Of a stretch of 64,000 bases of DNA, positions 1 through 64,000 are shown piece after piece. The notes beneath the pieces were generated by a model. That model did no database searches, was not told the origin of the DNA, and saw nothing but the letters and a program-made list of their open reading frames with translations. Positions within the stretch are counted from its first letter, which is position 1. Every line of letters begins with the position of its first letter. Where the stretch lies: positions 496,001 through 560,000 of the forward strand of contig NZ_JAIQXE010000001.1 of NCBI RefSeq assembly GCF_020076305.1, in the 5' to 3' direction. The position numbers and the translations under genes are program-made. The stretch is from Flavihumibacter profundi (GTDB taxonomy: Bacteria > Bacteroidota > Bacteroidia > Chitinophagales > Chitinophagaceae).

Positions 1-782
1 ATCGCTTCCCTTATGGTTTCCCACATCAGTAAAGGTTCCCCTTCACAACCCTGCCCAAAACTTATCAGGGGATATGGTGCTGTCTCCAGGTGCGGGACCG
101 TATACTCTACAATTTCTTCCGGTGATGGCTTAAAGCTTAAGCGGTCTTGTGTAGACACGATGGGTTCTTCATCGGGCTGCAGGGAAATACAACCAACACA
201 GTTGGCATTACAGGCAGGAGAGGCGGGTACCGGGCATTCCCAACGGCCCATGAAATAATTACGCGCAGCCGGACAATGATAAGTATTGCAACAATTCTCA
301 GCCAGGTGTTTTACAAGTCGGTTATGCGGATAGGCTTTCAGCATCTTGCTTACACCGCTTTCGATGATCTTGTCGTCGTAGCCACTGCATTCCTGGCGGA
401 TATCAGATTCAATACGAACGGCAGGTACCACGAACTGGCCATCCACCCAGCCGGCGGCGGTATAACAAAACAAAGGGAGGGTAGGTGCGTTGGGTTCTGT
501 TTCATAGGCAGCAATGAATAAGCCGGTATGTGCCGGCGGAATGAATGCGGCTACAGCCCAGCCTTTCTCACAGAGCCGCATTTCTCCTGTTTCTACATCT
601 ATGCCAATACCTTTCCTGCCAGGCAATTCATAGAGGTTGCCGCCGTCGGGCAATACGATCCAGTCTTCCTCGGGAACAGGATAAACATCCCAGCCACTCC
701 TTCCGGTCGCGAACAGGGTTTCATCTTCGAAAATATTCCCTTTACCGTCTGAATAAAGGAGATAGGGGGTATGTGCTAACAT
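1..782 (-). CDS. Radical SAM protein, C-terminus beyond window
   Basis: An open frame with no stop runs leftward off the window edge; about 260 codons are visible from the ATG at 782. A CNANCVGC motif (Cys191, Cys195, Cys198; the CxxxCxxC iron-sulfur ligand pattern of radical SAM enzymes) is followed near residues 242-250 by GQGCEGEPL, a Gly-rich stretch typical of SAM-binding radical SAM cores. The roughly 190 residues before the cluster motif form an unusual N-terminal region with further cysteines (Cys-Cys around residue 168, CP around 174). The function is not recognisable: the catalytic core continues outside the window. All rightward frames over this stretch look like shadows of this gene. 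The family call is firm; the substrate is unknown. Confidence 0.85.
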   Translation of the reverse strand, partial: MLAHTPYLLYSDGKGNIFEDETLFATGRSGWDVYPVPEEDWIVLPDGGNLYELPGRKGIGIDVETGEMRLCEKGWAVAAFIPPAHTGLFIAAYETEPNAPTLPLFCYTAAGWVDGQFVVPAVRIESDIRQECSGYDDKIIESGVSKMLKAYPHNRLVKHLAENCCNTYHCPAARNYFMGRWECPVPASPACNANCVGCISLQPDEEPIVSTQDRLSFKPSPEEIVEYTVPHLETAPYPLISFGQGCEGEPLLMWETIREA

Positions 783-815
783 CGGGCAAAGGTAGGAAAT
801 AGTGGCATTTGCATG

Positions 816-2354
816 TCAGAATGAAATCTCCCAGAATTCTTGATCAAATAGTTTGTTTTGCCAACTATAGTCCATGAATACATTTGGATATTCATTATAT
901 CCAACACCTATAATTCTTTGTTGGCCGGGAGGCCCAAAAATTGTCCCTATTCCACCAATAGTTTTACCGCTATTTGGAAAGCCACCTAATGTCCAACTGT
1001 TTTTTTCAGGAGCGTATTTGAATAATTCAATGTTTAAATAATTTGTGTTTTCATCATTAAACCTGGACATATTCCTGGAAACCAGGAGTTGCTGGTTGTA
1101 TTTATACAGGTTGTTTAATCCATCTCCAAGGCAAATAAATTGCGAGTTTCCTGTATTTATGTCCCAAACCTCTATCGGGTTGTTTTTTGAATATTTATTT
1201 GCAGTATTCACCCAGTAGATTTGATTATCAAAAGCAACCCCTTTTGGATATATGCCGGTTGTCTTAAAAGTTGAAACACGCCAGGTATTTGTTTCCAGAT
1301 TGTAGATATCAACGACTTTAGATTCCGGCAATTGTTCCTGGATGCCTCCAGCAAAAAATACTTCATTTCCAGCAGCAACGATATACTTAGTAACCCTGTC
1401 CTGGCTCATTTTTGTATGCGTCCAGGTTTTGGAATCCAGATCAAGGATTTCGACCATATTGCCTGTTTCACTGTATGCATTTTCGAATTTACTGCCTGAA
1501 AATATGATCTTATTATCGACAACTATAGAAGCCCTTACAAGAAAATAGGCAGGTAATTCGATGTAATTCCATTGGCCAGTGTTGATATCAAAAATATCTA
1601 TTTTGTTATAGGCTCTACTATCTTGAAGTTGTGTATTAAAAATTGACCCGCCACTAAAAAATACCTTATTACCTGCGCTGACCATACTTAAATTCCGCCT
1701 TTCTGCGGACAAGGGTAAATCTGACCAGGTTTTCGAATCAAAATCAAATATCCTAATTCTATCTGTTGAAGCTACTTGCGAAGAAATACCTGGGACTTCC
1801 ACCACGTATTGGATAAAAAGCTTATTTCCGGCAACAACCATATCCCTAACATTTGATTCTTTAATTGTACCCAGGTAAACAGGGTTCAATAATTGAACGG
1901 ATGCATTAGATGGAAGGGAAGAAATTTTTACAGTATCTAAATCTGTCGCTCCTAAGTTATCGGTGATGGTAAGGCTAAACCAATAATCGCCAGGCTGGTT
2001 AAGGATAACAGTGGAGATTTCCTGGTTAGCGTTTAATAAAATTGGATCTATACCCGTATTGGCTGGAAAGTTGTTTAAAAAACGCCATTGAAAGGATACG
2101 ATTGATCCATCGGGATCAGAAGAGGAAGAGGCATTCAATTGAACCGTGTCTTTGCCCCCTGTACAAAAAGACGGGGCTGACGAAATGGGCCCTGGATTGG
2201 CGTAGGTAGAAGTAAGGGTAATGTCTTCCCCGGCGTTTGCGTTGGGAACCTGGTTGTGTACAAGGTTTTCTATACTATATTCTTTTATGCAGGAAACCAG
2301 CAGTAAGGAAAATAATGCCAGTCTTAGAACCTGATTTTGCCTACTTCGGGACAT
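816..2354 (-). CDS. PKD-domain / Kelch-type beta-propeller lipoprotein
   Basis: A 512-residue exported protein. The N-terminus is a short hydrophobic segment ending in LLLVSC, a lipobox, so it is probably a lipoprotein. Residues about 35-150 form a PKD-type Ig-like domain (a NANAGEDIT opening, then SSDPDGSI, then WFSLTITDN). The rest is a series of about 45-50-residue blocks built around FxGGS/AGNKVFF-like strands and 'TWS/TWR/TWT' turns, the pattern of Kelch or galactose-oxidase-like propeller blades. No catalytic residues are evident. The reading direction is opposite to ccmE and the gene looks more AT-rich than its neighbours. A likely role is surface binding or display. It could be a recently acquired accessory gene. 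Confidence 0.75.
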   Translation of the reverse strand: MSRSRQNQVLRLALFSLLLVSCIKEYSIENLVHNQVPNANAGEDITLTSTYANPGPISSAPSFCTGGKDTVQLNASSSSDPDGSIVSFQWRFLNNFPANTGIDPILLNANQEISTVILNQPGDYWFSLTITDNLGATDLDTVKISSLPSNASVQLLNPVYLGTIKESNVRDMVVAGNKLFIQYVVEVPGISSQVASTDRIRIFDFDSKTWSDLPLSAERRNLSMVSAGNKVFFSGGSIFNTQLQDSRAYNKIDIFDINTGQWNYIELPAYFLVRASIVVDNKIIFSGSKFENAYSETGNMVEILDLDSKTWTHTKMSQDRVTKYIVAAGNEVFFAGGIQEQLPESKVVDIYNLETNTWRVSTFKTTGIYPKGVAFDNQIYWVNTANKYSKNNPIEVWDINTGNSQFICLGDGLNNLYKYNQQLLVSRNMSRFNDENTNYLNIELFKYAPEKNSWTLGGFPNSGKTIGGIGTIFGPPGQQRIIGVGYNEYPNVFMDYSWQNKLFDQEFWEISF

Positions 2355-2517
2355 AGAACAAATTGGGAAAATAAGTGTGTTAACCCCCCTTTATCACAAG
2401 TCGATTCTATTTGAATTTAAGAAATTATTTCCAATATGTGAAATATTACTATATCGGATTACCTGAATAGAAACAGCAAATTTGTGGTATAGTTTGCGCT
2501 AATTAATATAAAAAGGA

Positions 2518-3084
2518 TTAATCCGCTTTATTGTTTTCCAGCCTCAGAAATTGTTGCCGGCAGTATTCATTAAACTCATCTTCATCGGCATCACCTTCCT
2601 CATCAATAGTTTCCCGTTGAAAAAGTTTGTTGTTGGAAAAATCGAGGGTGAGCAGGTTATCGCGCAAAACAATATTAGAAAAATCTGACCACTGGAATTG
2701 TTTCCTCGGGAAACTATTAAACACTATGCGATCATCAGAAAAACCTATTTCCAGGTTTTTCTTCGCCTGCCTTTCCAATAGGCCCATTACCAGGAATAAG
2801 CCACTCAGCCAGGGGTAAAATGGCATACTGGCCCAGATCAGTGCAGTGATGTATAAATGGTAATTGTAAAAAACAGGCAGTTTGAGCCAGAAGGATTTAT
2901 AGGCATTGAACACGGTCAGAACCAGCAATAATAATGCCCCCATAAGGTGGATGAGTCGTTTATCTGAGGCAGTTAAATAGTGTACCAGGAAAATAAATGC
3001 TGAAGCGCTGCACAGTAAAAGGCTGAACCGGTCAACCAGGCGACGGGAATTATTTTGTAACGTAACTACATACTGGTATACCAT
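2518..3084 (-). CDS. Conserved membrane protein of unknown function
   Basis: A 188-residue protein with about four hydrophobic segments in the first 125 residues (about 22-40, 46-63, 72-88 and 95-115), followed by a soluble C-terminal tail of about 70 residues. The tail is rich in acidic residues (EEGDADEDEF). The architecture (a membrane part, then a short beta-strand domain with SDDRIVFNSFPRKQFQW) resembles small Bacteroidota membrane proteins that carry a PH-like cytoplasmic domain. The gene lies 7 nt downstream of the ureohydrolase stop on the same strand, so the two probably share a transcript. I do not recognise a specific function. Confidence 0.7.
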   Translation of the reverse strand: MVYQYVVTLQNNSRRLVDRFSLLLCSASAFIFLVHYLTASDKRLIHLMGALLLLVLTVFNAYKSFWLKLPVFYNYHLYITALIWASMPFYPWLSGLFLVMGLLERQAKKNLEIGFSDDRIVFNSFPRKQFQWSDFSNIVLRDNLLTLDFSNNKLFQRETIDEEGDADEDEFNEYCRQQFLRLENNKAD

Positions 3085-3091
3085 TCAATGA

Positions 3092-4132
3092 TCAGTTGTT
3101 GCTGGCAGTTAACATATTGCACATTTTGTAAAGGACGCGGGCTCCTACATTGGCATCCCAGTCATTATCGCCTACGCCAACTTCATTCAGGTCGAATGCA
3201 ATGATGCGGCGGCCGCTTTCCATAACTTTTTTGAAAAGGTAAAATACCTGTTCTGCTTCAAATCCGCCTGCTACCGGAGTTCCGGTATTCGGGCAAAGTT
3301 TCGGATCCAGTCCATCGATATCAAAACTGATATAAACCTGCTGCGGCAATGTGCTGATTATTTCATCACAGATCTGTCTCCAGTTCTGGCCTTCATAGAG
3401 CTTTTCCTGGATGTCGTGATCGAAAAAAGTTACAACCTTACCATTACTGTTATTGATATAATCCATTTCCTCATCACAAAAATCGCGAACACCTACCTGC
3501 ACAACTTTTTCAACAGCCGCAATTTCTTCCAGCACGTTGTAAATGATACTGGCATGGGAATATTTAAAGTCTTCATACGCTTTGCGGAGGTCACAATGTG
3601 CATCGATCTGTAAAATTCCAAAGCTTTCATATTTTTCACCGAGGGCTTTGATAAAACCGAACGGTGTGCTGTGGTCACCACCAAGTAAAGCCACCAGTTT
3701 TCCTTTTTCGATCAGTTCCTTTGTTTGGGTATGTACCCAGTTGTTCATGAAATTGCTGCCTTCATTAATCTCCTTCAGGGAGCGGCACATGAAATTATTT
3801 TTCTCAACCTGCTCACCTGAGGAAATATAATCGATGTACAATTCGGCCTCTTTGCGCAGGTAATCACTTTTTAACAAAATCTTTTTATCTACCTCCCTGA
3901 GGAAAAAACCCTTGCGCCAAAGGTCATGGTATTGCGTATCATAGAGGTCAACCTGGCGGCTGGCTTTCAGTATATTATCAGCGGCCCTTGCCGTTCCGGC
4001 GTTGTAACTTACAGTAACCTCCCAGGGTACGGGAACAATTACCAGGCGGGCTTCTTCTTCAGTTATGGGAAGTCCAAATAAGTTGAAATTCGGGTTACCA
4101 AGACTGTTGGCATCATATTGTGAGAGCTCCAT
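3092..4132 (-). CDS. Agmatinase/arginase-family ureohydrolase
   Basis: A binuclear manganese ureohydrolase of 346 residues when started at the ATG at 4132 (MELSQYDANS). The frame stays open 50 codons further upstream, but that longer version would overlap the start of ccmE and has no family-like sequence. Metal-ligand motifs are all present: GGDHS, DAHCDLR (DxHxD), SHAS and SFDIDGLDP (DxD). The family hydrolyses guanidino groups of arginine, agmatine, formimidoylglutamate or proclavaminate, releasing urea or formamide; which substrate applies here cannot be read from the sequence. No hut or spe partner genes are visible. It diverges from ccmE. Confidence 0.88.
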   Translation of the reverse strand: MELSQYDANSLGNPNFNLFGLPITEEEARLVIVPVPWEVTVSYNAGTARAADNILKASRQVDLYDTQYHDLWRKGFFLREVDKKILLKSDYLRKEAELYIDYISSGEQVEKNNFMCRSLKEINEGSNFMNNWVHTQTKELIEKGKLVALLGGDHSTPFGFIKALGEKYESFGILQIDAHCDLRKAYEDFKYSHASIIYNVLEEIAAVEKVVQVGVRDFCDEEMDYINNSNGKVVTFFDHDIQEKLYEGQNWRQICDEIISTLPQQVYISFDIDGLDPKLCPNTGTPVAGGFEAEQVFYLFKKVMESGRRIIAFDLNEVGVGDNDWDANVGARVLYKMCNMLTASNN

Positions 4133-4239
4133 ATATATGAATTGAAAACGGACGCAAGTTAGGTTAGCCTGGGCTAGATGCAAAATAAATAGAAATTGGC
4201 CGCAGATTAAACAAATGGGGGGTGGATAATAAATTGGAC

Positions 4240-4247
4240 TAACTTTG
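4240..4247 (+). promoter_or_regulatory. Probable -7 element of the ccmE-ccmF promoter
   Basis: TAACTTTG followed by CGC matches the Bacteroidota -7 consensus TAnnTTTG. It lies 20 nt before the ccmE ATG, in the gap between divergent ureohydrolase and ccmE genes. No clear -33 TTTG is seen. Confidence 0.5.
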
Positions 4248-4267
4248 CGCGGGTATACTTTAAAATC

Positions 4268-4672
4268 ATGAAGAAAACACATATTATCATACTGATATTC
4301 ATCGCAATAGCTATTGCCGTGCTTATCAGTTTCATGGGCGACCTTACAACCTATGATACCGTAGCCTCAGCCAGGGAAAAAGAGGGAAAGTACGTGCACC
4401 TGATCGCCAAACTGGATAAAACCAGGCCATTGGAGTATGATGCCGTAAAAAACCCTAATTACCTGCGCTTTACCGCAGTTGATACTTTGGGTCAGACTAC
4501 TGTTGTAGTGTACCATAATGCCAAGCCCACCGATTTTGAAAAAAGCGAAAGGCTGGTATTGAAAGGCAGTATGAAGGCTGGTGAGTTCGAGTGTAAGGAA
4601 ATACTGATGAAATGCCCTTCGAAATACAAGGACGATGTTAATGCAAACAAGAAAAATCTCACCGCTAATTAA
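4268..4672 (+). CDS. ccmE: Cytochrome c maturation heme chaperone CcmE (CxxxY type)
   Basis: A 134-residue periplasmic heme chaperone with one N-terminal membrane anchor (residues about 5-24) and an OB-fold. CcmE binds heme covalently and passes it to CcmF for attachment to apocytochrome c. The classical proteobacterial ligand is a His in HxxxY; here the equivalent motif is CPSKY (Cys116 to Tyr120), the CxxxY form known from archaeal and Desulfovibrio CcmE. The protein is short, with a Lys/Asn-rich tail. The gene sits 12 nt upstream of ccmF and is surely cotranscribed with it. ccmA, ccmB and ccmC are not in the window. Confidence 0.87.
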   Translation: MKKTHIIILIFIAIAIAVLISFMGDLTTYDTVASAREKEGKYVHLIAKLDKTRPLEYDAVKNPNYLRFTAVDTLGQTTVVVYHNAKPTDFEKSERLVLKGSMKAGEFECKEILMKCPSKYKDDVNANKKNLTAN

Positions 4673-4684
4673 TGTGCCTTACCT

Positions 4685-7147
4685 ATGAAATATATTGGTG
4701 AACATTTATTGCCCGGGCAACTGGGTCATTTTTTTGTAGTACTGGCGCTTGTTTCCTCTTTGGTTGCGACAATTGCTTATGCCAAAGCGACCAATGCCAT
4801 CGACCCCAATGATGAAAGGGCCTGGAAAAAACTTGCCCGTATTGCCTTTGGGTTAGACTTCTTCTCCGTTTTTGCTGTTTTCGGACTATTGTATTATATC
4901 ATTTCTTCCCATTTGTTCGAATATTTCTACGCATGGAACCATAGCAACCTTTCACTGAATACAAAGTACCTGCTGAGCTGTATCTGGGAAGGACAGGAGG
5001 GTAGTTTCCTTTTGTGGACCTGCTGGCATGCTGTTTTAGGTGTTATTTTAATTTTCAGGGCGGGTAAATGGGAAGCGCCGGTACTAACGGTTATTTCTTT
5101 CGCCCAGTTTTGCCTTGCAACAATGATCCTGGGCTTGTATATAGGCTCAGTTAAAATAGGCAGCAACCCCTTTTTATTGGTGCGCGATATGTTCCAGGAT
5201 GCACCGGTCTTTGCCCGGGCAGATTATTTAAGCCTGCCGCAAATGCGGGATGGCCAGGGCCTTAACCAATTATTGCAGAATTACTGGATGGTTATCCATC
5301 CACCCGTATTATTCATGGGATTTGCGTCTACCATAGTCCCGTTCGCCTATGCCATTGCCGGGTTATGGAAGAAGGATTTTGGTGGCTGGACAAAACAGGC
5401 GCTTCCCTATACCCTGTTTTCTGGTGGCGTACTTGGACTGGGCATCATGATGGGTGCAGCATGGGCTTATGAGTCACTGACCTTCGGCGGTTTCTGGGCC
5501 TGGGACCCTGTTGAAAATGCCTCGCTGGTACCCTGGCTGGTGCTGGTTGCCGGATTACATACCCAGGTAGTTTATAACGCTACCGGTCATTCCCTCAGGG
5601 CAACCAATGTGTTTTTTATCTTAAGTTTTTCCCTTGTTTTATATTCTACTTTTTTGACCCGCAGTGGTGTTTTGGGCGATAGTTCCGTACATGCTTTTAC
5701 AGGCGAGGGAATGAATGCACAACTGCTCATTTTCCAATTCATCTTTTTACTACCCGCACTGGCATTATTCGGGGTTCGCTACAAGCAGATTCCACATATT
5801 TTGAAAGAAGAAGAAACTTCCTCCCGTGAATTCTGGATGTTTATTGGCGCCCTGGTTTTATTCCTTAGTGCTGCTGTGATCACCTGGCAAACCTCCTTTA
5901 ACCCGATTTACAATAAGATCACAGGCAAAACAACTGCTGCCCCGGAAGATGTTGAATTTTCATACAATAAGATACAGGTATTCGTGGCTGTGGTCATCGC
6001 TTTTTTATCGGCTATTACCCAATACCTTAAATATAAAAAAACGAGCCGCGATTTTTGGGTGAAAAAGATTTTAATCCCAACTATCCTTGCCGCCGTCGTA
6101 ACCCTTATTTTCTTTTGGGTGAGTGGCATTGAATACGATAAAAAAGGTCCGGGCTTCCTGGGTGCGCTATACCTTGCATTGTTTGCAAGCATTTATTCTG
6201 TGGTGGCGAATGCTGGTTATATCTGGTCTGGATTAAATGGCAAAATTAAATCCGCAGGGGCTTCTGTTGCGCACGTGGGATTTGGGCTGATGCTGATAGG
6301 CATTACTATATCTGCATCAAACCGCAAAGTGTTGTCGGTCAATTCAACGGGTATCAACTTAAGGTGGGATGAGCGTTCAAAGGAAAAACCGATGGAGAAC
6401 CTGACCCTTATCAAAGGCGTGCCAACCGATATGGGCAAGTACACAACTACTTTTTTAAACAGTGATTCTGTTAATAAAACCGGGAATATTATTTATTACA
6501 AAATCCATATGGTAGCCAAAGACAGTTCTTCGGAATTTGACCTTTATCCTAACCTGATCCGCAATACCAAGGGGCAGGAAAACTTTTCGAATAACCCCGA
6601 TTCAAAACATTACTGGGATAAGGATATTTTCAGCTATATCAGTTATGCAGATAATATGGACCGGAGGGAGGATACGGCGCAGTTTAAAAACCACCTGATG
6701 AGAGTAAATGACACCGTATTTTATTCCAATGGATTTATTGTGTTGAATAAAGTGGTGCCAAACCCTGTGAATGATAAATATCATTTCACACCTTCTGATA
6801 CCGCTTTGATGGCTGACCTCACGGTATTTTCAAAAGAAGGTACAAGTTATAAGGCGCGTCCGGTATTTTATGTGGAAGACAACCTTGCCAGGTTCAGTCT
6901 GGATACTGTTTATGCACAAAACCTGGCGGTGGGTTTCAGTAAAGTGATGGAGAACCAGCAGATTGAAATCCAGGTTAAAGAAAGTAGCAGGATGGTCCCG
7001 TTTGTTGCCCTTAAAGTGTACGAATTTCCGCATATCAATATATTGTGGATCGGTATCCTTATAATGGTAGCGGGGTTTGTCATGAGCATTTTCTATCGTT
7101 CAAGGCAGGGTCGGTTAAAAGCTGTTGTTGCTGAAAATAAAAATTAG
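4685..7147 (+). CDS. ccmF: Cytochrome c heme lyase CcmF/CcsA family
   Basis: An 820-residue polytopic inner-membrane protein of the heme-handling protein family. The WWD signature, FGGFWAWDPVEN, is at about residues 266-278. About a dozen hydrophobic segments are spread through the first 540 residues, followed by a periplasmic loop domain of about 230 residues and a final membrane helix (about 785-805). The protein is longer than typical CcmF (about 650 residues) because of the large C-terminal periplasmic part, usual for Bacteroidota. It ligates heme supplied by CcmE to CxxCH sites of apocytochrome c. It is the second gene of the ccmEF pair. Confidence 0.9.
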   Translation: MKYIGEHLLPGQLGHFFVVLALVSSLVATIAYAKATNAIDPNDERAWKKLARIAFGLDFFSVFAVFGLLYYIISSHLFEYFYAWNHSNLSLNTKYLLSCIWEGQEGSFLLWTCWHAVLGVILIFRAGKWEAPVLTVISFAQFCLATMILGLYIGSVKIGSNPFLLVRDMFQDAPVFARADYLSLPQMRDGQGLNQLLQNYWMVIHPPVLFMGFASTIVPFAYAIAGLWKKDFGGWTKQALPYTLFSGGVLGLGIMMGAAWAYESLTFGGFWAWDPVENASLVPWLVLVAGLHTQVVYNATGHSLRATNVFFILSFSLVLYSTFLTRSGVLGDSSVHAFTGEGMNAQLLIFQFIFLLPALALFGVRYKQIPHILKEEETSSREFWMFIGALVLFLSAAVITWQTSFNPIYNKITGKTTAAPEDVEFSYNKIQVFVAVVIAFLSAITQYLKYKKTSRDFWVKKILIPTILAAVVTLIFFWVSGIEYDKKGPGFLGALYLALFASIYSVVANAGYIWSGLNGKIKSAGASVAHVGFGLMLIGITISASNRKVLSVNSTGINLRWDERSKEKPMENLTLIKGVPTDMGKYTTTFLNSDSVNKTGNIIYYKIHMVAKDSSSEFDLYPNLIRNTKGQENFSNNPDSKHYWDKDIFSYISYADNMDRREDTAQFKNHLMRVNDTVFYSNGFIVLNKVVPNPVNDKYHFTPSDTALMADLTVFSKEGTSYKARPVFYVEDNLARFSLDTVYAQNLAVGFSKVMENQQIEIQVKESSRMVPFVALKVYEFPHINILWIGILIMVAGFVMSIFYRSRQGRLKAVVAENKN

Positions 7148-7219
7148 GATTCCGGTAACAGCTTTTTGGGTTACTCTTCTGTCTTAATTGGCATTAAATG
7201 CAGGACCTTTAATTAGTAC

Positions 7220-7855
7220 ATGACCAACCGACCCATTAAAATATTCCCCTTATTGGCTTTTTTGAGCCTGTTGCTGGCTGGATTATGTGCTACTGCACAA
7301 AGTCCTGCGCCTGTGCCCAATGATCCGCGCTATGGCCCTAATGACACCATTATTGTACCTATTTATGTTTTCCAGGGCGATACCCTGCCAGCCGGAACCA
7401 TGCAGTATGTCTATGTAAATGCGCCAATGCCGCCTGCGATGCGGAAACGGTATGAAAAGTGGACCCGGTTGCGCAATGCGGTTTATGTAACCTATCCTTA
7501 TGCAAAGAAAGCCGGATTAATTATAAATGATATCAGCCTGAAACTTGAAAGGATGCCGGAAAGCCAGCACAAATCCTATATCCAGAGCCGCGAAAAGGAC
7601 CTGAAAAAGGAGTTTACCGAGCCTTTAACCAATTTATCTGTATACCAGGGGAAAGTCCTGATGAAACTAATCAACCGGCAAACAGGAAATAACTGTTACG
7701 ACATTATCAAAGAATACAGGGGCGGTTTCTCTGCCCGTTTCTGGCAAACTGTTGCTTTTTTCTTTGGGAGCAGCCTGAAACAACCGTATGACCCCATTGA
7801 TGAAGACCAGGAAATTGAAGTGATTGTGAAAGAAGTGGAGCGGATGTACAGGTAA
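7220..7855 (+). CDS. DUF4294 family exported protein
   Basis: A 211-residue protein with a clear signal peptide (hydrophobic 9-25, cleavage likely after ATA). The body holds the NDTIIVPIYVFQGDTLP strand block and the TRLRNAVYVTYPYAKKAG helix that I associate with the Bacteroidota family DUF4294. The C-terminus is charged (EDQEIEVIVKEVERMY). It is exported to the periplasm or outer membrane; the molecular role is unknown. It lies 72 nt after ccmF on the same strand and ends at a strong bidirectional terminator. It could be read through from the ccm transcript. Confidence 0.75.
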   Translation: MTNRPIKIFPLLAFLSLLLAGLCATAQSPAPVPNDPRYGPNDTIIVPIYVFQGDTLPAGTMQYVYVNAPMPPAMRKRYEKWTRLRNAVYVTYPYAKKAGLIINDISLKLERMPESQHKSYIQSREKDLKKEFTEPLTNLSVYQGKVLMKLINRQTGNNCYDIIKEYRGGFSARFWQTVAFFFGSSLKQPYDPIDEDQEIEVIVKEVERMYR

Positions 7856-7861
7856 GGAGAT

Positions 7862-7913
7862 ATTAATGTAAAAAAACAGGGTGGAATTTTCCACCCTGTT
7901 TTTTTACATTAAT
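7862..7913. terminator. Bidirectional terminator: 25-bp perfect inverted repeat
   Basis: Positions 7862-7886 and 7889-7913 are perfect reverse complements with a 2-nt spacer. The core stem is ACAGGGTGGAA/TTCCACCCTGT with seven A before and seven T after. It lies between two convergent genes and works as an intrinsic terminator for both strands. Confidence 0.9.
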
Positions 7914-7915
7914 GA

Positions 7916-8542
7916 TTATTTTCCGCCTTTAAGGCTTGCTTGCAGGGTTTTTAAATCTTCCCATTTGTCTGCGGCGGCCAGTTTTGCCTGTTTAGGCCAT
8001 GTAGCAGGGTCATGAACTTTGAATTTGTTTCCCGCAGCTTCCAGGACCTCTTTAAGTTTCTTTGGGGTTGCCTTGGACAAGGCGGCAAAACTTGTAATAT
8101 CTGCTGCTAACAAAAGTTCAGCGATCTTTTTGCCAATTCCCTCAATTTTGGTGAGGTCGTCTGCTTTAGAGGATTTTTCAGCTTTAGTTCCCTTTGCCGC
8201 TTTGGGTGCCTTCTCAGCTTTAGGCGCTTTTTCTGCCTTCACAGCTTTTCCTGCTTTAGGCGCTTCAACTGGCACCGTGATTACACAGTTATCAACCTGG
8301 AAGGCAGGATTGTGGGCATATTGATCAGCATTGGCGTCATTCACCCAGCGGCCATCGCTCAGGTAATAACGATATTGGTAAGTTTTACCCGGTTCAAGGG
8401 CAACTACGGCAGCAAGGGTGCCATCTTTCTGTACTTTCAGGCCAATTCCTTCACTGGGATCCCAATTATTGAAATCGCCCAACAGCAGGGCTTCAGTAGC
8501 ATCACCAACGATTTCCGGGGTTAATATAAACTTAACTTTCAT
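7916..8542 (-). CDS. CBM48-like domain fused to helix-hairpin-helix domain
   Basis: A 208-residue cytoplasmic protein (no signal peptide) in three parts. Residues 1-92 look like an isoamylase N-terminal/CBM48 or AMPK-type glycogen-binding beta-sandwich (LLLGDFNNWDP, YQYRYYLSDGRWVND, YAHNPAFQVDN). Residues about 93-128 are a Lys/Ala/Pro-rich low-complexity linker with repeated KAEKAPKA. Residues about 129-208 carry a helix-hairpin-helix module (LTKIEGIGKKIAELLLAADI) plus the KFKVHDPATWPKQAKLAAADKW block, like the C-terminal extensions seen on some Bacteroidota ribosomal proteins. The combination suggests a protein that links a carbohydrate- or protein-binding sandwich to nucleic acid. Function unknown. 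Confidence 0.75.
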   Translation of the reverse strand: MKVKFILTPEIVGDATEALLLGDFNNWDPSEGIGLKVQKDGTLAAVVALEPGKTYQYRYYLSDGRWVNDANADQYAHNPAFQVDNCVITVPVEAPKAGKAVKAEKAPKAEKAPKAAKGTKAEKSSKADDLTKIEGIGKKIAELLLAADITSFAALSKATPKKLKEVLEAAGNKFKVHDPATWPKQAKLAAADKWEDLKTLQASLKGGK

Positions 8543-8635
8543 GTTCTTGTTTTTTGGTTTGGTTGTTTAGGTTAATAGGTTATCCTGCACTTAATACCGT
8601 GCCAGCCTATTGGTAACCCGTTTAGTTATTCCCGA

Positions 8636-8655
8636 TTTTCCACAGTTGTGGATAA
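8636..8655. promoter_or_regulatory. Inverted pair of DnaA-box-like sites
   Basis: TTTTCCACA (8636-8644) and, on the opposite strand, a perfect TTATCCACA (8655-8647) face each other across 2 nt in the divergent gap between the CBM48/HhH gene and the oxidoreductase. The match to the DnaA box is direct; use as a DnaA-regulated operator is inference. Confidence 0.4.
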
Positions 8656-8708
8656 ACAATAATTACATAATTAGTATATTCATCCTCCAAAATTAAAAAA
8701 GCAAGTAA

Positions 8709-9869
8709 ATGAACCGAAAACTACGCATGGGCATGATCGGTGGGGGTAATGATGCCTTCATTGGAGCTATTCACCGGCATGCAGCATTTATTGACGGGAA
8801 AATTGAATTGGTTTGTGGTGCCCTGAGCATTAACAAAGACATTGCCCTTGAGAGTGGCCGTTCCTTGTTCCTACCCGCAGATAGAACATACACGACTTTT
8901 GAAGAGATGCTGGAGAAAGAATCGACACTGCCGGCCGAAGTAAGGATGGATTTCGTGACCATCGTTACCCCCAATTTCGCGCATTTTGCCCCGGCAATGA
9001 TGGCCCTGGAAAAAGGCTTTCACGTAGTGATCGAAAAGCCAATCACCCTTAACCTGGATCAGGCCCTGGCGCTGGATAAAAAAGTTAAGGAAACCGGGCT
9101 GATCCTTTGCCTTACCCATACTTATACAGGTTACCCGATGGTTAAGGAAGCAAAGGAAATGATTAAGAAGGGCGCCCTTGGTAAGGTGCGCAAAGTTTAC
9201 GTAGAGTACAAGCAAGGCTGGTTATCCAGGCTTACAGAAAGGGAAGGGAATGCGCAGGCTGCATGGCGCACAGATCCTTCCAAATCCGGAAAGAGCGGGG
9301 TAATGGGCGATATTGGTACCCACGCTTTTAACCTCTCAGAATATATAAGCGGATTACAGGTATCTGAACTTTGCGCCAGTCTTAATACCGTGGTAGATGG
9401 ACGCGCTTTGGATGATGATGGGGCTGTTTTGCTCAGGTTCAACAATGGGGCAACAGGTGTACTGATGGCTACCCAGATAGCTGCCGGTGAAGAAAATAAT
9501 TTATCGATCCGCATCTATGGAGAGAAAGGTGGTATCGAATGGCACCAGCAGGAACCCAATTCACTGGTAGTGAAATGGCTGGATAAACCGGCTGAAACTT
9601 ATCGTGCAGGTTCTGGTTACCTTAGTGCCATCGCAAAGCAAAACCAGCGGACACCCGGTGGTCACCCTGAAGGTTACCTGGAAGCTTTTGCCAACCTGTA
9701 CCGGAATTTCTCGGCAACACTGGCAGCAAGGCTGGATGGCGGTTCTGTAAACACAGATATCGTTGAATTCCCTTCTGTTACCGAAGGTATCAGGGGTATG
9801 GCCTTTATTGACAATGTAGTGAATAGCCATTTGAGCACAGATAAATGGGTGACTTATTCAATAGGATAG
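8709..9869 (+). CDS. Gfo/Idh/MocA family NAD(P)-dependent oxidoreductase
   Basis: A 386-residue enzyme. The N-terminal Rossmann fold starts with GMIGGGNDAFIG; the signature EKP (VVIEKPITL) is at about residue 112 and carries the conserved Lys. The C-terminal alpha/beta domain includes GDIGTHAFNL, with the catalytic-region His typical of the family. Members oxidise or epimerise sugars, inositols and related polyols using NAD(P). Closest in feel to sugar dehydrogenases with the GGHPEGYLEAFANLY block, but the substrate cannot be assigned. It is a single gene converging on the rfaE2 operon, with 10 nt between the stops. Confidence 0.88.
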   Translation: MNRKLRMGMIGGGNDAFIGAIHRHAAFIDGKIELVCGALSINKDIALESGRSLFLPADRTYTTFEEMLEKESTLPAEVRMDFVTIVTPNFAHFAPAMMALEKGFHVVIEKPITLNLDQALALDKKVKETGLILCLTHTYTGYPMVKEAKEMIKKGALGKVRKVYVEYKQGWLSRLTEREGNAQAAWRTDPSKSGKSGVMGDIGTHAFNLSEYISGLQVSELCASLNTVVDGRALDDDGAVLLRFNNGATGVLMATQIAAGEENNLSIRIYGEKGGIEWHQQEPNSLVVKWLDKPAETYRAGSGYLSAIAKQNQRTPGGHPEGYLEAFANLYRNFSATLAARLDGGSVNTDIVEFPSVTEGIRGMAFIDNVVNSHLSTDKWVTYSIG

Positions 9870-9879
9870 TATTCAATTT

Positions 9880-10377
9880 TTAATGCGTTTCGCGCATCCG
9901 GCTGATTATCCCCGTCGTGGAAAATCCTTCTACGATGGGGTTAATCACCACCTGTCCGCCGTTGGCAATTACTTCTTTATGTCCTACGACTTCTTCCACC
10001 CGGTAATCACCGCCTTTCACAAGCACGTCCGGTAAAATGGTTGTAATCAGGTTATAAGGCGTGTCTTCATCAAAAATAATTACGGCATCAACCATGATCA
10101 TTGAAGCCAACAGTATTGCGCGGCTGTCCTGGTCATTGATTGGCCGCTCCGGCCCTTTATTCAGGCGCTTGACCGAAGCATCTGAATTAACCCCTACAAC
10201 CAGGACATCTCCTTCCTGGGCTGCCTGGGAAAGGGAGTAAATATGTCCCTGGTGCAGTATATCAAAAACGCCATTCGTAAAAGAGATTTTCTTACCAAGG
10301 AACTTCCACACTTCAACAGCATGTTTTAAACTGTTCAGGGAATGTATTTTTTTTGGAATAATGGCTGCATTTCTCAT
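9880..10377 (-). CDS. rfaE2: D-glycero-beta-D-manno-heptose 1-phosphate adenylyltransferase
   Basis: A 165-residue nucleotidyltransferase of the cytidylyltransferase superfamily. FTNGVFDILHQGH contains the HxGH nucleotide-binding motif; VVGVNSDASVKRLNKGPERP and VLVKGGDYRVEEVVG are the family's substrate loops. It transfers AMP to heptose 1-phosphate in ADP-heptose synthesis for lipopolysaccharide core. This is the stand-alone C-terminal half of HldE; the kinase half is not in the window. It is the last gene of the leftward operon after the flippase-like gene (9 nt gap). Confidence 0.9.
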   Translation of the reverse strand: MRNAAIIPKKIHSLNSLKHAVEVWKFLGKKISFTNGVFDILHQGHIYSLSQAAQEGDVLVVGVNSDASVKRLNKGPERPINDQDSRAILLASMIMVDAVIIFDEDTPYNLITTILPDVLVKGGDYRVEEVVGHKEVIANGGQVVINPIVEGFSTTGIISRMRETH

Positions 10378-10386
10378 GGTAAATAA

Positions 10387-11442
10387 TTATGAAAAGTTAG
10401 GGGTAGTAGAGTCGGCTTTTGTTATTGGTGAAATTGCCTTTTTTCGGTTAACCACGGGAAGTAACAACATTGAAAGGCCGCCTGCAAACAACACAAGGAA
10501 GAATTGTGCCAGCCACAATATCCAGCCAAAAGCCTTACCAATATTTTCACCTAATCCATACAGCATCATTGTTTCCTGGACCAGTATCGGATATGCGCCG
10601 ATACCTCCCTGTGTAACGATCATGCCCACACTGCCTAATGATAATACTGAAAAGGATGGGAGCCATCCAAAGATACTGGTGGCTTCCATAGCATAAAATC
10701 CCAGTTTGATGGCCGCCAGGTATAAGAACCAGATAAAAGCCGAATGAAAGAAAAACCAACCTTTTTTCCGGACATTCCTCACACTGGTTAATCCTTCCCA
10801 GATGCCTTTTGCCAGTTCTTTTATTTTATGGATAAATTTATTATGGGAGAATTTTTTGAGGATGTACCAGCCTGCATAAACCAGGATTAATAATATAAAA
10901 CCAACTATTATAAGTTTGGTATAATTGGTTTCCCCACTATCTCCCTGCATAATTTTCCTGACCATATTGCCTGCGAATTGCCCGATGGTATCAATTTGTG
11001 AAAATATGGTGATCATAAAAATTAGGACCAGGCAAATAAGGTCAAAAGCCCTTTCGGCTACAATGGTTCCTATCAGTTTATCAGCGGGGATTTTTTCATA
11101 CCGGGCTAGCAGGGTGCATTTCAATACTTCGCCAAGGCGGGGAACTGCAAGGTTGGCCAGGTATCCTATCAAAACTGCAAGATAAGTATTGGTAATGTTG
11201 GGTTTATAGCCCATTGGTTCCATTAAAATCCGCCACCTGATGGCCCTGCTGAAATGACTGACTAATAACGCAACAGTAACCGGAACCAGGAGCCAGTAGT
11301 TGGCACCTTTCATTGAGGCTTTCATTTCGAGCCAGTCATGGTGCTCAATTTTACCTATGCTCCACCAGACTAAAAAGATGCCCAGCCCCAGGAAGAATAT
11401 ATATTGTAAAAGGCTGCTGATCTTTTTGTTCATACAAAGCAA
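10387..11442 (-). CDS. Lysylphosphatidylglycerol-synthase-type flippase-like membrane protein
   Basis: A 351-residue integral membrane protein with about eight hydrophobic segments. It shows the YbhN/LPG-synthase transmembrane-domain pattern: SHFSRAIRWRILMEPMG near residue 65, NLAVPRLGEVLKCTLLARYEKIP near 97-120, and GSVGMIVTQGGIGAYPILVQE near 272-292. Such proteins often act as lipid or glycolipid flippases. An in-frame ATG three codons later (MNKKISS) may be the true start. It sits 42 nt after panD and 9 nt before rfaE2, so an envelope role fits with the heptose gene. Confidence 0.82.
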   Translation of the reverse strand: MLCMNKKISSLLQYIFFLGLGIFLVWWSIGKIEHHDWLEMKASMKGANYWLLVPVTVALLVSHFSRAIRWRILMEPMGYKPNITNTYLAVLIGYLANLAVPRLGEVLKCTLLARYEKIPADKLIGTIVAERAFDLICLVLIFMITIFSQIDTIGQFAGNMVRKIMQGDSGETNYTKLIIVGFILLILVYAGWYILKKFSHNKFIHKIKELAKGIWEGLTSVRNVRKKGWFFFHSAFIWFLYLAAIKLGFYAMEATSIFGWLPSFSVLSLGSVGMIVTQGGIGAYPILVQETMMLYGLGENIGKAFGWILWLAQFFLVLFAGGLSMLLLPVVNRKKAISPITKADSTTPNFS

Positions 11443-11484
11443 TTATTTGCATGGTAAAGATAGCTTACCAGATTGCATTGTAGC

Positions 11485-11829
11485 TTATAATGTATTACCT
11501 TCTTTGGGAAAGACCACCGTGGGCTGGAATTTTTTTGCGGCTTCAAATTCCATACGGGCATATGAAATAATGATGACAATGTCACCAGTGGCACCCGAGC
11601 GTGCAGCTGGTCCGTTCAGGCAGCAAACGCCGGAGCCACGCCTCCCTTTAATCAGGTAGGTTTCAATACGGGAGCCATTATTGACATTAACTACCTGGAT
11701 TTTTTCATATTCAATCATATTGGCTGCATCCATCAGGTTTTCGTCCAGGGTCAGGCTCCCGATATAATTAAGGTTTGCCTCTGTTATTGCCGCACGATGC
11801 ACTTTTGATTTCAGGATTTCAATATCCAT
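11485..11829 (-). CDS. panD: Aspartate 1-decarboxylase precursor
   Basis: A 114-residue pyruvoyl enzyme that decarboxylates L-aspartate to beta-alanine for pantothenate. The self-cleavage site Gly24-Ser25 ([10 protein letters not shown]) is intact; Ser25 becomes the pyruvoyl group. The substrate-site Lys9, [11 protein letters not shown] and LNGPAARSG blocks are present. It lies 16 nt downstream of panC, so the two make the two substrates' last steps of pantothenate in one transcript. Confidence 0.95.
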
Positions 11830-11845
11830 TGTACTGCATTTAAAA

Positions 11846-12700
11846 CTATTTTATGGCCGGTATTATCATATTATCGATCAGCCTTACTTCATTCAGGTAA
11901 GCTGCAGCCAGGGCTACCATTGGTGTTTGGCCATCCCATTCTTCCGGTACTTCCAGCGTTCCTGCATCGGCTATCGCTACATAATCTACTTTAAACCCCT
12001 GTTCTGACAAGGCTTGTTCAGCAGCTGAAGAAATAGGTTGTAATGGTCCGGGCTGAGCCGATTGGCATATCCTTTTGAGGATAATAGAAATAGCCACAGC
12101 CTGCTTTCTTTCTGTCGGGTTAAGCCGCAAATTGCGACTGCTCATGGCTAATCCATCGGCTTCCCTTAGGGTTTCACAGATATGAAGACTTGTCGCCTTA
12201 CCGGTTAATTTCAAAAGTTTCCCGATGACCAAACATTGCTGGTAGTCTTTCTGGCCCATATACAGGTTATCGGGTTTTATGATGTCCAGCAGCCGGTTCA
12301 TTACCTGGCATACACCCTGGAAATGCCCGGGCCGGTAGCGGCCCTCAAGGACAGATTCCAGTACCCCAAGGTCGTATTGTTCCAGGTTGTTGGTCCCGTC
12401 GGGGTAAATTTCAGTAGCCAGGGGCAAAAAGAGGATGTCAACCCCAAGATTCTCTAATAATTCGATGTCTTTATCAATGGTTACCGGGTATTTTTCAAAG
12501 TCCTTTGGATCGTTAAACTGGGTTGGGTTAATAAATATGCTGCAAACGGTACAGTTGTTCCCTTTTTTTGAAGCTTCCAGCAGCGATAAATGGCCCTGGT
12601 GGAGGGCGCCCATAGTGGGCACAAACCCTATCGTTTTACCGGTTGCAGATGACTGTCGTAGATGCTGGACTAATGCTGAAGCAGATTTGATTAGGATCAT
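11846..12700 (-). CDS. panC: Pantothenate synthetase
   Basis: A 284-residue ATP-dependent ligase joining pantoate and beta-alanine. Motifs: [15 protein letters not shown] (the ATP-binding HxGH), [40 protein letters not shown] and [10 protein letters not shown], all as in the PanC family. Full length for the family. It is the first gene of the leftward panC-panD-flippase-rfaE2 operon and diverges from the starch-synthase-like gene, with a 99-nt shared promoter gap. Confidence 0.95.
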
Positions 12701-12738
12701 GAAAAGCGTGTTTTGGCCGGTTTTGTCTTAAAATATAC

Positions 12739-12746
12739 TAACTTCG
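12739..12746 (+). promoter_or_regulatory. Probable -7 element for the starch-synthase-like gene
   Basis: TAACTTCG followed by C, a one-base variant of TAnnTTTG, lies 53 nt before the ATG at 12800 and just outside panC. Confidence 0.35.
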
Positions 12747-12799
12747 CAAACTTATTGTTTGAAAATTCAGTTCCATTTTCACCAATTGTAACCGATAAA

Positions 12800-13612
12800 A
12801 TGTCAACAAAGAAAAGAATTTTATTCATTGCCAACGAAATGTCGCCTTACCTGGAACTAACCGAGTTTTCGGAAATCGTTAACCGGCTGGCGATTAAATC
12901 AAATGACAATGGTTTTGAAGTGCGTTGCATTATGCCCCGTTTTGGCACTATCAACGAACGCCGTCATCGTTTGCATGAGGTAGTCCGCTTATCCGGTATC
13001 AATGTTTCAGTTGATAATGACGACTTCCCCCTGCAGATAAAAGTGGCTTCGCTTCCGAATGCGCGGTTACAGGTATATTTTCTCGATAATGAAGACCTCT
13101 TCAAGCGCAAGTTTGTTTTTCATGATGAAAAAGAGGAATGGTTTGAGGATAATAGTTTGCGTACCATATTCTTTTGCAAAGGAGCACTCGAAACGGTGAA
13201 AAAATTCGGTTGGCCACCAGACATCATTCATTGCAGTGGCTGGATGACGAGCCTGATACCCTTGTATTTGAAGACTGCTTATAAGAAAGAACCTGTATTT
13301 GGTCATAGCAAAGTGGTCTATACCCTTGGCCAGAATAGCTTTAAAGAAAAGATGGGTCCCGACTTCCTGAAACAGGCTGCAATACATGCCAACATTAAGG
13401 AAAAGGACCTCGAACCCTTTAAGGAAGGAACTAACCTGGCAATGTTCCGCGGTGGGGCAACCTATGCTGATGCGATTACATTTGGCGCAGAAAAAGTAGA
13501 TAAAAAACTTACTGATGAATTTGCGAAAGTTAAAGGCAAGAAGATTTTGGCCTACAATGCAGAGTCTGATTTAACAGACTATTTACAACTGTATACCGAC
13601 CTTGCGAAGTAG
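12800..13612 (+). CDS. Half-length glycogen/starch synthase-like protein (GT5 N-domain)
   Basis: 270 residues from the ATG at 12800 (MSTKKRILFIANEMSP); an upstream in-frame ATG at 12713 gives an unlikely leader that overlaps the promoter. The sequence follows the N-terminal Rossmann domain of GT5 glycogen synthases (IANEMSPYLELTEFSEIV, EVRCIMPRFGTINERR, PPDIIHCSGWMTSLIPLYL). The ADP-glucose-binding KxGGL loop is absent (ELTEFSE in its place) and the whole C-terminal catalytic half is missing, so synthase activity is unlikely. The same short gene beside panC and a DUF4270 gene is, as I recall, common in this phylum. Probably a binding or regulatory protein. Confidence 0.78.
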   Translation: MSTKKRILFIANEMSPYLELTEFSEIVNRLAIKSNDNGFEVRCIMPRFGTINERRHRLHEVVRLSGINVSVDNDDFPLQIKVASLPNARLQVYFLDNEDLFKRKFVFHDEKEEWFEDNSLRTIFFCKGALETVKKFGWPPDIIHCSGWMTSLIPLYLKTAYKKEPVFGHSKVVYTLGQNSFKEKMGPDFLKQAAIHANIKEKDLEPFKEGTNLAMFRGGATYADAITFGAEKVDKKLTDEFAKVKGKKILAYNAESDLTDYLQLYTDLAK

Positions 13613-13659
13613 TGAATTTTTCCTGTCCAACTATTTTAGACTAATTAACCAGTTTGTTT

Positions 13660-15075
13660 GTGAAGAAACTTCTGTATAGCCTTTCTATTATATTTTCTAT
13701 TGTACTGTATACTTCCTCCTGTACCAAGATAAGGACAACAGAATTGGCTGTCGACCTGATTCCCGCGGTAGATAACATGAGTGTTTTTGATACAACACTG
13801 GAAATCACTACCGAGCTGTATTCCCTTCCAGACAGTACCCGCATTCTTTATTCGGCAGACCATGCAATAGGTATAATGGAAGATCCTTCCTTCGGTACAA
13901 CTAATGCTGAAGCTTACGTGCAAATGCAGCCCCAGTTATTTGGTAGTTACCCTTTTGGATCCTCCAGTGATAGTATTATAGGGCTTGATTCTCTTATATT
14001 ATCACTCCATTACACCTCTCTATACGGTGATTCCAATGCTGTACAATCACTTAAGGTATATGAAATAGACCAGTCTTCTGATTTCAGGGATTCCTCTTTG
14101 GGTTACCTGATTAGCCATCCTCCTTTCCAGGTTTCAGGCCTGGTGGGACAAAAGGATAACCTGTTATTCAGTACACTCAATGACAGTATTGCATACCTGA
14201 AAGTAAAGGACACGGTTAAAACTGTAAATGAATTACGCATTCCCATTTCCAATAGTCTAGGTTTAAAACTCATGTACCTTGATACTTCCTATTATAAATC
14301 AGATACTTTATTCAATTCACAGTTTAAGGGTTTTGCTATAAGGCCCGATGCCGGGTCTGCCTTTAAAAGGGCACTCGCTTATGTTAACTTTTATAATGCA
14401 GGAACCCGTTTGCGTTTTCATTACCGCAAGATCAAAAACGGGGTTGCTGATACTACTACTACGGATTTCGTTTTCCGTAATTATGCTAATGCCAACCTGG
14501 TGAACCGCGATATTTCAGGAAGCCCATATGCTTCCAAACTGCAGAATGGATCATCCAACCAGGAAGAGCTTTACCTGCAGACTTCACCAGGGTCATACGC
14601 ATTGCTTAAAATACCAGCACTGGCTAGCTTAAGTAACAGGTTGATTTATAAAGCAACCCTGATTGCAGACCGACTGCCAGGTGTGGAGGATAATTATTTC
14701 ACTGAGCCTTCCCTGTTGTTCCTCGATGCAATTGATAGTGCCAACAACCGGTATTATACCATCCCTAATTCATTCATACGTGATGATAATTCCGGATTGG
14801 GTTATACCCCGTCTATTTTTGGAGGATACCTGAAGACAGATAAGTATGAATTTGACTTGGCCCGTTATGTACAGGGTATTGTAAGCAAAGGGCAAACTTC
14901 ATATTCCCTAAGGCTTTATGCACCTTATATTACTATTCCAACTTTAGCCGGCACCACTGATATTACCCGGGTTTTAAGGTTGAATCCACCAATTGCCAGT
15001 GGAAGGGTAATAGTCGGAGGCGGGGCCCACGCAACGAAAAAATTGCGCCTGTATATTATTTATTCCAAAATTTAA
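13660..15075 (+). CDS. DUF4270 family lipoprotein
   Basis: About 471 residues from a GTG start at 13660, which gives a normal basic N-terminus ([11 protein letters not shown]) and a lipobox ending TSSC near residue 21; a TTG two codons earlier is the alternative. Beta-rich, with [18 protein letters not shown], the paired 'DLIP...[10 protein letters not shown]' block and a C-terminal [11 protein letters not shown] segment characteristic of DUF4270, a phylum-specific envelope family. No catalytic residues seen. Likely anchored in the outer membrane. It follows the starch-synthase-like gene by 47 nt. Confidence 0.8.
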
Positions 15076-15085
15076 CGGGCCAACC

Positions 15086-15093
15086 TATATTTG
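15086..15093 (+). promoter_or_regulatory. Probable -7 element of the metK promoter
   Basis: TATATTTG followed by CC fits TAnnTTTG and lies 23 nt before the metK ATG. The leader this implies is too short for a SAM riboswitch, and none is seen. Confidence 0.5.
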
Positions 15094-15116
15094 CCCCGAA
15101 ATTTAAACTGACTTAC

Positions 15117-16370
15117 ATGCCTTATTTGTTTACATCAGAAAGCGTTTCTGAAGGTCATCCAGACAAAGTTGCTGACCAGATTTCAGACGCATTGATTGAT
15201 AACTTCCTTGCTTTTGACCCTAATTCAAAGGTGGCCTGTGAAACGCTGGTTACCACAGGACAGGTTGTTTTGGCCGGGGAAGTAAAGTCTAAAGCTTATC
15301 TCGATGTACAGGAAATAGCCCGTGGTGTAATCCGTAAAATAGGATATACCAAAAGTGAATACATGTTTGAAGCCAATTCCTGTGGTGTTTTATCGGCTAT
15401 CCATGAGCAATCTGCTGATATCAACCAGGGTGTTGACCGTAAAACAAAAGAAGAACAGGGGGCTGGTGACCAGGGGATGATGTTTGGTTATGCAACCAAT
15501 GAAACAGAAGATTACATGCCTTTGGCATTGGACCTGGCACATAAGCTGTTGCAGGAACTGGCCGCACTGAGAAGGGAAAATAAGCAAATTAAATACCTTA
15601 GGCCCGATGCGAAAAGCCAGGTAACACTGGAATACAATGACCATAATGTTCCGGTTCGTATTGATGCTATCGTTATTTCTACCCAGCACGATGATTTTGA
15701 TACTGAATCAAAAATGCTGGCAAAGATTAAAAGCGATATCATCGAAATCCTGGTACCCCGAATTAAAACAAAATACAGGAAATACGCCAAGCTGTTTAGC
15801 GATAAGATCAAATACCATATCAACCCCACAGGGAAATTTGTTATCGGTGGTCCGCATGGCGATACCGGTTTAACCGGACGGAAGATCATTGTTGATACTT
15901 ATGGTGGGAAAGGGGCACATGGCGGTGGCGCTTTTAGTGGGAAAGATCCTTCAAAAGTGGACAGGTCCGCTGCTTATGCAACACGCCATATCGCCAAAAA
16001 CCTGGTAGCTGCCGGGGTTTGTGATGAGGTATTGGTACAGGTATCTTATGCTATCGGTGTAGCGCAACCGATGGGTATTTATGTTAATACTTATGGCACA
16101 GCCAAGGTTGACCTTTCAGACGGCGAAATTGCCAGGCTGGTTGAAGGGATTTTTGATATGCGCCCGTATTTTATTGAACAGCGCTTGAAACTGCGTACGC
16201 CTATTTATTCCGAAACTGCAGCCTATGGCCATATGGGCCGTAAACCGCAGATTGTGGAAAAGGAATTCAAATCACCTGATGGAAAAATCGTCAGGAAAAA
16301 AGTGGAATTGTTCACCTGGGAAAAGCTGGACTATGTTCCAAAGGTTAAAAAGGCCTTTGGTCTTAAATAA
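15117..16370 (+). CDS. metK: S-adenosylmethionine synthetase
   Basis: A 417-residue enzyme making S-adenosylmethionine from methionine and ATP. Signatures: [21 protein letters not shown] (ATP site), [15 protein letters not shown] (the GAGDQG hexapeptide), [21 protein letters not shown] and [19 protein letters not shown] (phosphate-binding loop). It is longer than the usual 385-400 residues because of an insert ([12 protein letters not shown]) and a charged tail, both seen in Bacteroidota homologues. Monocistronic: own promoter and terminator. Confidence 0.97.
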
Positions 16371-16377
16371 TAAAAAG

Positions 16378-16401
16378 AGCTACCACACGGTAGCTTTTTT
16401 G
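16378..16401 (+). terminator. Intrinsic terminator after metK
   Basis: A 7-bp stem AGCTACC/GGTAGCT with an ACAC loop (16378-16395) followed directly by a T run, 7 nt after the metK stop. Confidence 0.85.
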
Positions 16402-16428
16402 TTTCTGGGATGGCGTTAAACTCTTTCA

Positions 16429-16436
16429 TACTTTTG
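16429..16436 (+). promoter_or_regulatory. Probable -7 element of rlmB, implying a leaderless mRNA
   Basis: TACTTTTG followed by CGC fits TAnnTTTG. Only 4 nt separate it from the rlmB ATG, so a start point about 5-7 nt downstream would fall on or next to the start codon. Confidence 0.45.
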
Positions 16437-16440
16437 CGCA

Positions 16441-17208
16441 ATGAAAAATTTCCGCCAGCAACCACAGTCAAGGCCCAGGAAAAATACCCTGGTCATTGGC
16501 CGTCAGAAAGTAATCAGCGCTTTAAAGGAAGGAAAACAGCTGGAAAGGATTTACCTCGTGCAAACCGTGCATGGTCCGGAAATTGACGAGGTCAGGAAGC
16601 TGGCTGATCAACTTAACGTCCCCATTAATAAGGTTCCTGTTGAAAAACTGAACGGATTCAATATTACCGACCATGAAGGATGTGTAGCTGTAATTGCAAA
16701 GATTCAGTACCAGGACCTGCAGAATGTTATTTCACAGGTTACAGATGAAGGAGCCTCCCCATTATTTCTGATCCTCGACGGTGTTACAGATATCCGGAAT
16801 ATCGGAGCAATTGCGCGGACAGCTTTCTGCTGTGGTGTTCATGCCATTATAATTCCTGATAAAGGAGTTGGGGCACTCAATGAAGATGCCATCCAGACAT
16901 CAGCAGGAGCCCTGGAGAAAATAGCTGTTTGCAGGGTCAACAGCCTCATGAAAGCTGTAGATACCCTTCACCTGAATGGTATTAAGGTGTTCGCCAGCGA
17001 AATGACAGCCGAAATAAGCATTTTTGGTTGCAATTTTAAGGAACCTGTGGCCATTATAATGGGAAGCGAAGACAAGGGTATTTACCCTGCCTTATTGAAG
17101 ATTGCTGATACGCCTTTTCATATACCGATGGCTGGGAAATTTGAATCTTTAAATGTGTCTGTTGCTGCAGGAATGATCCTCTATGAGGTGATGCGGCAGC
17201 GTGTTTAA
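16441..17208 (+). CDS. rlmB: 23S rRNA (guanosine-2'-O-)-methyltransferase, SpoU/TrmH family
   Basis: A 255-residue SPOUT methyltransferase. An N-terminal substrate-binding domain (VIGRQKVISALKEGKQLERI) precedes the knotted catalytic domain with the three SpoU motifs: NIGAIARTAFCCGV, IMGSEDKGIYP and IPMAGKFESLNVSVAAGM. Family members methylate the ribose of G2251 in 23S rRNA with SAM; the adjacent upstream gene makes SAM. A few-residue difference from TrmH-type tRNA enzymes is possible, but the N-terminal domain favours RlmB. Its stop overlaps the convergent downstream gene by 4 nt. Confidence 0.88.
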   Translation: MKNFRQQPQSRPRKNTLVIGRQKVISALKEGKQLERIYLVQTVHGPEIDEVRKLADQLNVPINKVPVEKLNGFNITDHEGCVAVIAKIQYQDLQNVISQVTDEGASPLFLILDGVTDIRNIGAIARTAFCCGVHAIIIPDKGVGALNEDAIQTSAGALEKIAVCRVNSLMKAVDTLHLNGIKVFASEMTAEISIFGCNFKEPVAIIMGSEDKGIYPALLKIADTPFHIPMAGKFESLNVSVAAGMILYEVMRQRV

Positions 17209-17750
17209 TGCCGGATCATTGCTTTCTCTACTATTTCCTGGTAATGCAACTGGTAGTTTTCCTTTTTACCATTGATAATGAACTTCTTTTTGGTAAGGGC
17301 TCCAATAATGGTACCCAATCCTGCGCCAGTTAACAGTCCTGTTATACCACCCATGGCTGCTTTTTCCCCGGCTGTATAGGTTACATCAAACAAGCAACCT
17401 TCGCAAGGCTTATCATCTCCGCTGGCGAAGCCAATGATTATGCCAATTGTTGCACCAGCTATTCCGCCAATTATTGCACCTCTCCCAACATTTCCTTTGC
17501 GTCTTAATTGTATTTTGTTTACCTGTTCCGGGGTAAGTGTGTAAAGGTTTGTGAGAATTTTTGAATCGGGAGTTATGGTCAGGCTATTTTCTGTGGCCTC
17601 ATATAAAAAACCTTTTATGGTGGATCCGTCAGTTTTTTTAACATAAGCCGTGTGAACTTTGCCTTTATTCTGGGAACTGTCGGGACTTACCTGGGCAATT
17701 GTAATTGAACATAGCATGACAGCAAAGGAAAGGAGCTTAATCGATTTCAT
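17205..17750 (-). CDS. Exported glycine-zipper protein of unknown function
   Basis: A 181-residue protein with a signal peptide (MKSIKLLSFAVMLCSITIAQ). A short beta domain (KGKVHTAYVKKTDGSTIKGFLYEATENSL) resembles the SH3-like 'KTDGSxxxG' fold in small Bacteroidota envelope proteins. Two glycine-zipper helices follow (GAIIGGIAGATIGIIIGFASG and GGITGLLTGAGLGTIIGAL), separated by a loop with a CxxC pair (PCEGC). Probably inserts into or lines a membrane. It converges on rlmB, with a 4-nt overlap of the stop codons. Confidence 0.68.
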   Translation of the reverse strand: MKSIKLLSFAVMLCSITIAQVSPDSSQNKGKVHTAYVKKTDGSTIKGFLYEATENSLTITPDSKILTNLYTLTPEQVNKIQLRRKGNVGRGAIIGGIAGATIGIIIGFASGDDKPCEGCLFDVTYTAGEKAAMGGITGLLTGAGLGTIIGALTKKKFIINGKKENYQLHYQEIVEKAMIRH

Positions 17751-17802
17751 GTCTGTAGGTTTAAGTGTTTGCCTTTATAAATTTTACCTTATATTTAACA
17801 TA

Positions 17803-18801
17803 TTGGAAAATGGTAATATACAAATATTATTTTTTCAGCACCTGAAAATGAAGTTGCCATCGCATGTTTCCCTGGTTGAGGAAATATCCGATATACTCAA
17901 TATCAGTACAGATAGTGCATACCGGCGCCTGCGCGGGGAAAAACCCATTTCTTTTGAAGAATTGCAAAAGCTCTGCCTTAAGTATAAAATTTCACTGGAC
18001 CAGCTTTTCCACCTTGATTCGGATTCTTTCATTTTTTCGGGGTATACCGTAAAAAAGGCGGAATTCGGCTTCTTGGATTATTGGCGAAATGCTGCTGAAG
18101 AAGTGCAAAAGATGAACAGTTTTGAAAAAAGGGAAATGTTTTACCTGAATAAGGACATCCCGATTTTTCACCATTTTCAATTCCCGAAGCTTGCGGCATT
18201 CAAATGTTTTTTCTGGATGCGGACAATATTGAATGATCCTTTGCTGAATAACAAAAATTTCAGTTTTGAACTGGTAGACCCTGTTATCCTTCAATATGGG
18301 AAAAAACTTGTTGATGCTTACTCGCAACTCCCTTCCACTGAAATCTGGAATATCGAAAGTGTTAACAGCAGCCTTCGCCAGATCGAATATTACCGGGAGG
18401 CCCGGATTTTCAGTAATCCTGAAGATGTTGCAACTGTTTATGATGAGCTTTTGAAATGTTTAGAACTGATTGAACTGCAGGCAGAACTCGGCTACAAAAT
18501 CAGTCCGGACCGGCAGGTGCATTACAAGCATATACCTTACCGGATTTTCGTCAACGAGTTTGTTTTGGGCGATAATACCATCCTGGTAAAGCTTAATGAT
18601 ACCAGTGTAACTTTCCTGGTTCATTCGGTATTCAATCACCTGCATACATTTGATAAAGCATTTAATGAACTTACTTATAACCACTTTCAAACCATTATCC
18701 GAAAATCTACCTTGATCAGTGAATCTGGGGAAAAAGACAGGGTCCGCTTTTTTACATTAATCCGCCAGAAGATTAATGAAAGCAAGAATGCAAATTTGTA
18801 G
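17803..18801 (+). CDS. Putative HTH-type regulator (XRE-like N-terminus)
   Basis: About 330 residues. The N-terminal 65 residues look like a Cro/C1-type helix-turn-helix with LVEEISDILNISTDSAYRRLRGEKPISFEELQKLC, recalling a Bacteroidota family of cytoplasmic regulators. A helical C-terminal region of about 260 residues has no recognised domain. The first ATG in good context is at 17848 (MKLPSH), but the family-like segment ILFFQHLK precedes it, so I prefer the TTG at 17803; the start is uncertain. The next gene, an HMG-CoA-lyase-like enzyme, begins 14 nt downstream, so they are cotranscribed. Confidence 0.65.
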   Translation: MENGNIQILFFQHLKMKLPSHVSLVEEISDILNISTDSAYRRLRGEKPISFEELQKLCLKYKISLDQLFHLDSDSFIFSGYTVKKAEFGFLDYWRNAAEEVQKMNSFEKREMFYLNKDIPIFHHFQFPKLAAFKCFFWMRTILNDPLLNNKNFSFELVDPVILQYGKKLVDAYSQLPSTEIWNIESVNSSLRQIEYYREARIFSNPEDVATVYDELLKCLELIELQAELGYKISPDRQVHYKHIPYRIFVNEFVLGDNTILVKLNDTSVTFLVHSVFNHLHTFDKAFNELTYNHFQTIIRKSTLISESGEKDRVRFFTLIRQKINESKNANL

Positions 18802-18815
18802 ATTCGCTGAACCAT

Positions 18816-19688
18816 ATGCCCGATAATGACTTCCTTCAATTGGTGGAGTGTCCCAGAGATGCTATTCAGGGTTGGACTTCACCTATTTCCACTTCCGATA
18901 AAGTGAGGTATATAAATGCCCTTTTGAAGGCAGGTTTCCATACTATTGATTTCGGAAGTTTCGTATCTCCAAAAGCTATTCCGCAGATGGCTGATACGAG
19001 GCAGGTTTTGGCAGGACTTGACATGAAATCTTCCAATTCTGCACTGCTGGCAATTGTAGCCAATACAAGAGGGGCAGAAGAGGCTGCTTCGTATGAGGTT
19101 ATCCGTTACCTCGGCTTCCCTTTTTCTGTTTCTGAAACATTCCAGCAGCGTAATACAAATAGTTCCATTGAACAATCATTAATAACAGTTGAACAGTGCC
19201 AGGCACTTTGTGTAAAACGGAATAAGGAACTGGTTGTTTATCTTTCTATGGGTTTTGGAAATCCATACGGTGACCCATGGTCTCAGGAAGTGGTTTTTAA
19301 ATGGGCCGGGGAAATAGCCGCCATGGGTATCAAAACTTTATCCCTTGCAGATACTGTTGGATTAGCAAGTGCCGGACAGGTGGAACAAATGACCAGATTC
19401 CTGGTCAGGGAATTGCCGGCCGTTAAAATTGGTGTGCATCTCCATGCGGCCGCAAATAATTGGTACGAAAAGCTAAACGCCGCATTCAGTGCCGGATGCA
19501 GGCGATTTGACGGGGCTATAAAAGGCATTGGCGGTTGCCCGATGGCCGGTGATGAACTGGTGGGTAATATGGATACCGTAAACCTCCTCAGCTATTTTGC
19601 TGCACAAAAAATTGAAACCGGAATAAATAACAAAGCACTCGGGGAATGTCTTCAGATTGCGGAAGAAATATTCCGCCAACAACACTGA
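18816..19688 (+). CDS. Hydroxymethylglutaryl-CoA lyase-like enzyme
   Basis: A 290-residue TIM-barrel enzyme of the HMGL-like family, which cleaves HMG-CoA to acetyl-CoA and acetoacetate in leucine and ketone-body metabolism. Kept features: the catalytic Arg-Asp pair (VECPRDAIQGW instead of the usual GPRDGLQ), the HxH metal ligands (GVHLHAAANN, near residue 208) and the active-site Cys in GGCP (near residue 241). The GPRDGLQ and VHxHDT blocks are both altered, so a related aldol-type substrate is possible. It follows the regulator and precedes the GSCFA gene by one base. Confidence 0.8.
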   Translation: MPDNDFLQLVECPRDAIQGWTSPISTSDKVRYINALLKAGFHTIDFGSFVSPKAIPQMADTRQVLAGLDMKSSNSALLAIVANTRGAEEAASYEVIRYLGFPFSVSETFQQRNTNSSIEQSLITVEQCQALCVKRNKELVVYLSMGFGNPYGDPWSQEVVFKWAGEIAAMGIKTLSLADTVGLASAGQVEQMTRFLVRELPAVKIGVHLHAAANNWYEKLNAAFSAGCRRFDGAIKGIGGCPMAGDELVGNMDTVNLLSYFAAQKIETGINNKALGECLQIAEEIFRQQH

Positions 19689-19689
19689 T

Positions 19690-20667
19690 ATGAAATTGAT
19701 GACTGAAATATCGATCAAAGGTCCTGATCAGCCAATTACCTATACGGATACTCTGTTGCTGGTTGGATCCTGTTTTACGGAACATATCGGTGGAAAACTG
19801 GATAACCTTAAATTCAAGGTCCTTCAGAATCCGCATGGTATCCTTTTTGATCCGCTCAGTGTTTCCGATAGCCTGGTCAGTTACATGGAAAACAGGCAAT
19901 ACAAGGCCAGTGACCTGTTTTTCTACAATGAACTCTGGCAAAGCTGGAACCACCATTCCCGTTTTTCTGGTATTGAAGCCAATGCGGTACTGGAAAATAT
20001 CAATAAGTCCCAGGGAACTGCACACCAGTTTCTCCAATCAGCAAAATGGCTTGTAATCACATTAGGGTCTTCCTATTCTTACCGCCTGAAAGAAGGTAAT
20101 ATTCCTGTAGCTAATTGTCACCGTGCCCCGGCACAATGGTTTCGCAAACATCTTTGTACTATTGATGAAACTGTTGCTGCCCTTGATAATATGTTGCACC
20201 GGCTTTTTATGTTTAATGCTGATATCAATATTATTTTTACCATAAGTCCGGTCAGGCATATTCGTGATGGCGTTATTGAAAACAACCGCAGTAAAGCGCG
20301 GTTACTGGAATCAGTGCATCAACTGGTGGATAAATTCAGCAGGTTGTACTATTTCCCTGCATATGAACTGATGATTGATGTTTTAAGGGATTACCGTTTT
20401 TATGATAGCGACCTGGTGCATCCGAACTACCAGGGCACAGAGTTTGTACTGGAAAAATTCAGGGAACATTATATTTCACATGATATGCATCCCGTAATTG
20501 ACCTTGTCCAGCAAATATTAATAGCTCGGAAACACAAGGCCTTTCAGCCCTCAACCCAGGCCCATAAATCATTCCTGCAAAGTTTTGCCGCGAAAACCCG
20601 GGATTTGATGGAAAAATACCCATTCCTGGATTTGCAGGAAGAACTGGACTATTTCCTGCAGGCCTAG
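19690..20667 (+). CDS. GSCFA domain protein
   Basis: 325 residues from the ATG at 19690, which starts 1 nt after the lyase stop; an upstream in-frame ATG overlaps that gene. The GSCF motif (LLVGSCFTEHIGGKL, about residues 22-37) defines the GSCFA family, an SGNH-hydrolase-like fold. Further blocks are WLVITLGSSYSYRL, TISPVRHIRDG and DLVHPNYQGTEFV, the last resembling the Asp-x-x-His catalytic dyad of SGNH hydrolases. A serine/cysteine hydrolase acting on an ester is likely, but no substrate is known. It converges on miaE with a 4-nt overlap. Confidence 0.82.
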   Translation: MKLMTEISIKGPDQPITYTDTLLLVGSCFTEHIGGKLDNLKFKVLQNPHGILFDPLSVSDSLVSYMENRQYKASDLFFYNELWQSWNHHSRFSGIEANAVLENINKSQGTAHQFLQSAKWLVITLGSSYSYRLKEGNIPVANCHRAPAQWFRKHLCTIDETVAALDNMLHRLFMFNADINIIFTISPVRHIRDGVIENNRSKARLLESVHQLVDKFSRLYYFPAYELMIDVLRDYRFYDSDLVHPNYQGTEFVLEKFREHYISHDMHPVIDLVQQILIARKHKAFQPSTQAHKSFLQSFAAKTRDLMEKYPFLDLQEELDYFLQA

Positions 20668-21278
20668 TGGATACGGTCGCCTCGAATTTGTAAGGTATTC
20701 ATGATCCTTGCTTCTTCTACAAGCCATTCGGCCCAACGTTTCCTTACTTTTTCCGCATCTATATAATGTTCCGCCAGTTGAATAAATAAAACATAGTGCC
20801 CGGCTTCGCTTTCCATGAACCGCCGGTAAAAACGGCGCAGGTACTCATCATTCAATCCCTCGCTCAATCGCTTAAACCGTTCGCAACTCCGGGCCTCGAT
20901 CATGGCCATGGTAAGCAACTGGTCTAAAAACCGCTCTTCCGGATTGCCTCCTTTGCGCTGGAATGCGAGTAACTGGTTTACATACTCATCTTTTCGCTGG
21001 CGACCAAGGGACAGGCCGCGTTTTTGCAATTCCTGCAAAACCAGCCGGAAATGTCCCCATTCTTCGGTAACCAGGGGGGCCAGTTCTTTGACTAAAAGAG
21101 TTTTATCATTGTGTTTCTGGATCAGGGAAATGCAGGTGGTTGCTGCTTTTTGCTCACAATACGCATGATCTGTAAGGATATCTTCCAGGGAAATGGCTGC
21201 GAGGTCAACCCAGCGTGGATCGGTCGGCAAATGAAGCCCCAGGATATTTTTTACCGCATTTATCTCATTCAATTCCAT
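20664..21278 (-). CDS. miaE: tRNA-(ms2io6A37) hydroxylase
   Basis: A 204-residue ferritin-like di-iron enzyme that hydroxylates 2-methylthio-N6-isopentenyl-adenosine at tRNA position 37. The two metal-binding helix pairs are visible: DHAYCEQKAA with EEWGHF, and EARSCERF with ESEAGHY, giving the E, ExxH, E, ExxH pattern. Full length for the family. It is convergent with the GSCFA gene and divergent from the bioF-like gene. Confidence 0.92.
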   Translation of the reverse strand: MELNEINAVKNILGLHLPTDPRWVDLAAISLEDILTDHAYCEQKAATTCISLIQKHNDKTLLVKELAPLVTEEWGHFRLVLQELQKRGLSLGRQRKDEYVNQLLAFQRKGGNPEERFLDQLLTMAMIEARSCERFKRLSEGLNDEYLRRFYRRFMESEAGHYVLFIQLAEHYIDAEKVRKRWAEWLVEEARIMNTLQIRGDRIH

Positions 21279-21374
21279 ACCAGCAGGTTATATTGCCAAA
21301 GATCACCGACCCCGGGCTGCGGCAAAAATAGGGATAGGTTTCAATGGACCAGGAAAACCATTTAAATTATTCGG

Positions 21375-22460
21375 ATGAAGGAAAGATTTTTAGAGCTGAA
21401 ACTGAATGAACGCAAAGCGCAAATGGCTTACAGGCAGCTGAAGCAGGTAAACGGCATGGTGGATTTCTGTTCCAATGATTACCTGGGACTGAGTCGCGGC
21501 GGGCAACTTTTGCCGGACCTGCATTTGGCCCATGGCAGTACCGGTTCCAGGTTATTGTCGGGGAACAGCCTGGCTGCGGAAGAACTTGAGACTGAAATTG
21601 CCAGGTTTCATGAAGCTGAAGCAGCATTGATTTTTAATTCAGGATACGATGCTAACCTTGGCCTGCTTAGCGCTGTGCCGCAAAAAGGCGACCATATTTT
21701 TTATGACCAACTTTCCCATGCATCTATCCGGGATGGAATAAGGTTAAGCTTTGCCCAATCCTTTTCGTTCAGGCACAATGACCTGCAGGATCTTGAAAAA
21801 AAGCTACAACTGGTCGGTGGCGGGGAAAAGTTTATTGTTACAGAAGCGGTTTTTTCAATGGATGGTGATTTTTCGCCATTGGCTGAAATTTCGGATCTGT
21901 GTGACCGTTATAATGCCCATCTTATCGTTGATGAAGCGCATAGTATTGGCGTTATCGGCGACAGGGGCGAGGGTTTGGCACAATCAATTAATGTACACCA
22001 AAAATGTTTCGCACGGATTTATACATATGGAAAAGCTGCCGGGGCACATGGCGCAGCTGTGGTTGGCAGCCAGCAATTACATGACTACCTGGTGAATTTT
22101 TCCAGGCCATTTATTTTTACAACAGCATTACCACCGATTGCTTTATATGCTATCAGGCAGGCATACACACAATTCCCGGTAATGGTGGAACCACGCAGTC
22201 ATCTCCGGCAAATGATCTCTGTATTCCAGGCAGCTGAACTGGGTTATGAAAAACTGGCATCAAAAACACCTATCCAGGGTATTGTAGTGCCAGGCAATGC
22301 TGAGGTTAAAGCACTTGCCGCGAAATTACAGGCTTCGAATTTAGACGTTCGTCCCATTTTATACCCGTCAGTACCTAGGGGAAGTGAACGCCTGAGGATC
22401 GTATTACATACGTTTAACCAACCGGGTGAAATGGAGCAATTGTTGTATTGCCTCCGCTAA
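21375..22460 (+). CDS. bioF: 8-amino-7-oxononanoate synthase-like enzyme
   Basis: A 361-residue PLP enzyme of the alpha-oxoamine synthase family. It condenses pimeloyl-thioester with L-alanine in biotin synthesis. Motifs: FCSNDYLGLS, HGSTGSRLLSGNS, DQLSHASIRDGI, DEAHSIGVIGDRGEG and TYGKAAGAHGA, in which Lys220 is the PLP lysine. The absence of a GCV/KBL-type N-terminus favours BioF, but serine palmitoyltransferase or 2-amino-3-ketobutyrate ligase cannot be excluded. No other bio gene is in the window. Confidence 0.85.
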   Translation: MKERFLELKLNERKAQMAYRQLKQVNGMVDFCSNDYLGLSRGGQLLPDLHLAHGSTGSRLLSGNSLAAEELETEIARFHEAEAALIFNSGYDANLGLLSAVPQKGDHIFYDQLSHASIRDGIRLSFAQSFSFRHNDLQDLEKKLQLVGGGEKFIVTEAVFSMDGDFSPLAEISDLCDRYNAHLIVDEAHSIGVIGDRGEGLAQSINVHQKCFARIYTYGKAAGAHGAAVVGSQQLHDYLVNFSRPFIFTTALPPIALYAIRQAYTQFPVMVEPRSHLRQMISVFQAAELGYEKLASKTPIQGIVVPGNAEVKALAAKLQASNLDVRPILYPSVPRGSERLRIVLHTFNQPGEMEQLLYCLR

Positions 22461-22479
22461 GGGGTTATTTTATTAGGCC

Positions 22480-22557
22480 TAAAGCCAGTAAAGCAATAAA
22501 TAATAAACCGAGGACCAGTTTTTTATTCCTGCTTGTTTTTGTAATGGCTGTTTCCAT
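22480..22557 (-). CDS. Possible 25-residue membrane peptide
   Basis: A short frame reading METAITKTSRNKKLVLGLLL then a few more hydrophobic residues, with a basic stretch followed by one Leu-rich segment, the layout of a minimal membrane peptide. It fills the 220-nt gap between bioF and the penicillin-acylase-family gene, on the opposite strand. No promoter or ribosome-binding site is convincing; it may be chance. Confidence 0.25.
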
Positions 22558-22679
22558 GGTAAAGATTTTTAAAGGATTAAGACTTCCTTGTATTAAAGAC
22601 CTGAAATCAGCCAAATAGTTTGAAAGAAAACTGTTAAATAGAAATTAATATTACTTTTAGCTGTAGCAAAAGCTTGACT

Positions 22680-25142
22680 ATGAGATTTTTGTTTCTTGCC
22701 GGCACAGCGCTGGTTACCATTGGTTTAATCTTCATTTTTGATTCGAGACAGGTCCTGCCTGCTCCATTGGGAAAATTATTGAGTCCGCAACACGGAATCT
22801 GGCAAAACGCTGAACCTGCCAATATTTCCTTTAATGATGAGCTGAGATTACCCGGACTGAAGGGAAAAACTGACGTTTACTTCGATGAGCAACTAGTACC
22901 CCATGTATTTGCCGAAGATGAACAAGATGCTTACTACGTCCAGGGCTACCTGCATGCCAAATTCAGGCTCTGGCAAATGGAATTCCAAACGCATGCTGCT
23001 GCAGGACGCCTGAGTGAAATACTGGGTGAAGGTCCGGGTGGCAGGATCCTCGATTACGACAGGAACATGCGGAGGCTGGGCATGACTTATGCCGCTGAGA
23101 AATCTGTGGCAGAGGTCGAGAAATCACCCGCTTCAAAAGCGCAGTATGAATCTTATGCAGATGGCGTAAATGCTTATATAGACCAGCTAACAGAAAGCCA
23201 ATTACCCATTGAATACAAATTATTGGGCTATTATCCCGAGAAATGGACAACACTCAAGACTGCTCTTTTCCTGAAATATATGAGCTATGATCTGGCAGGT
23301 GGAGAGAGTGACCTGGAATTCACCAATGCCAGGAATAATTTTTCAAAGGCCGATTTTGAGAAACTGTTTTATTACCTGGCCGATTCTTTGAAACCGATCG
23401 CCCCCAATACACCAGAATCACCATATCCAGCTGTTGCTGCAATGGACCTGGCTCCCCCGGCAAATGCCGATTCAGCTTATTTTGGATTCCGCAGAGATAG
23501 TTTAAGTATCTCTCATGTAAATACCCATAAGCCCAACCCTGAAAACGGCAGCAATAACTGGGCGGTTGCAGGTTCCAAAACAAAAAGTGGCAGGCCTATT
23601 TTGTGCAACGATCCGCACCTTGGATTGAACCTTCCTTCCTTATGGTATGAAATGCAGATTACCACACCGAATTTCAGTGCATATGGCGCAACTTTTCCCG
23701 GTTCACCCAATGTTATTATTGGCTTCAACCAAAATATCTCTTTCGGGTTTACCAATGCCGGCCGCGATGTAAAGGATTACTACGAAATAGAATTCCAGGA
23801 TGATAGCAAGGCTGCATATCTGTATAATGGGAAGTGGTTGCCTTCCGACAAAAGGGTGGAAGTAATTAAGATTAAAGGCAAGCCTGATTTGTTAGACACG
23901 GTTACCTATACCATTTTTGGACCTGTGATGTATGATGAAAATTACAGGGCCAGTGAAAAAGATGTAAGGAATCTTGCTGTAAGGTGGAAGGCCCATGACG
24001 CGAGTAATGATGGTCTGGCATTTTATGGCCTGAACCATGCAAAGAATTACCCAGAATATCTTGAGGCGATCAAAAACCTGACTTGTCCGGGCCAGAATTG
24101 CATATTTGCATCCCGCAGTGGTGATATAGCCATCTGGCAACAAGGCCAGTTCCCGGCAAAATGGAGAAGGCAGGGTGATTTTATTATGCCTGGAAAGGAC
24201 AGCAGTTACCGATGGAAAGGCATGATCCCGCAGGCCGAGAACCCGCACCTGGTAAATCCTTCACGAGGTTATGTCAGCAGCGCCAACCAATTATCTGTGG
24301 ATGGATCCTACCCTTATTATACGGGCGATGTTTTTCCGGTTTACCGGGGATATATTGTGAACCGGTACCTCGATACGGCAAAGCATTTGGGGCCTGAAGA
24401 TATGATGCGTATGCAGACAGACAATTACAATGTAAAAGCAGAGTTCGCCAGGGATATCCTGGAGCGGGTAAACTCTGCCCAACTTGATGAAATATCAAAT
24501 AAATATTACAGTATTTATAAGCAATGGGATAACCGGTATGACGTGGGAGCAGAAGGGGCTATAGTGTTTACCTTATGGTGGGCAGCTCTTGAAAAAGCCA
24601 CATGGGGTGATGAATTTGGTAAAGTAGGCTTGCCATTGCCAAATCCCGGGGAGTATGTGCTGGTTGAATCCTTGCACAGGGATTCTGCTTATTCATTTAT
24701 AGATAATATCAATACACCTGAAAAGGAAACCCTGGAAGATTTGTTGGTTTCCTCGCTGAAAGAAGCTTCCGATTCTTTGGAAAAGCTATCTGCAAGCGGA
24801 CTTCTACCCTGGGAAAAAGTCAAAGACACACATATACGCCATTTGCTGAAAGTAATTGATCCCTTTAGCAGGCTGCACCTGCCCATTGGCGGAGGTAAAG
24901 GTGTTATCAATGCCACAGAGGCGGATCACGGGCCAAGCTGGAGAATGATTGTACATATGACAGATGATATTGAGGCATATGGTGTTTATCCGGGCGGACA
25001 AAGCGGTAATCCCGGAAGTGCTTATTACGACAATTTTGTGGATGACTGGGTTGCCGGAAAATACCATAAGCTCTGGTTAATGAAAAAAGAAGAAAATACC
25101 GATCCGCGTATTAAATGGACCATGCATTTCAGTAAATCCTGA
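22680..25142 (+). CDS. Penicillin acylase family (N-terminal nucleophile amidohydrolase)
   Basis: 820 residues from the ATG at 22680 (a TTG two codons earlier is the alternative). An N-terminal hydrophobic segment (FLFLAGTALVTIGLIFIF) exports or anchors it. The autoprocessing point is before Ser291 in ENGSNNWAVAGSKT, the N-terminal nucleophile of the beta chain; CNDPHLGLNLPSLWYE follows as usual. The alpha chain is residues 25-290. The family cleaves amide bonds in beta-lactams, acyl-homoserine lactones or other N-acyl compounds. Full length for the family. The substrate is not predictable; quorum-signal degradation is one possibility. Confidence 0.9.
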   Translation: MRFLFLAGTALVTIGLIFIFDSRQVLPAPLGKLLSPQHGIWQNAEPANISFNDELRLPGLKGKTDVYFDEQLVPHVFAEDEQDAYYVQGYLHAKFRLWQMEFQTHAAAGRLSEILGEGPGGRILDYDRNMRRLGMTYAAEKSVAEVEKSPASKAQYESYADGVNAYIDQLTESQLPIEYKLLGYYPEKWTTLKTALFLKYMSYDLAGGESDLEFTNARNNFSKADFEKLFYYLADSLKPIAPNTPESPYPAVAAMDLAPPANADSAYFGFRRDSLSISHVNTHKPNPENGSNNWAVAGSKTKSGRPILCNDPHLGLNLPSLWYEMQITTPNFSAYGATFPGSPNVIIGFNQNISFGFTNAGRDVKDYYEIEFQDDSKAAYLYNGKWLPSDKRVEVIKIKGKPDLLDTVTYTIFGPVMYDENYRASEKDVRNLAVRWKAHDASNDGLAFYGLNHAKNYPEYLEAIKNLTCPGQNCIFASRSGDIAIWQQGQFPAKWRRQGDFIMPGKDSSYRWKGMIPQAENPHLVNPSRGYVSSANQLSVDGSYPYYTGDVFPVYRGYIVNRYLDTAKHLGPEDMMRMQTDNYNVKAEFARDILERVNSAQLDEISNKYYSIYKQWDNRYDVGAEGAIVFTLWWAALEKATWGDEFGKVGLPLPNPGEYVLVESLHRDSAYSFIDNINTPEKETLEDLLVSSLKEASDSLEKLSASGLLPWEKVKDTHIRHLLKVIDPFSRLHLPIGGGKGVINATEADHGPSWRMIVHMTDDIEAYGVYPGGQSGNPGSAYYDNFVDDWVAGKYHKLWLMKKEENTDPRIKWTMHFSKS

Positions 25143-25170
25143 TGATTGATGAAGCCTTAAAGCAATACAC

Positions 25171-25512
25171 ATGAAATTCACTGTATCAATACTTCTTACA
25201 GCGCTGTTAAGTTTCGCATTATGCATCTTCCTGGAATGGTGGTCTATCGCTATAGCCGCATTTATTGTTGCGGCTGCCATTCACCAGGTACCCTGGAAAG
25301 CTTTCCTTTCGGGGTTTCTGTCCTTGTTCCTGCTGTGGGTAATATTATCCTGGATAATAAGTTCTGCAAACAATGATATCCTGGCACAGAAAGTTTCTAT
25401 TATTATTTTAAAGAAGGAAAGTCCGGGCTTACTGATACTGGTAACCGGTATAATAGGTGGATTGGTAGGAGGATTTGGGGCACTTACAGGATGCTTTGCA
25501 AGAAAGCTATAA
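25171..25512 (+). CDS. Small membrane protein of unknown function
   Basis: A 113-residue hydrophobic protein with about four membrane segments (residues about 3-20, 24-40, 47-64 and 85-108), and the last one glycine-rich (VTGIIGGLVGGFGALTG). It starts 28 nt after the penicillin-acylase-family gene and is likely cotranscribed. No recognised motif. Conserved-looking in composition, but unnamed. Confidence 0.6.
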   Translation: MKFTVSILLTALLSFALCIFLEWWSIAIAAFIVAAAIHQVPWKAFLSGFLSLFLLWVILSWIISSANNDILAQKVSIIILKKESPGLLILVTGIIGGLVGGFGALTGCFARKL

Positions 25513-25549
25513 TCCTTCGTTAAATCTCCCGGTAAAGGCTCTCGTGATG

Positions 25550-25579
25550 TTTGCATTAACTCCTGGCCGGTTATATTCG
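25550..25579 (+). promoter_or_regulatory. Probable promoter of the DUF5686 gene
   Basis: TTTG at 25550-25553, 18 nt, then TATATTCG at 25572-25579: the Bacteroidota -33/-7 layout with one variant base in the -7 box. The ATG is at 25594. Confidence 0.5.
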
Positions 25580-25593
25580 GACAGCCAATCATT

Positions 25594-28065
25594 ATGAGGA
25601 TAGTTGTATGCTTTTTGTTGTTGCTTGGATTTTTTCCGGCATTTTCCGGCACCATCAGTGGTTTTGTAAAAGATGACGCAGGTAAGCCGCTTGCGTATGC
25701 ATCAGTTTACGTAAAGAATGGCAGGGAGGGCACTACAACAGGGGTAAATGGTAACTTCCAGCTTAACTTACCAAATGGTGAGTATACGCTTATTGCCCAG
25801 TATGTAGGGTATGCCAGGCAGGAAAAAACGATTACAGTTGTTGCGGAACCTCAGAAACTGGATTTTATACTTACCCTGCAACAGGTATCATTAAACGAAG
25901 TTGTGGTAAGGCCGGGTGGTGAAGACCCGGCGTATGAAATTATCAGGAATGCCATAAAGAAGCGAAAAGACCATTTGCAGGAACTGGACCATTTCAGCAG
26001 TGAAGTGTACACCAAGGAACAACTCCAGCTCAGGAATTTTCCGGATAAATTCATGGGTAAAAAAGTAGATTTTGAAGATGGCGATACCAGCAAACGAAAA
26101 ATTTTATACCTCTCCGAAACCGTTGCGAAATATTCTATCCGGCCACCGGATAAATCAAAGCTTGAAGTTTTGTCAACACGGGTTAGCGGCAGCAGCAATT
26201 CCTTCGGTCTGAGCCTGCCGCAAATCATCAATTTTTACGAAAACAATATAGAGGCAGGCGGATTAAATCCGAGGGGATTTATATCGCCGATTTCCGATAA
26301 TGCGCTTAATTTTTACAAGTATCATTTTGAAGGGAGTTTTTGGGAAGATGGTGTTGAAGTAAACCGTATCAAAGTAACCCCGAAGCGAAAGTTTGAGCCA
26401 GTTTTTTCAGGATATATAATGATTGTTGAAAATGAATGGCGCATCCACAGCCTGCAATTGAAATTGCTGAAGTCATCGCAAATGCAGGTGCTTGATACCC
26501 TAACCATAGAACAACTGTATGCACCACTAACAAAAAATGCCTGGGTGATACGAAACCAGGTATTATATCCTGCAATAAAGTTTTTTGGATTCGATGCATT
26601 TGGTAGTTCAGTTACCGTTTACTCAAAGTTCAACCTTGATGCCGAATTTGCACCGAAATACTTCAACAATGCGGTGGTAAAATATTATGAAGGGTCAAAC
26701 AGGAAAGGGGCTGAGTATTGGGATTCTGTAAGACCATTGCCACTGCAGCCGGAAGAAATGCTAGACTTCCACCGGAAGGACAGTCTTGAACAGGTTCGGA
26801 AAAATCCCCGATACCTTGATTCCCTGGACCGTCTTAGAAATAAAGTATCTGTTACAGGAATTCTGTTTACCGGTGAATCTTTTGAAAGACAAAAAAAGCG
26901 AGAAACTTATTCTTTCAATCCATTGCTTCAAGCGGTAAGCTTTAATACAGTTGAAGGTTGGTTATTGAATATTTCTGGAAGTTATTCTAAAAGGATTGAC
27001 AGTACTGATATCCGCAAGATGCTGTTTATAAGACCTGTTATGCGCTATGGATTCAGCAGCCAGAAATTCTACGGCAAACTGGAAGGGAGTTATAGCTATG
27101 GGAAAAAGGAATTGTCCACCGTTTCCCTTGTGGGTGGAAAATATGTTTTTCAGTACAATAACAATAATCCGATTGGCACATTTGCAAATACACTGGCATC
27201 CTTATTCTGGGAGCAGAATTATATGAAACTGTATGAAGCAGGTTTCATCAAATTCAGTTATACAAAAGAGCTTGGAAATGGCCTGAACCTTTTAAGCCGC
27301 TTGCAGTACCAGGACCGGGCGCCACTTGAAAACAGCACTTCTCAAACCTGGCGGAATGTTAAGGACCGAACCTATACCCCCAATTACCCGGTTGAAATAA
27401 TGAATGCCCCGATGGAGAAGCACCAGGCAGTGATACTGGATATCGGTTTGACCTGGAGGCCGGGAGTTAAATATATAGAATTTCCAGATCGCAAAATGAA
27501 CCTGGGTTCAAAATACCCCTTGTTCAGCTTTGGCTTCTCCAAAGGTATCAAAGACCTGTTGGGAAGTGATATTGATTACCTGAAATGGGAGGCGGGTATA
27601 AAAGATGACCTCAACTTTAAATTAGGCGGCGAGCTGCAGTACAATATTTCCGCGGGAGGATTTTTGCAACACCAGACGGTTCAGGTTCCGGATTACAAGC
27701 ATTTTAATGGAAACCAGGTTGCCTTGGCCACAAACTACCTGAGCAGTTTCCAGGCCCTGCCTTATTACCAGTACAGCAATACGGAAAGCATATGGTTTGA
27801 AGGGCACCTTGAGCACCATTTTAATGGGTTACTAACCAATAAAATACCAGGGTTCCGGTCTTTTAACTGGTACCTTGTAGGTGGTGCAAATGGGTTATGG
27901 CTTGATGGCAACAAGCATTATGAAGAGCTATTCCTCGGACTTGAAAATATATTTAAGATTATCCGGGCAGATGTCGTTTGGTCTTTTGACCAGGGGCATT
28001 ACCAGGGTGCATTTTTCCGGATTTCAGCGCGTGGCATATTATCGGGAAGTGGCAGTGCTGAATGA
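25594..28065 (+). CDS. DUF5686 / carboxypeptidase-regulatory-like outer-membrane protein
   Basis: An 823-residue exported protein. A signal peptide (to about residue 18) is followed by a CarboxypepD_reg-like beta domain (ISGFVKDDAGKPLAYASVYV, residues about 20-95). A long region with YEIIRNAIKKRKDHLQELDHFS and WRIHSLQLKLLKSSQMQ marks the DUF5686 family, then a large beta-barrel-like C-terminus with many aromatic alternating strands. It likely forms an outer-membrane barrel. It has its own promoter and is monocistronic. Function unknown; a surface assembly or transport role is plausible. Confidence 0.82.
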   Translation: MRIVVCFLLLLGFFPAFSGTISGFVKDDAGKPLAYASVYVKNGREGTTTGVNGNFQLNLPNGEYTLIAQYVGYARQEKTITVVAEPQKLDFILTLQQVSLNEVVVRPGGEDPAYEIIRNAIKKRKDHLQELDHFSSEVYTKEQLQLRNFPDKFMGKKVDFEDGDTSKRKILYLSETVAKYSIRPPDKSKLEVLSTRVSGSSNSFGLSLPQIINFYENNIEAGGLNPRGFISPISDNALNFYKYHFEGSFWEDGVEVNRIKVTPKRKFEPVFSGYIMIVENEWRIHSLQLKLLKSSQMQVLDTLTIEQLYAPLTKNAWVIRNQVLYPAIKFFGFDAFGSSVTVYSKFNLDAEFAPKYFNNAVVKYYEGSNRKGAEYWDSVRPLPLQPEEMLDFHRKDSLEQVRKNPRYLDSLDRLRNKVSVTGILFTGESFERQKKRETYSFNPLLQAVSFNTVEGWLLNISGSYSKRIDSTDIRKMLFIRPVMRYGFSSQKFYGKLEGSYSYGKKELSTVSLVGGKYVFQYNNNNPIGTFANTLASLFWEQNYMKLYEAGFIKFSYTKELGNGLNLLSRLQYQDRAPLENSTSQTWRNVKDRTYTPNYPVEIMNAPMEKHQAVILDIGLTWRPGVKYIEFPDRKMNLGSKYPLFSFGFSKGIKDLLGSDIDYLKWEAGIKDDLNFKLGGELQYNISAGGFLQHQTVQVPDYKHFNGNQVALATNYLSSFQALPYYQYSNTESIWFEGHLEHHFNGLLTNKIPGFRSFNWYLVGGANGLWLDGNKHYEELFLGLENIFKIIRADVVWSFDQGHYQGAFFRISARGILSGSGSAE

Positions 28066-28097
28066 TTTGCGCCGGAACAAAACTCTTGTTACCTTTG
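28066..28097 (+). promoter_or_regulatory. Strong Bacteroidota-type promoter of trhO
   Basis: TTTG at 28066-28069, 20 nt, then TACCTTTG at 28090-28097, followed by CGC: an almost ideal TTTG-N20-TAnnTTTG promoter. It overlaps the end of the DUF5686 gene. The trhO ATG is at 28152. Confidence 0.7.
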
Positions 28098-28151
28098 CGC
28101 CTGTTTCAGAAATTTTGTTCACAAGGCAAGTGTCCTTAAAATTTCCATATA

Positions 28152-29198
28152 ATGGCTGTATTACACAATCGTGTCTCCCAGGAGGAGCTGAAGAAGCGTT
28201 TAATGGAGGAATCCGAACCCCGGATAACTATCTCCTTTTATCATTATTTTTTTATTGAAGATCCCCGGGCTTTCAGGGATGAGTTGTACAAAAACCTGCA
28301 TGCACTGAAGGTATTTGGCCGGATTTACGTAGCCAATGAAGGTATCAATGCGCAAATAAGTGTACCTGCATCGTCTTTTGAAGTGATGAAGGCTTATTTG
28401 TATTCCATTGAGCCATTAAATGGGCTGCGCCTGAATATTGCAGTAGATGATGATGGTAAATCATTTTGGGTATTAAAAATTAAGGTCAGGGAGAAGATAG
28501 TGGCGGATGGCATAACTGACCCTGATTTCGATATGCGAAATAAGGGCCGGTATGTAAATGCCGTTGAGTTCAACGAACTCACCAGCGACCCGGATACCAT
28601 TGTGATAGATATGCGCAACCATTATGAATATGAAGTGGGCCATTTTGAACGTGCCATTGAAGTACCCAGCGATACCTTCCGCGAACAATTGCCCATGGCC
28701 GTAGATATGATGAAGGAAAACCGCAGCAAAAACATCATCATGTATTGCACAGGTGGCATAAGGTGTGAAAAGGCAAGCGCATATATGTTACACAATGGCT
28801 TTAAGAATGTTTTTCACCTCGAAGGCGGAATCATTAATTATGCGAATTCAGTAAAGGAAAAAGGCCTTCCCAATAAATTCAAGGGAAAGAATTTTGTATT
28901 TGATAACAGGCTGGGGGAGCGGATTAGTGAAGAAATAATTGCACGTTGCCACCAGTGCGGGGAACCTGCTGATACACATACCAACTGCAGGAATGAGGGC
29001 TGCCACCTTTTGTTTATCCAATGTGAAAAATGCGCAGAAAAATACGAAGGATGCTGTAGCCATGCCTGCCAGGATACTATTCATCTGCCTGAAGAAACGC
29101 AGAAGGAATTGCGGAAAGGCATTGTAAAAGGACAACACATATTCAATAAATCAAAGGCGAGGGTGCGTCCCTTGCTGCAAAAAGACCCGGGTATATAA
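28152..29198 (+). CDS. trhO: tRNA uridine(34) hydroxylase, rhodanese family
   Basis: A 348-residue enzyme of the YceA/TrhO family, which hydroxylates U34 of tRNA in an O2-dependent way to give ho5U. An N-terminal ferredoxin-like domain ([18 protein letters not shown], residues about 28-45) is followed by a rhodanese domain with the active loop [11 protein letters not shown] (Cys199). The C-terminal part carries a cluster of cysteines ([31 protein letters not shown]) that forms a probable Zn site. Full length for the Bacteroidota form. It has its own promoter. Confidence 0.92.
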
Positions 29199-29256
29199 CA
29201 CTGGATGTTAAAATGCATTAACGGGGAAATTCCCGGTTGTAAACGGCATTATTGAC

Positions 29257-29289
29257 TTTGTTTTCGGGGGTTTCAGCATTGTAAATTTG
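29257..29289 (+). promoter_or_regulatory. Promoter of a very small transcription unit
   Basis: TTTG at 29257-29260, 21 nt, then TAAATTTG at 29282-29289: a full Bacteroidota promoter match in the 300-nt gap between trhO and the MutS2 gene. Confidence 0.55.
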
Positions 29290-29331
29290 GTCCGGTAGCA
29301 AGCCTTATTTCTCACGCTGAAACCTTTTGTT

Positions 29332-29403
29332 ATGAAAAAGAATTTCATTCCCGTTACAGTTATTATGGCGGCATTGATTATGGGTTACAGGTATACCTAT
29401 TAA
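29332..29403 (+). CDS. Candidate 23-residue small protein
   Basis: ATG to TAA encodes MKKNFIPVTVIMAALIMGYR then three aromatic-type residues: a basic N-terminus and a short hydrophobic stretch, like a mini signal or membrane peptide. It lies about 36 nt after the predicted start point of a good promoter and 6 nt before a 12-bp hairpin. It could equally be a non-coding RNA with a chance ORF. Confidence 0.45.
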   Translation: MKKNFIPVTVIMAALIMGYRYTY

Positions 29404-29409
29404 ATTATT

Positions 29410-29436
29410 CACCCGCCGGGTAATACCCGGCGGGTG
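29410..29436 (+). terminator. Perfect 12-bp hairpin after the small ORF
   Basis: CACCCGCCGGGT/ACCCGGCGGGTG with an AAT loop. There is no T run after it on the + strand (AAAATGGG follows), so it is a stable RNA hairpin or a weak terminator rather than a textbook one. Confidence 0.5.
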
Positions 29437-29457
29437 AAAATGGGTGAAAATTTACCC

Positions 29458-29465
29458 TAACTTTG
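29458..29465 (+). promoter_or_regulatory. Probable -7 element of the MutS2-like gene
   Basis: TAACTTTG followed by CC fits TAnnTTTG, 46 nt before the ATG at 29512. Confidence 0.5.
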
Positions 29466-29511
29466 CCGGTCGGCGGAAAACCGGGTTTTCGTGCCTTTAC
29501 TTTGAAAACTT

Positions 29512-31620
29512 ATGAAACTTTTTCCTGAATCGGCGGTCGTGCAACTGGAGTTTGAGAAAATCAAGACCCTGCTCGAAACGCATTGTAAAACTGAATACGC
29601 GCGTCAAAAGGCCGGAGACCTCAGGATACATACACGTCTTTCTTTTATAGAACTGGAACTGCGGCAAAGCCACGAATACCGCCAGTTGCTGCAAAATTCG
29701 GTTTACTTTCCCAATGACTTTATCATAAACCTTTCCAAAGACCTGAAATTGCTGGGAATTCCCGGTGCAGTAATGTCGGGTGAACAGTTGGTGAATATCA
29801 GGAAACTCGCAGAAAATATCCAGAATATATTCAGGTGGTTTGATAATGAACGAAGGCTGGCTTATGGAGGGTTAGCACAGGTAATTGAAGGCACTTATTA
29901 TGAAAAAGGCATCCAGGCAATGATAAATGAGGTGGTTGATGAGCATGGGGTAGTGCTGGATAATGCATCAGAGGAACTGCGAAAAATCAGGATGAGTCTT
30001 TACAAAAAAAGGGCCGACCTCCGGCGGGCGTTTGAGCGGGTCGTCCAAAAATTAAACAAGCAGGGATACCTGGCTGATATTGAAGAATCTTTCCTGAATG
30101 GCCGACGCGTCCTCGCTGTTTTTGCGGAACAAAAAAGAATGATCAAAGGTATCCTCCATGGGGAAAGCGATACCCGTAAAACAGCATTTATTGAACCTGA
30201 AGAAACCATTGAACTAAACAATGATGTATACTCACTCGAGAATGATGAAAAACGCGAAGTGTACCGGATACTTCGGGCACTAACTGCAAAATTATCGGCC
30301 TATGCAGATTTGCTGAAAGCCTACCTTAATGTAACAGGCGAATATGATTTTATAAGGGCAAAAGCAAGATTTGCACAAGATTATAACGGTGAATACCCGG
30401 TGGTTGTTGATAAGGCCCATATCCATCTTGTTAATGCATACCACCCGCTTTTGTTCATCTATAACAAACGACAGGAAAAACCAACTATCCCGGTTAGTTT
30501 AACCCTCGACGATAAAAACCGTATCCTGGTAATCAGTGGTCCCAATGCCGGTGGTAAAACAGTGACAATGAAAACTGTGGGGCTTAACCAGATGATGGTA
30601 CAAAGCGGATTGCTGGTGCCTGTCCATCCTTCTTCCCAGTTTGGTATTTTCAAACAATTGATGATCCATATTGGTGATACACAGAGCCTGGAATTTGAAT
30701 TGAGTACTTATAGCTCCCACCTCAAAAACATGAAGCATTTCATGGAGACAGCTAATGGGAAAACGCTCTTTTTCATTGATGAACTTGGCAGTGGATCTGA
30801 TCCTAACCTTGGTGGCGCTTTTGCGGAAGTGATTATGGAAGAATTGGCCAGGAAGCATGCCATGGGCATTGTAACCACACATTACCTGAACCTGAAAGTA
30901 ATGGCTAACAAAACACCAGGTATCATAAACGGCGCAATGGCATTTGATGAAATGAGCTTAATGCCATTATACAAATTAATCATAGGAAAACCAGGCAGTT
31001 CTTATACTTTTTCAATTGCTGAAAGGATCGGTCTGGACAAGCGACTTATTAACCGTGCACGTGCATTGGTAGATGAAAACCATTTTAGCCTGGATAAATT
31101 GCTGAACCGAACAGAACAGGATTTGCGTGAACTGGAGAAAAGGGAAAAAGAGCTGGCTAAACTAATGAAAGAAAATGAGCGCCTGAAGAAAGAAATGGAG
31201 CAGGTAATGGATAAGGAAAAACACCGTCAGCAGGTTGAGTTACTGAAGCAGCAGAATAAAATTACCGAAGACAGGATCGACTACCTGAAAGATATGGACA
31301 GGAAGATGAAACAGATATTGATAGAGTGGAAAAAAACAACCGATAAAGAAAAGGTTATGAAAGAAATGTTCAACCTGCTTTTCAAAAAGGATGAACACAA
31401 AGTTGTTAATAAACTCCAGAAAAAAATTGACTCAAAATTCGATGAGATCGGTGGCGATATCCAGGTTGGTATAAAAGTAAAAATGAAGCGCAATCACCAG
31501 GTTGGAGAAGTCATCGAACTGAGGGGGAAGCGGGCAGTAGTGAAAATAGGACTACTTCCCATGCAGGTCGATATCAAAGACCTCGTGGCAGTTAAAGAAA
31601 AAAATATTTCCGGCTCATAA
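29512..31620 (+). CDS. mutS2: MutS2-type ATPase without a C-terminal Smr domain
   Basis: A 702-residue protein of the MutS family. It lacks the mismatch-recognition domain of MutS and begins with the core/clamp helices (residues about 1-330). The ATPase domain has Walker A GPNAGGKT (about 343-350) and Walker B LFFIDELGSGSDPN (about 420-433) with the STYSSHLKNM ABC-type motif. A long coiled-coil follows (about 530-640, LRELEKREKELAKLMKENER), then a small KOW-like C-terminus. MutS2 normally has about 780 residues and ends with a Smr endonuclease domain; here it is missing. The family acts in recombination suppression and ribosome rescue; nuclease activity from Smr is not expected. Confidence 0.85.
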   Translation: MKLFPESAVVQLEFEKIKTLLETHCKTEYARQKAGDLRIHTRLSFIELELRQSHEYRQLLQNSVYFPNDFIINLSKDLKLLGIPGAVMSGEQLVNIRKLAENIQNIFRWFDNERRLAYGGLAQVIEGTYYEKGIQAMINEVVDEHGVVLDNASEELRKIRMSLYKKRADLRRAFERVVQKLNKQGYLADIEESFLNGRRVLAVFAEQKRMIKGILHGESDTRKTAFIEPEETIELNNDVYSLENDEKREVYRILRALTAKLSAYADLLKAYLNVTGEYDFIRAKARFAQDYNGEYPVVVDKAHIHLVNAYHPLLFIYNKRQEKPTIPVSLTLDDKNRILVISGPNAGGKTVTMKTVGLNQMMVQSGLLVPVHPSSQFGIFKQLMIHIGDTQSLEFELSTYSSHLKNMKHFMETANGKTLFFIDELGSGSDPNLGGAFAEVIMEELARKHAMGIVTTHYLNLKVMANKTPGIINGAMAFDEMSLMPLYKLIIGKPGSSYTFSIAERIGLDKRLINRARALVDENHFSLDKLLNRTEQDLRELEKREKELAKLMKENERLKKEMEQVMDKEKHRQQVELLKQQNKITEDRIDYLKDMDRKMKQILIEWKKTTDKEKVMKEMFNLLFKKDEHKVVNKLQKKIDSKFDEIGGDIQVGIKVKMKRNHQVGEVIELRGKRAVVKIGLLPMQVDIKDLVAVKEKNISGS

Positions 31621-31646
31621 CCCGCTTACCGTTCACCGCTCATAGT

Positions 31647-32078
31647 TTACTGCGAGTGTATATAAGTCTGTAAATGCGAAATCGTTTCCGCCTGGTTGGC
31701 AATCACCGCCTTAATTACGTCATTCACGGAAATGATGCCTGTAAGCTGATCTCCGTCAAATACCGGCAGGTACCGGATATTGTTCACCGACATCAGCTGC
31801 ATGCATTCTTCAATAGAGCTGGCCGGACTAATCCTTGGTAAATCGGTGGACATGATATCGCCTACAATGGTATCGGTAGAAGACTTTCCTTTAAGAATTA
31901 CTTTCCGGGCATAATCGCGTTCTGTCATAATGCCCATATACCGGTCATTTTCCAGTACCAGGATGGAACCGATATTGTTATCGCTCATAATCTTTAAGGC
32001 ATCCAAAACCGTGTGGGCCGGAGCTACGCTGATTAATTCACGGTGTTTACGGGCAAGAATATCTGCTACTTTTTTCAT
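31647..32078 (-). CDS. CBS-domain pair protein
   Basis: A 143-residue protein consisting of two CBS repeats (APAHTVLDALKIMSDNNIGSILVLENDRYMG and SSIEECMQLMSVNNIRYLPVFDGDQLTG), a Bateman module that binds adenine nucleotides. The linker GIMTERDYARKVILKGKS and a final ISVNDVIKAVIANQ helix are typical of stand-alone CBS proteins. It probably senses energy charge and acts on an unknown partner. It is convergent with the MutS2-like gene, 26 nt apart. Confidence 0.88.
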   Translation of the reverse strand: MKKVADILARKHRELISVAPAHTVLDALKIMSDNNIGSILVLENDRYMGIMTERDYARKVILKGKSSTDTIVGDIMSTDLPRISPASSIEECMQLMSVNNIRYLPVFDGDQLTGIISVNDVIKAVIANQAETISHLQTYIHSQ

Positions 32079-32147
32079 ACAGGAGCTTTATCGTTTGGCT
32101 GTATAAGATACTGATTTATTCCCAAAATGTTAAAATGCCGGTATGCT

Positions 32148-32155
32148 TATCTTTA
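32148..32155 (+). promoter_or_regulatory. Possible -7 element of the glucosidase gene
   Basis: TATCTTTA, one base off TAnnTTTG, 27 nt before the ATG at 32183. Confidence 0.3.
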
Positions 32156-32182
32156 CCACTACCGAAACGAAAAAAGACCTGC

Positions 32183-34789
32183 ATGAATGTTGAGCAACAG
32201 CGCCTGACTGATCCTAAGTGGAAGAAATGGGGACCCTATGTTTCCGACCGCCAATGGGCTACTGTTCGGGAAGATTATACCGAAGATGGCAATACCTGGG
32301 AAGGGGTAACCTATGATATGAGCCGAAGTTATGCCTACCGTTGGGGAGAAGATGGAATAGCGGGTATTTGTGACGAAGCGCAGCGCATTTGCTTTTCAGT
32401 GGCCATGTGGAACAAAAAGGATCCCTTTATAAAAGAAAGGCTGTTTGGTTTAACAGGGCCAAGGGGAAATCACGGGGAAGATGTAAAAGAACTCTATTAT
32501 TACCTGGATAGTTCCCCTACGCATTCCTATATGAAAATGCTCTATAAGTATCCCCAGAAAGCATTTCCATATGATGAACTCTATGCCGAAAATGATAAAA
32601 GAAACAGGGAACAACCTGAATTCGAACTTGTAGACACCGGCATCTTCGACACCGGTGCGTACTTTGATGTTTTTGTCGAATACGCCAAAGCCACTCCAAC
32701 AGATATCCTCATCAAAATATCTGTCGCTAACCGCAACAAGGAAGGAGCTTCCCTTTCCCTCTTACCAACAGTCTGGTTCAGGAATACCTGGTCCTGGGGA
32801 ATTGACGAGTACAAGCCAAAATTAGAAGCGGATGGCCCTAATGCCATCCGGCTGAACCATGAGCGGTCCGGGCAATATTTCATGTATTGCAACGGCAATT
32901 GCGACCTGCTTTTTTGTGAAAATGAAACCAACTCAAAAAGATTCCAGGGGAAAAAGGGGATTCAGCCTATTGCAAAAGACGGGATCAACGAATTCATTGT
33001 CAATAAGAAGCGTACCACCATCAGTAAATCTAAAACGGGCACCAAGGCCTCAGCGCATTATAACCTTGTGGTTGGAGCAGGTGAAACGGTTACCGTACAG
33101 TTAAGGTTATCCAGGGAAGCGCTGGACTATCCTTTCCACGATTTCGATGCCATTTTCTGGCAGAGGATGAATGAGAATGAAGAGTTTTATACCGATTTGC
33201 AAAGGGGTGTCCTGTCTCAGGAAGACCGCAGGCTGCAAAGGCAGGCTTACGCAGGTATGCTGTGGAGCAAACAGTTTTACTATTATGATGTAGAAAAATG
33301 GTTGAGTGGCGATCCGAACAAACCCGCACCCCGGAACAGGGCCTGGGGTAGAAACCACGACTGGAGCCACCTGAATAATTTTGACATTATTTCCATGCCC
33401 GATAAGTGGGAATACCCCTGGTATGCCGCCTGGGACCTTGCTTTCCATTGCATCCCCCTGGCGTATTTAGACCCTGCCTTCGCGAAAAACCAATTGCAGT
33501 TACTTACAAAGGAATGGTATATGCACCCCAATGGCCAGTTCCCTGCCTATGAATGGAACCTGGGCGATGTGAATCCGCCAGTACATGCCTGGGCAACCTG
33601 GCGGGTATACGAGATCGATAAAAATATGCATGATGGGAAAGGGGATATTGTATACCTGGAAAGTGTGTACCATAAACTGTTATTGAATTTTACCTGGTGG
33701 GTCAACCGGAAAGACCATGATGGGAACAATATCTTCCAGGGCGGATTCCTTGGTTTGGATAATATCGGGGTATTTGACCGGAGTGCGCCTTTGCCGGGTG
33801 GCGGCCACCTGGAGCAAAGCGATGGCACAAGCTGGATGGCTATGTATTGCCTGAACCTGCTGCGCATTTCCCTTGAACTGGCGGCCCATAACCATGTATA
33901 TGCCGATATGGCGACCAAATTCTTTGAGCATTTTGTGTATATCGCAAAAGCCATGAATAGTTTTGGTGAAAAAGATGCCGGCCTTTGGGATGAAAAAGAC
34001 CAGTTTTTCTATGATGTGCTGAAAAAGCCGGATGGTTCAGAACTGAAACTTCGGGTAAGGTCAATGGTTGGACTAATCCCGCTCTTCGCGGTAGAAGTAA
34101 TCGATCATAGCCTCTTCGCGCAGATACCTGAATTTGTGCACCGGCTTGAGTGGTTCCTGAAACATAAATCTTCTTACTCTTCCATCATATCGGAGTGGAG
34201 CAGCACACTTTCCGGCGAAAAACACTTGCTTTCCCTGATCAGGTCCGATAAACTGATCGCCATTTTGCAGAAAGTGCTTGATGAAACGGAATTCCTCAGT
34301 GAATACGGGGTACGCGCCTTATCCAGGTTCCATGAAGAACACCCATTCAATATTGAAATTGATGGTAATAGTTTTGGCGTGAAGTACCTGCCGGCAGAAT
34401 CAGACAGCAATATGTTTGGCGGTAATTCCAATTGGCGTGGGCCGATCTGGTTTCCGTTAAACTACCTGATCATAGAATCTTTGCAACGGTACCATTACTA
34501 TTATGGCGAAGCTCTTAAAGTGGAGTACCCTAATGGCTCAGGAAATTTCATGACCCTTGATGAGGTGGCCAATGAATTATCGAACCGTTTATTGAAAATA
34601 TTCCGGACCGACGAGAATGGCAGGCGACCTGTAAATGGCGATTATGACTTATTGCAGAAAGACCCGTATTTCAAGGATTACTTTTTGTTTTATGAATATT
34701 TCCACGGGGATAACGGCAGGGGTGTGGGTGCATCCCACCAAACAGGCTGGACGGGACTTGTAGCCAAATTATTACATCCCAGGCATTAA
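32183..34789 (+). CDS. GH63-like (MGH1-type) glucosidase
   Basis: 868 residues from the ATG at 32183; the frame is open 16 codons further upstream, with no family similarity. No signal peptide, so it acts in the cytoplasm. The (alpha/alpha)6-barrel catalytic part of about 500 residues includes WEYPWYAAWDLAFHCIPLA, FLGLDNIGVFDRSAPLP, EQSDGTSWMAMYCLNL and GPIWFPLNYL, the pattern of the GH63/MGH1-like glucosidases that hydrolyse alpha-glucosides such as mannosylglycerate or glucosylglycerate. The preceding beta-domain spans about residues 30-330. Carboxylates likely to be catalytic sit in AAWDLA and near the C-terminus. It is cotranscribed with the following aminotransferase (14 nt). Confidence 0.83.
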   Translation: MNVEQQRLTDPKWKKWGPYVSDRQWATVREDYTEDGNTWEGVTYDMSRSYAYRWGEDGIAGICDEAQRICFSVAMWNKKDPFIKERLFGLTGPRGNHGEDVKELYYYLDSSPTHSYMKMLYKYPQKAFPYDELYAENDKRNREQPEFELVDTGIFDTGAYFDVFVEYAKATPTDILIKISVANRNKEGASLSLLPTVWFRNTWSWGIDEYKPKLEADGPNAIRLNHERSGQYFMYCNGNCDLLFCENETNSKRFQGKKGIQPIAKDGINEFIVNKKRTTISKSKTGTKASAHYNLVVGAGETVTVQLRLSREALDYPFHDFDAIFWQRMNENEEFYTDLQRGVLSQEDRRLQRQAYAGMLWSKQFYYYDVEKWLSGDPNKPAPRNRAWGRNHDWSHLNNFDIISMPDKWEYPWYAAWDLAFHCIPLAYLDPAFAKNQLQLLTKEWYMHPNGQFPAYEWNLGDVNPPVHAWATWRVYEIDKNMHDGKGDIVYLESVYHKLLLNFTWWVNRKDHDGNNIFQGGFLGLDNIGVFDRSAPLPGGGHLEQSDGTSWMAMYCLNLLRISLELAAHNHVYADMATKFFEHFVYIAKAMNSFGEKDAGLWDEKDQFFYDVLKKPDGSELKLRVRSMVGLIPLFAVEVIDHSLFAQIPEFVHRLEWFLKHKSSYSSIISEWSSTLSGEKHLLSLIRSDKLIAILQKVLDETEFLSEYGVRALSRFHEEHPFNIEIDGNSFGVKYLPAESDSNMFGGNSNWRGPIWFPLNYLIIESLQRYHYYYGEALKVEYPNGSGNFMTLDEVANELSNRLLKIFRTDENGRRPVNGDYDLLQKDPYFKDYFLFYEYFHGDNGRGVGASHQTGWTGLVAKLLHPRH

Positions 34790-34803
34790 ATATTTTTGAA
34801 AGA

Positions 34804-35625
34804 ATGAAAGCAGGATTTTGTTGGATAAATGGTGAGCTGCACACAATGGCTGATGCTTCACTGCAACTTAATGATTTAAGTATCCAGAGAGGCTATGGCA
34901 TTTTTGACTTCTTTAAAGTTGTTGGCGGTGAACCGGTTTTTCTTGAAGCCCATCTTAACAGGTTGCAGTCATCTGCCGAAAAGATGCGGCTGGCGGCCGG
35001 CTATTCCAGAAAAACCCTGGTGGAGCAGATAACTGTTTTATTAGCGAAAAATCAAATGCCGCAATCAGGGATTCGTATAACCATTACTGGTGGGTATTCA
35101 CATGATGGTTATGCGCTTGCCACACCCAATTGCATTATTACCCAGCATCCGCTGCAACTCAGCAGGGTTTTACCTCCCGGAATCAGGTTGGTCACCTATC
35201 CTTTTCAAAGGCAGTTACCCGAAGTGAAAACCATCGATTACCTGATGGCAATCTGGCTGCAACCGTTTATTAAAGAGAATAATGCCGATGATGTTTTATA
35301 TGAATCAGGCCATATTGTAACAGAATGCCCAAGGGCTAACTTCTTTATTGTGAATGATTCAGGGGAAATCCAGACTACCAGGCACCAGGTACTGGCCGGT
35401 GTAACCCGGAACAAAATCCTGGCGCTTGCTGCAAAAGGATTTAAAATTGCGGAAAAGGATATATGGCCGGACGATATTTACAGTGCGAAGGAAGCATTTA
35501 TTACCAGTACAAGCCGGCATGTAACCCCCGTCCTGTCTGTTAATGGCCGGACTATTGCCAATGGCCAGCCCGGTGAAATTACAAATTTGCTTAGCGAAGC
35601 TTTGTTGCAGGAAGTATTCAGGTAA
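34804..35625 (+). CDS. Class IV aminotransferase (aminodeoxychorismate lyase/BCAT-like)
   Basis: A 273-residue PLP enzyme of fold type IV. Signatures: IQRGYGIFDFFKV, HLNRLQSSAEKM, GIRITITGGYSHDGY, the PLP-lysine region EVKTIDYLMAI, ESGHIVTECPRANFF and GVTRNKILALA. The family contains branched-chain aminotransferases, D-amino-acid transaminases and 4-amino-4-deoxychorismate lyase; the size and the TECPRANFF block suit the lyase/DAAT side, but this cannot be settled here. Its stop overlaps the convergent oxidoreductase gene by 8 nt. Confidence 0.83.
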   Translation: MKAGFCWINGELHTMADASLQLNDLSIQRGYGIFDFFKVVGGEPVFLEAHLNRLQSSAEKMRLAAGYSRKTLVEQITVLLAKNQMPQSGIRITITGGYSHDGYALATPNCIITQHPLQLSRVLPPGIRLVTYPFQRQLPEVKTIDYLMAIWLQPFIKENNADDVLYESGHIVTECPRANFFIVNDSGEIQTTRHQVLAGVTRNKILALAAKGFKIAEKDIWPDDIYSAKEAFITSTSRHVTPVLSVNGRTIANGQPGEITNLLSEALLQEVFR

Positions 35626-36613
35626 TATCGTCCATCGGGTAATGGACATTGACCTGGCGGCGGACTTCCATCATTGTTTCCTGCCATTCCCTGCTCAATG
35701 ACAACGGTACGATATCACTTTCCAGTTTCCCGGCCAGGATACAGTCTGTTGCTTCCTGCATTTCAAAATTAAATCCGCGTGATGTACGTTCATCAAAATA
35801 GCTGTCAATTAGATTTTTGTCCCTGTCGTAAAGGTTAGCTTTCGTGGCTTTCCAGTATTCTGGAACTTCAATAGTTCCTTCTTCCCCAAAAAGATAAAGG
35901 GTATTGTTCATCCGGGTAACGTTAGAACTGGCCAGCATCGCGGTTATTCCCGCATACTCCATCAAAATAAAGGCACTCTCATCAACGCCTGTATGGGCAA
36001 GCACTGCGGTTGCTTTAATGCCAGTGGGTTTGCTATTGGTGAAATAAGATGCCATCGAAATAGGATAGATACCGATGTCGAGTAATGACCCTCCGGCGAG
36101 GGCAGGATTATACACCCTGCTTTCATAATTTTTTTCAAATGGGAAAGAGAAGTCCGCCTGGATCACTTTTAGCGGCCCGATCCTGCCCGCATCCAACCAT
36201 TGCCTGGCTATTTTTATGGCAGGTATGAAGCAGGTCCAAAGGGCCTCCATCAAAAAGACCTTATGCTCCCTGGCAGCTGCCGCGAGAAGGTTAAACTCAC
36301 GTATATTAACCGTGATCGGCTTTTCACATAAAACAGCTTTGCCATGCTGAATACATTTTAAGGCCTGCTCAATGTGGAAGTTATGCGTTGTAGCTATATA
36401 CACGGCATCAACCTGCGGGCTGGTATACATTTCTTCATAGTCCATAAAAAGCGGGATATTATATTCCCTGGCAAAATTTTCCGCTTTATTCTTGTCCCTT
36501 GCTGCAATAGCCACCAGGCTCGCATTCTTTATATATGGGAAATCATTAACAAAAGCGCGGGCGATCTTACCTGCACCTATTATACCCCACCTGATGTTTT
36601 TTGGTTCGTTCAT
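35618..36613 (-). CDS. Gfo/Idh/MocA family oxidoreductase
   Basis: 331 residues from the ATG at 36613 (MNEPKNIRWGIIGAGKIA); an in-frame ATG 23 codons earlier adds a non-family leader. The Rossmann core has GIIGAGKIARAF, then DAVYIATTHNFH and LCEKPITVN with the conserved EKP lysine, then LLDIGIYPISMASYF in the C-terminal domain. Resembles dimeric dihydrodiol dehydrogenase/trans-1,2-dihydrobenzene-1,2-diol dehydrogenase-type members. Substrate unknown. Convergent with the aminotransferase gene, with an 8-nt overlap. Confidence 0.86.
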   Translation of the reverse strand: MNEPKNIRWGIIGAGKIARAFVNDFPYIKNASLVAIAARDKNKAENFAREYNIPLFMDYEEMYTSPQVDAVYIATTHNFHIEQALKCIQHGKAVLCEKPITVNIREFNLLAAAAREHKVFLMEALWTCFIPAIKIARQWLDAGRIGPLKVIQADFSFPFEKNYESRVYNPALAGGSLLDIGIYPISMASYFTNSKPTGIKATAVLAHTGVDESAFILMEYAGITAMLASSNVTRMNNTLYLFGEEGTIEVPEYWKATKANLYDRDKNLIDSYFDERTSRGFNFEMQEATDCILAGKLESDIVPLSLSREWQETMMEVRRQVNVHYPMDDIT

Positions 36614-36758
36614 GCCAATTGATCTTTTCGTTATTGCTTTTATTGCCTGAATATAAGCTGCAAAAAGGAATTTGCAGACCAAAATGGTTGGCGATTGGGT
36701 TTCCAGGGCTCTTCCCGATAAAAAAATTCATATTTCAGATAATCTGACTGTAAAATGC

Positions 36759-36766
36759 GACCTTTG
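36759..36766 (+). promoter_or_regulatory. Possible -7 element of the cold-shock gene
   Basis: GACCTTTG, one base from TAnnTTTG, 24 nt before the ATG at 36791. Confidence 0.3.
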
Positions 36767-36790
36767 TACCTAAATCAATTCAGGATAACG

Positions 36791-37246
36791 ATGGCTAAAT
36801 CGCAGGAGACCTTTGGTAAAAAGGAAAAAGAAAAGAAGCGCAACAAGCAGCGGCAGGATAAAGCAGAGAAAATGGAGGAACGCAAAGCAAATGCCAAGAA
36901 GGGCAAATCTTTGGAAGAAATGATGGCGTATATTGACGAGAACGGAAATATTTCTTCAACGCCACCAGATCCGCGGCGCATGAAAACTTTTAAGGTGGAA
37001 GAAATGCAGATCGGGGTTCCAAAACAGGTGCCCGGTGAGCCTGAGGATTTAATCCGTACAGGTACAGTAACTTTCTTTAACGAGGGTAAGGGTTTCGGTT
37101 TTATTAAGGACTCGCAAACCCAGGAAAGTGTTTTTGTCCATGTGAACCAACTCACCGAGCGGATTGGCGAAAATGATAAAGTGAATTTTGAAGTTCAGAT
37201 GGGACCCAAGGGCCCAAGTGCTACCAATGTAAAAAAGGCAGTTTGA
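36791..37246 (+). CDS. Cold-shock domain protein with basic N-terminal extension
   Basis: 151 residues from the ATG at 36791; an upstream in-frame ATG at 36755 is less likely because it overlaps the probable promoter. Residues 1-45 are extremely Lys/Glu-rich (KKEKEKKRNKQRQDKAEK). The C-terminal 65 residues form a cold-shock domain with the RNP1-like KGFGFIKD and the RNP2-like VFVHVNQL motifs, so the protein binds RNA or single-stranded DNA. The N-terminal extension is common in Bacteroidota CSD proteins. Monocistronic. Confidence 0.9.
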   Translation: MAKSQETFGKKEKEKKRNKQRQDKAEKMEERKANAKKGKSLEEMMAYIDENGNISSTPPDPRRMKTFKVEEMQIGVPKQVPGEPEDLIRTGTVTFFNEGKGFGFIKDSQTQESVFVHVNQLTERIGENDKVNFEVQMGPKGPSATNVKKAV

Positions 37247-37270
37247 TGCCATCCTGAAGACAAGGGAAGT

Positions 37271-39814
37271 TTATCCCCTGTCTTCATCCGTGTTGGTCTC
37301 CTTACGTTTGAATAAGTCCAGGTCGTGGTTACCGAAGCGATAACTGAAGGTGAGGCGGAAACTCCTCACATTCCACCTTTGGTAAGCATCCTGGTAGAAA
37401 TTTTCAGTATCTGTAATACTGCCATATTTCCAGGAATTCAGGACATCGTTGATACTAAAGGTCAGAGTTCCTGCTTTCTTTTTCAGGAAGTCTTTACGAG
37501 CAGCAAAATCCATACTATACCTTTCTTTCTGCGAGCCCTGTGGCATTACCCGGGGTGACTCATACCGGCCCGATAACTGGAAAGAAATATTGTTCGTCAG
37601 CTTTTGTTTTGGGGTTACTATTTTGTAATTGACCATAAGTTTCGAATTCCAGTTCAACCCGTAATTGCTGAGATTAAGGCCATTTACCGTTGCTTTCACA
37701 TCGCGATATTGTGCCCCGAAACTGGGCGTTATATCCATATTATCTCCAAATTTCTGCCGCCAGGTAATTTCCATACCAGTCCTGTTCGTCCTGTCGGCAT
37801 TGATAAAAGTTGACATTATCGCATTTGGTGAAATCGCTGCATTGTTCAGGTTGGTAAGCTCTGCCTGGCTGATGGTATCACTGTACGTAGTAATATCTGC
37901 TGTATTATTGTGGTAATAAAGTGAAACCAATACACTACCGGTTTTATATTGACGGTTATAATTCAGCTCAAACGAGTTGGTGAATTCAGGTTGTAACTCA
38001 GGGTTACCTTTCCGGATATTCATGGGGTCGCTGATATCCACATAAGGATTGATTTCCCAGAAATTTGGCCGCCTGATCCGTCGGGAAAAATTGAGCTGGA
38101 TATCATTTCCCTCAGTAATCGGGTAAGTCAGGTAAAGGCTTGGGAAAAAGGCATTCCAGAGATCTTTGCCGCCAGAAGGATAATCGTACCCGAATGATTC
38201 AGAACTGTCTGGTAATTCCCCTTTGAAAGTAGATTGTTCAATTCGTATACCTCCCTGGTATTTTAATTTACCGATAACATTGGAGTAATTACTGTAAACC
38301 GCATTCACCATTTCTGTAAACCGGTAATTATTGCTGAGCGGTAATTTTATTTCACCCGTGTTGCCCATAGAGTAAACATCCAGTTTGTTGGTGGAATTAT
38401 TGTGGTAACTGCGGGCTCCTAATTCAATTTTGCTTTTTTCATTGATCTGGTTTTCATAATCTGTCTGGAAAGTGAATTGCCTGCCGGAACCACTGCCCTG
38501 GCCTGCAACATGGTTTACCGGCCCTGAGGGCTGGCCATCCGGCTCGAATAGCTGGTTATTGATAATGCCGTCACCGCCATTATTCCCGCTATTATACGTG
38601 ATGTCAGCGGTCCATTCCTTTCCGGTTTTTTTGTAAGTACGCCGGTAATTTAATTGTGTGCTGGAGCGGTTAAAATAATCATTCTCAAGGTTATAACGTG
38701 TACCTGTATTCGATATGGCTTGGTTTTTATCAAGATATACCTGTTGCTGGTTTTGCGTATTATTGAACCGCCCGCTGACAAATCCCTGCGAGAAAGTAAG
38801 GGTATTATGCGGATTGATAAAATAATCCGCACCAAATCGGATAGAACTGAATTTCCGTTGCCGGTCGGTGGAAGTCTCCTGGTTAAAATAATCTGTAGCT
38901 ACTCCGGCTGACCTGTTTTCCCGGTATGCCATTTCTTCGGTAACACCACCGGAACTGTTATAGTTCCCGCTGGCAAAGACATTTACCTTACCCTGCCTCA
39001 GGTTCAGGCTAAGGTTGCTGTTAAACAATTGGGGTGAACCGGCCCCGATATTAAATACACCGTTTAACCCGTTTTGCCTGTTTTTCTTGAGTATGATATT
39101 AATAATGCCGCCGGTGCTGCCAGCATCGTATTTGGACGAAGGGTTAGTGATAACTTCCACTTTATCTATATCATCTGCTGGGATTTGTTCCAGCGTAAGG
39201 ATAGTTGGCCGGCCATCCACCAGTATCTGCGGTGTGCTGTTCCGCATTTCAATAACTCCGTTAATGCCAACAGAAAGCGACGGGATGTTTTTCATCACAT
39301 CCACCGCATTGCCGCCTTTACTCGTTATTAAACCATCTGCGTTATAAGTACGGCGGTCAACACCTAAAACCATCACAGGCTTTTTAGCGGTTACTACCAC
39401 ATTTTCCAGGTTTGTTGAACTACTGACAAGTTCGAATTTCCCTGCATTAAATTCATTTACCGCTTCATTTATGAGAAGGTTTTTTTCCAATTTTTCAAAA
39501 CCAACGGCTGTAATGGTCAGGTGAAAGGCATTGGCCTGGGCGCTATTGATGGCGAAACCACCCTGCTTGTCTGTTATAGTGAAACGGCCTGAACTGTCTG
39601 CAGAATGGGTGCTGTCCTGTTGTATGCGCGTTATTTTGATGGTAGCTGACTCAAGGCCCTTACCTGTTTTCTGGTCAATGACCTTGCCCGTTATTTTCAG
39701 CCGTTCAGCAGGGGCTTGCTGGGCGGAAACCGAAATAGAATATGAGATTAAAACCAGGTTAAGCAGTAAAATTCTGGTTGTAGTGCGGACGAAAAAGCGT
39801 TTAATCAGAAGCAT
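37271..39814 (-). CDS. TonB-dependent-receptor-like outer-membrane beta-barrel protein
   Basis: An 847-residue protein with a signal peptide ending SVSAQQ. A CarboxypepD_reg-like domain (ITGKVIDQKTGKGLESATI, residues about 40-125) is followed by a plug (DVMKNIPSLSVGINGVIEMR, VDGRPTILTLEQIPADDIDKVEVI, KYDAGSTGGIINIILKK) and a C-terminal barrel with FSRRIRRPNFWEINPYVD and GNPELQPEFTNSFELNY, the signature of the outer-membrane beta-barrel family OMP_b-brl_3. No classical TonB box is obvious. Probably takes up or exports a ligand; no clue to which. It diverges from the TTG-started small exported gene. Confidence 0.87.
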   Translation of the reverse strand: MLLIKRFFVRTTTRILLLNLVLISYSISVSAQQAPAERLKITGKVIDQKTGKGLESATIKITRIQQDSTHSADSSGRFTITDKQGGFAINSAQANAFHLTITAVGFEKLEKNLLINEAVNEFNAGKFELVSSSTNLENVVVTAKKPVMVLGVDRRTYNADGLITSKGGNAVDVMKNIPSLSVGINGVIEMRNSTPQILVDGRPTILTLEQIPADDIDKVEVITNPSSKYDAGSTGGIINIILKKNRQNGLNGVFNIGAGSPQLFNSNLSLNLRQGKVNVFASGNYNSSGGVTEEMAYRENRSAGVATDYFNQETSTDRQRKFSSIRFGADYFINPHNTLTFSQGFVSGRFNNTQNQQQVYLDKNQAISNTGTRYNLENDYFNRSSTQLNYRRTYKKTGKEWTADITYNSGNNGGDGIINNQLFEPDGQPSGPVNHVAGQGSGSGRQFTFQTDYENQINEKSKIELGARSYHNNSTNKLDVYSMGNTGEIKLPLSNNYRFTEMVNAVYSNYSNVIGKLKYQGGIRIEQSTFKGELPDSSESFGYDYPSGGKDLWNAFFPSLYLTYPITEGNDIQLNFSRRIRRPNFWEINPYVDISDPMNIRKGNPELQPEFTNSFELNYNRQYKTGSVLVSLYYHNNTADITTYSDTISQAELTNLNNAAISPNAIMSTFINADRTNRTGMEITWRQKFGDNMDITPSFGAQYRDVKATVNGLNLSNYGLNWNSKLMVNYKIVTPKQKLTNNISFQLSGRYESPRVMPQGSQKERYSMDFAARKDFLKKKAGTLTFSINDVLNSWKYGSITDTENFYQDAYQRWNVRSFRLTFSYRFGNHDLDLFKRKETNTDEDRG

Positions 39815-39944
39815 GGCGCAAAAAAAGGCTATAAATAATTAACAATTCCTTTCCTAAGTCTTAAAGAAATATTAAAATGGATTTTGACACTTATTGTTTT
39901 TGTTTAATAATAAAACAATATATTAGGGCAACTAAACAACTGCG

Positions 39945-40502
39945 TTGAAAAAAACGATAGCCATATTATTGCTGATAATTCATTGTTTTAATCTAGCTGG
40001 CTATCCTGTATTTTTTGCCATTTTGCAGCATTCCGCTTCGGAAAAAGTCATTTCGCAATTAGATAACGGTGAGTATAATGATTCTGAACTTGTAGAAGTG
40101 AAAGTTGCCTATTCTTTACCGTATTCTACAAACTGGAAAGAATATGAGCGCTATAACGGGGAACTGGAAATTAATGGTGTTCATTATAATTACGTGAAAC
40201 GGAAATTGTATAATGATACCTTGTACTTAATGTGTATCCCCAACCGGGAAAAGACCAATTTGGGATACGCGAAAAATGATTATTTCAATTCGATCAATGG
40301 CGTAACAAATCACGGTCCGGAAAAAAAATCCCATGCTCCGGTTAACTCTATCCAGAAATCATTCGGGCAGGAATATAACCTGGATGGTAACGACTATTGC
40401 TTATCTCTTCAGGAAAGTAATATAGACCTGAAATTTCCATCTTTAAACTGTGCATTACCATACTGGTATGCAAACTCCTGTTTCCAACCTCCAAAGGCCT
40501 GA
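39945..40502 (+). CDS. Exported protein of unknown function
   Basis: A 185-residue protein starting with TTG (a non-ATG start giving MKKTIAILLLIIHCFN), with a signal peptide. The body has no recognised domain; it contains YVKRKLYNDTLYLMCIPN and several Tyr-rich stretches, as in small exported proteins that sit beside TonB-type receptors in this phylum. Not recognised. It precedes the AhpD-like cluster by about 150 nt on the same strand. Confidence 0.6.
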   Translation: MKKTIAILLLIIHCFNLAGYPVFFAILQHSASEKVISQLDNGEYNDSELVEVKVAYSLPYSTNWKEYERYNGELEINGVHYNYVKRKLYNDTLYLMCIPNREKTNLGYAKNDYFNSINGVTNHGPEKKSHAPVNSIQKSFGQEYNLDGNDYCLSLQESNIDLKFPSLNCALPYWYANSCFQPPKA

Positions 40503-40655
40503 TCAATCTTTATTTGTTGCATCTTGATTTCCACCTGAAAATCAGTCAGGGAAAATCATGTGCTGTCTTATCATAACAAAATGAACTGCTATGATATCCT
40601 GGCCATGCATTTATGTCCTGGCGGATTGAATTTTATTTAAGTAATAAGAATTGTT

Positions 40656-41222
40656 ATGCCTTTTATACCATTAGAAGAGCATCTGCCCGGTATTACAGGA
40701 TTATTGGAGTACCGGAAAGATACAGCCGCACCAATCCGCGAACTTACACAAATCCTGCTTCGTGGACCGTCTTCTCTAACCGAAGGGGAAAGGGAGTTGA
40801 TTGCTACATTAGTCTCTTATCGTAATGAATGTACATTTTGTACTACAGCACATACCGCTGCTGCCAATGTTTTACTCGGGGAAGAAACTACGTCAGCTAT
40901 GTTAAAGCAGGATATTAATTCTGCCCCTGTAAGTGAAAAACTTAAGGCCTTGCTAAACATTGCAGCACAGGTCCAGCAAAGTGGTAAAAATGTTACTGCC
41001 GATTTGATACAAAATGCAAAAGAAAAAGGTGCAACTGATCTCGAGATTCACGATACCGTCCTCATTGCTGCTCTCTTTTGCCTTTATAACAGGTACGTAG
41101 ATGGACTTTCTACTGTTACGCCAACAGATCCTGCTTTTTATAATGGGTTGGGCGAAAGGCTAAAGGCCAACGGGTATAATCGTTTGCCACAAGGGTATGA
41201 TCATTTAAAAAATAAACCATGA
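40656..41222 (+). CDS. AhpD-like carboxymuconolactone decarboxylase family protein (copy 1)
   Basis: A 188-residue all-helical protein. The redox motif CTFCTTAHTAA (CxxCxxxH) is at about residues 60-71, as in AhpD and peroxidase-related CMD enzymes; the family also has DTVLIAALFCLYNRYVDGLS near residue 130. AhpD acts as a peroxiredoxin-reducing disulfide partner, whereas CMD decarboxylases lack the Cys pair. Its stop overlaps the MFS gene by 4 nt (ATGA), so the two are translationally coupled. First of four paralogues. Confidence 0.87.
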   Translation: MPFIPLEEHLPGITGLLEYRKDTAAPIRELTQILLRGPSSLTEGERELIATLVSYRNECTFCTTAHTAAANVLLGEETTSAMLKQDINSAPVSEKLKALLNIAAQVQQSGKNVTADLIQNAKEKGATDLEIHDTVLIAALFCLYNRYVDGLSTVTPTDPAFYNGLGERLKANGYNRLPQGYDHLKNKP

Positions 41223-42484
41223 CCGCATCAAGCCAGCAAAAAATTACACTTTATCACTGCGTGATGTTTGCCATCTGCTTTTTTGGGACTGCTTTTGCAG
41301 GAACGGTCTCAACACTTATGAGTGTTTATCTTCCTGTTGCAGTGACCGACCTGCTTGGCAAAACTTCCGGAGACGACCTGAATTATATCAGTTCTTACAT
41401 AAATGCCATTTTCATTTTCGGCGGTGCTTTGGGTGGGGTTTTAACCGGAATTTTAAGCGATAAGGCAGGCAGGAAAACCGGTGTAATTGTTTCAATTGCC
41501 AGTTATGGCATTTTTACAATCCTTACAGGATATATGCAAACCTGGTGGGGCGTTGTGCTTTGCCGGTTTTTCAGTGGTTTTGGCTTAGGGGCAGTACTGG
41601 TTACTACAAACACATTAATGATGGAAGTATGGCCGGAAAAAACCAGGGCAATATTTATCGGGATACTTACAATTTCAATCCCCGTTGGAATATTTTCTGC
41701 AGGTGTAATTGATTATTTTGTTTCCTCCTGGCGCCAGGGTTTTTTGATTGGCATTATTCCGGTGGGGATATCCCTGCTTTCTTTTTGGGCTTTGCGCGAG
41801 TCTCCTGTATGGGAAAGTCAAAAGGGAATAATCACTGGCCGGAAACAAGGTGGGGAAAGCATTTTTGCAGTACACTACAACAAGGACCTGGTAATAGGAT
41901 CAGTAATATTTGGCGCAATGCTTATTGGCTTATGGGCAATTTTTTCCTGGCTTCCAACCTGGATACAAAGCCTTATTACCAATGGCGATGGCCAGAAAGA
42001 GCGTGGCCTGAGTATGATGATGCTTGGTATGGGCGGATTAACCGGCGGCTTTTTATCTGGCTGGTTAACCAATGCAATCGGACTTCGGAAGTCAATGATC
42101 CTATGCTTTTCAGTATGCGCTGTTTTGTCTTTCCTTTTATTTAAAACGAATGCTGTTTTTTCCCCGATAATTTATGTGGAAATAATTATCCTGGCTTTGT
42201 TTTTTGGTGTCAGCCAGGGCGTACTATCGGTGTACATACCGAATTTATTTCCGGTGTCCATACGTGGAACTGCCACAGGCTTTTGTTTTAACATCGGGAG
42301 GCTCTTTACGGCGACTGCTGTTTTGTTTGTTGGTGTGTTGGTTTCCACATTAGGTGGTTTTGGTAATTCATTATTTATTTTTTCCCTTGTATTCGTGGTC
42401 GGATTAATTGTAACCATTTTTTCAAAAAAGAGCCAGGATGTTTTATCAGACAAAGTGGCTGAAAATTCCATTAACCTTCAATAA
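41219..42484 (+). CDS. MFS transporter
   Basis: A 421-residue transporter with 12 predicted helices. The MFS signature GILSDKAGRKTG lies between TM2 and TM3, and a second-half copy (SGWLTNAIGLRKS) between TM8 and TM9. An RESPVWESQKG loop after TM6 resembles the metabolite-H+ symporter group. It overlaps copy 1 of the AhpD-like genes by 4 nt and precedes copy 2 by 8 nt, so transport of the locus substrate or product is likely. The substrate is not clear. Confidence 0.88.
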   Translation: MTASSQQKITLYHCVMFAICFFGTAFAGTVSTLMSVYLPVAVTDLLGKTSGDDLNYISSYINAIFIFGGALGGVLTGILSDKAGRKTGVIVSIASYGIFTILTGYMQTWWGVVLCRFFSGFGLGAVLVTTNTLMMEVWPEKTRAIFIGILTISIPVGIFSAGVIDYFVSSWRQGFLIGIIPVGISLLSFWALRESPVWESQKGIITGRKQGGESIFAVHYNKDLVIGSVIFGAMLIGLWAIFSWLPTWIQSLITNGDGQKERGLSMMMLGMGGLTGGFLSGWLTNAIGLRKSMILCFSVCAVLSFLLFKTNAVFSPIIYVEIIILALFFGVSQGVLSVYIPNLFPVSIRGTATGFCFNIGRLFTATAVLFVGVLVSTLGGFGNSLFIFSLVFVVGLIVTIFSKKSQDVLSDKVAENSINLQ

Positions 42485-42492
42485 TAAATCAT

Positions 42493-43035
42493 ATGGCACA
42501 TATCAAAGTTGAAGTAGGTGTGCCTGGTATCAGGAGCCTGGTTATGTTCAGGCCTGAAACAGGTAAACCATTGTATGAATTGGCTCAGGTGTTATTAAGA
42601 GGACCTTCGACTTTATCTCCGGCTGAGCGGGAATTAATAGCCGCATATGTTTCGTTCCGGAATAACTGCGGGTTTTGTATGAACAGTCATGCTGCAGCAG
42701 CAAGATGTTTATATGGGGATGAAAAAAGTATTGTTGATGATGTACTTGCTGACATGCAGCAATCAGGCGTTTCACCAAAAATAAAAGCATTGCTGAATAT
42801 AGCAGGCAAAGTACAGGTACTGGGCAAGGAAGTCCATGAAGAAGATATTGCCTTAGCACGGAAATATGCAGCAACCGACCGTGAGATCCATGACACGGTA
42901 TTAATTGCAGCTGCATTCTCAATGTTTAACCGGTACGTTGACGGGCTGGCCAGTTGGACACCCGATGATCCGGCTGCCTATGCAGAAATGGGGCAGCGGA
43001 TGGCAGATAAAGGATATGTTATTCCTAAACCTTAA
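42493..43035 (+). CDS. AhpD-like carboxymuconolactone decarboxylase family protein (copy 2)
   Basis: A 180-residue paralogue of copy 1. CGFCMNSHAAAA supplies CxxCxxxH. The block DREIHDTVLIAAAFSMFNRYVDGLASW is shared with all four copies almost unchanged, indicating fairly recent duplication. It starts 8 nt after the MFS gene and 24 nt before copy 3. The N-terminus (IRSLVMFRPETGKPLYELA) is also shared. Likely a helical disulfide redox enzyme. Confidence 0.87.
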   Translation: MAHIKVEVGVPGIRSLVMFRPETGKPLYELAQVLLRGPSTLSPAERELIAAYVSFRNNCGFCMNSHAAAARCLYGDEKSIVDDVLADMQQSGVSPKIKALLNIAGKVQVLGKEVHEEDIALARKYAATDREIHDTVLIAAAFSMFNRYVDGLASWTPDDPAAYAEMGQRMADKGYVIPKP

Positions 43036-43059
43036 TCCGATTTATTAAATAAAATAAGT

Positions 43060-43611
43060 ATGGCACATATTCAATTTGAAGAAGGTTTACCAGGCATACG
43101 CGGACCAATGGCTTTCAGGCCTGAAACTGCAAAACCTTTAAATGAACTCGCAGAACTGCTGCTTCGCAATGATAATAGTACGCTTTCACGTGGTGAAAGG
43201 GAATTGATCGGTACCTATGTGTCCTCCCTTAATGATTGCTTCTTTTGCCAGAATATTCACGGGGCAATCGCAGGACATTATCTGGAATGTGATATTTCCT
43301 TTATCGATGCAGTGAAAGAAAATTACCTGTCATCTGATATCACTGAAAAATTGAAATCATTATTAACAATTGCAGCTGCAGTACAAAAAGGAGGAAAGAA
43401 GGTAACAGCAACAATGGTGGATGATGCCAGGCAAAAGGGAGCAACCGACCGCGAAATCCATGATACGGTTTTAATTGCTGCTGCATTTTGCATGTTTAAC
43501 AGGTATGTTGACGGGTTGGCTACCTGGGCACCTGAAGACAGAATGTACTACGTGAACCGGGCCGCCCGACGGGCCGAAGAAGGCTATGTTGATTTCGATA
43601 TCCACCAATAA
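43060..43611 (+). CDS. AhpD-like carboxymuconolactone decarboxylase family protein (copy 3)
   Basis: A 183-residue paralogue. CFFCQNIHGAIA gives CxxCxxxH. N-terminus GIRGPMAFRPETAKPLNELA; C-terminal block DREIHDTVLIAAAFCMFNRYVDGLATW, nearly identical to copies 2 and 4. The start is a normal ATG 24 nt after copy 2. Position and similarity say the four proteins are processed from one operon and may form mixed oligomers; that last point is inference. Confidence 0.87.
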   Translation: MAHIQFEEGLPGIRGPMAFRPETAKPLNELAELLLRNDNSTLSRGERELIGTYVSSLNDCFFCQNIHGAIAGHYLECDISFIDAVKENYLSSDITEKLKSLLTIAAAVQKGGKKVTATMVDDARQKGATDREIHDTVLIAAAFCMFNRYVDGLATWAPEDRMYYVNRAARRAEEGYVDFDIHQ

Positions 43612-43621
43612 ACAAACTGCT

Positions 43622-44194
43622 ATGGAAAGAGAACCGCATATTAACCTGGGCAATAATTTCCCGGGGATAAGGGGCTTAATGGCTTTTCGGGAAGATACCG
43701 CTGCACCGATGGGTGAGCTGGCCAATATCTTGTTGCGCGATTCCATTGGATTGACTCCTGCTGAAAGGGAACTGATCGGTACTTATGTTTCTAACCTGAA
43801 TGATTGCTTTTATTGCGATCAATCCCATGGGGAAATTGCCTGTATCTACCTTGACGGTAATCGCGAATTGGTAGACCAGGTTCGTACAGACTACGAGCAT
43901 GCAGATATTTCAGATAAATTAAAGTCCTTACTAAACCTTGCCGGCAAAGTCCAGCAAAGCGGAAAGGCTGTCACGAAATCAGATATTGCCTACGCAAAGC
44001 TGAATGGTGCAAGTGACAGGGATATACATGACACGGTACTAATTGCTGCTGCATTCTGTATGTTTAACCGTTATGTGGATGGCCTTTCAGCAAGGGTTCC
44101 GGCCGATTTATCTTCTTATCCACTGCGTGCGCGCCAGATCGTGGAAACCGGCTATGGTAACCACATTCTTCATACAAAACAACCGGGAACCTGA
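43622..44194 (+). CDS. AhpD-like carboxymuconolactone decarboxylase family protein (copy 4)
   Basis: 190 residues from the ATG at 43622 (MEREPHINLGNNFPGIRG); an upstream ATG at 43586 overlaps copy 3. CFYCDQSHGEIA gives CxxCxxxH. Shares the DIHDTVLIAAAFCMFNRYVDG block with its paralogues. It begins 10 nt after copy 3 and ends 36 nt before the SusC gene, which makes the AhpD-like set directly continuous with the outer-membrane uptake pair. Confidence 0.87.
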   Translation: MEREPHINLGNNFPGIRGLMAFREDTAAPMGELANILLRDSIGLTPAERELIGTYVSNLNDCFYCDQSHGEIACIYLDGNRELVDQVRTDYEHADISDKLKSLLNLAGKVQQSGKAVTKSDIAYAKLNGASDRDIHDTVLIAAAFCMFNRYVDGLSARVPADLSSYPLRARQIVETGYGNHILHTKQPGT

Positions 44195-44230
44195 GTTCCC
44201 TCAAACCATTAATTACAAACAAAAACTGAT

Positions 44231-47173
44231 ATGATGAGAAAATTGATACTGTTTGCAGCATGGCTGCTATGTATACTGTTTTTGCCTGGCCGGTTATTTG
44301 CACAGGACAGGACAATTACAGGAAAGATTACCGACCAGAATGCTATTCCACTTGCAAATGTGAGCGTGTTTATTGCCAAAACAAATATTGGCACAATTAC
44401 AGATGGTGAAGGAAAATTTAGTCTCTCCGTTCCCCCGAACACAACGCTGCTGGTAAGTTCTGCCGGTTATAAAACGCAAACGATAAAAGTGGACAATACA
44501 GTTGGCGATATCCAGGTTAAATTACTGGAGGATGTTTCTAAACTGGAAGAGGTAGTGGTAACAGGTTTGGCAACCAGTGTGAAAAGAAGAAACCTGGCCA
44601 ACTCTATTGCTACAATTTCCAGCAAGGAATTGCAGGGTACAGCCCCGGCACAAACTTTTGATGCGGCGCTGAACGGAAAAATTCCCGGTGCCTATATCAA
44701 TGCCAATACAGGCGCACCCGGAGGGGGCTTGTCCGTAAAATTGAGAGGCGTCACTTCTATATTTGGCAATACACAACCACTGTATGTTGTGGATGGTGTA
44801 TTTATGGATAACACGGCAACATCAGCTGGATTAAATGCTGTAACCGGTGCCGCTACCGGTGGTAATTCTTCAACCCAGGATAATCCATCAAGCCGGATAG
44901 CTGATTTACGAAGCGAGGATATTGAAAATATTGAGATACTCAAAGGTGCTTCTGCTGCTGCAATCTATGGTTCAAAAGCAGCAGCCGGTGTAATTATCAT
45001 CACCACAAAAAGAGGAAAACAGGGAAAGACCAGGGTTAGCTTTTCACAGGACCTTGGCTATTCACAAGTTCGCAAACTACTGGGTACCCGCCCGTTGAGT
45101 GAATCAATAGTGCAGGGGCAGGGTTGGGATGTAGAAGAATACAAGGCCGCAGTTGCTGCCGGGAAAATTTACAATTATGAAAAAGAAATGTATGGAAATA
45201 CCGGTTTCACCCGGAACAGCGTACTTAGTATGACAGGCGGAACAGATAAGACAAGTTTTTATTTTTCCGCTGCAACAAAGAAAGAAGAAGGTATAATAGC
45301 AAGGACCGGTTATGGCAATAATAGTTTCCGTTTAAATGTTGACCACCGGATCACTAACAATATTAAAATTGGTATAAGTACTAACTATATCAACTCTTCT
45401 TCAGACAGGGGTTTAACGGGAAATGATAACAGCGGGGTTACTTATGGAATTGCATTGTCGTCAACTCCCAGCTTTACCGAATTGCATCCGGACGTAAATG
45501 GTCAGTATCCCCGGAATAAGTATGCAGCTTCGAACCCCATTGAAACAAGGGATAAAATGACCAATAATGAAAATGTAAACCGGTTTGTAACCGGGCTTAA
45601 CCTTGATGCCATTTTGCAAAAAGGAGGAAAATCAACCACCAGGTTTATTGCCAGGGGCGGATTTGATTTTTATAACCTGGTCACGACTGCATTATTCCCC
45701 AGTTCATTGCAGTTCCAGACTGTGAATAAGGGAACATCAATACAGGGATTCACCAAGAACATGAACACCAACTATATCCTTTCACTAGTGAATGCTTATA
45801 CACCATCTGATAAACTTTCACTCACTACTTCAGCAGGCATTACCCAGGAAACCGGGGATTACAATAATTTGCTGAATGTAGCTACCCAGGTTATTGCAGG
45901 ACAGTCGAACGTTGACCAGGCCGGAGCTCTGACGGCCTCACAATTCAGGACAAAAGTGCAGGATAACGGGATTTTTATGCAGGAAGAAGCAAGTATTATT
46001 GATGCGATTACCTTAACAGCCGGTGTGCGATTTGACAAGTCTACAAACAACGGCGATCCCAACCAGTATTATACTTATCCAAAAGCAGGTATTTCATGGA
46101 ACCTTACTAAGATGGACTTCTGGAAGGGCAGTTTTTTTGAAAACTTCAAGGTTAGGGCTGCTTATGGACAGGCAGGGAATTTCCCGGCATATGGAAGCAA
46201 GTTTACTTCAATGCCGATATCAAATATAACCGGCCTGCCAGGATCTGTTGTAAGTACACAACAGGGTGAAAAAAATATAAAACCTGAAACGCAAACCGAA
46301 TTGGAAGCAGGGTTTGATTTCAGTATATTCAAAGGTCGCTTAAGTATGGAGTTTAGTTATTACAACAAGAATGTTTATGACTTCCTGATGCTGAATACCT
46401 TGCCGTCATCCTCTGGTTTTACTAACCAATGGGTAAATGCAGGTGACCTTCGCAATGAAGGGATAGAAATCGGGTTAAATGCACAGCCGGTAGTAACCAA
46501 AAAGATCAGGTGGAATACTACAGTAAATTTCTGGTTCAACCGTTCCAAAGTAACCAAACTGACTATACCTCCAGTTCAACTGGGTTCTTTCGGCGTTGCC
46601 TTAGGTACCTTCCAGATTGAACAGGGCAAGTCTGCCACGCAGATCATCGGACTTACCGATGAGCCGGGATACACTGTTCCGATAAAGGTTTGGGGCGACC
46701 AGGAGCCAAGGTTCCAAATGAACAGTTTTAATGAAATTACTTTTAACAACAGGCTAAGTCTCCGTTTCCTGGTACATTGGAAATATAAGGGCGATAATAT
46801 TAACCTGACAAACCTGCTCAATGACCTTGGCGGTACCAGTGCGGACTTTGATAGCGATAATAATAAGAACGGCGTTCCTGATGGGGTTGACCGTATCCAT
46901 AAAATAGGATCAACAGCTACAGAGTTTATCCAGAATTCAGGCTACCTCCGGTTCAGGGAAATTGGCATGTATTATTCCTTTAACAGGCTACCTGGAAAAT
47001 TAGTGAAAGCATTAAGGCTTGGTGTTTCCCTGAATAACTACATCACAATAACCAACTATGCAGGGTACGATCCTGAAGTATCCAACTTTGGTACCGGATT
47101 TTCAACCGGTGTGGATGTAGATCCATTCCCGGCCTCAAAACACGCCGCTTTCCACATTTCTGTTGATTTCTAA
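44231..47173 (+). CDS. SusC/RagA-family TonB-linked outer-membrane transporter
   Basis: A 980-residue protein with an ATG-ATG start (44231 or 44234) and a signal peptide ending LFAQD. A CarboxypepD_reg-like domain (ITGKITDQNAIPLANVSVFI) is followed by a plug with KLEEVVVTGLATSVKRRNLA, LYVVDGVFMDNTA and IEILKGASAAAIYGSKAAAG, the SusC/RagA signature, then a large barrel. It forms the channel for a glycan or other large ligand captured by the partner SusD protein encoded 17 nt downstream. Same strand and close spacing to the AhpD-like genes. Confidence 0.94.
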   Translation: MMRKLILFAAWLLCILFLPGRLFAQDRTITGKITDQNAIPLANVSVFIAKTNIGTITDGEGKFSLSVPPNTTLLVSSAGYKTQTIKVDNTVGDIQVKLLEDVSKLEEVVVTGLATSVKRRNLANSIATISSKELQGTAPAQTFDAALNGKIPGAYINANTGAPGGGLSVKLRGVTSIFGNTQPLYVVDGVFMDNTATSAGLNAVTGAATGGNSSTQDNPSSRIADLRSEDIENIEILKGASAAAIYGSKAAAGVIIITTKRGKQGKTRVSFSQDLGYSQVRKLLGTRPLSESIVQGQGWDVEEYKAAVAAGKIYNYEKEMYGNTGFTRNSVLSMTGGTDKTSFYFSAATKKEEGIIARTGYGNNSFRLNVDHRITNNIKIGISTNYINSSSDRGLTGNDNSGVTYGIALSSTPSFTELHPDVNGQYPRNKYAASNPIETRDKMTNNENVNRFVTGLNLDAILQKGGKSTTRFIARGGFDFYNLVTTALFPSSLQFQTVNKGTSIQGFTKNMNTNYILSLVNAYTPSDKLSLTTSAGITQETGDYNNLLNVATQVIAGQSNVDQAGALTASQFRTKVQDNGIFMQEEASIIDAITLTAGVRFDKSTNNGDPNQYYTYPKAGISWNLTKMDFWKGSFFENFKVRAAYGQAGNFPAYGSKFTSMPISNITGLPGSVVSTQQGEKNIKPETQTELEAGFDFSIFKGRLSMEFSYYNKNVYDFLMLNTLPSSSGFTNQWVNAGDLRNEGIEIGLNAQPVVTKKIRWNTTVNFWFNRSKVTKLTIPPVQLGSFGVALGTFQIEQGKSATQIIGLTDEPGYTVPIKVWGDQEPRFQMNSFNEITFNNRLSLRFLVHWKYKGDNINLTNLLNDLGGTSADFDSDNNKNGVPDGVDRIHKIGSTATEFIQNSGYLRFREIGMYYSFNRLPGKLVKALRLGVSLNNYITITNYAGYDPEVSNFGTGFSTGVDVDPFPASKHAAFHISVDF

Positions 47174-47190
47174 ATAACTAAAAGAATTTT

Positions 47191-48501
47191 ATGAAAAAGT
47201 TGATCAATATAAATTTTCTCTTTCTATTAATACTGGCTGTTTCTTTCGCATCCTGTAAGAAAGAGTACGGTAACCTGAATAGTCCCACTGTTGAAGATTA
47301 CCTGGATAATGCATCAATTGACCAGTTGAATAACCTGGTAAGTGGCACAGAGTCTGCCATGCGGAATAATCTTGGTTTGTATCTCGATGATATCGGCGTA
47401 CTAGGTCGTGAAATGTATCGATTTTCAGGTGCTGATCCGCGTTATGTAACCGATTTACTTGGTGGTGGTAATTCAACCCTGAGTAATTCCGGTTTTTATA
47501 TTACCAATGTTTGGTCCAGCCGGTACCGTGTTGTGAAAAACTGTAATGTCCTCGAAGAAGCCGCAGCAAATAGTACTTATATTTCTGAAGCTGAAAAGAA
47601 AGGCTATAGCGGATTTGCCAAAACAATAAAGGCTTACCAATTATTGCTTGTTTTGAACCTGACCAGCAAAAATGGTATCCGGGTTGATGTGGCCGATCCG
47701 AAAAACCTTGGACCCATATTAAATGAAACAGATGCACTTACAGCAATCGCAACGCTCCTGGATGAAGCAAATACTGAACTTGCCAGTGCGCAGGTTGATT
47801 TCCCCTTATCCGATGGGTTTGAAGGGTTTAAGGATGCTGCAGGGCTTGCCAAATTTAACCGTGCCCTGGCGGCAAGGGTGGCTGTTTACCGTAAGCAATG
47901 GTCAGCTGCTCTTTCCGCATTGGAAGGATCATTTTATTCATTAGATGGTGACTTTAATACTGGCGTCTATGATGTATTCGGTACTGGTTCAGGGGACCAG
48001 TTGAATTCTGCTTTTTTCCCGCAAAACCAGGCAGGTGAAGTAAGGCTTGCGCATCCAAGCTATGCAACTGAGATTGAAGCCAGTGATGACAGGATCGGGA
48101 AAGCTTCAATGAGGACTGCGCCCACTTCCAGCAGTGGACTTACCAGCGACAGGGATGTTTGGGTATACACTTCAAGTACAGCACCAGTTCCCATAATCAG
48201 GAATGAAGAATTGATCCTGATTTATGCTGAAGCGAATATTCAATTGGGTGGTGCAGGACTTAACAATGCTGTTTCTGCATTAAATAAGATCCGCACCAAA
48301 CACAACCTTGGAGTTTACTCTGGTGCTGTTACTCAGTCGGACCTGGTCACTGAAATGCTGAAACAGCGTCGCTATTCCTTATTTTTTGAAGGCCATCGCT
48401 GGATTGATATGCGCAGGTATGACCTGTTATCAACACTGCCAATTGACAGGCCGGAAGATGATATTTGGAGTGAGTTTCCGATACCCAATACAGAGCAGTA
48501 A
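47191..48501 (+). CDS. SusD/RagB-family outer-membrane lipoprotein
   Basis: A 436-residue protein with lipobox SFASC (Cys about residue 22). It has TPR-like helices with the SusD C-terminal blocks RNEELILIYAEANIQLGG, ALNKIRTKHNLG and QRRYSLFFEGHRWIDMRRYD, ending FPIPNTEQ. It is shorter than classic SusD (about 500-550 residues), with a compact N-terminal domain. It caps the SusC channel and presents the ligand. A strong terminator follows. Confidence 0.93.
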   Translation: MKKLININFLFLLILAVSFASCKKEYGNLNSPTVEDYLDNASIDQLNNLVSGTESAMRNNLGLYLDDIGVLGREMYRFSGADPRYVTDLLGGGNSTLSNSGFYITNVWSSRYRVVKNCNVLEEAAANSTYISEAEKKGYSGFAKTIKAYQLLLVLNLTSKNGIRVDVADPKNLGPILNETDALTAIATLLDEANTELASAQVDFPLSDGFEGFKDAAGLAKFNRALAARVAVYRKQWSAALSALEGSFYSLDGDFNTGVYDVFGTGSGDQLNSAFFPQNQAGEVRLAHPSYATEIEASDDRIGKASMRTAPTSSSGLTSDRDVWVYTSSTAPVPIIRNEELILIYAEANIQLGGAGLNNAVSALNKIRTKHNLGVYSGAVTQSDLVTEMLKQRRYSLFFEGHRWIDMRRYDLLSTLPIDRPEDDIWSEFPIPNTEQ

Positions 48502-48516
48502 GATAAATTGAAAAGC

Positions 48517-48548
48517 AGATCCCCTGATTACAGGGGATCTCTTTTTTT
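48517..48548 (+). terminator. Intrinsic terminator after susD
   Basis: A 10-bp perfect stem AGATCCCCTG/CAGGGGATCT with an ATTA loop (48517-48540), then C and seven T. It separates uptake genes from the downstream hydrolases and probably lowers their expression relative to SusCD. Confidence 0.92.
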
Positions 48549-48598
48549 AATGTAAATTGGTCATTGCCTTCCCGTATTAACTACAAATCAATTTCATC

Positions 48599-50566
48599 AT
48601 GAAGGGTGTACTTTGTTTGCTGCTGCTCACCAGTTTTGCCGGTCTTGCACAAAAGCCGGGTAATAGCCGCCAGCCCCTGGACCTTGCATTTTTCCTGCAC
48701 CAACTCTATGACATAAGCACACTGCCGGTTTATGAAGAAGGTACATATTCAGCCGAAACATCCACTTATGACCGGACCGGCGGAAACAATGATGGCTTTG
48801 AAGGAACCTATTCCTATATAAGGCGGAATGCCGACAGCAGCCTTGTGATCTTTGACCAGAAAGGCCCGGGCGTGATTAACCGGATTTGGACGCCAACCCC
48901 AACTGATGATACACTTGATTTTTATATTGACGATCCATTGAAGAAGACATTTTCTATAAGGTATCTTGATTTGTTCACGGGCAAGGTCTTTCCCTTTGTT
49001 GCTCCTCTATGCGCTAATCAGCTGGGTGGCTATTATTGTTACCTGCCCATCCCTTTCAGCAGGTCCTGTAAAATAGTGTTCCGTGGAAAAATGACCCGCT
49101 TCCACCAGGTTGGGTACCGTTTATACCCACCATCTACAGCAGTTAAAAGTTTTTCGGTAACATTAGACCAGCCCGAAAAAACAGCCTTGCAGCAAGTGCA
49201 GAAGACCTGGAACCGGGATAAGCGCAGCGTTAAGGATTTCTATGGTGACAATTCAGTATCGGAACACCAGCAAACTATTACGTTGAGGCCCGGAAATTCA
49301 GCCATATTGTTCCAGTCTGTGCAACCCGGCCGGCTTGCTGGTTTTGAGTTGCTGAGCTCCGCACCATTGGATACCATCGCCAGGAACATTGACCTGAAAA
49401 TCACCTGGGATGGCGATCCCCATCCGGCAGTATATTGTCCGTTGGCCGATTATTTCGGTTATGCATTCGGGAAAGCTTCCTTGCAGGGTTTACTGGCAGG
49501 GTCGGATGGTAGATTATTCTATTCCCTTTTTCCCATGCCTTATGACCGTTCTGCAAAAATTGAATTGATCTACAGGAAGACGAAGGTGCTGAATGAACTG
49601 TCTGAAGTAAAGATCATGGGCAGGTTCTATACCAGTACGAAAAAACGGGATGCATTAAGGGAGGGAAAGTTTTATGCCAACTGGAACCGCGAAAACCCGG
49701 TGACTCCGGGAAAGCCTTTCACTATGCTGCAGGCAAAAGGGAAGGGGCATTTTGTTGGCGTTAACCTGCAGGCCCAGGGATTAAATCCCGGTATTACCAG
49801 TTTCTTCGAAGGTGATGACTCCACTGTTGTAGATGGTGAGCTTCGGATGCATGGCACCGGCTCTGAAGATTTTTTTAACGGTGGCTGGTATGCGCTGCTC
49901 GATTGCTGGGATGATGGAATGAGTTTGCCCTTGTCGGGCGCGCTGGATTACTCTATTCCACTTGCACGCACAGGCGGCTACCGGTTCTTCCTTGGCGATA
50001 AAATTTCATTTACTAGCAGTTTTGTGCATACGATAGAACATGGCCCTGAGCATAACCAGGTTCCCGCAGATTATACTTCTGTGAGCTATTATTATTGCAG
50101 CGGCAATAACGCGCAGCGGGAATTGCCTGCGAACCATAACACGGACATATATGTGCCTGATACGCTGGAGATATACCCGCAACTGACTCTGACTGCCATG
50201 GATGAAAGCCTGGCTGCTGAAGCGAAATGGGACGGCACCCCTGCTAAGACCATGTACTATACGGTAGGAAACGAAACTATCCTGAAAATGTCCCTGCAGG
50301 ATATCCCATTCGGGGAATATGATGTTTACCTGGATTACCGGACCACAAGCGGATCTGCACAATTTTCCTTATGGCAGCGGCAAACGCAGCTGACTGAGTG
50401 GACTGATGCATGGTCCTCCCAACCCACTAAAATTGATATGCGAAAAATGGCGCGGGTCAGGCTAAGCGAACTCAACCATTCCCTTAGTTTCCGGTTCAGG
50501 ACCAGTCCGCAGCGGGATAAATTTATCCTCTGCAGGATGGTGTTAATCCGGAACCATTACCATTAA
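48599..50566 (+). CDS. GH172 (DUF2961) glycoside hydrolase
   Basis: A 655-residue exported protein with a signal peptide (to about residue 17, SFAGLAQK). The DUF2961 core includes YDRTGGNNDGFEGTYSYIR, DQKGPGVINRIWTPTP, GSEDFFNGGWYAL and IEHGPEHNQVP. DUF2961 is now GH172, whose members act on difructose anhydrides and D-arabinan/fucofuranoside linkages, often as multimers. The acidic residues in EGDDSTVVDGELRMHGTGSED are candidates for catalysis. A C-terminal beta domain from about residue 540 is extra. Its neighbours suggest a furanoside-bearing target. Confidence 0.86.
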   Translation: MKGVLCLLLLTSFAGLAQKPGNSRQPLDLAFFLHQLYDISTLPVYEEGTYSAETSTYDRTGGNNDGFEGTYSYIRRNADSSLVIFDQKGPGVINRIWTPTPTDDTLDFYIDDPLKKTFSIRYLDLFTGKVFPFVAPLCANQLGGYYCYLPIPFSRSCKIVFRGKMTRFHQVGYRLYPPSTAVKSFSVTLDQPEKTALQQVQKTWNRDKRSVKDFYGDNSVSEHQQTITLRPGNSAILFQSVQPGRLAGFELLSSAPLDTIARNIDLKITWDGDPHPAVYCPLADYFGYAFGKASLQGLLAGSDGRLFYSLFPMPYDRSAKIELIYRKTKVLNELSEVKIMGRFYTSTKKRDALREGKFYANWNRENPVTPGKPFTMLQAKGKGHFVGVNLQAQGLNPGITSFFEGDDSTVVDGELRMHGTGSEDFFNGGWYALLDCWDDGMSLPLSGALDYSIPLARTGGYRFFLGDKISFTSSFVHTIEHGPEHNQVPADYTSVSYYYCSGNNAQRELPANHNTDIYVPDTLEIYPQLTLTAMDESLAAEAKWDGTPAKTMYYTVGNETILKMSLQDIPFGEYDVYLDYRTTSGSAQFSLWQRQTQLTEWTDAWSSQPTKIDMRKMARVRLSELNHSLSFRFRTSPQRDKFILCRMVLIRNHYH

Positions 50567-50600
50567 CCGCAACCATAATTACCACAAATTATAGGATCAA

Positions 50601-52283
50601 ATGAAACACAGCATTACCATCGCTTTTTGCTTTGCGGCACTATTTGTTGCGGCTAACGAAAAAGATCCGGTTATAAAAACAGCAGCCAATAAAATGGCAG
50701 AGATAACGCTAACGGCTACACGTAACTATTCCGACCCGTTCAACCAGGTTATACTGGATGCAATATTTACAGATCCGCAAGGTAAAGAACTAAGGGTCCC
50801 CGGTTTCTGGGCAGGCGGTAATACCTGGAAACTGCGCTATGCATCACCTGTTTTGGGTGAGCATAGTTTCCGGACAGTCTGTTCCGAAACAGGTGACAAA
50901 GGCCTGCAGGGCGTAGAAGGAAAAGTGATAGTAGGCGGGTATACTGGAAAGAACCTGCTTTACCAGCATGGCCCGATTAAGATCGCTGATGATAAACGCC
51001 ATTTTGCCTATGCAGATGGCAAACCATTTTTCTGGTTAGGCGATACCTGGTGGATGGGTTTGACAAAACGGTTACAGTGGCCGGAAGATGTAAAGTTGCT
51101 TGCAGGCAATCGCCTGGAAAAGGGATTTAATGTTATCCAGATTGTTGCCGGGTTATATCCCGATATGCCTGCCTTTGACGAAAGGGGCGCAAATGAAGCC
51201 GGGTTTCCCTGGGATACAGCATATACCGCGATCCGTCCTGAATATTTCAATACTGCAGATAAGCGGATCATATATTTAGCCGAGACCGGACTGGTTCCCT
51301 GTATTGTAGGGGCATGGGGTTATCATTTGCCCTGGCTGGGCACTGAAAAAATGAAAAAGCATTGGCGTTACCTGATTGCCCGCTGGGGTGCTTTACCTGT
51401 GGTTTGGTGTGCCGCCGGTGAAATTACCATGCCTTTTTACCTCTCAAAGAATGCTGCAGCAGATGAAGTGTACCAGAAAAATGAATGGACAAAAGTCATA
51501 CAGTATATGCGGGAAACAGACCCATTCCACAGGTTGATTACGACCCACCCAAGCAGGACCGCCCGGGCCTCTGTAAACGATCCTGCATTGCTGGATTTTG
51601 ACATGCATCAGAGCGGACATGGGTCTGTTGCGGCAGAGCATGCGGCATTGGCCCTGGAAGGCTGGAAGACCCAGCCGGTAATGCCTGTATTGAGTGGCGA
51701 AGCAAGATACGAAGCACTTGAAATTCCACTTCCCCTTCCTGCCGCTGCTGCCCGGCAGGCGTTCTGGGCACACACCATCAACTCAGGACTGGCAGGCCAT
51801 ACTTATGGAGCAAATGGAATATGGCAGGTCAATGGTCGTGATAAACCCTACGGTAATTCTCCCGGTGGAAATAATTGGGGCACAACACCCTGGAATAAAG
51901 CGATGGACCTTCCCGGATCGGCCCAGGTCGGTGCTGGCCGCAGGCTGATCGAATCACTTCCCGGGTGGAACAGGTTTGAACCACGGCCGGAATGGATAGT
52001 AGGATGGTCGGGAAAAGATATTTCCATGTATGCCGTTGCGGGGGAAGAAACGGCATTGGCATACATACTTGCGCCAGGTACCATAAAACTTCGGCTACCC
52101 CTTGCCGATACCAAATATACGGCCTGCTGGTTTGACCCTATTGCCGGAAAAAAGCTCAGGGATTTTACCATTACTACTGATCATGCCGGGATGGTTAGTT
52201 CCGCATCACCAGCGGGCAAGCAGGATTGGGTGCTTACTTTGAGAAAAGGAAAACAGGCAGCACCCAGGAAAAGTACTTTATGA
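50601..52283 (+). CDS. DUF4038 (apiosidase-like) glycoside hydrolase
   Basis: A 560-residue exported protein with a short signal peptide. An N-terminal DUF5060 beta domain (residues about 28-115, ITLTATRNYSDPF) is followed by a DUF4038 TIM-barrel (FAYADGKPFFWLGDTWWMG, WGALPVVWCAAGEITMP, PVMPVLSGEARYEALEIP) and a C-terminal beta domain of the putative collagen-binding type (ISMYAVAGEETALAYIL). DUF4038 is related to the GH140 apiosidases. Glu in CAAGEI and Glu in SGEARYE are possible catalytic residues. It follows the GH172 gene by 34 nt, forming a two-enzyme operon. Confidence 0.85.
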   Translation: MKHSITIAFCFAALFVAANEKDPVIKTAANKMAEITLTATRNYSDPFNQVILDAIFTDPQGKELRVPGFWAGGNTWKLRYASPVLGEHSFRTVCSETGDKGLQGVEGKVIVGGYTGKNLLYQHGPIKIADDKRHFAYADGKPFFWLGDTWWMGLTKRLQWPEDVKLLAGNRLEKGFNVIQIVAGLYPDMPAFDERGANEAGFPWDTAYTAIRPEYFNTADKRIIYLAETGLVPCIVGAWGYHLPWLGTEKMKKHWRYLIARWGALPVVWCAAGEITMPFYLSKNAAADEVYQKNEWTKVIQYMRETDPFHRLITTHPSRTARASVNDPALLDFDMHQSGHGSVAAEHAALALEGWKTQPVMPVLSGEARYEALEIPLPLPAAAARQAFWAHTINSGLAGHTYGANGIWQVNGRDKPYGNSPGGNNWGTTPWNKAMDLPGSAQVGAGRRLIESLPGWNRFEPRPEWIVGWSGKDISMYAVAGEETALAYILAPGTIKLRLPLADTKYTACWFDPIAGKKLRDFTITTDHAGMVSSASPAGKQDWVLTLRKGKQAAPRKSTL

Positions 52284-52341
52284 ATATGGCATTAAGCAGG
52301 GGTCATACGTATAAGCGAACAAATTGGTCAGGGTTTAGAAA

Positions 52342-52502
52342 CCATGTGCCATCCATGTGCCAACCATGCGTCAACCATGTGCCAACCATGTGCCAACCAT
52401 GTGTCAACCATGTGTCAACCATGTGTCAAGCATGTGCCAAGCATGCTAAAACAGGCTATTTTACGCAGGATAGCACATGGTTGGCACATGGTTGGCACAT
52501 GG
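52342..52502. repeat. 11-bp tandem repeat array with inverted copies
   Basis: About nine and a half head-to-tail copies of an 11-bp unit (consensus CCATGTGCCAA, with T for C at position 8 in some) at 52342-52449. After 25 nt of unrelated sequence come about three copies in the opposite orientation (52472-52502). Positions 52375-52403 and 52474-52502 are perfectly complementary for 29 bp, and other registers are possible. It lies just after the DUF4038 stop. It may terminate transcription as a long hairpin or bind a protein at one site per helical turn. Reading frames across it are Cys/Pro/His repeats, not genes. Confidence 0.9.
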
Positions 52503-52765
52503 ATTATCATTTGTACCCACCTCTTTTACTCCCCCCTAAAATTCAATTCAGCCCAGAATTGCGTATACCTGGTCCCTGTTTTAAATACAGCCCGTCCCAA
52601 ATATTGGAACCGGGTTTCACTGCTGATTATTTTTGAGTTGTCAGTTATTGCTGAAGAAGCATCACTTAAGCTGAAACGGGAGATGTGACCCGCCAGGGGG
52701 GCTTCTTTTGGCGGCGGTGACAAAGGGCTAAACCATTTTCATTTAAACCGAAGAAATTCAATGTT
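52503..52765. other. Stretch with no recognisable gene
   Basis: Between the repeat array and the small frameshifted gene no frame looks coding. A 6-bp GC hairpin (CCGCCA...TGGCGG, about 52690-52720) is present. A short open stretch ending ELSVIAEEASLKLKREM could be a gene remnant, but cannot be supported. Confidence 0.5.
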
Positions 52766-52916
52766 ATGGCAAAAATCACAGACAACCTGATCGTAAATGG
52801 AAAAAGGGCGACATGGGGAAACCGCTTATAACCTGGCTTTTCCTGCGCTGGCTGGCTGTATTATCAATGCCATTGCAAGATTTAAATCGGCACATATTGC
52901 AAAAATCAATAAATAA
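52766..52916 (+). pseudogene. Possible small gene interrupted by a frameshift
   Basis: From the ATG at 52766 the frame reads MAKITDNLIVNGKRATWGN then stops. If one G of the GGGG run at 52815-52818 were absent, the reading would continue as ETAYNLAFPALAGCIINAIA and then RFKSAHIAKINK to a TAA at 52914. That gives one 49-residue protein with a hydrophobic helix and basic tail. The restored frame looks protein-like, but the gene is not recognised and the interpretation is tentative. Confidence 0.3.
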
Positions 52917-52950
52917 AAAAGCGCAAACCCTTGCTGAATTGAGTTTGCGC
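52911..52950 (-). terminator. Intrinsic terminator of tRNA-Ser
   Basis: GCGCAAAC/GTTTGCGC (8 bp, 52921-52928 with 52943-52950) followed on the minus strand by a T run (TTTTTTATTTATT). Confidence 0.85.
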
Positions 52951-52957
52951 TTAAATA

Positions 52958-53045
<88 letters not shown>

Positions 53046-53162
53046 GGGCGCAAAATTAGGGTTTGGAAATTGCTGCCAAAATTTTTTTTTAACTGACCCC
53101 GGAAATCACCATGCTAAAATCATGTAATTATTACCAGTAAAGGGTTTTGGGGCAAAATGATC

Positions 53163-53191
53163 ATTTTTTGATGGAGATTATTTTTTGATGG
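53163..53191 (+). promoter_or_regulatory. 12-bp direct repeat upstream of fucP
   Basis: ATTTTTTGATGG occurs at 53163-53174 and again at 53180-53191, 17 bp apart, in the only sizeable gap before the fucose operon. Two half-sites on the same face of the helix are a layout used by AraC-type and other regulators; the binding protein is unknown. Confidence 0.4.
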
Positions 53192-53245
53192 CATGTTAAT
53201 TAATTTGGATAATTTGACACTATTCGCGTTGTTGCCCATTACCGC

Positions 53246-53253
53246 TATCTTTA
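53246..53253 (+). promoter_or_regulatory. Possible -7 element of the fucose operon
   Basis: TATCTTTA, one base off TAnnTTTG, 39 nt before the fucP ATG. No good -33 box. Confidence 0.3.
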
Positions 53254-53292
53254 ATTTACAGCACCAATTCATTCTCATTAAATAAACCTTGC

Positions 53293-54576
53293 ATGCCCCG
53301 TTCCAACAAATACTTATTACCCTTTATACTGGTTACGTCATTGTTTTTCCTTTGGGCTTTCCTGCATAATATCAATCCCATTTTAATTCCACACCTGAAG
53401 AAAGCCTGCCAGTTAAGTGATACCCAGTCTGCCCTGATTGATTTCTCTGTGTATATGGGATATTTCGCCATTGCCCTGCCTGCAGGTTGGTTCATGAATA
53501 AATATGGCTTTAAAAAAGGCCTTTTATTCGGCCTTATCTTATACGGTGCGGGGGCATTGCTTTTTTACCCGGCAGCAGCGACCCGCAGTTATACCTTTTT
53601 CTTATTTGCCCTTTTTGTTATTGCAGCCGGCGCCACATTCCTGGAAACTGTTGCAAACCCTTATATCACAAAACTTGGAGACCCCAGTACCGCTACGCAA
53701 AGACTGAATTTTGCACAATCCTTTAATGGTGTTGGCGCATTTGTTGCACCTATCATTGGCGGTAAATTTATATTGTCGGGCATTGAACATTCAAAAAATG
53801 AACTCAACCAGATGCAGTCCAGCGGCACCCTGAATGCCTACCTGCAAACCGAGGCTGATACTATTAAAATGCCTTACCTGATTATCGGTGCACTTGTCTT
53901 TTTACTGGTAGTCATTTTTTATATTGTAAAATTGCCGGAAGGGGAAGAAGCCACAACTGAATTAAAACCTGAAGACGAAAAATTCTCACTGGCTATAATG
54001 AAGAATCGCCAGGTTCGCAATGCGGTAATTGCACAATTCTTTTATATCGGGGCCCAGGTTTGCGTGGGAAGTTTCTTTATCCGGTTTTCCCGCTATGTGA
54101 TGGACCTGCCTGAAAAAGATGCGGCATACTGGTGGGGATCAATTGCTATGGTTGGATTTATGGTAGGGCGTTTTACAGGGACCTTCCTGATGAAATATAT
54201 CCGTCCTGCAAGATTGTTGCTTGCCTATTCCCTGATCAGCGCAATCCTTCTTATTGCAGGTACTATTATAAGTGGGCCAGCAGCCGTGTTTTGTATAATG
54301 GCAACGCCATTTTTCATGTCCATCATGTTCCCGACCATCTTTGCCCTGGGCATAAATGGCCTTGGCCATGCAGGCCGAATGGCATCTTCATTGTTGGTTA
54401 TGTCAATTGTTGGCGGTGCATTTTTCCCGCTGATCATGGGACAGGTTTCAGATTTGACAGGTGGAAATATACAACTGGCTTACATCGTACCCCTGTTGTG
54501 TTTTGTGGTTGTAGGCTGGTTCGCCTGGTCGCAATCAAAACAGGATATTACTGTAGTGGTAAGCGCTGCGCATTAA
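53293..54576 (+). CDS. fucP: L-fucose:H+ symporter (FucP-like MFS)
   Basis: A 427-residue MFS transporter with 12 helices, of the FHS (fucose-galactose-glucose H+ symporter) subfamily. Marks are FLWAFLHNINPILIPHLKKA in TM1, ALIDFSVYMGYFAIALPAGW in TM2 and AGATFLETVANPYIT in TM4 with its buried Glu. First gene of a closely packed rightward operon for L-fucose oxidation; the genes that follow support L-fucose over related sugars. Confidence 0.9.
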   Translation: MPRSNKYLLPFILVTSLFFLWAFLHNINPILIPHLKKACQLSDTQSALIDFSVYMGYFAIALPAGWFMNKYGFKKGLLFGLILYGAGALLFYPAAATRSYTFFLFALFVIAAGATFLETVANPYITKLGDPSTATQRLNFAQSFNGVGAFVAPIIGGKFILSGIEHSKNELNQMQSSGTLNAYLQTEADTIKMPYLIIGALVFLLVVIFYIVKLPEGEEATTELKPEDEKFSLAIMKNRQVRNAVIAQFFYIGAQVCVGSFFIRFSRYVMDLPEKDAAYWWGSIAMVGFMVGRFTGTFLMKYIRPARLLLAYSLISAILLIAGTIISGPAAVFCIMATPFFMSIMFPTIFALGINGLGHAGRMASSLLVMSIVGGAFFPLIMGQVSDLTGGNIQLAYIVPLLCFVVVGWFAWSQSKQDITVVVSAAH

Positions 54577-54598
54577 TTAATGCTGAAAACTAAAAATT

Positions 54599-55363
54599 AT
54601 GTTTAATTACCAGGATAAGATTGTTGTTATAACCGGGGGTGCAAGTGGCATTGGCCGGGCCGCTACAATTGCATTTGCCAGGCAGGGCGCAATTGTTCAT
54701 GTAATCGAATTACAGGAAACCGGCTGGGATTCCCTTGAAGCAGAAATTAAAGGGCTGGGCGGGAAAGCGTTTATCCATTTGTGTGATGTTAGCGACCAGC
54801 AAAAAATACTGGGTGTATTCCAGCAAATCGGTCGTGTTGACGTATTGGTGAACAATGCCGGAATAGCCCATATCGGCAAGGTTACCACCACTTCAGAAAA
54901 AGACCTGGACCGGTTGTTCAATGTAAATGTTAAAGGCGTATACAATTGCATGTTTGCTGCCATTCCGATGATGCAGCAACAGGGCGGGGGCGTTATCCTG
55001 AATATGAGCTCAATAGCATCCATGGTTGGTCTGCCTGACCGCTTTGCGTATTCCATGACTAAAGGAGCTGTTTATGCAATGACCATTTCAGCAGCCCGCG
55101 ATTACCTGAAAGACAATATAAGGGTTAACTGTATTTCTCCAGCAAGGGTGCATACCCCGTTTGTTGATGGCTTCCTGGCAAAAAATTACCCTGGGAAGGA
55201 AGAGGAAATGTTTGAGAAGTTATCGGCATCACAGCCTATTGGCCGTATGGGAAAACCGGAAGAAATAGCGACTTTACTATTATACCTCTGCTCAGACGAA
55301 GCTGCATTTATTACCGGAAATGATTACCCTATTGACGGGGGATTTGTAAAATTAAATACCTGA
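54599..55363 (+). CDS. SDR, probable 2-keto-3-deoxy-L-fuconate 4-dehydrogenase
   Basis: A 254-residue classical SDR. Cofactor motif TGGASGIG, NNAG, then MSSIASMVG and catalytic YSMTK (Tyr151, Lys155), all intact. The C-terminal substrate loop CISPARVHTPFVDGFLAKNYPG matches what I recall of the 2-keto-3-deoxy-L-fuconate dehydrogenases, which make 2,4-diketo-3-deoxy-L-fuconate with NAD+. Its position directly before a FAH-family hydrolase that would cleave that diketo acid supports this. It starts 22 nt after fucP. Confidence 0.82.
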   Translation: MFNYQDKIVVITGGASGIGRAATIAFARQGAIVHVIELQETGWDSLEAEIKGLGGKAFIHLCDVSDQQKILGVFQQIGRVDVLVNNAGIAHIGKVTTTSEKDLDRLFNVNVKGVYNCMFAAIPMMQQQGGGVILNMSSIASMVGLPDRFAYSMTKGAVYAMTISAARDYLKDNIRVNCISPARVHTPFVDGFLAKNYPGKEEEMFEKLSASQPIGRMGKPEEIATLLLYLCSDEAAFITGNDYPIDGGFVKLNT

Positions 55364-55367
55364 TAAC

Positions 55368-56225
55368 ATGAAACTGATCAGATTTGGCGAATCGGGAAAG
55401 GAAAAGCCCGGCATATGCATTGGCGATAAATATTATGATGTATCCGGTTTTATCCAGGATTATAATGAAAGTTTTTTTGCCAATGGCGGGATTGCGCACC
55501 TGCAATGGATGCTGGGCAGGTATGAAAACCAGTTACCGCTTATTCCGGCCGGAAGCCGCCTGGGGGCGCCGGTTGGCAGGCCATCAAAGATCATTTGCAT
55601 CGGGCTGAATTATATTGACCATGCACGCGAGACAAATGCCAAACCGCCTACCGAGCCCATTATATTCATGAAAGCAACAACAGCTGTCTGCGGCCCTTTT
55701 GATGATGTGGTTATCCCCCGTGGCTCTGAAAAAACGGACTGGGAAGTTGAACTGGCAGTTGTTATTGGTAAAACCGCCAGCTATGTTACAGAGGCAAATG
55801 CTATGGAACATGTAGCCGGCTACTGCCTGCACAATGATGTGAGTGAGCGGGCTTTCCAACTGGAAAGAGGCGGCACCTGGGATAAGGGTAAGGGTTGTGA
55901 TACCTTTGCCCCGCTTGGTCCATACCTGGGTACTCCCGATGAAATTGCCGACGTACACCAACTTCGTTTGTGGCTTTCTGTTAATGGTAAAAAGATGCAG
56001 GACGGATCAACCAGTAACCTGATTTTCAATATTCCTTTTTTAATTTCTTATACCAGCCAGTTCATGACCTTGTTGCCCGGTGATATCATTTCAACAGGAA
56101 CACCCGCAGGCGTTGGTCTTGGCTTTGATCCGCCTGTTTACCTGAAACCAGGCGACGTGATCGAACTGGGCATTGACGGACTGGGAACTTCCATGCAAAA
56201 GTGTAAAGCATATGGCCAGGATTGA
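55368..56225 (+). CDS. Fumarylacetoacetate-hydrolase family: 2,4-diketo-3-deoxy-L-fuconate hydrolase
   Basis: A 285-residue enzyme. FAH-family blocks: KIICIGLNYIDHARETNAKPP, EKTDWEVELAVVIGK (the ExE metal ligands), AGYCLHNDVSERAFQ and TPAGVGLGFDPPVYLKPGDV. Members cleave carbon-carbon bonds of beta-diketo acids. In the L-fucose pathway the substrate is 2,4-diketo-3-deoxy-L-fuconate, giving pyruvate and L-lactate. Its stop overlaps the next gene's start by 14 nt, so they are translationally coupled. Confidence 0.85.
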   Translation: MKLIRFGESGKEKPGICIGDKYYDVSGFIQDYNESFFANGGIAHLQWMLGRYENQLPLIPAGSRLGAPVGRPSKIICIGLNYIDHARETNAKPPTEPIIFMKATTAVCGPFDDVVIPRGSEKTDWEVELAVVIGKTASYVTEANAMEHVAGYCLHNDVSERAFQLERGGTWDKGKGCDTFAPLGPYLGTPDEIADVHQLRLWLSVNGKKMQDGSTSNLIFNIPFLISYTSQFMTLLPGDIISTGTPAGVGLGFDPPVYLKPGDVIELGIDGLGTSMQKCKAYGQD

Positions 56226-57042
56226 TGCACACCAGCATTTCTGGAAATTTGATCCGGTGCGTGATGCCTGGATTAATGAGGATATGCATTTAATCAGGCG
56301 TGATTTTATGCCGGAAGACCTGCTGCCGGAACTGGTTGCCGCGGGAATATCGGGGACAATCGCTGTCCAGGCCGATCAAAGTGAAAATGAAACCGAATTC
56401 CTGCTTGAATTATCCCGCCAAAACGATTTTATTAAAGGCGTGGTGGGATGGGTTGACCTCTGCTCTGGTGGCATAGAAGAAAGACTGCAGTATTTTAAAC
56501 AGTTTGAAAAGATCAGGGGATTCAGGCATGTTTTGCAGGGCGAAGCAGACCGGGCATTTATGTTAACTCCGGCTTTTCTTAAAGGAATTTCTTTGTTAAG
56601 GAAGTTCGGGTTTACTTATGATATTTTGATCTACCCCGATCAACTCACTTATTCTTTAACGTTATGCCGGAATTTCCCTGATCAGCCTTTTATTATTGAC
56701 CATCTTGCGAAACCCTATATTAAGAAGGGTGAAATTTCAGATTGGAAAAGGGATATCAGTGCTTTTAAATCCTGTGACAATGTGTATTGCAAGGTATCCG
56801 GAATAATCACTGAAGCTAACTGGGAGACCTGGAAAGCAGATGATATTTTTCCTTACCTGGATGTTGTGGTAGAAACATTTGGCGTGGACCGGCTGGTATT
56901 TGGTTCTGACTGGCCGGTATGCAGGGTAGCAGGTAATTACCAGCGGGTAAAAGGATTAACTGACCAGTACTTTTCCTCATTTACTGCTTCAGAAAAAGAC
57001 AAATTCTATGGCGGGAATGCCACCATTTTTTATAAACTATAA
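56212..57042 (+). CDS. L-fuconolactone hydrolase (amidohydrolase family)
   Basis: 276 residues from the ATG at 56212 (MARIDAHQHFW); an in-frame ATG further upstream lies inside the preceding gene. COG3618-type metal site: DAHQHFWKFDP, IDHLAKPYI and FGSDWPVCRV, with metal-binding His and Asp. Relatives hydrolyse L-fucono-1,5-lactone and L-rhamnono-lactone to the open acid. It overlaps the FAH gene by 14 nt and precedes an SDR that would supply the lactone. Confidence 0.86.
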   Translation: MARIDAHQHFWKFDPVRDAWINEDMHLIRRDFMPEDLLPELVAAGISGTIAVQADQSENETEFLLELSRQNDFIKGVVGWVDLCSGGIEERLQYFKQFEKIRGFRHVLQGEADRAFMLTPAFLKGISLLRKFGFTYDILIYPDQLTYSLTLCRNFPDQPFIIDHLAKPYIKKGEISDWKRDISAFKSCDNVYCKVSGIITEANWETWKADDIFPYLDVVVETFGVDRLVFGSDWPVCRVAGNYQRVKGLTDQYFSSFTASEKDKFYGGNATIFYKL

Positions 57043-57051
57043 AAACATTAT

Positions 57052-57837
57052 ATGAACCTCGAACTACAGGATAAAGTGATCATCGTTACAGGTGGTGCCA
57101 AAGGAATTGGGGAAGGAATTGTGCGCCTGCTGGCAGCAGAGGGTGCAATCCCTGTAATTGTTGGCCGGCGTGAAGCCGACAACCTGAACCTGGTGAATGC
57201 CCTCCATAAGCAGGGACTGAAAGCTGCGCAGGTTGTAGCCGAACTGACCGATCCCGAAGCTTCCCGGATAGCAGTGGATACCGTAATGCAGCAGTTTGGC
57301 CAGATTGACGGATTGGTGAACAATGCAGGTGTAAATGATGGTATAGGCCTGGAATCGGGCGATTATCAAGGATTCATTGCCTCACTGCACCGTAACCTGG
57401 TTCACTATTACCTTATGGCAAAATATGCTTTACCCGCCCTGAAAAAATCAAAGGGTGCGATTGTCAATATCACTTCTAAGACTGCAGAGACCGGCCAGGG
57501 TAATACCTCAGCATATGCTGCGAGTAATGGTGGCCGTAATGCCTTAACCCGCGAATGGGCGGTGGAATTATTAAAGTACGGCATCAGGGTAAATGCAATT
57601 GTAGTTGCTGAATGCTGGACGCCACTTTATGCCAGCTGGATAAATTCATTACCCAACCCGGCAGAAAAGCTGGAGCAGATCAATGCGAGTATTCCATTTG
57701 AAAACAGGATGACAACAGCTGAAGAAATTGCGAATATGGCTGTCTTTTTATTGTCCGGCCGTTCCAGCCACACAACCGGGCAATTGATCCATGTAGATGG
57801 TGGCTATGTGCATCTCGACAGAGTAATTAAGTCGTAA
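57052..57837 (+). CDS. SDR, probable L-fucose dehydrogenase with Lys-to-Asn change
   Basis: A 261-residue SDR. TGGAKGIGEG (NAD-binding Gly motif), NNAGVNDG, ITSKTAE (Ser142) and Tyr155 are present. The position of the usual catalytic Lys is Asn159 (YAASN instead of YxxxK), checked codon by codon (AAT). The C-terminal loop has AECWTPLYASW, which I recall from bacterial L-fucose dehydrogenases. It would oxidise L-fucose to L-fuconolactone in this operon. Whether activity survives without the Lys is open. It starts 9 nt after the lactonase. Confidence 0.75.
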   Translation: MNLELQDKVIIVTGGAKGIGEGIVRLLAAEGAIPVIVGRREADNLNLVNALHKQGLKAAQVVAELTDPEASRIAVDTVMQQFGQIDGLVNNAGVNDGIGLESGDYQGFIASLHRNLVHYYLMAKYALPALKKSKGAIVNITSKTAETGQGNTSAYAASNGGRNALTREWAVELLKYGIRVNAIVVAECWTPLYASWINSLPNPAEKLEQINASIPFENRMTTAEEIANMAVFLLSGRSSHTTGQLIHVDGGYVHLDRVIKS

Positions 57838-57846
57838 AACCTTACC

Positions 57847-59484
57847 ATGAACATAAAGATATTACAGATTAACCCAAAAGACAATGTTCTTGTTGCATTG
57901 ACAAATCTCCACAAAGGTGAATTGATACCCTGGGAAGGGGACCAGATAGAATTAATTGATAACATTCCTGCAAAGCATAAACTTGCTATTACACCATTAA
58001 AAACCGGCGACCCCGTGTTTATGTACGGGGTATTGGTAGGCAGGGCGCAGGCCGATATCCCACGCGGCGGATGTATTACCACAGCTAACCTTAAACACGC
58101 CGCAGAACCATATGATTACCATGGGGTAAAATATAGCTGGACACCACCAGATACCAGCCGGTTCAAAAACCGGGATTTCTTAGGTTATTATCGCAATGAT
58201 GGCAGGGTAGGAACTGCCAATTACTGGTTATTTATACCTACCGTTTTTTGCGAAAACAGGAACCTTGATGTTATTAAGGAAGCACTTGTAAATGAATTGG
58301 GTTATGGTGTAACAGATAAGTATAAACGATATACCAAACAATTGGCCGATGCTATCAGGAATGGCGATAAACTGGATTCGGTTTCATTGTCTCCGGATAC
58401 CTCCAGCCAGCATCGCCTGTTTAAAAACGTTGATGGTATCAAATTCCTGAACCACGACGGTGGATGCGGAGGGATACGGCAGGATTCTGCAATACTCGGT
58501 AAATTATTGGCGGCCTATGCCAACCATCCAAATGTTGGTGGTATAACCTTACTGAGCCTGGGTTGCCAGCACCTGCAGACCAAAGACCTGGTGGATGAAA
58601 TCCGTATTCAAAACCCGGCATTTGACAAGCCATTATTTGTTTTTGAGCAGCAACAATCGGTTAGCGAACCGGAATTGATTACAACTGCGATCAGGAAAAC
58701 TTTTGAAGGTTTGCAAATGATCAACCAGCAGGAAAGGAAACCGGCAACTCTGGACAAACTTTGTGTTGGGGTTAAATGTGGTGGCAGCGATGGATTTAGC
58801 GGTATTTCCGCTAACCCGGCTGTTGGTTATTGTTCTGACCTGCTTGTCGCTTTAGGCGCAAAGGTACTTCTGGCAGAATTTCCGGAATTGTGTGGTGCTG
58901 AGCAGGAATTGATCGATCGTAGTGTGAATGAAGCTACAGCCAGGAAATTCATGCACCTGATGCAATCTTATGATGCACAGGCCCATTTGGTTGGATCCGG
59001 ATTTGATATGAATCCATCTCCGGGAAATATCAGGGATGGATTAATTACTGATGCTATCAAAAGTGCGGGAGCTGCGAAGAAAGGGGGGCATTCCCCGGTT
59101 GTTGATGTGCTGGACTATACAGAACAAGCTACCAAACCCGGTCTTAGCCTGGTTTGTACACCTGGCAATGATGTGGAGGCCACTACAGGTAAGGCTGCAG
59201 CAGGGGCTACCCTGATTTTGTTTACAACAGGTTTGGGAACGCCAACCGGAAACCCGGTTTGTCCAACTATTAAACTGGCTACAAATACAACCCTGGCCAA
59301 AAGGATGCCCGATATTATTGATATTGATACGGGGCCGATCATTACGGGAGAAAAAACAATTGCCGAAATGGGCGAGGAAATATTGGAATACTGTATACTG
59401 GCAGCCAGTGGCAAAGTGATACCAAAGGCAGTTCAGTTGAACCAGGATGATTTTATCCCCTGGAAAAGAGGGGTAAGCCTTTAA
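57847..59484 (+). CDS. UxaA-type altronate dehydratase, proposed L-fuconate dehydratase
   Basis: A 545-residue full-length UxaA-family protein. An N-terminal SAF-like domain (residues about 1-95) is followed by the catalytic UxaA blocks GRVGTANYWLFIPTVFCENRN, HDGGCGGIR, GCQHLQ, CGGSDGFSGISANPAVG and GHSPVVDVLDY, with several conserved Cys and His for metal binding. UxaA dehydrates altronate. The operon contains no enolase-type L-fuconate dehydratase, so this is the best candidate for dehydrating L-fuconate to 2-keto-3-deoxy-L-fuconate. It starts 9 nt after the SDR. Confidence 0.85.
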   Translation: MNIKILQINPKDNVLVALTNLHKGELIPWEGDQIELIDNIPAKHKLAITPLKTGDPVFMYGVLVGRAQADIPRGGCITTANLKHAAEPYDYHGVKYSWTPPDTSRFKNRDFLGYYRNDGRVGTANYWLFIPTVFCENRNLDVIKEALVNELGYGVTDKYKRYTKQLADAIRNGDKLDSVSLSPDTSSQHRLFKNVDGIKFLNHDGGCGGIRQDSAILGKLLAAYANHPNVGGITLLSLGCQHLQTKDLVDEIRIQNPAFDKPLFVFEQQQSVSEPELITTAIRKTFEGLQMINQQERKPATLDKLCVGVKCGGSDGFSGISANPAVGYCSDLLVALGAKVLLAEFPELCGAEQELIDRSVNEATARKFMHLMQSYDAQAHLVGSGFDMNPSPGNIRDGLITDAIKSAGAAKKGGHSPVVDVLDYTEQATKPGLSLVCTPGNDVEATTGKAAAGATLILFTTGLGTPTGNPVCPTIKLATNTTLAKRMPDIIDIDTGPIITGEKTIAEMGEEILEYCILAASGKVIPKAVQLNQDDFIPWKRGVSL

Positions 59485-59522
59485 TCCGTAAATTGATCAT
59501 TTAAAATCAATAAATAAATTCC

Positions 59523-60308
59523 ATGCGGCAATTGATCCTGGTGTTCCTGCTTATTGCAGGTATGTTTTCCCATGCTGGTGCGCAAGACCTTTCCTTATAT
59601 GAGAAAAGGACCTTTATTAGTCCGGAGGGTGATACGCTTCCTTACAGGATATTATACCCTGAAAACTATGACCGCGGCAAAAAATACCCGTTGGTTCTTT
59701 TCCTGCATGGTGCCGGTGAAAGGGGAAATGATAATGAATTGCAACTGGTGCATGGTTCAAAATTATTTCTTGCTGATTCCAACCGGAGGAAGTATCCTGC
59801 AATTGTAATTATTCCCCAATGTCCATTGAATGTTGCCTGGAGCTCTGTTTCTGTAGACCGGCAAAAGCAACCGATGGAGTTCCATTTCAGTTATAAAAAT
59901 CCATTATCTGCGCCTTTACGTTCCGCAATAGCACTGACACAGTCTTTGATAAATTCAGAGAGTGTTGATGCAAAAAGGGTATATATAACGGGTTTGTCTA
60001 TGGGAGGTATGGGTACTTATGAAGCTGTTTACCATATGCCTAAATTATTTGCAGCAGCAGCACCGATTTGTGGTGGCGGTGATGCAGCATCATACACGCG
60101 CAAAACCGCAAAAGTGCCTTTCTGGATCTTCCATGGCGATGCTGATGCCGTAGTTAATGTGCAATTGTCCCGGGATATGGTTGCCCGCCTTAAAGAGTTA
60201 AAAGGGAAAGTAAAGTATACCGAATATCCCGGCGTTAACCACAATAGCTGGGACAATGCTTTTGCTGAACCTGATTTCCTGGCCTGGATTTTTGCACAGC
60301 ATAGATAA
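59523..60308 (+). CDS. Exported alpha/beta-hydrolase esterase
   Basis: A 261-residue protein with a signal peptide ending SHAGAQD. HGAGERGNDN (oxyanion region), GLSMGGMGTY (nucleophile Ser), GDADAVVN (Asp) and YPGVNHNSW (His) form a complete Ser-Asp-His triad. It resembles the phospholipase/carboxylesterase and CE1-like esterases often found near polysaccharide loci. It follows the UxaA gene by 38 nt and could remove ester groups from the fucosylated substrate. Not certain to be part of the operon. Confidence 0.83.
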   Translation: MRQLILVFLLIAGMFSHAGAQDLSLYEKRTFISPEGDTLPYRILYPENYDRGKKYPLVLFLHGAGERGNDNELQLVHGSKLFLADSNRRKYPAIVIIPQCPLNVAWSSVSVDRQKQPMEFHFSYKNPLSAPLRSAIALTQSLINSESVDAKRVYITGLSMGGMGTYEAVYHMPKLFAAAAPICGGGDAASYTRKTAKVPFWIFHGDADAVVNVQLSRDMVARLKELKGKVKYTEYPGVNHNSWDNAFAEPDFLAWIFAQHR

Positions 60309-60532
60309 GGTAATAAGGTTAGTATACCTGTTTATTCCCTGATGCCACTGTTTTTTAGGATTTGGCATTCTGTAATAGTCGGTCTCCGTTTCATTTCCTG
60401 CTTCATCGGGCTTGACGGTTTTGGCGCGAAATAAAGGTGATCTTTTTTGGAAAACAGGGCTTTATGGAGGGGCTTTGGCCGGGGAGATATCAAAGAAATA
60501 AGGGCAGGAAACCCTTTCGGCCAGTTTCTCCC

Positions 60533-60540
60533 TACCTTCG
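60533..60540 (+). promoter_or_regulatory. Possible -7 element of the ABC transporter gene
   Basis: TACCTTCG followed by CGC, one base from TAnnTTTG, 7 nt before the ATG at 60548, leaving almost no leader. Confidence 0.35.
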
Positions 60541-60547
60541 CGCTTCG

Positions 60548-62383
60548 ATGAAGCAACTTTCTACACTTAACAAATATTTTTGGAAGTACAGGTGGCGATT
60601 TATCCTGGGTGTATTTTTCATTATACTGTCAAACTATTTCGGCATACTGGCTCCCCAGATTACTGGTTACGTGGTAGACGCCGTAGAACAGCACCTTCCT
60701 GGGTATATTTCAAAAAAGACCAGCCATGCCTATGATCCCCTGGTAACCCGGTTAATATCCTGGACCAATTCAGTCAGTTTTACTCAATTGCTGCTGGCTT
60801 GCGGCCTTACTTTATTAGGCATTGCCTTACTACGGGGTTTTTTCATGTTCCTGATGCGCCAAACCATTATTGTGATGAGCCGGTTTATAGAGTTTGACCA
60901 GAAAAACGAAGTATATAATCATTACCAATTGCTGGACCTTAGTTTTTACAAGAAGAACAGTACCGGCGATTTGATGAACCGTATCACGGAAGATGTAAGC
61001 CGTGTAAGGATGTATACAGGTCCGGCAATTATGTATTTTATTAACCTTGCAGTAACTATCAGTTTCAGTGTGTTTTATATGCTGAACACGAATACGCGGT
61101 TAACCATCCTGGTGCTTTCCCCATTGCCTTTGCTGGCCATCGTCATTTATTTTGTAAACACGATCATTAACCGGCGCAGTGAAAGGATCCAGGAACTATT
61201 ATCCGACCTCACTACAACCGCACAGGAATCCTATTCCGGCATACGCGTCATTAAATCATTTGTCCAGGAAAAATCGCAGCAACTTTTTTTCGAACAAAAC
61301 AGCGAAGCTTACAGGAAGAACGCAATCGGTTTAGCGAAGGTGGAAGCGATTTATTTCCCTTCCATGTCATTTATGATCGGCATAAGTACACTCTTAACTA
61401 TTTTGATTGGTGGCATATATTCCCTTCAGCCGGGAAGTGGTGTAACTGCAGGCACCCTGGCAGAGTTCATCATGTATATTAATATCCTTACATTCCCGGT
61501 TAGTGCAATCGGGTGGACGGCAAGTATGATCCAAAGGGCAGCCGCCTCTCAGAAAAGGATTAATGAATTCCTTGATACTAAGCCACTCATCAGGCAACCC
61601 GAGCCCGCATTAACGCCCGTGTTTAGTGGAAATATTGAATTTAAAAATCTGGCTTATACCTACCCCCAGACAGGCATAAAAGCAATTGACAATTTTTCCC
61701 TGTCTGTCCGAAAAGGGGAAAAAGTGGCGATAATTGGCCGTACTGGAAGTGGCAAAACCTCATTAGCGCAACTGTTACTCCGGATGTATGATCCCGACGA
61801 GGGAACTATTACTTTTGATGGTACGGATATCCGGCAACTGGACCTGCATCATCTCCGGAACCAGGTGAGTTATGTGCCGCAGGATGTTTTTTTATTCAGT
61901 GATTCGATCCGGAATAATATTGGTTTTGGAATGGAAGTCGTAAATGAAGAAGCCATTATAAATGCGGCCAGGGCTGCCTGTGTGCATAAGGAAATAGAAG
62001 GGTTTGCCCAGCAGTATGATACCGTAATAGGGGAGCGCGGGGTAACATTAAGCGGCGGACAAAAACAAAGGATCAGTATTGCCAGGGGCTTGTTGAAGAA
62101 TCCCCAGATAATTGTTTTTGATGATTGCCTGAGTGCGGTTGATGCCAAAACGGAAAAACAGATAATTGCAAACCTTTATTCGTACCTGCAGGACAAAACT
62201 GCAATAATCATTACACACAGGATTTTTTCATTGTTTTCATTTGATAAAATTGTTGTGCTTGAAGATGGCCATATCGCAGAAATTGGTACTCATGAGCAAT
62301 TGGTTAACAGTAATGGTTACTACCGATATCTTTTTGAACACCAGCAGGATGAATCAGAAGAAGAGGCTGTTAATAACGGGTAG
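60548..62383 (+). CDS. ABC transporter half-molecule (membrane domain plus ATPase)
   Basis: 611 residues from the ATG at 60548; an upstream ATG at 60437 adds an unlikely leader. Six membrane segments in residues about 15-300, then an ABC ATPase: Walker A GRTGSGKT (near 397-404), Q-loop VPQDVFLF, signature LSGGQKQR and Walker B IIVFDDCLSAVD. After the Walker B Asp525 the usual Glu is Asp526, as in one half of heterodimeric exporters (MdlA, YheI/BmrC-like). A partner half is not in the window. Probably exports a lipid or drug. Confidence 0.88.
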   Translation: MKQLSTLNKYFWKYRWRFILGVFFIILSNYFGILAPQITGYVVDAVEQHLPGYISKKTSHAYDPLVTRLISWTNSVSFTQLLLACGLTLLGIALLRGFFMFLMRQTIIVMSRFIEFDQKNEVYNHYQLLDLSFYKKNSTGDLMNRITEDVSRVRMYTGPAIMYFINLAVTISFSVFYMLNTNTRLTILVLSPLPLLAIVIYFVNTIINRRSERIQELLSDLTTTAQESYSGIRVIKSFVQEKSQQLFFEQNSEAYRKNAIGLAKVEAIYFPSMSFMIGISTLLTILIGGIYSLQPGSGVTAGTLAEFIMYINILTFPVSAIGWTASMIQRAAASQKRINEFLDTKPLIRQPEPALTPVFSGNIEFKNLAYTYPQTGIKAIDNFSLSVRKGEKVAIIGRTGSGKTSLAQLLLRMYDPDEGTITFDGTDIRQLDLHHLRNQVSYVPQDVFLFSDSIRNNIGFGMEVVNEEAIINAARAACVHKEIEGFAQQYDTVIGERGVTLSGGQKQRISIARGLLKNPQIIVFDDCLSAVDAKTEKQIIANLYSYLQDKTAIIITHRIFSLFSFDKIVVLEDGHIAEIGTHEQLVNSNGYYRYLFEHQQDESEEEAVNNG

Positions 62384-62502
62384 TGGTAAACACTTAGGGT
62401 GATATAAAAGTTTTGTAAAATTTTGATAATTCCAAAACAACTCCTTTATTTGCTTCTACTTAATCAGTATCAAAAAAAATTATTAACAGAAAAACAAACA
62501 CT

Positions 62503-62934
62503 GTGGCGTACGAGAATAATGAAAAAAAGATGGAGAGCGTTTACAGTAAGCGCATCAGAGCAGGTAAAAGAAGAACATACTTCTTTGATGTGAGGGCTAC
62601 CCGGAGCAATGATTATTACCTGACCATTACGGAAAGCCGGAAGAGGTTTGATGACAACGGTTATGACCGGCATAAAATCTTTTTATACAAGGAGGACTTT
62701 AATAAATTCCTGAAAGCATTAACAGAGGCTGTTGATTATGTAAAAACAGACCTGATGCCTGATTTTGATTTTGATGCATTTAACCACGACAACATTGAAG
62801 AAGGTGGCGATGTAATTGATGCAGTGGAAACTGAAATAGTAATTGTTGAAACAGTTCCTGTTGTAAACAATCCTGTAATCAGTTCAGAAATCCTGCCTGC
62901 CGCCGGAAATGATGAGGAAGTAGATAAGTGGTAA
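62503..62934 (+). CDS. DUF3276/PUR-alpha-like nucleic-acid-binding protein
   Basis: 143 residues, starting with GTG (MAYENNEKKMESVYSKRIRA). A single PUR repeat (RTYFFDVRATRSNDYYLTITES, KRFDDNGYDRHKIFLYKEDF), the phylum-specific DUF3276 family; relatives bind single-stranded DNA or RNA. The C-terminal 50 residues are acidic and Val-rich. Highly conserved in Bacteroidota. A terminator follows. Confidence 0.88.
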   Translation: MAYENNEKKMESVYSKRIRAGKRRTYFFDVRATRSNDYYLTITESRKRFDDNGYDRHKIFLYKEDFNKFLKALTEAVDYVKTDLMPDFDFDAFNHDNIEEGGDVIDAVETEIVIVETVPVVNNPVISSEILPAAGNDEEVDKW

Positions 62935-62960
62935 ACCGACCAACCAATTGCTTATTTTCA

Positions 62961-62990
62961 AATGGCCTCGTCAGAGGCCATTTTCTATTT
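62961..62990 (+). terminator. Intrinsic terminator after the PUR-family gene
   Basis: A 9-bp stem AATGGCCTC/GAGGCCATT with a GTCA loop (62961-62982), then a T-rich tail (TTCTATTTT). Confidence 0.88.
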
Positions 62991-63043
62991 TAATCCTTAT
63001 GTTATTGAAATACAGGAGCTGCCAGAATAAAAACTAAACAGAA

Positions 63044-63076
63044 TTGCATAAGGATAGCCTGCAATCACTAAATTTG
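63044..63076 (+). promoter_or_regulatory. Probable promoter of the sdh operon
   Basis: TTG at 63044-63046, 22 nt, then TAAATTTG at 63069-63076: a full TAnnTTTG -7 box 25 nt before the sdhC ATG. Confidence 0.55.
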
Positions 63077-63101
63077 TTAAAATTTTAAACTAAAGCTCTG
63101 T

Positions 63102-63809
63102 ATGCAATGGTCTGAATTCTTCACCTCATCGGTTGGCAAGAAATTCGTAATGGGTCTTACCGGATTATTCCTGATCGCTTTCCTGGTTGTTCACGTTGGT
63201 ATTAATGCCTGCATTTTTGCAGATTTGCCCATTTTCAATGAAAATGATAATGGTGCGATGTTCAATAAGGCGGCCCATTTTATGGGTTCAACCGTCCTGA
63301 TCAGAATTATGGAAATTGGGCTCTTCATTGGGTTTATCATCCATATAGTCCAGGGATATGTACTGGAAGTCCGCAACAGGGCAAGCAGGGGGATAGGTTA
63401 CGAAGTGAAAATGGGTAACAAGGGAAGTAAATGGTATAGCCGTTCAATGGGTTTACTGGGAACAATCATCCTGCTTTTTTTGGTGTTGCACCTTGGCCAT
63501 TTCTGGGTTAAAGCCCGTTTTACACATGAAATAATGCCAGTTACTTATAACGGTGTAGAAATGCATGATATGTTCATGGAAATGCAGATGGTGTTCATGG
63601 AGCCCTGGGTTGTTGTAGTGTATGTATTAGGATGCTTTTCCCTGGCCTATCACCTGGCCCATGGCTTTCAGAGTGCCTTCAAAACAATTGGAGTTCATAA
63701 TAAGAAGTACAGCCTGATGATCACCAGCCTTGGCTATGGCTTTGCCATCCTGGTTCCGCTGGTTTTTGCACTAATGCCTATTGCCATGTACTTTCAGTGG
63801 GTTAAATAG
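63102..63809 (+). CDS. sdhC: Succinate dehydrogenase cytochrome b558 subunit
   Basis: A 235-residue membrane anchor with five helices that carries heme b and hands electrons from succinate oxidation to quinone. VGKKFVMGLTGLFLIAFLVV is the family opening; histidines in LVVHVGIN, FIIHIVQGY, VLHLGHFW and AYHLAHGF are the heme-ligand candidates. This is the single-anchor type with no separate SdhD, as in Bacteroidota. sdhA follows. Confidence 0.92.
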   Translation: MQWSEFFTSSVGKKFVMGLTGLFLIAFLVVHVGINACIFADLPIFNENDNGAMFNKAAHFMGSTVLIRIMEIGLFIGFIIHIVQGYVLEVRNRASRGIGYEVKMGNKGSKWYSRSMGLLGTIILLFLVLHLGHFWVKARFTHEIMPVTYNGVEMHDMFMEMQMVFMEPWVVVVYVLGCFSLAYHLAHGFQSAFKTIGVHNKKYSLMITSLGYGFAILVPLVFALMPIAMYFQWVK

Positions 63810-63872
63810 CTGTGGCTGTTTAAAGGCTATGCCCCGCTAATTTCAAAACATAACGTTTCTAATCATCGATAT

Positions 63873-64000
63873 ATGATCAACTCAAAAATACCTGCTGGTC
63901 CATTAGAAAATAAATGGACTGATTTCAAGGGACACTGTAAGCTGGTTAATCCGGCGAACAAAAGAAAGTTGGAAGTGATTATTGTTGGAACCGGTTTGGC
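63873..64000 (+). CDS. sdhA: Succinate dehydrogenase flavoprotein subunit, start only
   Basis: The ATG at 63873 begins a frame open to the window edge ([20 protein letters not shown], then the FAD-binding opening [10 protein letters not shown]). Only 42 codons are visible. Position 63 nt after sdhC and the Gly-rich dinucleotide-binding start support SdhA. The remainder lies outside the window. Confidence 0.87.

Follow-up and report, generated by a model that had tools for sequence, protein, structure and literature searches.

The seven genes at positions 40656–48501 of the window (the whole 64,000-nt stretch of Flavihumibacter profundi DNA that was analysed) represent, judged from their sequences, the SusC/SusD-bearing form of a recurrent core of putative import-and-processing operons in Bacteroidota. 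The operon probably starts earlier than 40656, at an unannotated ORF, here called c0, and is probably controlled by a ribosome pause at the very end of c0. A recurrent import-and-processing operon in its SusC/SusD version, with c0 as stalling leader, appears to be the best explanation overall, and we place its probability just short of even. The core of CMD, MFS and receptor genes is widespread, and searches of the open-licence PMC literature found no description of such an uptake operon.

The gene run and its recurrence

All seven genes, namely four AhpD/CMD paralogues (CMD1 to CMD4), an MFS gene, susC and susD, are intact. As the original prediction had described, the CMD genes carry an intact redox motif, the MFS gene lies between the first two of them and susC follows 36 nt after CMD4. 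The prediction had, however, placed the start of the unit at 40656 and overlooked the conserved gene c0, the putative leader. The features are:

39945–40502, + strand: c0, leader-type protein of 185 aa that begins at TTG and has a hydrophobic helix at the N-terminus, a small alpha/beta domain and the C-terminal end ...FQPPKA
40503–40655, + strand: gap between c0 and CMD1, 153 nt, with only a weak sigma-70-type match and an unremarkable fold
40656–41222, + strand: CMD1, AhpD-like, TIGR01926 family, position-1 set (profiles, alignment, tree)
41219–42484, + strand: MFS transporter, aromatic-acid:H+ symporter/SLC22-like (TIGR00895 is the best NCBIfam match, below cut-off)
42493–43035, + strand: CMD2, AhpD-like copy after the MFS gene (profiles, tree)
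43060–43611, + strand: CMD3, AhpD-like (profiles, tree)
43622–44194, + strand: CMD4, AhpD-like copy preceding susC (ORF list, profiles, tree)
44231–47173, + strand: SusC-type TonB-dependent receptor (TIGR04056)
47191–48501, + strand: SusD-type lipoprotein (PF07980)
48517–48540, + strand: intrinsic terminator closing the operon, a 10-pair stem (6 GC) followed by the T run CTTTTTTTAA
48599–50566, + strand: neighbour beyond the terminator, probably a separate unit, DUF2961 (GH172-like) protein (PF11175, 192 bits)
50601–52283, + strand: neighbour, probably a separate unit, apiosidase-like protein (PF13204, 219 bits)

CMD1 and the MFS gene overlap by 4 nt; the spacings are 8 nt from MFS to CMD2, 24 nt from CMD2 to CMD3 and 17 nt from susC to susD. 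The ORF of CMD4 is open from 43586, a start with which it would overlap CMD3 by 26 nt, and the alignment favours the internal ATG at 43622, which leaves a gap of 10 nt. The gene preceding c0 in the window lies on the opposite strand.

The census of the system comprised 72 usable non-duplicate loci in which a CMD gene adjoins an MFS gene, and the named loci were the best 80 of at least 565, ranked by their likeness to CMD1. The idea that CMD/AhpD-like and MFS genes are built into an outer-membrane uptake operon is upheld by this recurrence. At least three CMD genes were present in 56 of the 72 loci, and DUF3179 (32 loci), vanadium-haloperoxidase-like (13) and MetE-like (8) genes co-occurred with them; the loci L227 to L229 contain the core without c0. 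A TonB receptor was found in 51 loci, SusC downstream of the MFS gene in ten, both in none and neither in eleven, an exclusion (Fisher P = 7e-7) obtained with a filter that was replaced after a first result was known. That earlier test of TBDT1 against SusC had shown no exclusion (26 loci, P = 1), and its flank filter had dropped most TBDT1 loci. As the MFS gene sits further from the anchor in TBDT1 loci, 2.6 kb after the MFS gene were then included, SusC was counted downstream only and runs were cut at c0, which gave the 72 loci. As the TonB receptor and SusC never occur together, SusC/SusD looks like an alternative receptor of the system. A loss of the link to SusC/SusD in relatives had been named as an argument against the operon; there the set is mostly linked to another receptor, yet the link to outer-membrane uptake stays.

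The upstream ORF c0 as a putative leader

In 65 of the 72 homologous runs c0 lies ahead of the system genes, a count for which the script cut the runs at c0. A labelled gene comes next on the same strand in 84 of 86 cases, and 116 of 117 copies are followed by some gene on their strand. The start codon is TTG or GTG in 100 of 110 copies, compared with ATG in 251 of 259 CMD genes; among more distant c0 copies ATG starts are commoner. c0 is further marked by a Pro-Pro pair within the last 14 residues, which is present in 114 of 116 c0 proteins and in 42 of 1644 other ORFs of at least 140 aa from the same loci, some of which may not be genes. Further copies from across the phylum end in this way in 27 of 27 cases, found with a model that included the Pro-Pro columns and slightly favoured such copies. 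As all 16 possible Pro-Pro codon pairs occur among the copies, the residues rather than the DNA appear to be conserved. These prolines are the best-conserved residues of c0 and the sole invariant ones in the 89-row alignment A4, which holds 89 of 90 non-redundant copies, L188 (without Pro-Pro) being omitted, and whose length filter had removed a 153-aa copy (L043_2) that also lacks the pair; the alignment A3 was chosen by hand. Three consecutive prolines, or Pro-Pro followed by D, E, G, N or W, are strong stall contexts. Such contexts are seen in 95 of 117 c0 proteins versus 241 of 803 Pro-Pro pairs elsewhere; c0 of the window, ending in QPPK, lies outside them.

Matches to a Bacteroidota-type promoter were found upstream of 29 of 115 c0 copies (9 after shuffling) and upstream of 2 of 69 next genes (9 after shuffling), the control being one shuffle per sequence. 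In the window, the gap between c0 and CMD1 contains no such match at 8/10 or better and no terminator-like site on the + strand; a weak sigma-70-type match (9/12, with TG) lies at 40568–40595. Ahead of c0 no good Bacteroidota-type promoter was found, and the best promoter-like site there matches the E. coli consensus at 11 of 12 positions. Local RNA structure is lacking around the stop codon of c0 and reaches its peak 11–60 nt beyond it (114 sequences). The whole-gap fold has a z-score of −1.8 versus −1.05 upstream (first 60 gaps that fitted); the gap of the window folds unremarkably (z = −1.04 for 40475–40675). A conserved attenuator hairpin in the gap was considered and rejected: hairpins with a T run occur in 26 of 97 gaps, a count without control, and share no common sequence.

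Alternatively, c0 could be, instead of a leader, a functional partner of the receptors in the membrane or periplasm, with its Pro-Pro end binding another protein. The AlphaFold2 model has a pLDDT of 84.6, and as the domain is confidently modelled c0 may act as a protein; conserved residues are found in its middle as well. In 34 of 117 copies the distance from c0 back to the end of an ORF on the same strand is below 100 nt, so that c0 does not in every case open the run of genes on its strand; in 40 of 117, the window included, the preceding ORF is on the opposite strand. Against a mere partner speak the position of c0 in cis ahead of the system genes, its non-ATG starts, the promoter matches, which are enriched upstream of c0 and rare downstream of it, and the fact that two prolines are what is best conserved. 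We regard the partner as unlikely, if still the strongest of the alternatives. The fold search gave no PDB match at E ≤ 0.001, and for four c0 proteins neither an NCBIfam match nor a meaningful Pfam match was obtained at E ≤ 10.

A stalling leader would place c0 beside several known upstream ORFs. PMC9426467 describes CruR (DUF2946) of Bordetella as a small uORF that encodes a signal peptide and lies ahead of the gene for a TonB-dependent transporter, with Pro-Pro a few residues short of its stop. c0 is alike in being a small ORF with an N-terminal signal-type helix and Pro-Pro just before the stop, upstream of TonB-transporter-type operons. It differs in lacking a C-terminal RAPP (0 of 117 copies) and CxxC: a single column has Cys at 70%, and in no further column is Cys or His the commonest residue at 30% or more. 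The operons after c0 are, moreover, not evidently related to copper, and the four c0 proteins had no DUF2946 match in Pfam (E ≤ 10). CutF of Rhodobacter is, according to PMC9973294, an exported leader with a proline-rich C-terminus and structured RNA downstream, and its proline end did not stall on its own in a LepB fusion. c0 resembles this description in its putative export, its C-terminal prolines and the peak of local RNA structure after its stop, and departs from it in having no Cu-binding motif and no shared stem-loop that could be found over the next start. For both CruR and CutF, arrest was stated as not yet shown (PMC10987492). The RAPP/RGPP uORFs of TonB receptors (PMC12992588) are small exported proteins that carry a proline motif close to their C-terminal end; c0 is likewise small, putatively exported and located upstream of TonB receptors with C-terminal prolines, but R[A/G/S]PP occurs in 0 of 117 copies.

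Apart from the CMD system, c0 also stands in front of haloperoxidase-like operons, operons of haem/siderophore type and further TonB operons. It may found a new Bacteroidota family of exported stalling leaders without metal site or RAPP and mostly with weak TTG/GTG starts, which would control CMD/MFS/SusCD, vanadium-haloperoxidase-like and haem/siderophore-type operons, the pause at Pro-Pro sensing export or the imported ligand; the CMD system would then be an undescribed import-and-redox pathway joined functionally to haloperoxidase-like enzymes. This wider proposal is tentative, with a chance somewhat under even. If c0 does stall, TonB and SusCD uptake operons of Bacteroidota would be controlled via a nascent exported protein without metal motif, and a regulatory principle suggested for copper and Sec genes would also apply in the phylum that is most noted for its outer-membrane uptake.

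Transport genes and the likely cargo

By profile and structure comparison the MFS protein is nearest to aromatic-acid and organic-anion transporters: its best NCBIfam match is TIGR00895 (E = 9e-40; 137 bits, under the cut-off of 419), and among its relatives of solved structure SLC22 members predominate, with the similarity spanning about 140 residues. SusC and SusD are encoded next to each other and both exceed the family cut-offs (TIGR04056, 510 versus 368 bits; PF07980, 57 versus 23 bits). SusC is 65–84% identical to SusC of five further CMD loci. In the proposed operon (leader c0, CMD1, MFS, CMD2, CMD3, CMD4, SusC, SusD) a small organic ligand would cross the outer membrane via SusC/SusD and the inner membrane via the MFS protein. 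Cytosolic CMDs, perhaps hetero-oligomers of specialised subunits, would then work on it through their Glu/Cys/His site, either reductively or as decarboxylase or hydrolase. c0 would be produced at low output and exported co-translationally, with the ribosome pausing at the terminal Pro-Pro; release by export, by folding or by a signal that the domain of c0 detects could set the amount of transcription or translation that passes the gap into the operon. The cargo would probably be an aromatic or similar organic anion, with a metal chelate as the alternative.

For uptake of a metal chelate (xenosiderophore, haem or similar) SusC/SusD or the TonB receptor would import a complex of iron or another metal, the MFS protein would carry it inward and the thiol enzymes would free the metal or cleave the ligand. 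Relatives of c0 indeed precede TonB genes together with Peripla_BP_2, FecCD and ATPase genes, one such set lying in the window's own genome (L181). Moreover, the linked receptor TBDT5 comes closest to siderophore receptors, with a score under the cut-off, and the remote locus L227 has an imelysin gene near its MFS-CMD-CMD-CMD-TonB receptor run. As c0 is found ahead of very different operons, however, it need not indicate iron, and the MFS protein is closest to carriers of aromatic acids and organic anions. We consider a chelate rather unlikely.

The original prediction had set the genes into a glycan-utilisation locus, to which a detoxifying step might have been added. SusC and SusD are bona fide by profile, and the pair is shared with Bacteroidota polysaccharide-utilisation loci; carbohydrate-active genes follow at 48599–52283, two DUF2961 genes follow susD in a relative of the same genus (L114), and GH65-like genes precede c0 in a few loci. 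Yet a strong terminator separates susD from the DUF2961 and apiosidase-like genes, no glycoside hydrolase lies ahead of it, and the SusC-type loci L038 and L120, the latter also of the same genus, have no DUF2961 after susD. Glycan enzymes in the same transcription unit, the mark of a polysaccharide-utilisation locus, are thus missing as judged from sequence. SusC/SusD is, furthermore, the rarer receptor, found in 10 of 72 loci, and a plain TonB receptor takes its place in 51. Terminator and receptor exchange led us to discard a glycan locus as the main reading, and a glycan locus with an added detoxifying step is very unlikely.

The CMD paralogues

All four CMD copies of the window exceed the cut-off of the Pfam CMD family (PF02627), score 84.4–88.2 bits against TIGR01926 (cut-off 81.8 bits) and contain E-x11-C-x2-C-x3-H, which is found in 232 of 261 CMD copies across the loci. 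Family and active-site motif are shared with AhpD and the peroxidase-related TIGR01926 enzymes (solved structures 2prr, 3c1l and 2pfx), from which the CMDs differ in usually occurring as sets of two to four distinct paralogues linked with an MFS gene and an outer-membrane receptor. They also differ in the first Cys, which is replaced by Thr in 28 of 254 copies, so that the disulfide pair of AhpD is lost there. A peroxide-defence unit, with the CMDs as peroxidases against hydroperoxides and the transporters incidental, would suit the peroxidase-related family and its motif, but is highly improbable given the transporter linkage repeated in 72 loci, the several distinct copies, which fit a pathway better, and the lost disulfide pair. 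For the preferred import-and-processing operon, the core of CMD, MFS and receptor would supply this common, as yet unassigned family with a pathway context in which its substrate can be sought.

According to a FastTree phylogeny, in which some branches are long, the paralogues are old, CMD1 and CMD4 forming mostly position-specific sets and CMD2 partly so. The CMD1 set has 89 rows, 79 of them in first position (support 100). All 35 rows of the CMD2 set (support 96) directly follow the MFS gene and make up 35 of the 71 after-MFS rows. The 78 rows of the CMD3 set (support 97) are mixed in position (50 after a CMD gene, 13 after MFS, 8 before SusC, 7 other), and nested inside it is the CMD4 set with 11 rows, 7 of them before SusC (support 99). 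One clade per position, the pattern to test for, is seen mostly for CMD1 and CMD4, partly for CMD2 and not for CMD3. Tandem duplication holds only as an old event. A recent one is rejected on the basis of the tree, even though its CMD3/CMD4 set is mixed in position and half of the rows that follow MFS fall outside the set of CMD2. CMD3 and CMD4 carry the shared block DTVLIAAAFCMFNRYVDG unchanged, whereas CMD2 deviates from it by one residue and CMD1 by three.

Composition of the window operon

Four intact CMD (AhpD-like) genes and an MFS gene running into susC had been predicted from the sequence alone, and this compact order was confirmed. The seven genes from CMD1 to susD are intact and almost contiguous in the window sequence, and upstream of them lies c0, an unannotated ORF proposed to be a stalling leader.

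39945–40502 (+), c0, 185 aa, ending in Pro-Pro
40656–41222, CMD1, overlapping the MFS gene by 4 nt
41219–42484, MFS gene
42493–43035, CMD2
43060–43611, CMD3
43622–44194, CMD4, start favoured by alignment
44231–47173, susC
47191–48501, susD
48517–48540, strong intrinsic terminator directly 3′ of susD

From the end of the MFS gene through susD the spacings are 8–36 nt (CMD4 start taken as 43622). All four CMD proteins scored above the Pfam CMD and TIGR01926 cut-offs in the profile search and contain the motif E-x11-C-x2-C-x3-H. The family closest to the MFS protein is that of the aromatic-acid:H+ symporters (TIGR00895, score below cut-off), and its nearest solved structures are SLC22 carriers. 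Downstream of the terminator, DUF2961 and apiosidase-like genes are found. The window also includes an 11-bp tandem array of AACCATGTGCC (9.6 copies, 52340–52502) with reverse-complement copies just 3′ of it. Genome-wide, this repeat is present at seven sites, and at six of these it forms an inverted pair 34–45 bp apart (27 pattern matches versus 0 in the reversed control); judged by this arrangement, it is a dispersed hairpin-like repeat.

Recurrence of the core and history of the CMD copies

Relatives of the CMD set numbered at least 565 in a scan of species genomes. The 80 best loci were retained and 20 regions from genomes close to that of the window added, and scripts were used for gene calling and for assigning labels from profile matches. 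A strong MFS gene adjoining a CMD gene was present in 82 loci, reduced to 80 non-duplicate ones and 72 with enough flank. In 65 of these 72 the run is headed by c0 (the script cut runs at c0), and CMD copies number one in 1 locus, two in 15, three in 43, four in 11 and five in 2. The core recurs in Bacteroidota with different receptors: SusC lies downstream of MFS in 10/72 loci, and 51/72 contain a TonB receptor of ~920 aa, mostly between CMD1 and MFS. Both occur together in 0/72 and neither in 11/72 (Fisher P 7e-7), the latter including L088, where SusC/D is located upstream of MFS. Further genes linked to the 72 loci encode DUF3179 (32), vanadium-haloperoxidase-like proteins (13), outer-membrane barrels (12 and 10), a siderophore-type TonB receptor (11), a MetE-like protein (8) and FG-GAP/UnbV (6). 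A GH65-like gene was observed directly upstream of c0 in three CMD loci (L035, L044, L061) and in the c0 operons L175 and L177–L180, and one gene further upstream in L097.

Within the genus, CMD matches of the system kind were found in 9 of 14 other genomes: two with SusC/D behind (L114, L120; the L120 genome also holds the TonB-receptor version, L121), six with the TonB-receptor version (L116, L122–L125, L127) and one fragment (G011). In a phylum-wide sample of 198 genomes, CMD matches at E ≤ 1e-30 were present in 15 and c0 at E ≤ 1e-5 in 38. Three of 12 regions from this sample (L227–L229) exhibit MFS followed by three CMD genes without c0; a TonB receptor comes next in two, and the third ends at the contig end. 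The order is CMD-MFS-CMD in L230 and CMD-TonB receptor-MFS in L233. Solitary CMD relatives adjoin homogentisate dioxygenase (L234) or DUF3179 (L238), lie two genes from an HPPD-like protein (L237), or are near class-III aminotransferases (L231, L232) or UnbV (L235, L236).

In a FastTree phylogeny of 254 CMD proteins, part of the window copies fell into mostly position-specific sets. Window CMD1 falls into a set of 89 rows, 79 of them first-position (support 100), and CMD4 into one of 11 rows, seven before SusC (support 99). The CMD2 set comprises 35 rows, all directly after MFS (support 96), which is half of such rows (35/71), while CMD3 belongs to a 78-row set of mixed position (support 97) in which the CMD4 set is nested. 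Because of these sets, and because the position labels require 34 changes versus 138 when shuffled, the copies are, as far as the tree tells, not a recent local amplification; the predicted tandem duplication stands as an old event only. Long retention of distinct copies fits with specialised subunits. All 254 rows share Glu47, Cys62 and His66, and Cys59 is replaced by Thr in 10/79 first-position, 12/72 after-MFS and 6/34 other copies versus 0/69 among copies after a CMD or before SusC. In several loci, such as L039, L056 and L093, CMD1/CMD2 carry this replacement but keep the second Cys and the His, which suggests an altered chemistry in these subunits.

Features of c0

Pro-Pro is located within the last 14 residues of 114/116 c0 proteins versus 42/1644 other ORFs; of 14-residue pieces taken from elsewhere in c0, 7/1395 contain it. 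Each of the 16 possible Pro-Pro codon pairs is in use, and the two prolines are the only invariant columns in alignments of 30 copies (chosen by hand) and 89 copies (leaving out L188 and the short L043 copy, both without Pro-Pro). Strong stall contexts are PPP and PP followed by D, E, G, N or W; they account for 95/117 c0 proteins versus 241/803 Pro-Pro elsewhere, and the window end, QPPK, lies outside this set. A phylum-wide search, whose model includes the Pro-Pro columns and slightly favours such copies, added 27 copies, all ending in Pro-Pro (27/27). ATG starts are commoner among them, and the longest ORF just 3′ matched a TonB receptor, haloperoxidase-like, barrel or CMD profile in 26, several weakly. 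A second c0 directly precedes SusC within the CMD operons L043 (11064–11525; short, without Pro-Pro) and L057 (9596–10156), as if the receptor had retained its own leader.

The next gene after c0 is a labelled member gene on the same strand in 84/86 copies (median distance ~165 nt). The preceding ORF is on the opposite strand in 40 of 117 copies, as it is in the window; it shares the strand of c0 at <100 nt in 34, at 100–300 nt in 29 and at a greater distance in 11, and 3 copies show no preceding ORF. Aligned start codons of c0 (n = 110) are TTG (65), GTG (35), CTG (6) and ATG (4), compared with ATG in 251/259 CMD genes. At E ≤ 10, four c0 proteins including that of the window gave no match in NCBIfam and a single isolated, weak one in Pfam; among solved structures the family has no relative (best E 0.15). 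The AlphaFold2 model (pLDDT 84.6) consists of a helix (2–40), four strands plus helix (50–117), a stretch of poor model quality and an extended tail; a fold search of the PDB gave nothing at E ≤ 0.001.

Bacteroidota-type promoter matches of ≥9/10 were found upstream of c0 in 29/115 cases versus 9 shuffled, and upstream of the following gene in 2/69 versus 9 (one shuffle per sequence). The window has no such match upstream of c0; an E. coli-type match (11/12) is present there at 39884–39911 and a weaker one (9/12) in the c0-CMD1 gap at 40568–40595. Across 114 sequences, windows spanning 39 nt upstream to 30 nt downstream of the c0 stop lack local RNA structure. The structure peaks 11–60 nt past the stop (1.6–1.8 kcal/mol below shuffled), with up to 1.1 kcal/mol below shuffled further upstream in the coding part.

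Proposed mechanism and other c0-headed operons

c0 probably serves as the leader of a ligand-import operon. It would be translated at a low level and exported, with the ribosome pausing at the terminal Pro-Pro; what becomes of the paused ribosome would set how deep into the operon expression extends. A small organic ligand would reach the cytosol by way of SusC/D and the MFS protein and there be acted on by the CMD enzymes. The pausing step resembles the models for CruR, in which ribosome stalling at a C-terminal RAPP is described to hold off Rho until copper frees the ribosome (PMC9426467), and for CutF, for which a proline end alone was described not to stall a LepB fusion (PMC9973294). RAPP/RGPP uORFs upstream of TonB receptors are reported in a survey of Gram-negative bacteria (PMC12992588), and a survey of Sec/YidC-linked arrest peptides describes Bacteroidota uORFs with a common C-terminal Pro and refers to CruR and CutF arrest as not yet demonstrated (PMC10987492). 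As c0 contains neither CxxC nor RAPP, it was not classed with CruR, CutF or the RAPP peptides; it looks like a new family acting in a similar way.

The genome of the window encodes two further c0 copies. One (C1; L181, 3853–9609; tail TPPWA) precedes genes for a TonB receptor and a Peripla_BP_2, FecCD and ATPase importer. The other (C2; L136, 7031–14537) is followed by genes for two vanadium-haloperoxidase/PAP2-like proteins, an outer-membrane barrel, a siderophore-type TonB receptor and a 185-aa protein. Operons of this type are also present elsewhere in the genus, both in genomes that lack CMD matches (L167–L171) and in genomes that have them (L172–L174, L196). In Larkinella, Spirosoma and Algoriphagus (L082, L089, L100–L104, L109, L113), haloperoxidase-like and CMD modules stand in a single run behind one c0, which links the two modules.
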